A model generated the notes under the pieces. That model had not been told where the DNA came from and did no database searches. It worked only from the letters and a program-made list of their open reading frames with translations. The translations under genes were made by a program, and so were the position numbers. From assembly GCA_022450585.1 (NCBI GenBank), contig JAKUPR010000016.1, positions 1-33,044 on the forward strand: DNA of 33,044 nucleotides, given 5' to 3'. Positions 1 through 33,044 of this stretch are shown piece after piece (within the stretch, counting starts at the first letter, position 1; every line of letters starts with the position of its first letter). The stretch is from Anaerolineales bacterium (GTDB taxonomy: Bacteria; Chloroflexota; Anaerolineae; Anaerolineales; UBA11657).

Positions 1-530
1 AGTCCCTGAGGTGGCACGAAACCTTCAATCACTTTCTCGCTACCGGCATTTATAACTGAATCCCTATCCATGCCAGAGTAATCACCATGAGCGCCCTCGA
101 TAAATGGCTCGAGCAGCAAGGTTGTTTTTGAAATCCTCACCAGTCTATTAATGACCTCTTCCACAATGTCAGATACTGGAATGTGGTCCAAGACAGAGAT
201 TGTGAACGCCAAGTCAAACTCATCGCGTGAAAACCGAGCTAGCTCGGTTTCATCTCCAACAATACCAGTGTAATTAGGATATTCTTCTGCCATATCCATG
301 ACCCACTCATTGAGATCAATGCCAACAGCGCGTGCACTAGGCAATCTATCTAAGAGAAATTGTAAATTCCCCCCCCACGAACATCCGAACTCCAACACGT
401 GTTTTACGGAACTCAACTGGTGTTCATGAATAGCGTTAAAGATAATCTCGGCGTGTTCACACCCACACCAATGGTTACGCCAATATTTCTTAGCTTTCCG
501 CAATTTCAGTTGATTCCGTATTGTCATCAT
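1..530 (-). CDS. SAM-dependent class I methyltransferase, partial (C-terminus runs off window start)
   Basis: Own minus-strand translation from ATG at 530: MTIRNQLKLRKAKKYWRNHWCGCEHAEIIFNAIHEHQLSSVKHVLEFGCSWGGNLQFLLDRLPSARAVGIDLNEWVMDMAEEYPNYTGIVGDE... with the motif I-like VLEFGCSWGGN and a GIDLNEWV segment. Frame is open to base 1. Confidence 0.8.
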   Translation of the reverse strand, partial: MMTIRNQLKLRKAKKYWRNHWCGCEHAEIIFNAIHEHQLSSVKHVLEFGCSWGGNLQFLLDRLPSARAVGIDLNEWVMDMAEEYPNYTGIVGDETELARFSRDEFDLAFTISVLDHIPVSDIVEEVINRLVRISKTTLLLEPFIEGAHGDYSGMDRDSVINAGSEKVIEGFVPPQG

Positions 531-760
531 AAAATGATACCAGTAAGATTAGTGAATTCATCTCTAAAATATACACCCAATGAGCAAGACCGCGCAACTC
601 ATCCAACGCTGACCCAGCCTGTCTCCAGCAGATTGGGCTGAGAGTGAATACGGCTGGATACTTCCGAGTGGTGAGCCTATCGCCCTGGCCGAATGGAAGA
701 TGTCACAACCGCTGACCTACTGGATTACGAAATAATGAGGTAATTCAGATGATAAAAACG

Positions 761-791
761 AAAAATCCCCGAATTAGAGGCGGGGATTTTT
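761..791. terminator. Probable bidirectional Rho-independent terminator
   Basis: Perfect 11-bp inverted repeat AAAAATCCCCG (761-771) / CGGGGATTTTT (781-791) with a 9-nt loop; A tract and T tract flank the GC core. Confidence 0.8.
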
Positions 792-880
792 CTACAAGAT
801 TCTCTGGCTCAGAGAACTCAACAATTGTATCACAGGATGAACGAGACACACCGTTTGGCGCAGAGAAAATCGTGGTGCTT

Positions 881-911
881 AAAAAGCAACCACCCGGCGG
901 CGACCGGGCGG
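881..911 (-). terminator. Rho-independent terminator downstream of ahcY-like gene
   Basis: Minus strand CCGCCCGG-tcgccg-CCGGGTGG (8-bp stem with one G.U) followed by TTGCTTTTT. Confidence 0.65.
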
Positions 912-1017
912 AAGTTACATCTTAACATCTTGGTGGATGTCTAACGAATATTCTAACACGAAGTTTGCAGAAAGGGCAGCAATTGGATGGCGTACAAAAA
1001 CAGCAGCTAGACCGACA

Positions 1018-2202
1018 TCAATAATCAAAGATTGAATTCAGCATTAATGTTGCAACTCTTTGGTTGATTTCGTGTGGTACGGGTTGCGCACCCTTGCCGA
1101 GTTCTACATGGTCCTGTGCAATACGTTTGATGGCAAGAGCCTGAAGCGCCAGGCCCATGTCCATATTCTCAGCTGGATTACCTTTACCTCCAGCAAGATT
1201 GATCATCTCCCCTTCTGCAAGCAAGAATATTTCATTGCCATTTGGTAAAACAAACTTATCGATACCATCAACAAGACGTTCCTCAGCTTTTGCAATATTC
1301 TTTAGTCCTGAAAGGTCAAATTCGGTTGAAAAGTGTCCAGCATTCGCCAGAACAGCTCCATTGGACATCTTCATCATGTGTTTCGCCGTCAAAACTCCGG
1401 ATTGACCAGTAGCAGTGATGAAGGCCTCACCCCATGTCAAGGTGTCTTCAAGGTCTTTTACTTCTATTCCAAGCATCCCAGCTTCTAGAGCTCTCACTGG
1501 ATCAATTTCTACCACCGTCACCCTGCCACCAAAATGTTTCAGTGACTTAGCAATACCTCTACCACAATGTCCATAGCCCACTACAACAAATCGCTTGCCG
1601 GGAACCATAAGGTTTGTGACGCGCAAGAAACCTTCGACCGTTGTCTGTCCCACACCGTGCTCATTCTCTACAATTCGCTTGAGTGGGCTATCATTTATAA
1701 CAATCACCGGAAAAGATACTCGACCGCGCAACTCGCTACGAAGACGATGAGCCCCCGAGGTAGTTTCTTCTGTTCCACCTATCACACCATTGGCAGAAAA
1801 TTCCTCGATCAGTGTGGCCGTAAGGTCCGCACCATTGTCCATTAGCAATTGAGGCTGATGGCGCAACACATCTCGAATGTTCTCAAGATGTTCTGTGCGC
1901 TTATCTCGGCTGCATCCGTAAACAGATATCCCAGTGTTTGCTAAAGCTATTGCCACATCGTCCTGCGTGGTACCCGGACTTCCAGTCACTGCCACCTTAG
2001 CCCCACCTGCCTGCAAGACGCGTAACAGGCCTGCTGTCTTCGGCTCAACATGCAGACACATACCGATCGTGAGTCCCTTGAGCGGCTTTTCACGCTCGAA
2101 CTCTTCACAAAGCATGTTAAGGACTCGAAGACGAGGGAAGATCCAGTCCAATTTCCGGACTCCTTGCTCTAGCATCTCACTGGATACAATTTCGAGGTTC
2201 AT
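1018..2202 (-). CDS. ahcY: Adenosylhomocysteinase family protein (start probably at internal Met MNLEIVSSEM; ORF extends to 2223)
   Basis: VEPKTAGLLRVLQAGGAKVAVTGSPGTTQDDVAIAL, NEHGVGQTT and the NAD-binding segment VVVGYGHCGRGIAKSLK are typical of AhcY. Confidence 0.88.
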   Translation of the reverse strand: MNLEIVSSEMLEQGVRKLDWIFPRLRVLNMLCEEFEREKPLKGLTIGMCLHVEPKTAGLLRVLQAGGAKVAVTGSPGTTQDDVAIALANTGISVYGCSRDKRTEHLENIRDVLRHQPQLLMDNGADLTATLIEEFSANGVIGGTEETTSGAHRLRSELRGRVSFPVIVINDSPLKRIVENEHGVGQTTVEGFLRVTNLMVPGKRFVVVGYGHCGRGIAKSLKHFGGRVTVVEIDPVRALEAGMLGIEVKDLEDTLTWGEAFITATGQSGVLTAKHMMKMSNGAVLANAGHFSTEFDLSGLKNIAKAEERLVDGIDKFVLPNGNEIFLLAEGEMINLAGGKGNPAENMDMGLALQALAIKRIAQDHVELGKGAQPVPHEINQRVATLMLNSIFDY

Positions 2203-2391
2203 CCGTATCTCCTTCCCCCTCATTCATGAATTGCTCCACAAACTCTTCCACAAAGTAATACGTACAAGCCACCGAAAGCACTTTACTTTACCCCGTAAAA
2301 GAATACGCCGCAACACTGGGAGCGTATCATGAACGCACCCCCACCACAGGCCATGCTTGCTGCCCCACTGTGGGCGTTTTGATTGGCTGTT

Positions 2392-2808
2392 CTATCGTGC
2401 CAGGGCGATGATAGCACCGCCCCCCAACCCCAAACCCAGCAGTTTTGTCGCAGTCACTGGTTCGCTATATACGATGATTGAGAGTCCGGCAGACACGACC
2501 ATTCCCAACCCGACAAGCGGAAAGATTATGCTGCCTTGTCCTCCTAATCGAAATGCAAGCAAAAGGGAAAAGACACTTATTGCGCCAAAGACGCCTGCCA
2601 GTAATCCAACTCCCATCATCTTGGGTGACAAGGAAAATGAATGTTTCTGAACGAAATGCATGAGTATCATCATAAGAGCAAAAGCAGGAACCGAGGCCAG
2701 CGCAAAACTAGGGCCGTACACTCCGTTTTCTGCACCAATTTTCCGCATGAATTGCTCCAGTCCAATAGTAACAAGAGCTAGAAGGCCAAGCATAAAAGGT
2801 ATGTTCAT
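2392..2808 (-). CDS. Half-size DMT/EamA-like membrane protein (about 138 aa)
   Basis: About four hydrophobic helices; GGAGATAACATG provides a Shine-Dalgarno-like start at MNIPFMLGLL, so the ORF-track extension to 2895 is probably not translated. Confidence 0.6.
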   Translation of the reverse strand: MNIPFMLGLLALVTIGLEQFMRKIGAENGVYGPSFALASVPAFALMMILMHFVQKHSFSLSPKMMGVGLLAGVFGAISVFSLLLAFRLGGQGSIIFPLVGLGMVVSAGLSIIVYSEPVTATKLLGLGLGGGAIIALAR

Positions 2809-2965
2809 GTTATCTCCAATCCTAAACGTGAGTATAAAAATTTGTATAACAAAAAGCCACCAATAAGATTGACGGCATAGTTGCTCTAGCGACATCTAGT
2901 TTAGAGGCGGTTTGGCAAAGCAGTGAGACACCCCTAATCTTGGCGGCATTCTAATGGGCTATATT

Positions 2966-3136
2966 CTATCTATTTTTGCGCTTCCGCAATAACGAAAGTA
3001 ATAACCAACCAGTGAAGATGACCAAAACAAATGCAACAATTGAGGTTGGGAGAAACTCCTGCCGCGCCGAAACTAAGATGACCATAGAAACGATGAATAC
3101 TAAAACAGCGGCGATGAGCTCAAGGAATAACCTCAT
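2966..3136 (-). CDS. Small two-helix membrane protein (56 aa), not in ORF track
   Basis: Own translation: MRLFLELIAAVLVFIVSMVILVSARQEFLPTSIVAFVLVIFTGWLLLSLLRKRKNR*, two hydrophobic segments and a basic tail. Confidence 0.5.
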   Translation of the reverse strand: MRLFLELIAAVLVFIVSMVILVSARQEFLPTSIVAFVLVIFTGWLLLSLLRKRKNR

Positions 3137-3389
3137 GATGCTAGCAGTATACGTGAGTCAGACGTATCACATGTAGTAGGGATGACACATGCAGTCGATA
3201 ACGAAGTTCGCAGACGTTGCAGCCCGAAGCTAAACATGGAAAACAGGCGTGAAGTTGTAAGACGAATAGGCTTCAGGCCGATTCCGTTAGGCAGGGCCGC
3301 AATCCGGGAGGTGGAGCATGAGCACCCTCATCTACGTTCTGCGGTTATTTGGGGCGTTGTAATGGTCTACTGAACGTGAAAGTCGTGTG

Positions 3390-3599
3390 TCAACCACCAA
3401 GGAGGTCGAAGAACTTACTCAAGGCACTTGTATCGGCTTTGTAAATTTCAGTGTACTTGCACTTCGTGCAAGAAACTGTAGCAAATTTCTTGTTTTGGAG
3501 ATTTAGGAATCTTGAAAAACCGCCACCGGTAGCAGCAAAGTGGTCGGCTTCAAACTCTTTGTTTTGACATTTTGGACATTGCCAATTATTGTGTTTCAT
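3390..3599 (-). CDS. Zinc-ribbon nucleic-acid-binding-like small protein
   Basis: CPKCQNKEFEADHF...VSCTKCKYTEIYK: two CxxC knuckles in a 69-aa protein. Confidence 0.75.
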   Translation of the reverse strand: MKHNNWQCPKCQNKEFEADHFAATGGGFSRFLNLQNKKFATVSCTKCKYTEIYKADTSALSKFFDLLGG

Positions 3600-3950
3600 G
3601 TCATCCCTACCACTATTAGTATACGCTAGTTAGAAGTTAAGAGGTATCACCAGAGACCGATCGTTGTTATAAGTACAAGCTCCGTAGTTTCGCAGATTGG
3701 TGAAGTAACGAAGTATAATTGCGTATACTAAATCCGGATTCGGAGCGATTTACGCCGTCAACTTTCGTGCATTAATTATGCTACTGTACCCAAATTGCGC
3801 CCCGCATATTACTGTCACTCTGTCAGAATAACAATGGCATTCGCTTACTCTTTATAGGAACTTAAAAGTGGCCATGAACTTTCTGGCTGGAGAACATAGT
3901 ATGGCTTCTATGGATAAAATTATCATCTGCATTGCAAAAAGGTAGGGATT

Positions 3951-5720
3951 TTGACATTAATTAAGAAGGTTTACAGGATCATTAAAGGGCACCGACTTTT
4001 GATGGCAGGTTCAGTCATCTGTGGACTTCTGTTCGCAGGCACTAATCTCATTCCGCCCTTACTCATTCGCCAGCTGATTCAATGGATAACCGAAGCTAGC
4101 GCAGACTCGTCCGACCTCATCCGCGTGACGTTCGCTCTTCTAGGACTCTATTTGATAAGGGGTGCAACGCGATACGGGTATGGATATTTCTCACATGTCA
4201 CTGCATACCGAGTGATGCATAATCTTATGGTCCGTGTCTACAGACATATGCAGCGCCAACCTCACCGTTTCTTCAACTATAAGCAAACCGGCAGCCTTAT
4301 CTCTGCGTCTATCAATGACATCGAATCCGTAGAGGACTTTATTGCGCACGGTATCCCGGAGACCATACTGGCCACCATCCTTCCGTTTTCGATGATTGTA
4401 GTACTATTTGTACTCAACCCACAACTTGCTCTGATAGTACTCGTGCCAATTCCATTGGCGTCTTGGCTTGTATATCGCTATTTATCACGGGCTCGCCGAA
4501 TGTGGCGTGTTATTCGTGAGAACTTGGCCAATCTCGTAGCCCTAGTTCAAGATAACCTTTCAGGTATTGCAGTGATAAAAGCATTCTCACAGGAGAATCG
4601 CCGGGCAGAACTCGTCGAAGAAAAAAGCATGGGCTTCCGGGACGGGATGTTACGGGTGAGCCTAGTCGGGCAGCTACCCATGGGAATCATTGAGTTAGCA
4701 GGCGGATTAGGTATTGTCCTCGTTATATGGATGGGCGGTAGTATGGCACTTATCGGACATACTACTGTCGCCGATCTGTTTGTTTTCATTGTATATATGG
4801 GTCATATCTACCAGCCCTTTCTAACACTTGCATCAATCAATGACGTCCTACAGAAAGCCGCTGCAAGCGTCGATCGTGTGTTCGCGCTGCTGGCTGAGAA
4901 ACCAGATATAGTTGATCCTCCTGGGGCACTAGTACCCCACAATGTAGACTTCAGCATCGCCTTTGATAAAGTCACGTTCGGATATGAACCGGATGCCACT
5001 ATTCTGCACGAAGTCACGTTCGATGTGTCGCCCGGTGAAATAGTCGCACTTGTTGGCCCAACAGGGGCAGGCAAGACTACTATCTCAGCCTTGATTCCCC
5101 GTTTCTGGGATGTCCAATCTGGAACCGTTACGGTCGCCAACCATGATGTCCGGACCTTGCAGCTAGAATTCCTACGTAGAAACGTTGCATCCGTCCTTCA
5201 GGATGTGTTTCTGTTCCATGGTACCGTGCTCGAAAACGTCCTGTTCGGCAGGCCGGAAGCTAGCAACCACGAAGTCATCGACGCAGTTAAGGCAGCAAAC
5301 GCCGAGGAATTTATAATCAATCTACCCGATGGTTTTGAAACAGTCGTCGGAGAACGGGGAGTACGCTTGTCTGGAGGCCAGAAGCAGCGTCTATCCATCG
5401 CACGAGCGCTCCTTAAGGATGCGCCTATCCTTATCCTGGACGAGGCAACCTCCTCGGTCGACGCAGAAACTGAATCACTTATTCAGGAGGCCATAACTCG
5501 ACTAGCTAGTAACCGCACCTCCGTAATTATTGCCCACCGCCTCTCCACCATCCGTAGCGCGGATAAGATTATCGTGCTCGACGATGGACGTATCGTCGAG
5601 TCAGGTACAAACCACGCACTGATGGCAGCGAATGGCCTTTATGCCCGTATGGTGCAAAGCCAGGATCTCAATCGTGACTGGCGTATTCACCGTGACGTGG
5701 ATGAAATTGTGACGTATTGA
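3951..5720 (+). CDS. ABC transporter, fused permease and ATP-binding (MsbA/MdlB-like exporter); TTG start
   Basis: Walker A GPTGAGKTT, signature LSGGQKQRL, Walker B ILILDEATS, H-loop IIAHRLST; N-terminal TM domain. Confidence 0.93.
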   Translation: MTLIKKVYRIIKGHRLLMAGSVICGLLFAGTNLIPPLLIRQLIQWITEASADSSDLIRVTFALLGLYLIRGATRYGYGYFSHVTAYRVMHNLMVRVYRHMQRQPHRFFNYKQTGSLISASINDIESVEDFIAHGIPETILATILPFSMIVVLFVLNPQLALIVLVPIPLASWLVYRYLSRARRMWRVIRENLANLVALVQDNLSGIAVIKAFSQENRRAELVEEKSMGFRDGMLRVSLVGQLPMGIIELAGGLGIVLVIWMGGSMALIGHTTVADLFVFIVYMGHIYQPFLTLASINDVLQKAAASVDRVFALLAEKPDIVDPPGALVPHNVDFSIAFDKVTFGYEPDATILHEVTFDVSPGEIVALVGPTGAGKTTISALIPRFWDVQSGTVTVANHDVRTLQLEFLRRNVASVLQDVFLFHGTVLENVLFGRPEASNHEVIDAVKAANAEEFIINLPDGFETVVGERGVRLSGGQKQRLSIARALLKDAPILILDEATSSVDAETESLIQEAITRLASNRTSVIIAHRLSTIRSADKIIVLDDGRIVESGTNHALMAANGLYARMVQSQDLNRDWRIHRDVDEIVTY

Positions 5721-5844
5721 TTTTCACCGATAAGAGTGAAACTACTGATTGGCACGTAGTAAGCCTGGTCTATTTTGCCTCGAATGAGTATCCTCAGTCA
5801 ACATACTACGTATAGCGCGCACTTTATTTGAGAAAACTCATCTA

Positions 5845-6014
5845 CCCCCAACGATATACCGCAAACGCTTTACTTGACCCCGCAGGGCCGCACGCCGCAG
5901 GACTGGAAGTGCATCATGAACGCGCTTCCGAACACAAGCGAACTATTCGCGAAGAACAGCTAGAACACGCCATGCTTGCCGACCCGCTGAGGACAGGTGT
6001 ATAGTGTAGGTATG
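5845..6014 (+). repeat. Dispersed repeat copy R2 (decayed recombinase 3' end with promoter-like right end)
   Basis: Reading frame to TAG gives REEQLEHAMLADPLRTGV*; right end TTGCCG(5976-5981)-N18-TATAGT(6000-6005)-N6-ATG(6012). Left end resembles copies at about 2281 and 10485. Confidence 0.6.
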
Positions 6015-6130
6015 ACTGCTTTCACACGTGAGGAAGTAATACAAGTTGTTTTTAGCGGCTGAAAATGCGAGAACGCTTATCTGTCCGTAATCGCCGCCCA
6101 GTTACATCACCCCCAACGGAAATCCCCTGA

Positions 6131-7021
6131 ATGAACGTACGGAATGAACGCTTCACCCTTCAAGCGGGTAGTTTAGCCGCCCTCGCCGCCATCCTCTGGG
6201 GGGGCACAACGGTTGCCATCAAGATGGCACTTCCCGGAATACCTCCGCTCGCCCTTGCAGGCATCCGTTTCTTCTTGGGTGGAATCACCGTCTGGATCTG
6301 GGCCCGAGTCATCGGGATTTCCCTCAAAATGGAACCCGGGGAAAAGAAACCACTGCTCTGGCTGGCCCTCCTGTTTCTGTTGCAAATCTACCTGCTCTAT
6401 AGCGGCACCCATTATTCCTTGGCCAGCCGTGCCACCGTTCTCATTTCTTCTTACCCCTTCTTCACCGCAATTTTTGCCCATTATTTTATTGCTGGCGATC
6501 GGCTCACACGCCTGAAATTCCTGGGCATGGCCCTCTCATTCACAGGTGTTGCCCTGGTATTTTCTGAAAGCCTGACCCTGGACGCGCAGCCCTACCTCCT
6601 GGGTGATGGGATGGTCCTGGGCAGCGCCGTGCTCATCGGGATCCGCCTGATTTACCTGAAACGTGTCACCCAGGACACACACCCCGCCCGAGCCGTGATA
6701 TGGCAGTTTGGATTAAGCCTGCCGGTTTTCTGTGTACTCAGCCTGATCTTCGAAGGCGATTTCCGCTTCGCCCTTGATGGACCCATCCTTGGGGCTGTGC
6801 TATATCAGGGCGTGGTCATTGGTGGATTCTGTTTCATAGTCCTCTACAGCTTGATAAGACGCTACCAGGCTAGCAGAATCACCGTCTTTGCCTTCATCAC
6901 CCCCGTTTTCGGTGTTTTGCTCAGCAAATATCTGCTGGGCGAAGGACTCTCGGCCGCACTTTTGGGGAGCATGGTCCTTGTGGCCGTTGGCATTGGCATT
7001 GTGAACTACGATTCCAATTAA
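6131..7021 (+). CDS. EamA/DMT family transporter
   Basis: 296 aa, about 10 hydrophobic helices with the internal duplication typical of EamA (AILWGGTTVAIK..., ISSYPFFTAIFAHYF...). Confidence 0.88.
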   Translation: MNVRNERFTLQAGSLAALAAILWGGTTVAIKMALPGIPPLALAGIRFFLGGITVWIWARVIGISLKMEPGEKKPLLWLALLFLLQIYLLYSGTHYSLASRATVLISSYPFFTAIFAHYFIAGDRLTRLKFLGMALSFTGVALVFSESLTLDAQPYLLGDGMVLGSAVLIGIRLIYLKRVTQDTHPARAVIWQFGLSLPVFCVLSLIFEGDFRFALDGPILGAVLYQGVVIGGFCFIVLYSLIRRYQASRITVFAFITPVFGVLLSKYLLGEGLSAALLGSMVLVAVGIGIVNYDSN

Positions 7022-7167
7022 CCCATCATCAACAGTCCAATCTGGGGCATACCAACCTATGCGAGCCCGACCTAGAGGGGCCAAATACAACGTCGGCACA
7101 ATATACCCAAAGGCTGCTGGTAGAAAGCAAAGCGGGCGCTGGCGGGGTGTTTTTTTGTGCCAGCAGG

Positions 7168-7212
7168 CGATGATTGCCGACCAGCTGGGTGCGGGTGTAT
7201 AGTGGGGGTATG
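7168..7212 (+). repeat. Dispersed repeat copy R3 (right end)
   Basis: TTGCCG(7174-7179)-N18-TATAGT(7198-7203)-N6-ATG(7210); frame AMIADQLGAGV*. Confidence 0.6.
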
Positions 7213-7304
7213 GATGTGTTTAACGGATAGCTATCAGTCTGCTAGAATTACCCTACTCAGGGTACTGGCTCCTCACTCATTACATATTTGGAGGTGATGC
7301 AAAA

Positions 7305-8399
7305 GTGGAAACTCGATCCGTAACCATATTAGGTGGGGGTAATACGGCATTTGCAACCGCAGCACAACTCACCCTCAGAGGATTTGAAATAACACTGTTT
7401 GAACTCCCGGACTTTTCTGCAACCCTCGATTCGATCAGAGAATCTCACGTTATTCATCTGGATGGAGTGTTAGAAACCGGACCCGCCCGAATCCATCAAG
7501 TGACTGATGACATTGAGGATGCCCTAGCAGCCTCAAATTTGGTATTATTGATTGTCCCGGCATATGCACATCGAGTTTTCGCAGAGGCATGTGCATCACA
7601 TCTTAGAAGTGAACATACCGTTATTCTAATGCCTGGGACCCTCGGCTCATTAGAATGGGCTCAATTGTTAAGGCATCGTGGTGTCAGGGGTGTTACCTTA
7701 GCAGAGGTAGACACTGCACCGTATGTGTGCCGAAAAACTTCTCCTGACAGCGCAATCATCTGGGGAGAGGTCACAGCTTTGGGAATGGGTGTGTTACCTA
7801 TTGAACAGACTGAACGCGTGCGGGTAGAACTCGACCCATTGTTCCCAGGAATCGCTGTCTATCCAGATGTAATTGCCTGCGGTCTTTCTGCAATGAATCC
7901 GATCGTACACCCACCAGGAGTGTTAATGAATGCTGGCAGAATCGAATATTCTCGAGGAGAATTCTACTTTTATAAGGAAGGTGTGTCACCATCAGTGGCC
8001 AAGGTAATTATGCGTGTCGACGATGAACGTTTAGCAATTGGACAAGCCCTAGGACATAATCTGAAACCCGCGCACAAAGCGTTTCATGATGCTGGATTTG
8101 GACCATCGGGCAACCTTTCGGCGACAATAAATGGCAGTAGAATGCTCACTGCCCTCAAGGCTCCAGGAAACCTCGAGAGCAGATGGCTTACCGAGGATAT
8201 ACCTTACGGATTGGCTACTTGGAGCATGTTGGGAGCACAGTTTGGGGTTGAAACTCCATTGATGCATTCATTTGTTGACATAGGCTCTGTTGTTATGGGG
8301 TTTGACGTATGGGAAAATGGACGCAGTCCCAGTGACCTGGGCGTCGCTGGGATGAGTTTACAGGAGCTACAAAGATACCTAACCACCGGATTAACCTAG
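7305..8399 (+). CDS. NAD/NADP octopine/nopaline (opine) dehydrogenase family protein; GTG start
   Basis: N-terminal Rossmann motif TILGGGNTAFATAAQLTLRGFEITLFE, SNLVLLIVPAYAHRVF, MNPIVHPPGVLMNAGRIE typical of the family. Confidence 0.82.
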   Translation: METRSVTILGGGNTAFATAAQLTLRGFEITLFELPDFSATLDSIRESHVIHLDGVLETGPARIHQVTDDIEDALAASNLVLLIVPAYAHRVFAEACASHLRSEHTVILMPGTLGSLEWAQLLRHRGVRGVTLAEVDTAPYVCRKTSPDSAIIWGEVTALGMGVLPIEQTERVRVELDPLFPGIAVYPDVIACGLSAMNPIVHPPGVLMNAGRIEYSRGEFYFYKEGVSPSVAKVIMRVDDERLAIGQALGHNLKPAHKAFHDAGFGPSGNLSATINGSRMLTALKAPGNLESRWLTEDIPYGLATWSMLGAQFGVETPLMHSFVDIGSVVMGFDVWENGRSPSDLGVAGMSLQELQRYLTTGLT

Positions 8400-8445
8400 T
8401 CACGAAACTGAGTATGAGACAATATGACTGCAATATGGTCTGTCG

Positions 8446-8489
8446 GGTGATGACTGACCCGCTGAGAGCGGGTGGATAGTTGGGGTATA
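8446..8489 (+). repeat. Dispersed repeat copy R4 (right end, degenerate)
   Basis: TGACTG(8451-8456)-N18-GATAGT(8475-8480)-N6-ATA(8487); same spacing as R2, R3 and R6. Confidence 0.55.
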
Positions 8490-8555
8490 AGTAGATGGAG
8501 ACCTTTGTATCACTAATCGTGTGGATAAGACAAACATTACTAAAGGAGTGTACCC

Positions 8556-8849
8556 ATGTATGGAACGATATTCAACTTGAGAGTAAAGGCAGGTCATGAG
8601 CGCGATTTGCTTGAGCTTACGAATCAACCAGCTAGCGAAATCAAAGGGGCAGTTGCGTGGTTTCTGATGAAACCAGATGATAAGAACGCCGATCTAGTTG
8701 GAGTGGCTGTATTTGAAAGCAAGGAGGCTTATGTTGCTAATGCCAACAGCCCAGAACAACATGAAGAATTCACAAAGTGGATGGAACATCTAGAGGCCGA
8801 ACCAAACTGGACAGATGGAGAATATATCCAAGCGGAAATGATAACCTAG
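8556..8849 (+). CDS. ABM-type (antibiotic biosynthesis monooxygenase-like) small dimeric alpha/beta-barrel protein
   Basis: 97 aa, MYGTIFNLRVKAGHERDLLELT...VAVFESKEAYVANANSPEQHEEFTKW; AGGAG upstream of ATG. Confidence 0.65.
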   Translation: MYGTIFNLRVKAGHERDLLELTNQPASEIKGAVAWFLMKPDDKNADLVGVAVFESKEAYVANANSPEQHEEFTKWMEHLEAEPNWTDGEYIQAEMIT

Positions 8850-8970
8850 TTATGGTATGGGTGTGTTATCGGATGTCGGGTGCATAATGCAGGTAGAAAA
8901 GCATTAGTTGAAGATGCAGCATGAGCGCCCTCCCCTACATAAACAAAGTATTCACCAAGAATAAGCAAAC

Positions 8971-8999
8971 ACTAGCCGCCAATCTTATTGGCGGCTAGT
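8971..8999. terminator. Strong hairpin, possible terminator
   Basis: Perfect 12-bp inverted repeat ACTAGCCGCCAA-tctta-TTGGCGGCTAGT; no strong T tract. Confidence 0.5.
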
Positions 9000-9076
9000 T
9001 GCGGAAGTGGTTTCGAGAAACAGTAAGCTATCTAAGACCCTATGGGTTGTTGAGGGTAATACCAACATGTGCATCG

Positions 9077-9397
9077 CTACTGTCCTGACGGACGAAAATC
9101 GACGGTTCTCTTAGTAGCTTCGTCAATCTCTTCAGGAGTGAGTAGAACAGTTACATTCGCGTTAATAGTTCCACTAGAATTGCCTACCAAAGAGAGCGCA
9201 GTGGCGCTCACGTTATCTGGCAGATCTGCAATCAGGAAATAATCGTGATCTCCAAAGGCAAAGTAGTACGCCTCTACGGTTCCACCCAGACTTTGCAACA
9301 TCTTCTCAGTAGCCTGTCGTCGGTTTGAACCACCATCCTTCAGGAGTCCTTTCAACCCTTCTTCGGTATACGTACCCTTAAATAGATACTTGGCCAT
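9077..9397 (-). CDS. GYD domain protein (start at MAKYLFKGTYTEEG)
   Basis: MAKYLFKGTYTEEGLKGLLKDGGSNRRQATEKMLQSLGGTVEAYYFAFGDHDYFLIADLPD matches the GYD family; AGGAGG-like sequence upstream. Confidence 0.85.
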   Translation of the reverse strand: MAKYLFKGTYTEEGLKGLLKDGGSNRRQATEKMLQSLGGTVEAYYFAFGDHDYFLIADLPDNVSATALSLVGNSSGTINANVTVLLTPEEIDEATKRTVDFRPSGQ

Positions 9398-9602
9398 GTC
9401 ATTCCTCCTATTCTCATATTGGTTGATGTAGGCGCATATTACCACAGCATTTGCAGCAACAAGAAAGACTGTCAACGCAGTTTCTATTCCGGATGATAGA
9501 GCTTTCTGATGGACTACTGTGCGTATTCTTCATCGTCCCCGTCGTGAAAATCTGCGTACGTATTCCAAAAACCTCCCTCATCCATCCAACACAATCTGGA
9601 CT

Positions 9603-9884
9603 TTATGCCCAATAATCCTTAGATATAGTTTCTATTACTTCTTGGCTTTCCAGTTCAACACCAGCATCCACTCTCTTTTTTGTGATATCTTCACGGGACG
9701 TTAGTACTTCAAATTTTGACGGGTCTTTAACTTCTGTAACATCATATACTTTAGTTTCATCAGAGTTAGTGCCCGCCCAAAGTATTGTTATTCCTAGACC
9801 ATTCAAGTCAGGTTCAATCTCTTTGTACATTTTTAACCAAGCATCAAAGCCCTTAGTAACTTTAAAGGTTGATAAGAATTTCAT
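9603..9884 (-). CDS. Small ferredoxin-like-fold protein (DUF3764-like)
   Basis: MKFLSTFKVTKGFDAWLKMYKEIEPDLNGLGITILWAGTNSDETKVYDVTEVKDPSKF; GGAGG upstream of ATG. Confidence 0.6.
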   Translation of the reverse strand: MKFLSTFKVTKGFDAWLKMYKEIEPDLNGLGITILWAGTNSDETKVYDVTEVKDPSKFEVLTSREDITKKRVDAGVELESQEVIETISKDYWA

Positions 9885-10056
9885 TTGTATCCTCCCATTT
9901 ACACTTTAAATATCTACAAGGTCTTTCTACTATGCTTCCCAATTGAAGGTTACTATCTGTAGAATTGCCTTTCCCTACAACAGTAAAATGGCAGATGATT
10001 ATTGTGATGACCAATTGAATGCAATTGTTTTTTCCAGAGAATATATCGCGAGATTA

Positions 10057-10446
10057 TTACCTTTCAATAACTTCCTCCACTTGCCATTCGGAATTCAACC
10101 AAAGACATTTGACTTCAACCGGAAGATGCCAAGATTCAACATTTCTTTTGGCCTGAAGTAGTTGCTGCTTCTGAATCGTATCAGCTACCTGATTACCAAG
10201 GCAATCTTGATGTGCCACCAGAAATACACTTGTCGTTTTATGGCCTGAAACAGAAATCTCAACGGATAACCTGGTGGCTTTCACCACACTGTCGACGGTG
10301 TTTGATGCCAAATGCTTGATTATCCCCGCCTCCGTAATCATATCTACATACCGCACACCGCTTCTCTCTTTGATGAAATTGATGACAGGAATCTGCGTAC
10401 GCCCATCAATACAGTTAAGCGCTGCGGCAAAAGAATCACTTTTCAT
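10057..10446 (-). CDS. Carbonic-anhydrase-like small protein
   Basis: INCIDGRTQIPVINFIKERSGVRYVDMITEAG...VFLVAHQDCLGN: putative zinc-site pattern (C-x-D-x-R ... H-x-D-C) of the small beta-CA-like family. Confidence 0.65.
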   Translation of the reverse strand: MKSDSFAAALNCIDGRTQIPVINFIKERSGVRYVDMITEAGIIKHLASNTVDSVVKATRLSVEISVSGHKTTSVFLVAHQDCLGNQVADTIQKQQLLQAKRNVESWHLPVEVKCLWLNSEWQVEEVIER

Positions 10447-10548
10447 GTTAGCCTTCTTTCTTGTGTTTATTGGTGCGCACTAATTTACCCCAAATAATAT
10501 TACAAACGCATAATTTTACCCCGAGGGGACGCTGACATATCTCTGTAT

Positions 10549-10848
10549 ATGAGTAATTGTGCAAATGAGCCAGTATTTATAATACTACATGGTGATTGGC
10601 CCTTAATGCAGTGCAATGCAAGTCGGCTTAAGAAACTGACGATAGCAGCGAATATACCAGCCGTAAACAGTATCCGGTATTCATTCACCACCCATATGCT
10701 GTTCGACACTAAATCCGTCGGTGGCATCTACATAGTTAGCAAGTTGCTGGGCCCTTCGCTGGCAGCAGTAACTGAACTGTATCTGCTGTGTACGCCGAAA
10801 CAATTAGAGCAGGCAATACTTGCTGACCCACTAGGGACAGGTGTATAG
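10549..10848 (+). pseudogene. Decayed tyrosine recombinase/integrase C-terminal remnant
   Basis: SIRYSFTTHMLFDTKSVGGIYIVSKLLGPSLAAVTELYLLCTPKQLEQAILADPLGTGV* aligns by eye to the HxLRHTFATHLL...LLGHxSxxTTxxY pattern; R and Y kept, catalytic His positions lost. Confidence 0.5.
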
Positions 10849-10858
10849 TTGAGCGATG
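10820..10858 (+). promoter_or_regulatory. Candidate sigma70-type leaderless promoter within repeat copy R6
   Basis: TTGCTG(10820-10825)-N18-TATAGT(10844-10849)-N6-ATG(10856); the ATG begins ORF 10856-11125 with no room for a Shine-Dalgarno. Confidence 0.5.
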
Positions 10859-11125
10859 TGGCTGTTCCGAAGTCTAAAACTCCTAATTCGATTGTGGTTG
10901 GGAAATGATTTCTATAATCGCATACTGAAGAGTTCCGATCCCAACGCTGAGACTCACTCGGACATCACCGAGAGTGTCGCGCCTGACAAGAGTCAACAGG
11001 ATGGCATCGGTGTGCACCCGATTCGATTGTCTACTAAACACGCTGTGCGGATCGGCCTGATTATACTCGGTATTCTCGTGTTTCTATCCCTGGCTCTCTT
11101 GGTCCGGGTAATCTTGGCAATCTAA
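10856..11125 (+). CDS. Hypothetical protein with C-terminal TM helix
   Basis: 89 aa; C-terminal AVRIGLIILGILVFLSLALLVRVILAI. Confidence 0.45.
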   Translation: MWLFRSLKLLIRLWLGNDFYNRILKSSDPNAETHSDITESVAPDKSQQDGIGVHPIRLSTKHAVRIGLIILGILVFLSLALLVRVILAI

Positions 11126-11145
11126 TGGAGTCATAATTAGCTCTC

Positions 11146-12384
11146 GTGCGCATATTAACCAAGCTAGAAATCATAGCCTGCGTATTCAGCATAACCTCTT
11201 GCGAGCCAACCGCCGAAGTGACAGAGCAAATTGTAATGACCGACACTGCAGAAGTCGATAGTACTGTCACTGTCGCATTGCAGGAAACCCAACCTGCTAC
11301 AGATACAGAAATCCCTGCCCCGACAACTACGGCTGGATCTGCGATGTTGATGATCACAGACGCTATCTGTGAGGAGTTGGGTGCCCATACGTACTGCCTG
11401 TCTGCCGAATGGCCGGCTCCTCCAGACACTCCTCCGGACTGGGGTGCTATTATCGATTATTCCCCTGAAATTTTTTGTGCAGCTGATCTGGCAACTGAGT
11501 TATGCGGCTGGGTAACATCAGCTCTACTAACAGCTGCTATGGAATGGGGCAACTACGGACCAATGGAATACTGGATACTTGGCATTGATAAAGATGCTGG
11601 CGCACAACTAATAAATACGTTTTGCCAGCGTCGAGATGACCGAAAACAGTGGCCCATGTCCCAATGTGTTGAACATCAATCTGCACCTGACGGACATGGA
11701 TTTGAAGCATATCGCAAGATAGGGGCAGACGCTGTTGCATCAGGTCAACCCAGTGGCAGTGCTGGGCTAAACGGGGATCGGGAATGGGGAATCCATTTCT
11801 TTACATCATCAATACCACTTGGATTCACAGACTATTTTGAGGTTCCGGGTGCGGAAGAGCAGAAAACAGTTTTTCACGAGTACTTTCATGCAGTCCAGCA
11901 TTCATACATATTTACTAAAGACCACAAAAAACGCGACGAACTACTAGGGCCAATATGGTTTAACGAAGGTGGCGCAGAATACATGGCTCAAATAGCATCG
12001 CGAAAAGCCCGAACGTCCGGAGCCCTCGAAGATATCAACTCCTCTGGAAGATGGTCATTTGAATTTAGGCAAAATATGGAAAACTTCATGTACAGTGGCA
12101 CCTACAACATCAGCAACACCTGCCCGGGAACCTCCCTTAAAGATCTCAGCTACGAAAATAACTGCAACAATGCAGCTTACGATCTAGGAGCATGGGCACA
12201 TGCCTATCTAGCGTACAATTTTGGAGAGAGTGTCCTGATGGAAGTATTTTTGCCAAAAGTCGAGCAACTTGGTTGGGAAGAAGCCTTTATTGACTCTTAT
12301 GGTAAGACATCAGATGAGTTCTATAGTGAGTTTGACCAATTCCTCAAGCTCCCGCGCAGCGAACAGATGGCAATTCTTCCGTAG
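11146..12384 (+). CDS. Secreted lipoprotein with HEXXH zinc-metallopeptidase-like domain (GTG start)
   Basis: N-terminal hydrophobic segment with lipobox-like SITSC; VFHEYFHAVQH...FNEGGAEYMAQ gluzincin-like motif. Confidence 0.7.
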   Translation: MRILTKLEIIACVFSITSCEPTAEVTEQIVMTDTAEVDSTVTVALQETQPATDTEIPAPTTTAGSAMLMITDAICEELGAHTYCLSAEWPAPPDTPPDWGAIIDYSPEIFCAADLATELCGWVTSALLTAAMEWGNYGPMEYWILGIDKDAGAQLINTFCQRRDDRKQWPMSQCVEHQSAPDGHGFEAYRKIGADAVASGQPSGSAGLNGDREWGIHFFTSSIPLGFTDYFEVPGAEEQKTVFHEYFHAVQHSYIFTKDHKKRDELLGPIWFNEGGAEYMAQIASRKARTSGALEDINSSGRWSFEFRQNMENFMYSGTYNISNTCPGTSLKDLSYENNCNNAAYDLGAWAHAYLAYNFGESVLMEVFLPKVEQLGWEEAFIDSYGKTSDEFYSEFDQFLKLPRSEQMAILP

Positions 12385-12442
12385 TGCGCGTGTATATTTG
12401 AAGTATTATGTACCACATTCAACTGTTGAGAGGAGGTCAACC

Positions 12443-12661
12443 ATGAACACAACAGAGCCACTCTCCCACGAAGATCGTCATGGCATTCTTGAGAGAGAGG
12501 TAAGGAAGTATATCCGGCAGGGATATCGTGTAATCAGTCGTACTGATACCACAGTGCGTCTGGAAAAACCGGAGAAATTTGGGGGAAGTGGTTACATGTC
12601 GAAGAAAGACAAATCGGTATATTTGGAGGTCAACAAATTGGGACGTATCAAGCGAACGTAG
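12443..12661 (+). CDS. Small conserved-looking hypothetical protein (72 aa)
   Basis: AGGAGGTCAACC-ATG start; MNTTEPLSHEDRHGILEREVRKYIRQGYRVISRTDTTVRLEKPEKFGG. Confidence 0.6.
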   Translation: MNTTEPLSHEDRHGILEREVRKYIRQGYRVISRTDTTVRLEKPEKFGGSGYMSKKDKSVYLEVNKLGRIKRT

Positions 12662-12695
12662 AGACCCAAAGCAACACACGCCCCCTGCTTATAAC

Positions 12696-15314
12696 ATGCG
12701 AATATCAACAAGGCTTGGAATCATGGTTTTCATATTCAGCTTGACCTCATGCGGACCACCCGCGGAAGAGCTTGCGATGACTATGGTGGCCTCCACTGCG
12801 GAATTCGAGAGTGCTGTCGCTGTCTCGGCGAAAGAGCTTGCGATGACTATAGTGGCCTCCACTGCGGAATTCGAGAGTGCTGCCGCTGTCACGTTGGAGC
12901 AAACGAAAACAGATAAACCGTCTGAGACCTCCAAGCCAACTCAGTCGAAACATCTGGATTGGGAAGTTTTCAGAGATCCAGTCACTGGAGTGTCATTTAG
13001 ATATCCATCCGCCTGGTGGCTCATTGATGACCCGCCCTGGGTGAGATTGGAAGTGAATCCCGGCGCGGTTACCTGGGAGAGACTTGACATCCCGTATGAC
13101 GAACTCGAACAAGTGGCAGAAGAAATGTTTGAGCTTGATACTCATTATATTGAAATTAGCCGACTCCAGATGTTGGATCCTGTTGGTTATATGAGCACAG
13201 GCCATTTTGAAAATGAGAGCGAGGAGCTAGTTCGATTTCTCTTGGCGTATCCAGGTTACGGGCTTATGCATTGGAAGATTGAGGCACCCGAACGAAGCTT
13301 GCTAGACGAACATTTGATAACATTTGAAGATATTCTGGCATCAGTGACATTGCCTGTCACAGGAACAAAAACACAAGATGGTGCAGTCAATCCCTTGTCG
13401 ACTGAGGCTTCTGTGGAAATGATCTGGAAGACCCCAACCCTGGAGGTGCTATCGGAGCATCCGGAGATCGACTGCATGAACTCTGTCTTTGACATATTTG
13501 TAGATGTGTTTGGTGTATATGTTGTTGCTACTTCTGACGCTCCAATGAATTATGTAGTGCACACGGCTAATGTGCTGGCGCAATATATAGATAATGATGC
13601 GGACGGTATGCCGGATGCCTTGGTCGTGCTTGAGCATCTTGTTGATAATAAGTTTGTTGTGCCGGTTTGGAGCAGTGGGGGGGGGTTTGGTGACAGTGAT
13701 GCTGAGAAATTCTTTGAGAAAATAAGAGGGACCGATTGTGAAGACAGCGTCAGAATGGGGGCTAGTATGTATTATGACCATGACGAGTGGGCCTTAGGTG
13801 GCATGCAACAAGCTGGTACATGGGACACAAATCTTGAGGAAGTTTGGCATATTATTTCAAATGGTTGGTATGAATCGTACCCCGATTATTTTGGTGTCAG
13901 TGAGAGATTTCCATCTATGTTAACTGATGCTATGGATGTAGCTCGAGGTGGGAAATTTATCTCAACTCCAGAACGTTATCCTGAAAATGCTTGGTATACC
14001 TATGATGACGAAAGTTGCCAGTATGATTGTATGGCAGCTGAATATTTTTACTGGGTGCTAATGGCTAACTTGGATGCGCTTGATCCAGCACTTACTGACA
14101 AATGCGAGAGTAGCGAAGATGAATGGTATGTATGTACTCAAGCACAACTAGCTCAGGTGGATCCGCTAGCCCATAGTCTACTAAATGATTATGATTTCGC
14201 ACTGCCGACTACAATTCCTGATGGCTATTATTCCCCCAAGGTGAGTGTCTCACAGGAACAAAGTGAGGTGGTAACTCCAGTGGCGTCCCATGATCAGGCC
14301 ACATCTGGTCCACAGAACATTCCAGTCTACGATCCAATTTTATGCGCGGGAGCGGATGTTGAACCCCATCTTGTGCAGATGAACGAAACGCTTATCGATT
14401 GCCTGATAGAAGGTAATCGATCGGATGTGGCGCCGGTTGTAGTGGCTGGTGCGGCCATGGATCCCGCCGCGGTTACGCAAGTGCACGAGGCCCTTGACGC
14501 TGGTATTGAGATTCTGGGAGCTTGGGGACCACTTCACATTGTTATGGTCGGGATCAATGATCCGGATCATATTATGCTGGCTGAGCACTTGTGTGGTATC
14601 TACGATAAGAATGATCTACATGTTCGCGGGGGATCTTTAGAAACATGCGTCACCGAAACAGCGGATGAATTCAGTCGTTACGACTGCTGCGGCGCTGCCC
14701 ACAATCCCCCGATTCCATTAAGCCGGGTAGGACTACAATCGATCCAGTTTAGTGCGCCTGAGATTCAATATGAAGGGGGGCGTTTGCGTATCACCACTCT
14801 ACATGAATACGTGCACGTCTTCCAGAATGCCCAGACGGTCTGGCCAAACGAACTGGACTCAGATGCGGACGGGCGTATTCGTGTGTATAACCATGGCATG
14901 GTCTGGATGGAGGAGGGATCGGCTGAGTTCTTCGCCCAATATTTTGGTGGCCAGAGAGGTTGGACAGATTACAGTGCTAACATGAAAGAGAACTTGCTTT
15001 CGGCAAGACGAGTCAGGTCTGAATGGGGTTTGAGCCTGCGCGACGTAGAGACGAGAGATGGACAGGCTCGAGTAAGGGAGCTTTGTGATTGCGGCGGGAT
15101 GCTTTATTACGAGACTGGCACATGGGCAACCGCCTGGCTGGTCAACAGATCCGGCGTCGATGCATTTCTGTTTGACTATTTCCCCCAGCTGTCATACGAC
15201 GGTTGGAAGGTTACTTTCCAAAACGTATTCGGGCTCACTATGGAGGAATTCTACACGGAATTTGACGCTTTTTTGGATCTGCCCATGCAAGAACAGATGG
15301 CTATCCTGCCTTAA
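12696..15314 (+). CDS. Large secreted lipoprotein, multi-domain, with C-terminal HEXXH metallopeptidase-like domain (start at MRISTRLGIM; ORF begins upstream at 12579)
   Basis: Lipobox-like SLTSC; TLHEYVHVFQN...WMEEGSAEFFAQ; C-terminus EEFYTEFDAFLDLPMQEQMAILP closely matches the 11146 gene. Confidence 0.7.
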   Translation: MRISTRLGIMVFIFSLTSCGPPAEELAMTMVASTAEFESAVAVSAKELAMTIVASTAEFESAAAVTLEQTKTDKPSETSKPTQSKHLDWEVFRDPVTGVSFRYPSAWWLIDDPPWVRLEVNPGAVTWERLDIPYDELEQVAEEMFELDTHYIEISRLQMLDPVGYMSTGHFENESEELVRFLLAYPGYGLMHWKIEAPERSLLDEHLITFEDILASVTLPVTGTKTQDGAVNPLSTEASVEMIWKTPTLEVLSEHPEIDCMNSVFDIFVDVFGVYVVATSDAPMNYVVHTANVLAQYIDNDADGMPDALVVLEHLVDNKFVVPVWSSGGGFGDSDAEKFFEKIRGTDCEDSVRMGASMYYDHDEWALGGMQQAGTWDTNLEEVWHIISNGWYESYPDYFGVSERFPSMLTDAMDVARGGKFISTPERYPENAWYTYDDESCQYDCMAAEYFYWVLMANLDALDPALTDKCESSEDEWYVCTQAQLAQVDPLAHSLLNDYDFALPTTIPDGYYSPKVSVSQEQSEVVTPVASHDQATSGPQNIPVYDPILCAGADVEPHLVQMNETLIDCLIEGNRSDVAPVVVAGAAMDPAAVTQVHEALDAGIEILGAWGPLHIVMVGINDPDHIMLAEHLCGIYDKNDLHVRGGSLETCVTETADEFSRYDCCGAAHNPPIPLSRVGLQSIQFSAPEIQYEGGRLRITTLHEYVHVFQNAQTVWPNELDSDADGRIRVYNHGMVWMEEGSAEFFAQYFGGQRGWTDYSANMKENLLSARRVRSEWGLSLRDVETRDGQARVRELCDCGGMLYYETGTWATAWLVNRSGVDAFLFDYFPQLSYDGWKVTFQNVFGLTMEEFYTEFDAFLDLPMQEQMAILP
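12768..12899 (+). repeat. Two-copy 66-bp in-frame tandem duplication
   Basis: ELAMTMVASTAEFESAVAVSAK then ELAMTIVASTAEFESAAAVTLE; the DNA copies differ at only a few positions. Confidence 0.9.
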
Positions 15315-15442
15315 CAGGTATGCCTATTTAGTGCTTAGAATCTCGCATCGACTCAATCAACAAGAATAAATGAGGGGCAAATACAGTTGTCGCGCTGTCA
15401 CTGACGATATATTTTTGTAAGGTTCTAACGGAGAAAACTATG

Positions 15443-15480
15443 ACTTGCATGCCTCTCCACTAGCCTCGAGGCATGCAAGT
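15443..15480. terminator. Bidirectional terminator between convergent genes
   Basis: Perfect 13-bp inverted repeat ACTTGCATGCCTC / GAGGCATGCAAGT with a 12-nt loop, lying between + gene end 15314 and - gene end 15524. Confidence 0.6.
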
Positions 15481-15523
15481 TTGTATTCATTGTTCTACCA
15501 ATCAATTGTAACCAAGAAATTCA

Positions 15524-16381
15524 TCACCCTGCCCGCTCAACCGCTGCTGCTACAGCACGCCGCACGTATACAGGCGCCATAGCTCGACGGTAGTCAGCGC
15601 TAGCATGAATATCACCCAGGACGTCGGAGCCCAGGTCATTTTGGACAGCCTCAGCGGCAGCCGCGATGGAAGTCTCCTCCAGCTTCACCCCCACTAGACT
15701 ATCCGCTACTGATGAAGCAACCATTACAGACGGAGTCAGTCCGCCCAATACAACACTAGCTTCAGTACACTTTCCAGACGCTACAGTCACAACTGCAGCA
15801 ACGCCAACCATAGCATAACCAGAGGCAGGATTGAATAACTTGGAGTACGCTGAACCAGTACCAGACTGCTCATCAGCAACTTCCACTGCAGTTAGAATCT
15901 CGCCATCCTCAAGATCAGTCTCAAACATACCAGTAAAGAAATCTTCTGCTGATACTGTACGATTCCCTGTAGGGCCGGATATGTGAAAGGATGCGCGCAG
16001 CGCTACAAGCATGGTAGGTAAGTCAGCGGCTGGGTCTGCGTGGACGACACTTCCACCTATAGTGCCCCGGTTTCGTACCTGCTGATCACCCACCGTGCCA
16101 GCTGTCTCAGACAGCCCTATCGGTACAACTATTGACGCTGCCAAGTCCGAGTGTGTAGTTAGACCACCAATAGTGACAGCACCTTTACTTGCATTAATTC
16201 CATGGAGGTCGTCGATCTTACCAATGTCAATCAGGACACCCGGATCCGACAAGCGCAATTTCATAGCCGGTATTAGACTATGGCCACCAGCCAAAACTTT
16301 GGCCCCATCATGCTGATTTAGCAGAGAAATAGCTTCAGACACAGAACTAGCTTTGTGATATTCGAAATTGAATGGATACAT
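15524..16381 (-). CDS. FAD-binding subunit of a CO dehydrogenase/xanthine dehydrogenase-family hydroxylase (CoxM-like)
   Basis: MYPFNFEYHKASSVSEAISLL...AGGHSLIPAMKLRL, RNRGTIGGSVVHADPAADLP. Confidence 0.92.
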   Translation of the reverse strand: MYPFNFEYHKASSVSEAISLLNQHDGAKVLAGGHSLIPAMKLRLSDPGVLIDIGKIDDLHGINASKGAVTIGGLTTHSDLAASIVVPIGLSETAGTVGDQQVRNRGTIGGSVVHADPAADLPTMLVALRASFHISGPTGNRTVSAEDFFTGMFETDLEDGEILTAVEVADEQSGTGSAYSKLFNPASGYAMVGVAAVVTVASGKCTEASVVLGGLTPSVMVASSVADSLVGVKLEETSIAAAAEAVQNDLGSDVLGDIHASADYRRAMAPVYVRRAVAAAVERAG

Positions 16382-16384
16382 TTA

Positions 16385-18760
16385 CTATCCTCCGTTCCCA
16401 TTTTGTTGAACAGCTTGCCACACCCTCTCGGCAGTAAGCGGCATATCAATGTGGGTGATTCCTAGTGGAGACAGGGCATCCATCACCGCATTGACTACCG
16501 CAGGAGTGGAAGCAATTGTGCCTGCTTCTCCTGCGCCCTTGACACCCAGCGGGTTGACGGGTGAAGGAGTCTCCGTCCGATCTAGTTCAAATGATGGGAG
16601 GAAGGATGCCTTGGGAATCGCGTAGTCCAACAAAGACCCACTTACTAATTGTCCGGACTCATCATATACTCCGTGTTCCCAAAGTGCCTGAGCCACACCT
16701 TGCGCAATACCACCGTGGACCTGTCCATCTACTATCATCGGATTTATGACCCGACCAACGTCGTCCACTGCGACATATCTCTGGATGTCAACTTGACCGG
16801 TATGTCGGTCAACCTCCACCATGCACATATGTGTACCGAACGGGAAGGTACAATTAGGCGGGTCATAGTAGGCGGTGTCATCCAGAAAAGCCTCCATACC
16901 TTCAGGCAAATCATATGCCAAGGCGGCCTGTCCAGCAATCTCTTGGATCGTTTTAGATTCAGTAGGCGCTCCCTTAACATGCACCTTACCATCTTCATAG
17001 ATCACATCATCTATCGACGCTTCTAACATATGAGCCCCAATGAGCTTGGCTTTGTCCTTAATCCTCTGAAGGCTATTGTATACAGCTACAGCACCCACCG
17101 CAGCGCTGCGGCTGCCATAGGTACCATAACCGAAAGGAGTGCCAAGGGTATCACTATGTTGAACGATTACGTCCTCAAACGGAATACCTAATTCATCAGC
17201 AACAACCTGGGCCACAGTAGTCTCGTGGCCCTGTCCATGCGGTTGGGTACCAGTAGTGACAACTACCTGCCCAGTAAGATGAACGCGAACATTGGCGCTC
17301 TCCCAAAGACCAGCACCCCACCCCTGACCTCCAACTCCAACCCATGCAGACGGAGCTACGCCACAGACTTCTATATAGCTCGAAAAACCAACGCCAAGGT
17401 AGCGTCCACTCTCACGAGCTTTCTCCTGTTCTTGCCTGAAAGCCTTATAATCTGTGACCTCTAGTGCTCTGTCTAGTACAGCCTCATAGTTCCCACTGTC
17501 GTATTTTAACCCAGCCAGAATATCATCTGCCGGCTCATATGGAAATGCGTCCGCTGGAATGAAGTTTTTTCTCCGTAACTCTGATGGATCCATTTTCAAC
17601 TCATTAGCTACAAGGTCCATCACTCTCTCAACCAGATAAGTAGCTTCAGGACGTCCAGCACCACGATAAGCATCCACCATTGCAGTATTCGTGTAAACAC
17701 CAAGAACCTGGCAATAGATGTTCGGAATCTTATAAACGCCGGACAACATCCTGCCGTACAGAGTTGTGGGAATGCCAGGAGCAATCGTCGACAGAATGCC
17801 ACCAAGATTAGCATAGGTCTTGACTTTCAATGCCGTGACTGTGCCATCACGCTTTACGCCAACCTCAATGTCACTGATGTGATCACGTCCATGAGTTGTG
17901 GCAACATAGTTCTCCCCACGGGTCTCCATCCACTTGATTGGTCTCCCTACTTTCTTGGCCAAAGCAGCCACCAGACAATACTCTGGATAAAGAAAAATCT
18001 TGCTCCCGAAGCCACCGCCTACATGGGGCGAAATAACACGCATTTTTGTTTCAGGAATACCAAATACGAACGCCGTCATGAGTAGACGCATCACATGTGG
18101 TGCCTGCGAGGTCATCCACACCGTATATTCCTCACTCGCGGGTGAGTATTGCGCAATTGCACCGCGTGGCTCGAGCGGAGTTGGTATCAGCCGCTGGTTC
18201 TTAATGCGCTGTTTCACCACCACATCCGCCTCTTCTAAAGCCGCTTCCGTACCTTCTTCTTGACCACATGCCCAGTCCATGCATATGTTTCCAGGAGCAT
18301 TCTCGTGTAATTGAGGCGCTCCTTTCTGACTCGCCTCCTCAGCATCCACAACTACTGGCAGTGGCTCATAGTCCACCTCGATCAATCCTACTGCATCCTG
18401 TGCAATATAGCGGTTTTCAGCCACCACTACTGCCACTGCCGCACCAGTGAAAGTCACACGTTCAATTTCAAGGACACGCGGTGTGTTAGCATTGTTGTCT
18501 ACTCCACCGGCCTGCCACGCACATGGCAAAGCAGGTAATTCCTCAAAGTCTTTGCCAGTAAACACCCCAATAACGCCGTCGACCGCTTTTGCCTCTTCGA
18601 CGTTAATACTCCTGATGTTCGCATGCGCATACGGGCTGCGCAATACCGCCGCATGCACCATGCCATGCAACTGGATGTCCTCGAGGTACTGCGCCTCTCC
18701 CGTAATCAACTTCGGGTCTTCACGACGCTTTATGCTGCTTCCAAAGATTCGAGTTGCCAT
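16385..18760 (-). CDS. Molybdopterin-binding large subunit, CoxL-like form II
   Basis: IFGSSIKRREDPKLITGEAQYLEDI start; active-site loop VDAYRGAGRPEA (form II AYRGAGR, not form I AYXCSFR); GVKGAGEAGTIASTPAVVNAV C-terminus. Confidence 0.93.
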   Translation of the reverse strand: MATRIFGSSIKRREDPKLITGEAQYLEDIQLHGMVHAAVLRSPYAHANIRSINVEEAKAVDGVIGVFTGKDFEELPALPCAWQAGGVDNNANTPRVLEIERVTFTGAAVAVVVAENRYIAQDAVGLIEVDYEPLPVVVDAEEASQKGAPQLHENAPGNICMDWACGQEEGTEAALEEADVVVKQRIKNQRLIPTPLEPRGAIAQYSPASEEYTVWMTSQAPHVMRLLMTAFVFGIPETKMRVISPHVGGGFGSKIFLYPEYCLVAALAKKVGRPIKWMETRGENYVATTHGRDHISDIEVGVKRDGTVTALKVKTYANLGGILSTIAPGIPTTLYGRMLSGVYKIPNIYCQVLGVYTNTAMVDAYRGAGRPEATYLVERVMDLVANELKMDPSELRRKNFIPADAFPYEPADDILAGLKYDSGNYEAVLDRALEVTDYKAFRQEQEKARESGRYLGVGFSSYIEVCGVAPSAWVGVGGQGWGAGLWESANVRVHLTGQVVVTTGTQPHGQGHETTVAQVVADELGIPFEDVIVQHSDTLGTPFGYGTYGSRSAAVGAVAVYNSLQRIKDKAKLIGAHMLEASIDDVIYEDGKVHVKGAPTESKTIQEIAGQAALAYDLPEGMEAFLDDTAYYDPPNCTFPFGTHMCMVEVDRHTGQVDIQRYVAVDDVGRVINPMIVDGQVHGGIAQGVAQALWEHGVYDESGQLVSGSLLDYAIPKASFLPSFELDRTETPSPVNPLGVKGAGEAGTIASTPAVVNAVMDALSPLGITHIDMPLTAERVWQAVQQNGNGG

Positions 18761-18774
18761 AATGTTCCTCCTAC

Positions 18775-19245
18775 CTAACTACGGATTGAGGATGCCGCAG
18801 CTTGTATAGCCGTGACAATGTTGTGGTACCCAGTGCAACGACACAGATTTCCATCTAATCCGTGCCGTATTTCAGTATCTGTAGGGTCTGGATTTCGGGA
18901 CAGCAAATCGTGAGCTGTCATTATCATGCCAGGGGTGCAAAATCCACACTGTAGACCATGCTTCTCCCAGAAGGACTCCTGCAAAGGATGTAATTCTCCC
19001 TCCTGAGCAAGACCCTCAATGGTGGTGATATTAGCTTCATCGGCCTGCACGGCCAAAACCGTACATGATTTGACAGCCTGGCCATCCATCAGGACGGTAC
19101 AGGAACCACACTGGCTAGTATCACAGCCAATGTTTGTGCCCGTCAGCCCTAAGTTTTCGCGCAGCAGGTGTACGAGCAAAAGACGCGGCTCCACCTCGCA
19201 CGTGTGTTCAGATTGGTTAACAGTAACGGTGACGTTGCGGCTCAT
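18775..19245 (-). CDS. [2Fe-2S] small subunit, CoxS-like (start probably [13 protein letters not shown] to 19266)
   Basis: [41 protein letters not shown]. Confidence 0.95.
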
Positions 19246-19562
19246 ACCATATCCTCCTCTTAGCACTAATTACGCAGACGAGCTATAAATTTTTTTTTAT
19301 CAACTTCTAATCAACGAGAAAAAATCATGGCTACTAATAACAGTCCGACATTGTGCCTTTCAAAATTACACGCACTGCTTGCCCCTCAAGACCCACACAA
19401 TCCGGTTGTATACTCACAACAATGTAATAGCGTAATATACTGTAGTTGATACTACTTTTTGCTCAACCGCTATCTAGGCTTATGATATTCCTAATGTGTT
19501 GCTATGAGTAGCATATAGTGTACCACACTTCATGTTGGTTCACCTAGTAGAGAATAGGATCC

Positions 19563-19598
19563 TTGCTGAAAGTCTGGATGCAAGTGTATAGTTGCATA
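19563..19598 (+). promoter_or_regulatory. Repeat copy R7 / candidate promoter upstream of aldolase
   Basis: TTGCTG(19563-19568)-N18-TATAGT(19587-19592), same geometry as R2, R3 and R6. Confidence 0.45.
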
Positions 19599-19647
19599 GT
19601 TATCAACAGTTATCTAGGTGTGCCACTAAGGAGGTCTCTGCAAACTC

Positions 19648-20412
19648 ATGAAAAATCTGATGAAAGCGAAGCTCCAAACTGGGGAGCCAGTGATTGGATT
19701 CCAGATAATGGGTGATTGGCCGGAAGTAGTAGAGATAATCGGACTTCTCGGCGCTGATTTCGTTTTCCTTGACGGTGAACATGGTGCCCTAGGAATCCCT
19801 GAGATAGCAGGTCTAGTGCGGGCGGCGGAATGTGCTGGCATTACCCCGATTGCCAGAGTACCTAACAATACGCCTGATGTGATCTTGAGATATCTCGACA
19901 TTGGAGTGCAAGGCATCATCGTGCCCAATGTCAACAGCAGTGAAGAAGCTGAAAGCGTAGTGAAGGCTGTCAAGTATTACCCGTTAGGAGAACGGGGCTG
20001 TGGCTATGGTCATGCAATGGATTACTTACTTACACAATCTTTCTCCGAGTATGCCAAGGAAGCCAACCGAGAAACCATAGTCATCACTCAATGCGAATCC
20101 AAAAGGGGATTGGATAACTTGGAGGAGATTGTAGATGTGCCGGGCATCGACATAATCTTTATTGGGCCTGCAGACTTGTCTCAATCTCTAGGAGTACCCG
20201 GTCAACTAGATCACCCATTGGTGGAGGAAGCCATATCCCATGCCAAGGAGATTATCCTAGCATCGGACAAATATCTGGGCATGGTAGGATTTGACGGCAA
20301 GTATGCCCGCAGTGCCATCGCAGATGGTGCGATGTTCATCAATATGAGCGTCCACACCCTGATGGCCAAGGCTATCCAGGAATATTTGTATGAGGCCCGA
20401 GAAGAAGCTTGA
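19648..20412 (+). CDS. HpcH/HpaI aldolase family protein
   Basis: GADFVFLDGEHGALGIPEIAGLVRAAECAGITPIARVPNN...GVQGIIVPNVNSSEEAESVVKAVKYYPLGERG. Confidence 0.9.
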   Translation: MKNLMKAKLQTGEPVIGFQIMGDWPEVVEIIGLLGADFVFLDGEHGALGIPEIAGLVRAAECAGITPIARVPNNTPDVILRYLDIGVQGIIVPNVNSSEEAESVVKAVKYYPLGERGCGYGHAMDYLLTQSFSEYAKEANRETIVITQCESKRGLDNLEEIVDVPGIDIIFIGPADLSQSLGVPGQLDHPLVEEAISHAKEIILASDKYLGMVGFDGKYARSAIADGAMFINMSVHTLMAKAIQEYLYEAREEA

Positions 20413-20413
20413 C

Positions 20414-20614
20414 TTACAACCAGGTAAGCCACAAAAAGTATTGGCCTCTTTCGTATGCTACTGGTACCATTTCCACTAGTTGAAAGTCTTGTACGAGTCC
20501 CTCAGTAGCATCTTCTGATCTGACCGGGAAGGGCCATCGCTCATCTGTATTTTCTGTAATCACGATTTGACTCAAAGGCCTCCAAGGATATACTTGAGCA
20601 ATGTCTTCACGCAA
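20414..20614 (-). CDS. Possible small protein (66 aa)
   Basis: MREDIAQVYPWRPLSQIVITENTDERWPFPVRSEDATEGLVQDFQLVEMVPVAYERGQYFLWLTWL: protein-like composition, abuts but does not overlap neighbours. Confidence 0.4.
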   Translation of the reverse strand: MREDIAQVYPWRPLSQIVITENTDERWPFPVRSEDATEGLVQDFQLVEMVPVAYERGQYFLWLTWL

Positions 20615-20655
20615 GAAAGTTAAGCTTTAGAGAGAGTAGATCTGTTAAACCAACT

Positions 20656-21579
20656 ATGTGCGGCATAGCGTGTTATTTGACGAAAATCAATGGAGACCGT
20701 GCCCCAGTCGGGAACAAGGTCCTACATATGCTGAATGCACTTTCGCTACGTGGTCCGGATTCAGCCGGGGTGGCATTGTATGGGCCTCGCTCAAAACACT
20801 TGCTTTTACAGGTGAAGTTGGTAGACACATTAGGTGAAGCAGAGAGCAATAATCTACAGGAACTTGCTGACCACATAACCAATGTTGTAGGTAAAACTGC
20901 GGACATTGCGGAAGTTTCTAGGACGGCCGAATATTTGCGGTTGAAAGTAAGCTTTGGGGGTGATCCAAAGACCTTGGAAAGACATATAGAGTCTGCAGAC
21001 AAAGAAGTCGAAGTACTAAGCATGGGATACAGTCTGGAAATCACAAAGCAAGTCGGGTCACCAGTAAATCTCGACAGCACCTACCACCTAGATGATTTCT
21101 GTGGTTCACACGGAATAGGCCACACACGTTTGTCAACCGAATCGAGCATTGATCTCAGCCATTCGCAACCCTTCTGGTCCCACGGTAATCCTGATCTCGC
21201 CATCGCACATAATGGGCATATTACGAATTATCGCAATCTGAGGTGCAAGTACGAACAAAATGGATTCCACTTTTATACACAGAACGACTCAGAAATCATC
21301 GGGGTATATATTGGAGAGAAATTGTCAATGGGCATGACATTAGCGGAAGCTATGCACGCCTCACTACGAGATTTCGATGGCTCATTCAGCTATCTTGCTG
21401 CGACTGAGGACTCTGTAGGATTCGCCAAAGATCCCTTCGGCTTTAAACCACTTCTGATGACGGAAACTGATGGATTTGTAGCGATAGCAACCGAAGAATT
21501 AGCAATCAGAGCAGCCTTCAAGGGTAATTACAACGTTCATGAGGCACCAGCCGGTGAAGTACAAGCATGGCAACTATAG
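20656..21579 (+). CDS. mgsA: N-methylglutamate synthase subunit A (class II glutamine amidotransferase, GlxB-like)
   Basis: MCGIACYLTKING with Cys2 nucleophile, LRGPDSAGVALYG, GIGHTRLSTES, LAIAHNGHITN. Confidence 0.85.
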   Translation: MCGIACYLTKINGDRAPVGNKVLHMLNALSLRGPDSAGVALYGPRSKHLLLQVKLVDTLGEAESNNLQELADHITNVVGKTADIAEVSRTAEYLRLKVSFGGDPKTLERHIESADKEVEVLSMGYSLEITKQVGSPVNLDSTYHLDDFCGSHGIGHTRLSTESSIDLSHSQPFWSHGNPDLAIAHNGHITNYRNLRCKYEQNGFHFYTQNDSEIIGVYIGEKLSMGMTLAEAMHASLRDFDGSFSYLAATEDSVGFAKDPFGFKPLLMTETDGFVAIATEELAIRAAFKGNYNVHEAPAGEVQAWQL

Positions 21580-22277
21580 ACTGCTTCGACAAAACAGTCC
21601 GAGATGTTAATACCAAGCTCAGGGATTTTGTTTCTGGGGGTAAAAATGATATTCACATCATTAACCCAGAATCGCTACACAATCTGGCCGTCGCGATAAC
21701 TAAAGCTGCCAACATAACGATTGACGGTAGCGTTGGATATTATTGTGCTGGAATGATAGATGGTCCAACTATTAGGATCAACGGTAGTGCTGGATGGGGA
21801 CTCGCCGAGTCGATGCTAAGCGGCACTGTCAGAGTAAACGGAAGCGCTGGTAACGGTGCTGCGGCAGCAATCCGCGACGGCACCGTAATTATAGAAGCCG
21901 ACGCGGCGGCCAGGCTTGGTGTTTCAATGAAAGGCGGGCTAGTACTAGTTGGTGGTAACTGTGGTTACATGGCAGGTTTCATGGGCCAAAAGGGCACGCT
22001 GATTGTCTGCGGAGATGTTGGTGCTGGATTCGCAGACTCAATGTATGAAACGGTATGTTTCGTTGGAGGAGAAATAGCAGAACTCGGCACTGATGCTATC
22101 ATCGAGAAACCTACTGAAGATGAGTACAGCTACTTATCTCGCACCCTCACTTTGCACCTACCAACAAAGATGGAGGCACCTGGTTTTGCTATTGATCGGT
22201 TCAAGAAAGTGATTTCTGGACGCAAGCTATGGAACTTCGATAATCAGGATTGGGAGACTTGGAGAGAGGCTATGTAG
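21567..22277 (+). CDS. mgsB: N-methylglutamate synthase subunit B (GltB C-terminal GXGXG-domain protein)
   Basis: Repeated G-rich beta-helix units GSVGYYCAGMIDGPTIRINGSAGWGLAESMLSGTVRVNGSAGNGAAAAIRDG; overlaps mgsA by 13 bp. Confidence 0.85.
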   Translation: MATIDCFDKTVRDVNTKLRDFVSGGKNDIHIINPESLHNLAVAITKAANITIDGSVGYYCAGMIDGPTIRINGSAGWGLAESMLSGTVRVNGSAGNGAAAAIRDGTVIIEADAAARLGVSMKGGLVLVGGNCGYMAGFMGQKGTLIVCGDVGAGFADSMYETVCFVGGEIAELGTDAIIEKPTEDEYSYLSRTLTLHLPTKMEAPGFAIDRFKKVISGRKLWNFDNQDWETWREAM

Positions 22278-23639
22278 ATGTCTAACGAACAAGATATTAA
22301 CCAGCGCTTGCTACAGCAGAGTAGCACTTTCAATAGTCAAGTCATCGATGATATCCAATCCAAGGCAGAGCTCGGTCGCTATCGTATGCGTGGCTATGGC
22401 ACACTGAGGCAACGCACCTGGGCAACATTTGATGACTTAACGTTCATACCCTCGACTCTAACCAGAATTCCTCTAGAAGGGTATCGTGAACGTTGCAAGA
22501 CGAAAACGATTCTCGGCAGCAGATACGCGAAAAAACCAATTGAACTAGAGATTCCGATCATGATTACGGGAATGAGTTGGGGAGCACTATCCTTCAACGC
22601 AAAAGTGGCGCTTGCAAAAGGAGCTGCCAAGGTCGGTTCCTCCAACACTACCGGTGATGGCGGTATGTTACCTGCCGAAAGAGAAAATAGTAAAGTCCTG
22701 ATTTACGAAGTGTTGCCATCTCGTTATGGGATAAATGTACACGACTTGTTGTCCGCTGACGGAATAGAACTCACTATCGGACAGGGAGCAAAACCGGGAA
22801 CTGGGGGCTTGTTGTTGGGAAGCAAAGTTAGGGAAAGCATAGCTGGACAACGTGACTTACCAATTGGAGTTGATCAGCGCAGCCCCGCTAGACACCCGGA
22901 TTTCCTTGGTCCCGACGACATGCGCATCAAGATCGAAGAACTCCGTGAAGCAACAGATTGGAAGGTGCCAATTTTCGTAAAGATGGGTGCTTCGCGCGTT
23001 TTTGATGACGTACGCCTAGCGGCTAAGGCTGGCGCAGACGTAATAGTAGTAGATGGAATGGAGGGTGGTACAGCCGCTTCACCCGAAATAATGCAGGAGC
23101 ATACCGGAACCCCTACCCTTGCGGCTGTTTGTGAGGCCCGTGCTGCGCTAGAGGACATCGGATTGTACGGCGATGTTCAGCTAATTATTGCTGGTGGCAT
23201 CCGCAACGGAGTGGATGCAGCAAAAGCAATAGCTTTAGGTGCAGATGCCATCTATATAGGTACAACAGCTCTGATAGGCCTGAATTGTAATAAGCCGATT
23301 TACACTGAGGACTACCACAAGCTAGGCACAGAACCATATCACTGCCACCATTGTCACACAGGCGGATGCCCTGTCGGAATCACCACACAGGATCCTGAAC
23401 TAATGAAACGCCTCGACATTGCGGAGGGAGCGGAAAGAATCTCCAATCTATTACTTGCCATGACGTATGAAATCCAAATGCTTGCGCGAGCATGTGGCAA
23501 GGCCAACATACACAATCTTGACCCAGATGATATGCGGGCACTTTCTCTAGAAGCATCAATGATCTGTGGTGTACCCCTGGTGGGCACCAACAAGGTGTTC
23601 AGTGATGGACCTGGATGGAAGAGCAAAATTGGTAAATGA
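22278..23639 (+). CDS. mgsC: N-methylglutamate synthase subunit C (FMN-binding glutamate-synthase-like)
   Basis: MITGMSWGALSFNAKVALAKGA, VDGMEGGTAASPE, IIAGGIRNGVDAAKAIALGADAIYIGTTAL, Fe-S Cys motif CHHCHTGGCPVGITTQ. Confidence 0.9.
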   Translation: MSNEQDINQRLLQQSSTFNSQVIDDIQSKAELGRYRMRGYGTLRQRTWATFDDLTFIPSTLTRIPLEGYRERCKTKTILGSRYAKKPIELEIPIMITGMSWGALSFNAKVALAKGAAKVGSSNTTGDGGMLPAERENSKVLIYEVLPSRYGINVHDLLSADGIELTIGQGAKPGTGGLLLGSKVRESIAGQRDLPIGVDQRSPARHPDFLGPDDMRIKIEELREATDWKVPIFVKMGASRVFDDVRLAAKAGADVIVVDGMEGGTAASPEIMQEHTGTPTLAAVCEARAALEDIGLYGDVQLIIAGGIRNGVDAAKAIALGADAIYIGTTALIGLNCNKPIYTEDYHKLGTEPYHCHHCHTGGCPVGITTQDPELMKRLDIAEGAERISNLLLAMTYEIQMLARACGKANIHNLDPDDMRALSLEASMICGVPLVGTNKVFSDGPGWKSKIGK

Positions 23640-23694
23640 CACAATGAATATTGTGTGCAAAATCTTGTACAGAGAAGTCAATGCATAGAGTAGA

Positions 23695-25041
23695 TTGAGG
23701 AGACCATTTATGACACTGGATACAGCAAGAAAACTTGTCCAAGAGAAGAGTGTGGATTTCTTTTTATGTTCCTTTGTAGAAATGAGTGGGACACCCAAAG
23801 CTAAATTAGTTCCAGCGGCTCACCTAGAAACGATGGCGGTCGAGGGAGCAGGATTTGCCGGATTTGCTGCTGGTGAAATCGGTCAGAGCCCGCATGACCC
23901 TGACATGGCTAGTATCCCAGATTTTAATTCTCTTACCGTTGTTCCTTGGCGCAGCAACGTTGCATGGGTTGCGGGAGATATCGTGGTTAACAATGAGGAG
24001 TGGCCCTACTGCCCACGGACAATATTGCGAAGACAACTAAAGAAATGTGAAAACCAAGGTTACAATGTCAACATCGGAGTAGAAGCTGAGTTCATGCTCT
24101 TGAAACAAGATGAGAGAGGCAATTATTTTCCTTGGGACGCATTGGACACCTTGGGAAAACCATGCTACGACTTGCGCACATTACATCGCAACCTAGATAT
24201 AATGACCACGTTGCTTAGGTATATCCAAGAAATGGGATGGTACCCTTACGCAAATGACCACGAGGACGCCAACTGTCAGTTCGAGATTAATTGGCGCTAT
24301 GCAGATGCTCTTACCACAGCTGATAGACATACATTTTTCAAATGGATGGTGAAAACTGTAGCCGAAGAAACGAATCTCATGGCTACTTTTATGCCAAAAC
24401 CATTTCAGAACATGACCGGCAATGGAGCACATTGCCACATGAGTCTCTGGGATGGCAACGATGCTAATATGTTCTTGGATGAGCAAGATGAGAACGGACT
24501 TTCTCAGATTGCATATTGGTTTGTCGGTGGCATCCTGCAACACGCCCAGGCACTCGCCGCGCTCACCAATCCCATCGTGAATAGTTATAAACGCCTTGTT
24601 CGTGGCGCTCCTCGCTCCGGCGCGACATGGGCCCCTGTATACGTAACTTATGGAGGCAGTAACCGCTCACAAATGATACGCATTCCTGGACCAGGGGACA
24701 TAGAATGCCGTACACTCGACGGTGCAGCCAATCCCTATCTTGCAATCGCCGCTATGATTGCCGCAGGATTGGACGGCATCGAGAACAAAATTGATCCGGG
24801 AACTAGAAACGACGACAATCTTTACGAGGTACCTGATACCGAAATACGGCAGCGTGAAATTGGTTACCTGCCAACAACATTAGATGAGGCGTTAGATCAC
24901 CTCGAACAAGACGATGTAGTCAAAGAGGCCCTTGGGAACACTTACGCGCAATACTATATTAATGTTAAACGCGACGAATGGCAGCGATATAACCTAAGTG
25001 TGAGCCAATGGGAGAAAGACAACTACTTGGAGGTGTTTTGA
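23695..25041 (+). CDS. gmaS: Gamma-glutamylmethylamide synthetase (glutamine synthetase type III-like)
   Basis: VDFFLCSFVEMSGTPKAKLVP, GVEAEFMLL, GNGAHCHMSLWDG, RLVRGAPRSGATWAPVY; GS fold, with specificity assigned from the mgs/mgd context. Confidence 0.83.
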   Translation: MRRPFMTLDTARKLVQEKSVDFFLCSFVEMSGTPKAKLVPAAHLETMAVEGAGFAGFAAGEIGQSPHDPDMASIPDFNSLTVVPWRSNVAWVAGDIVVNNEEWPYCPRTILRRQLKKCENQGYNVNIGVEAEFMLLKQDERGNYFPWDALDTLGKPCYDLRTLHRNLDIMTTLLRYIQEMGWYPYANDHEDANCQFEINWRYADALTTADRHTFFKWMVKTVAEETNLMATFMPKPFQNMTGNGAHCHMSLWDGNDANMFLDEQDENGLSQIAYWFVGGILQHAQALAALTNPIVNSYKRLVRGAPRSGATWAPVYVTYGGSNRSQMIRIPGPGDIECRTLDGAANPYLAIAAMIAAGLDGIENKIDPGTRNDDNLYEVPDTEIRQREIGYLPTTLDEALDHLEQDDVVKEALGNTYAQYYINVKRDEWQRYNLSVSQWEKDNYLEVF

Positions 25042-25177
25042 AGTCCAGTTCCCCAACAAGATCTAAGAAATGCAAATCCCAACAGCAGTGTTTCTCAGCA
25101 ACGTTCTGTTAATGGCAAACTCCAAAGATTGTTTGAAATACGCTATTGACATTACGGTTGACATTCGCGCAACCTGA

Positions 25178-26416
25178 ATGTCAATTAAACTGGTGCGGCA
25201 GGCATTGCAAGGGAATCGGCCAATGTCGCGAATGTGGCAAGTTCACGAACTAAGAGATCGCTACGATGCCGTGATTATAGGCGGGGGAGCACACGGTCTT
25301 TGCTGTGCTTATTACCTCGCGTCAGAACACGGTATCAATAATGTGGCTGTTCTAGAAAAACGCTATATAGGCTCTGGCGGCAGCGGGCGCAACACTGCCA
25401 TTGTACGGAGCAACTACCTGACGCCAGCCGGGGTCCGCTTCTACGATGCTAGCCTGAAGCTTTACGAGCGCATGGCCGTCGAGCTGGACATAAACGTAAT
25501 GCTGAGCCAGCGCGGACACATAACACTTGCCCACAACGACATCTCCTTACGAACGATGCGTCGACGCGCCGAAGTCAACCGCTTGCAGGGCGTAGAATCT
25601 CGCCTCATCCTTCCAGACGAAATAAAACAACTTTGTCCCGTTCTGGATGTCAGCGACCGACCGCGTTACCCTATTATCGGCGCACTCTATCATCCACCTG
25701 GTGGAATCATCCGCCATGATGCAGTAGTGTGGGGATATGCGCATCAGGCAGATGCCCATGGCGTGCATATTCACCAGATGACCGAAGTCACCGGCATAGA
25801 AGTGTCTGGCGCAAAGGTCACTGGAGTGAAAACGAATCGGGGACAGATCAAGACTGAAACCGTATTAAACGCTACAGCCGGGTGGTGCTCAACCATTTCC
25901 GCTATGGCGGGTCTCAGGCTACCAGTGATTACCTCGCCTCTGCAGGCAGCTGTAACTGAACCACTCAAACCGTTTCTAGACGTGGTGGTAGTCTCTGGTA
26001 GCCTCCATGTATATGTCAGTCAGTCAGACAGGGGCGAATTGGTAATGGGAGCCAGTGTTGATCCATTTCCCTCATACTCATCACGTGGTTCGCTTGATTT
26101 TGCCGAAAGCCTAGCAAGCCACATTATAGAACTGATGCCAGGTTTGCAGCGCGTACGTCTAATGCGTCAGTGGGCCGGCATAGTCGATATGACCCCAGAT
26201 TACAGTCCAATTATGGGATTCACGCCAGTAGAAGGATTCTTCGTTGATGTAGGCTGGGGAACATACGGTTTCAAGGCATCACCAATTGCAGGCAAGATGC
26301 TGGCAGAATGCATCGCCACTAAGCGTACACCTGATTTAATTACACCTTTCAGTCTCTCTCGTTTTAATGAGTTTGATCTTATGGGAGAAGCAGGGGCTGC
26401 TTCAGTTGGCCACTGA
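25178..26416 (+). CDS. mgdA: N-methylglutamate dehydrogenase subunit A (sarcosine oxidase beta/SoxB-like)
   Basis: DAVIIGGGAHGLCCAYYLASEHGI, SGGSGRNTAIVRSNYLTP, GGIIRHDAVVWGYAHQADAHGV, WAGIVDMTPDYSPIMG. Confidence 0.88.
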   Translation: MSIKLVRQALQGNRPMSRMWQVHELRDRYDAVIIGGGAHGLCCAYYLASEHGINNVAVLEKRYIGSGGSGRNTAIVRSNYLTPAGVRFYDASLKLYERMAVELDINVMLSQRGHITLAHNDISLRTMRRRAEVNRLQGVESRLILPDEIKQLCPVLDVSDRPRYPIIGALYHPPGGIIRHDAVVWGYAHQADAHGVHIHQMTEVTGIEVSGAKVTGVKTNRGQIKTETVLNATAGWCSTISAMAGLRLPVITSPLQAAVTEPLKPFLDVVVVSGSLHVYVSQSDRGELVMGASVDPFPSYSSRGSLDFAESLASHIIELMPGLQRVRLMRQWAGIVDMTPDYSPIMGFTPVEGFFVDVGWGTYGFKASPIAGKMLAECIATKRTPDLITPFSLSRFNEFDLMGEAGAASVGH

Positions 26417-26441
26417 AAGTTAATTGATTAGGAATAGAACC

Positions 26442-26711
26442 ATGCTTATTCTCAAATGCCCGAATTGTGGCCAACGAAATGTCAGCGAGTTTCGAAATGG
26501 GGGCGAATATAGGCCAAGACCATCCCGGCCACTTGATGCGGACGACCAACAATGGTCAAACTACGTATTCTTCCGTCACAATGTTTCTGGTCTGCAAAAG
26601 GAATGGTGGTATCATCGCAATGGGTGCGGACTATGGTTTTTAGCGGAACGACATACCAAGACCAACGAGATACTGTCAACTTTTCGTTGGGGGCCAGATA
26701 GAACAGAGTAA
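26442..26711 (+). CDS. mgdB: N-methylglutamate dehydrogenase subunit B (SoxD-like small Zn subunit)
   Basis: MLILKCPNCGQRNVSEFRNGGEYRPRP...WYHRNGCGLWFLAERHTKTNEI; Zn ligands C-x2-C and H-x3-C. ORF track uses an upstream TTG (26424). Confidence 0.87.
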   Translation: MLILKCPNCGQRNVSEFRNGGEYRPRPSRPLDADDQQWSNYVFFRHNVSGLQKEWWYHRNGCGLWFLAERHTKTNEILSTFRWGPDRTE

Positions 26712-26712
26712 T

Positions 26713-29700
26713 ATGTCAAATACACTACTCTTTGTCATAGTAATCGGTGCTACATTGATGTTGGTAATAGGTGGCGCTGTCACTATAGCGATTACGCTAT
26801 ATCGAGCAAATCGGTTGATAGTTTCAGAGGTTGTATTGCCACATCTTGAAAAAGTGATGGGCGCACGATTACCATCGCAACCCGTCGAATTAATCAACCG
26901 TAAGGAAGAGATGCGCTTTACCTTTGAAGGCAATGAATACTCGGCCTTCAAAGGAGATACTATTGCATCAGCTCTAGCGGCTTCGGGGATAAAGATATTC
27001 AGCCGATCATTCAAATATCACCGACCGAGAGGTTTGCTTTGCTGCTCAGGTCACTGCCCGAATTGCCTTGTCCAGATTGGAGATGAGCCTAACGTCCGCG
27101 CCTGTCGCCAGCGCGTGGCTCCCGACATGATTGTCAAGCCACAGAATGTCACCCCGACTCTGATGTGGGATCTGCTTGCACCGATCATGCGCTTTCTTTC
27201 TCCATTTATGCCAGTGGGTTTTTATTATAAAACCCTCTATCGTCCGAAGTGGATATGGAAAGTTGCCGAACCACTGCTCCGCGCGGCAGGCGGACTCGGT
27301 AAGGCAAGTCACTCAGAAAGTCCGGAAGACACTTTTGACAAACAATACTTGCACGGTGATGTCGTTGTGATAGGCGGCGGTCCTACTGGCATCAGCGCAG
27401 CACTCAGCGCAGCCGGGTCTGATGCAAAGGTACTGCTAATCGATGAGAACGACCAACTTGGCGGATATCTTCGCATCAAGGCAGAAGCCAAGGATGTAGT
27501 TGACGAATTGTGTGCATCTGTGTATGCACATCCGAATATCCAGACTCTTACTGAGACAACAGTGACAGGGTGTTATGACCATAATTGGCTAGCTGCCACG
27601 CACGGGGATAGACTGTACAAAATAAGGGCAGATAAAGTGGTGCTGGCTACAGGAGTAGTTGAGCGACCGCTTGTATTCGACAACAATGATCTGCCAGGTG
27701 TTATGCTTGGCAGCGCAGCGCAGTACTTGTTACATTTATATGCAGTTAGACCGGGTCGCCGTGCTGTGGTAGTCACTGCTAATGATGATGGCTGGGATGT
27801 AGCGGCTGATTTGCATGCTGCCGGAATAGAAGTGGTAGCACTGGCAGATGAGAGAGAACGTGCTGCATGCAGCAGTGCCAAAATGGAATCGCTAGAAGCA
27901 GAATTGCCCGTGTTCTGGAGACACATCGTGACTTCGGCACACGGAAACACGGCGGTGAATGCGGCCACAATCGCTCCTCTTGAAAGTGATGGTAGTCTCA
28001 CAACCCGCCGCACCAGATTAGAATGCGATTTGCTGCTAGTTAGTATAGGATGGACTCCAAACACCGGTTTAGCATATCAAGCTGGCGTCGAGTTTGGTTA
28101 TGATGAGGATCGAGCAGAATTGATGGCTCGGAATATGCCTGATGACTTCATTATTGCTGGACGAGCGGCAGGAACACATATGCTAGAACACCAAATTACT
28201 GAAGGCGCACTAGCAGGTCGCAGGATGGCCTCTGCCGCTGGGTACGGCGATGCACCTACAACATCTGAGTGGACTTTCGTACAGGAAGAAAAGAAACGCG
28301 AAGTAACGCGCAGCTCGCAACGCACCATTGTGAAAGGATCAAGTAAAAGGTTTTTGTGCTATTGCGAGGATGTTACTGACAAAGATCTTACTACTGCTGT
28401 TGCTGAGGGATACGATAGTATTGAGCTACTGAAGAGATACAGCACAATCTCAATGGGGCCATGCCAAGGGAAGATGTGCTCGATGAACGCCGTACACCTG
28501 TGTGCGCATGCTAATACGTCCACCGTGGACGAGACTGGCAGTACCACTACGCGCCCGCCTATGACACCGATTTCACTTGGCGCCCTTGCAGGGCAGAATA
28601 TGGAGCCTGTGCGGATAACACCTATTCACGATTGGCACTTGGGCCAGGGCGCAAAGATGATGGTGGCCGGTCTATGGCTACGCCCAGAGCATTATGGCAA
28701 CCCCACGGAGGAGGTTCGTGCGGTACGTGAGCGTGTAGGCGTCATAGATGTGAGTACTCTAGGCAAATATAAACTGACCGGACCACACGTACCTAACATT
28801 CTGGAGAAGGTGTACACAAATCGTTGGCGGCAATTGGCCGTGGGACGGGTGCGTTATGGAGTAATGTGTAATGCAGAAGGCATTGTCATTGATGATGGTG
28901 TCACTGCTCGTTTTGATGAACGCGAATGGTACATGACCACCACCTCCGGAGGTGCTGGTGCAATTTACGAATGGATACAATGGTGGATGCAATCAGGATG
29001 GGGAGACGGGGTACAACTAATCAACCGCTCTGACGATTTTGCCGCATTTAATCTTGCAGGACCAAAGGCACGCACTCTGTTGAAGGAATTAACTGATATA
29101 CAGCTTGACAACAAAGAATTTCCTTACATGCACGTGCGTTCCGGAGTAGTAGCTGAAGTTCCATGTAGATTATTGCGCATTGGTTTTACCGGCGAACTAT
29201 CATACGAGATACATTGCCCTGCGAGTTATGGCCAACATCTCTGGGAGCAATTGTTACAAGCGGGAGAACAGTTTGGGATTATGCCATTCGGAGTAGAAGC
29301 ACAGCGCGTACTGCGTCTAGAAAAGGGACATCTTATTATCGGTCAAGACACTGATGCTCTCTCAAATCCGATTGCCGCGAACCTCGAATGGGCAGTAAAA
29401 CTTGAGAAAGATGACTTCCTCGGACAACGGTCATTATTGCGTGTGGTAGAAAACGGGCTCAAACAACGGCTTATCGGCTTCAAAGTTAACGAAACTGGAC
29501 CGACACCCGAGGAAGGGCTGCAAATCGTAAGTATAAATTCGAATAGCAAACAGCGGAAAATAATCGGTTGGGTCAGTTCCTGTCGCTTCAGCCCAACTTT
29601 GAACCAGGTAATCGGTCTCTGTTGGCTGCCTACTGAGATTGCTGATGTCGACGGTGCCGAATTCATCATTTGGAGGGAGGAACGGGCCCTAACTGCACAT

Positions 29701-29751
29701 GTTCATCACGGTGCATTTTACGACTCGAATGGAGCACAACTACGTAGTTAG
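26713..29751 (+). CDS. mgdC: N-methylglutamate dehydrogenase subunit C (SoxA-like) with N-terminal TM extension
   Basis: Fer2_4-type N-domain, GDVVVIGGGPTGISAALSAA FAD/NAD domain, CYCEDVT...GPCQGKMC domain, C-terminal GcvT-like folate domain; hydrophobic N-terminus LLFVIVIGATLMLVIGGAVTIAITLY. Confidence 0.9.
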   Translation: MSNTLLFVIVIGATLMLVIGGAVTIAITLYRANRLIVSEVVLPHLEKVMGARLPSQPVELINRKEEMRFTFEGNEYSAFKGDTIASALAASGIKIFSRSFKYHRPRGLLCCSGHCPNCLVQIGDEPNVRACRQRVAPDMIVKPQNVTPTLMWDLLAPIMRFLSPFMPVGFYYKTLYRPKWIWKVAEPLLRAAGGLGKASHSESPEDTFDKQYLHGDVVVIGGGPTGISAALSAAGSDAKVLLIDENDQLGGYLRIKAEAKDVVDELCASVYAHPNIQTLTETTVTGCYDHNWLAATHGDRLYKIRADKVVLATGVVERPLVFDNNDLPGVMLGSAAQYLLHLYAVRPGRRAVVVTANDDGWDVAADLHAAGIEVVALADERERAACSSAKMESLEAELPVFWRHIVTSAHGNTAVNAATIAPLESDGSLTTRRTRLECDLLLVSIGWTPNTGLAYQAGVEFGYDEDRAELMARNMPDDFIIAGRAAGTHMLEHQITEGALAGRRMASAAGYGDAPTTSEWTFVQEEKKREVTRSSQRTIVKGSSKRFLCYCEDVTDKDLTTAVAEGYDSIELLKRYSTISMGPCQGKMCSMNAVHLCAHANTSTVDETGSTTTRPPMTPISLGALAGQNMEPVRITPIHDWHLGQGAKMMVAGLWLRPEHYGNPTEEVRAVRERVGVIDVSTLGKYKLTGPHVPNILEKVYTNRWRQLAVGRVRYGVMCNAEGIVIDDGVTARFDEREWYMTTTSGGAGAIYEWIQWWMQSGWGDGVQLINRSDDFAAFNLAGPKARTLLKELTDIQLDNKEFPYMHVRSGVVAEVPCRLLRIGFTGELSYEIHCPASYGQHLWEQLLQAGEQFGIMPFGVEAQRVLRLEKGHLIIGQDTDALSNPIAANLEWAVKLEKDDFLGQRSLLRVVENGLKQRLIGFKVNETGPTPEEGLQIVSINSNSKQRKIIGWVSSCRFSPTLNQVIGLCWLPTEIADVDGAEFIIWREERALTAHVHHGAFYDSNGAQLRS

Positions 29752-29753
29752 AC

Positions 29754-30416
29754 ATGAAAGAAGCCCTGCGACGTTCTCCATTACATAATACGTTACAGGA
29801 TGTTGGCACGGGATTAGAGGTGCGCTCTGGATGGCTAGTAGCTACAGGACTTGTATCTGCTACAGATGCTGCGGTCCCAATGCTGACGATTGCCGACGAA
29901 AGCGCGCACGGTAAATTGCTGTTGGAGGGGGAGAACGCTTCAGATGTGATCGCCACAGCGATGCACTTACATCCACCAAGTGTAGGATTGAGCGTTCCAT
30001 ATAGGACGGGGAGGGTTTATTCACTTAGACCCGATTTGTTTTTCATGTCCACTTTGCCAACAATCGATAGTGAGTGGGTCAAACAACTGCGAGCGACCGC
30101 AGCCAGAAACGAAGGGTTAGTCACCATGACGGATATGACTGATGGCAGATCACAGATTCGCGTGACAGGCAAAGTATGCCGACAATTTCTAGCAAAGCTG
30201 TGCGCACTTGATTTCGGAGATTTTTCTTTTCCAGATGGAAGTGCACGAACAACTAGTCTAGCCAGAACAACACAATTAATCCTACGCTCCGACCAACACG
30301 ACCAGTTGTCCTTTGTTGTTGTGGGCGGACGGTCGCTGGGTGCCTACGTATGGGATACAATGGTTCAAGCTGGGCACGAGTGGACTATCACACCCACGAT
30401 GTGTGAATCCGATTAG
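29754..30416 (+). CDS. mgdD: N-methylglutamate dehydrogenase subunit D (SoxG-like)
   Basis: Immediately follows mgdC; 220 aa SoxG-like protein (MKEALRRSPLHNTLQDVG...SDQHDQLSFVVVGGRSLGAYVWDTMVQAG). Confidence 0.75.
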   Translation: MKEALRRSPLHNTLQDVGTGLEVRSGWLVATGLVSATDAAVPMLTIADESAHGKLLLEGENASDVIATAMHLHPPSVGLSVPYRTGRVYSLRPDLFFMSTLPTIDSEWVKQLRATAARNEGLVTMTDMTDGRSQIRVTGKVCRQFLAKLCALDFGDFSFPDGSARTTSLARTTQLILRSDQHDQLSFVVVGGRSLGAYVWDTMVQAGHEWTITPTMCESD

Positions 30417-30660
30417 AATTATTTGTCTCCTCAATAGAATACTCTGCGATAAATCAACCAGAAATGACTGTTTACATACTCAATGAGAGATGTATAAGAG
30501 GACACTGAAACCAGATATACTCCGATTATTGATCACGCATGAATTCCCTGACCATCTCAGAGCACGCCGTAGCCCGAGTAGCACAGAAGCAATCTGATCA
30601 ACACAGACGAGAAAATTGTGTAGGAATGACTGGATCTACTTGATTTGTAGTAGAAAGATT

Positions 30661-31110
30661 TTAGGAGTCGAGAAACTCGTCAAAGGCATCCCTGAAGGAC
30701 TCATATTTTACGATACCAGACCATTGTTCGATGATTAAGCCATCCTCATCAAGCAATGTGAAGTGAGGGCGATAGGTGAAATTCACAGCTTTCAACAGGC
30801 TAGCTGTGTTAGAGTCGTCCATATCTAAATATACAAACTTCATACGGTCAGCAAATTCATCCTCTAGCCCGTGAACCACGGGCAGCATCTGTCGGCAAGA
30901 CCCTCAGTAGCGGGAATATATCTTTACCAGTTGAGGCTTACCGGTAGCCAATTTCACGGTACTAGGATCAGTAGCTCTGAATTCTACGTCCAAGGCATCA
31001 GACATTTCTCTAAGATCTTGCAAATTTTCGCCACTAGTATTACATGCACTCAGCAACATAGTGACAATGGTCGCTAAAATCACAGTAGGATTAACTCTTC
31101 TGTACATCAT
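30661..31110 (-). CDS. Thioredoxin-like lipoprotein, candidate selenoprotein (UGSC active site; in-frame TGA at 30904-30906)
   Basis: Two track ORFs (30904-31110 and 30661-30888) lie in the same frame separated only by TGA: ...KPQLVKIYSRY-U-GSCRQMLPVVHGLEDEFADRMKFVYLDMDDSN...; lipobox LLSAC. Confidence 0.7.
30864..30885 (-). promoter_or_regulatory. SECIS-like hairpin
   Basis: mRNA sense CU-GCCCGUG-GUU-CACGGGC-U-AG: perfect 7-bp stem (30867-30883) plus two pairs across a bulged U; loop starts 28 nt after the UGA with G first. Confidence 0.55.
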
Positions 31111-31477
31111 ATTCGCACTAATTATATACTTTCACGTAAAATTTGTATCCTTCAAAAGCATATTACGTTAGCGCAGAAGAGGCCACAAAGAAGGTAGTCT
31201 CGGTGTGAACCCTACCAAACACAGAATAACCGTTCTGGTTTTTAGTGGAATAAGTAAACCTTTGGGGCGAAAGGATACTGATGAGCAATAGCTTCAGGGA
31301 ACACATTGGCATCATCATTGTTCCACCGTGTGGACACAATCGGTAGCAAGAAGATATCAATTGGTTCTCCCCCCCCACCCCCTTAAGACTCCTCATGTCT
31401 ATGTCCGTTTTGGGGTACAATCGCATACCTTGTCAGTCAGGGCGTGACCTACCTTTCGCAGTCTTAGCGACAACTCT

Positions 31478-32338
31478 GTGGCTGCCCGAATGGGTCATAC
31501 GTCAGACAAATATTATACCTATCCGGAGATCTCAACTGTGAGAAGAAACAAACTACGTGAACTGTTAAGTGCCAACCAGCCCACACTCGGGGTTCCAGTA
31601 ATCTGTCCCTGGCCGGGCATCGTTGAAATCATCGGACACACCGACGTATTTGACTACGTGGAGTTTGTCGGTGAAGATATGCCTTGGGATTTACATGATC
31701 TTGAGAATCTAAGCCGCGCTACGGAACTCTACAATATGTCGTCGATGATGAAAGTAGATCAGAGTTGGCAGGAATTCGCAGCGCAGCGCGCGCTAGGCTC
31801 GGGAATACAGAACATCTTGTTCACCAACATCCGCACCATGGAAGACATGAAAGACTGCGTCCGGAACGTCAACCTGGACACACCTGAAAAAGGAGGTACA
31901 CACGGTGGGCACGCGCGCAGAAATGTCGGCTATCATCTAGAATCGGCGTCGCCAGCGTATGCCCAAGCGATGGAAGACGTGGTGATAGCTGTCATGATCG
32001 AGAAGCGAGAGGCAATGGACAACTTGGACTCTATTCTCTCAGTCGAAGGCTTAGATATGGTCCAATTTGGTCCGGGTGATCTATCCATAAGCTTCGGTGT
32101 ACCTGGCCAAACCACGCATCCGAGGGTAAAGAAGGCCGAGCTCAAAGTCATCCGCATGGCAATAGACATGGGCATTCGTCCTAGAGTAGAGCTAGGCTTT
32201 GACTATAGCATGGACGATATACGCAGATATACGGACCTTGGCGTACGCGATTTCAGTCACGCTCTGGACGTCCAAGTACTGCATTCTTGGTGGGGACAAC
32301 ACGGCGAACGATTGCGGACAGTCTTGGAAACAGCGTAG
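31478..32338 (+). CDS. Divergent HpcH/HpaI aldolase family protein (GTG start)
   Basis: LSVEGLDMVQFGPGDLSISFGVPGQTTHPRVKKAE matches the family's C-terminal half; the N-terminal half is divergent (YVEFVGEDMPWD). Confidence 0.75.
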   Translation: MAARMGHTSDKYYTYPEISTVRRNKLRELLSANQPTLGVPVICPWPGIVEIIGHTDVFDYVEFVGEDMPWDLHDLENLSRATELYNMSSMMKVDQSWQEFAAQRALGSGIQNILFTNIRTMEDMKDCVRNVNLDTPEKGGTHGGHARRNVGYHLESASPAYAQAMEDVVIAVMIEKREAMDNLDSILSVEGLDMVQFGPGDLSISFGVPGQTTHPRVKKAELKVIRMAIDMGIRPRVELGFDYSMDDIRRYTDLGVRDFSHALDVQVLHSWWGQHGERLRTVLETA

Positions 32339-32360
32339 CATCTCGAGTAGGAGGATTGCA

Positions 32361-33026
32361 ATGCAACAAATAAATGGGGTTGAAGTGCTGACAACCGTCG
32401 ATGAATTAGTAGCTCCCACCCAAACTGCGATCATCGTAATTGACATGCAGAATTACGCAATCAGCGCTCAGGGAGGACCCGCCCGGGCCGGCGAAGACAT
32501 CTCACAATTGGTGGCCATGACGCCACATCTACAAAGACTGCTGCAGTCCGCCAGGGAAGCCGGCGTATTAGTAACCTATGCCGAACATATTATGCAGAAC
32601 AGTTTGGGCGCCAACCTATCAGCTGCGCCGATGCTCTATCAATTGCAGCTGCGTCCAGTCAGGTATGTAACACATGTAGTCGAAGGCACTTGGGAGGCGC
32701 AGACGATCGATGAGTTAGCGCCGCAAGCTTCTGATATCATCGTCCGGAAGGCAACCGCACACGGGGGAAGCGCGCTATACAAGACCATTCTGGACGACGT
32801 TTTCAGGCTGCGGGACATCAGGAGCGTGATCGTTGCCGGACAAGTCACAGACGGCTGCGTCCTCCGAACAGCGGTAGATGCCCTACAACATAGCTACTAT
32901 CCGATTATCGTTCGCGAGTGTGTCGGGTCGATGTTTCAGAAAAGCCACGAGGCGGCGCTGGCCTGGATGGAGACCAGATTTCCCATGTTCGATTTAGATG
33001 AGGTGCTGACGACATGGAGAATCTAG
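32361..33026 (+). CDS. Isochorismatase-like cysteine hydrolase (start at MQQINGVEVL; ORF extends upstream to 32199)
   Basis: TAIIVIDMQNYAIS (catalytic Asp), IIVRKATAHGG, VIVAGQVTDGCVLRTAVDAL (catalytic Cys); AGGAGG before ATG. Confidence 0.88.
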   Translation: MQQINGVEVLTTVDELVAPTQTAIIVIDMQNYAISAQGGPARAGEDISQLVAMTPHLQRLLQSAREAGVLVTYAEHIMQNSLGANLSAAPMLYQLQLRPVRYVTHVVEGTWEAQTIDELAPQASDIIVRKATAHGGSALYKTILDDVFRLRDIRSVIVAGQVTDGCVLRTAVDALQHSYYPIIVRECVGSMFQKSHEAALAWMETRFPMFDLDEVLTTWRI

Positions 33027-33044
33027 CGCTACTAGACCATCATT

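Follow-up and report, generated by a model that had tools for sequence, protein, structure and literature searches.

An order-wide family of thioredoxin-like lipoproteins in Anaerolineales with a probable selenocysteine at the catalytic site

Among the characterised prokaryotic selenoproteins is a selenocysteine (Sec) thioredoxin (Trx, PF00085) with a UxxC active site (PMC13188914, PMC9312934), and the earlier note on this DNA was therefore right that Trx-like selenoproteins of this type are already known. The bacterial SECIS element is a hairpin located immediately 3′ of the UGA, with a small apical loop that holds a G (PMC1088965). Further points of comparison are the membrane-anchored thioredoxins of the TlpA, ResA and CcmG types, of which B. 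japonicum TlpA reduces ScoI and COX II (PMC6696091), and the Prx-like proteins, from which the UxxU motif is known (PMC2398784). Here, we analysed a 33,044-nucleotide stretch of an Anaerolineales genome (contig JAKUPR010000016.1; hereafter the window), in which one gene is the starting point for a new subfamily within the known UxxC thioredoxin selenoproteins; a published description of this subfamily was not found in the literature searched. Like the Sec Trx, the window protein belongs to PF00085, is predicted to carry Sec in place of the first Cys, and has a bacterial SECIS just past the UGA. Unlike the Sec Trx, it is a lipoprotein precursor that has diverged below the NCBIfam cut-offs, and its family has an order-wide distribution and encodes the SECIS within a conserved P-x-V-H-G-L segment. 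The family also resembles the TlpA, ResA and CcmG types in being a putative extracytoplasmic anchored thioredoxin with SCO1 linkage in three genomes of the host's family, but differs from them in that its best match is a plain thioredoxin rather than AhpC-TSA/redoxin and in the predicted Sec at the catalytic site.

The gene lies on the minus strand (30661-31110), running from an ATG at 31110 to a TAA that ends at 30661, and encodes a 149-residue thioredoxin-like lipoprotein that is predicted to contain Sec. Re-reading the sequence bore out the earlier description of a frame with a single in-frame TGA, no frameshift and no other stop. The precursor begins with a putative lipoprotein signal peptide read from the sequence (31042-31110; MMYRRVNPTVILATIVTMLLSAC), which includes MLLSAC, with the lipobox LSAC and Cys23 as the predicted lipidated residue. 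The TGA (30904-30906) falls in the motif KIYSRY-U-GSC-RQM, where homologue comparison places Sec69 as the first redox residue of U-G-S-C; the codon for the resolving Cys72 follows at 30895-30897. Both Cys72 and Pro115 (30766-30768) are invariant in alignment A1, and Pro115 occupies the thioredoxin cis-proline position, the role of which it would share to judge from its fold family. That the TGA stands where a thioredoxin CxxC has its first Cys, as had been proposed, agrees with the homologue alignment and with a PF00085 match over residues 57-140 (E 3.8e-10; 40.2 bits against a gathering score of 23.5), and the family profile matches PDB thioredoxins with E down to 3e-15. The more specific models do not reach their cut-offs: the TrxA equivalog TIGR01068 scores 31.0 bits against 96.8, the TlpA, ResA and DsbE equivalogs score 19-21 bits against 123-230, and none of the NCBIfam thioredoxin or selenoprotein models is at cut-off for the window protein. 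An AlphaFold2 single-sequence model of the protein was useless (pLDDT 36.6), no Rfam family matched the window above its gathering threshold, and scans of genome contigs and viral contigs with the single protein as query returned no close relatives and one plain Cys thioredoxin.

Gene context provides a rationale for the function of some family members. In two genomes of the host's family (G004 and G009), the Sec thioredoxin directly follows SCO1/SenC, with frames overlapping by a few codons, and in G004 a PCuAC gene lies upstream of the pair; the same order of PCuAC, SCO1 and Sec thioredoxin occurs in G002, with SCO1 and PCuAC assigned by sequence similarity. The arrangement in these three genomes resembles an operon with the thioredoxin gene at its end. 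This SCO1 linkage, together with the reduction of ScoI and COX II by TlpA, makes a copper-site reductant the likeliest role. Such a TlpA-like reductant would be fed by a CcdA/DsbD-type membrane reductase and would maintain the cysteines of the copper chaperones SCO1 and PCuAC, or of further extracytoplasmic proteins, in the reduced state, and the window protein may work like TlpA even though it lies outside the TlpA equivalog. The host genome encodes a CcdA and TlpA-like gene pair, as well as a SCO1 gene beside a PCuAC-like gene elsewhere in the genome, with no thioredoxin adjoining. The copper role may not fit the window copy, because this gene has no SCO1 beside it, stands alone with unrelated sarcosine-oxidase-like and aldolase genes as neighbours, and groups in the tree with the copies of G005 and G007, apart from the SCO1-linked ones. 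For the window copy we therefore hold a part in copper-site assembly, drawn from gene context and the analogy to TlpA, to be a tentative possibility. There is about an even chance that the selenoprotein is instead a general extracytoplasmic thioredoxin that serves peroxide or methionine-sulfoxide repair or general disulfide reduction. Such a role is consistent with the neighbourhood, which varies over the order, several copies adjoining a TlpA-like/redoxin gene and lgt while others, the window copy included, sit beside unrelated genes; it is harder to reconcile with the SCO1 linkage in three genomes of one family and with a heavy-metal-domain neighbour at another locus (L010). On the plus strand, the window also contains a gene series (20656-30416) similar in make-up to the N-methylglutamate pathway for methylamine utilisation, which comprises glutamine amidotransferase, FwdC-like, glutamate-synthase domain, glutamine-synthetase-like, and sarcosine-oxidase-like beta, alpha and gamma genes.

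Decoding UGA as Sec depends on dedicated machinery, and the earlier note had proposed to look for selA, selB, selC and selD in the host genome. Three of the four were found above curated cut-offs: selA (525 bits), selB (329 bits) and selD, the last with a UGA in its own active site (CAGUASK). The fourth, the tRNA-Sec gene selC, was not found in the host assembly, which is 87.5% complete; all RF01852 matches there are below cut-off, and the eight that were checked are tRNA-Ser, Leu, Gly, Trp, Tyr and Asp by anticodon. Three genomes of the same family (G002, G006 and G009) do have selC, flanked by tRNA-Phe, -Gly and -Cys and by a gene whose sequence suggests an M50-type protease. This protease has no match in the host assembly, and the tRNA cluster used as a probe gave only weak matches there, to a tRNA-Gly with a different anticodon and to a tRNA-Met. 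Since the conserved neighbours of selC are missing too, the host's selC neighbourhood apparently falls in an assembly gap. In a genome of the same genus (G001), the first 84 bases of one contig match selC at 89%, a fragment that ARAGORN did not call; as the match begins at the first base of the contig, this selC appears to be cut by the contig end. Separately, host contig 62 encodes a second UGA-containing membrane-anchored thioredoxin (L002:31-447; EYULAC), with relatives in G001, G002, G003 and G006 and its own hairpin in the same register.

The UGA could in principle be read as another amino acid, through a reassigned code (Trp or Gly) or programmed readthrough. We consider this very improbable and reject reassignment of the code, given that the host has selA, selB and selD, that a hairpin tracks the UGA, that where this codon is not UGA it specifies Cys, or in one paralogue Ser and in another Ala, and that ordinary genes of the window terminate at TGA. 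The last observation upholds what had been noticed from the sequence, with TGA-terminated reading frames ending at 5720, 20412, 23639, 25041 and 26416 and, on the minus strand, spanning 1018-2223 and 15524-16381.

The protein with its UGA read through was used as a query against 150 related genomes, and homologues turned up in most families of the order. Forty-six genomes, the host included, have a homologue with TGA at codon 69; they span many families of one order, and in the alignment every TGA-bearing copy has the codon exactly at this residue. The remaining homologues have TGT or TGC there, apart from one Ser paralogue, one Ala paralogue and a frame-broken copy. In a 31-sequence alignment, column 69 contains only Sec or Cys, which answers the question of whether the position is Cys or Sec elsewhere, and residues G57, C72, P77, L82, F92, Y94, D96, D99, P115, G124 and G132 are invariant. 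Across 14 homologue pairs, dN/dS 3′ of the TGA is 0.01-0.30, a signature of purifying selection which indicates that the region past the UGA is translated and useful. The disabling mutations in relatives that would mark a pseudogene did not appear, with the exception of a frame break in one genome; TGA, protein and SECIS are otherwise kept. That exception (L025, in G003) is broken at the UGA site, and it is probably an assembly error because family sequence runs on in both frames. Two paralogues (L080 in G120; L096:1289-1732 in G060) replace the catalytic residue by Ser or Ala and also lack the second Cys (SGPS, APDS). Both genomes own a Sec copy too, which in G060 directly adjoins the paralogue, and the Ser/Ala proteins are likely redox-dead partners. 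The idea that the window gene is a CxxC thioredoxin whose Cys codon became TGA, by a nonsense mutation or through an error of base calling or assembly, draws on the missing selC and on the origin of the contig in an incomplete draft, but the cross-genome pattern refutes it and leaves it with a negligible probability: sequencing errors could not have put TGA at the same codon of 46 genomes, purifying selection persists beyond it, and the downstream hairpin covaries.

That hairpin (30867-30883, minus strand) reads GCCCGTG-GTT-CACGGGC, with a stem formed by nt 21-27 and 31-37 after the UGA and the apical loop GUU, whose G is nt 28 (30876). A fold of 60 nt yields the same helix (-21.3 kcal/mol for the whole 60 nt), in agreement with the 7-bp stem and 3-nt loop described earlier at 21 nt past the UGA; a bulged U with flanking pairs below the stem, also described, is not conserved among homologues. 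By position, small loop and G, the window hairpin is a bacterial SECIS core. Its conserved stem consists of nt 21-26 paired with nt 32-37, the seventh pair (27-31) occurring only in the GTT-loop version. Of 44 distinct Sec homologues, 40 have the full 6-bp stem and all 44 the G at nt 28; among 17 Cys homologues, one has a full stem. When synonymous codons were redrawn from the family's own usage in 2000 trials, complete stems averaged 1.09 with a maximum of 6, against the 40 observed, and within-column synonymous-codon shuffles gave a mean of 239 and a maximum of 246 paired cells against 258 of 264. Two-sided changes (G-C/A-U, C-G/U-A) occur at four of the six stem pairs. Among 39 sequences, the covariation score of 0.288 exceeds the shuffled value of 0.161 (0 of 500 shuffles as high) and the at most 0.107 of slid registers, and 98% of cells are paired in the true register versus 7-47% in registers shifted by 1-3 nt. 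It is scarcely credible, and statistically refuted by the resampling and shuffling, that the hairpin is accounted for by the conserved peptide P-[IVM]-V-H-G-L alone: although the P, V, H and G codons fix several stem bases and two pairs never vary, synonymous resampling and shuffling break the stem, and the Cys homologues of genus g11 keep the VHGL peptide yet lose it.

The TGA shared by 46 genomes, the purifying selection, the SECIS covariation the presence of selA, selB and selD and the second UGA thioredoxin of the host back the selenoprotein interpretation with which the earlier note began, and judging from sequence the window locus is very probably a functional selenoprotein gene whose UGA would be translated as Sec. 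In the mechanism that we propose, the mRNA would carry the SECIS hairpin within the coding sequence just 3′ of the in-frame UGA; SelB with Sec-tRNA-Sec would bind this hairpin, and the ribosome, which would otherwise stop, would insert Sec at residue 69. The protein would presumably be exported and lipidated at Cys23, and its UxxC site would make it an extracytoplasmic thiol/disulfide (selenenylsulfide) oxidoreductase of the thioredoxin fold.

A comparison of genome lists indicates how the use of Sec varies within the family. In every one of the 46 UGA-bearing genomes selA, selC or both are present, whereas nine genomes of genus g11 (family f9), which have Cys copies only, lack the two genes; eight other Cys-form genomes retain Sec machinery. 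The Sec and Cys labels cluster on the tree, suggesting that the switches were few independent events. The sole Cys homologue that keeps the stem (L107, in G116) is sister to the Sec copy of G123 with 100/96 support, and its hairpin is apparently a fossil SECIS left after a Sec-to-Cys change, the direction being the one we infer on an unrooted tree.

In family f10, five loci (L122, L123, L124, L125 and L126, in G018, G043 and G055) encode thioredoxin-like lipoproteins with two in-frame UGAs in a W-U-x-T-U motif. Their hairpin, CCCGUC-GUG-AACGGG, is unchanged in its register to the first UGA, and the one f10 UxxU lipoprotein that was scored matches PF00085. At three of the five loci (L124, L125 and L126), a second UxxU protein with the motif HLAULPUQ is encoded nearby, and the L124 copy matches the SelL-related redox protein NF040769 above cut-off. 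The f10 lipoproteins thus share a double-Sec motif with the SelL-type/Prx-like proteins, and their genomes carry SelL-related genes, but the lipoproteins themselves belong to PF00085 and are homologous to the window gene, not to SelL/AhpC-TSA. We think it probable that the f10 site changed from UxxC to UxxU, so that two Sec residues would be served by one SECIS in a putative diselenide lipoprotein, apparently undescribed for PF00085; no UxxU thioredoxin was found in the selenoprotein reviews consulted.

Automatic gene callers split or truncate a gene of this kind, so that many annotations probably omit or mislabel a redox protein that occurs across an entire order. The family may tie selenium to copper-oxidase assembly. 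It also offers a set of natural Sec/Cys switches, with Cys accompanied by loss of selA and selC in genus g11, a fossil SECIS in G116 and UxxU in f10, and through these switches one can test directly why selenium is retained or lost in a redox enzyme.
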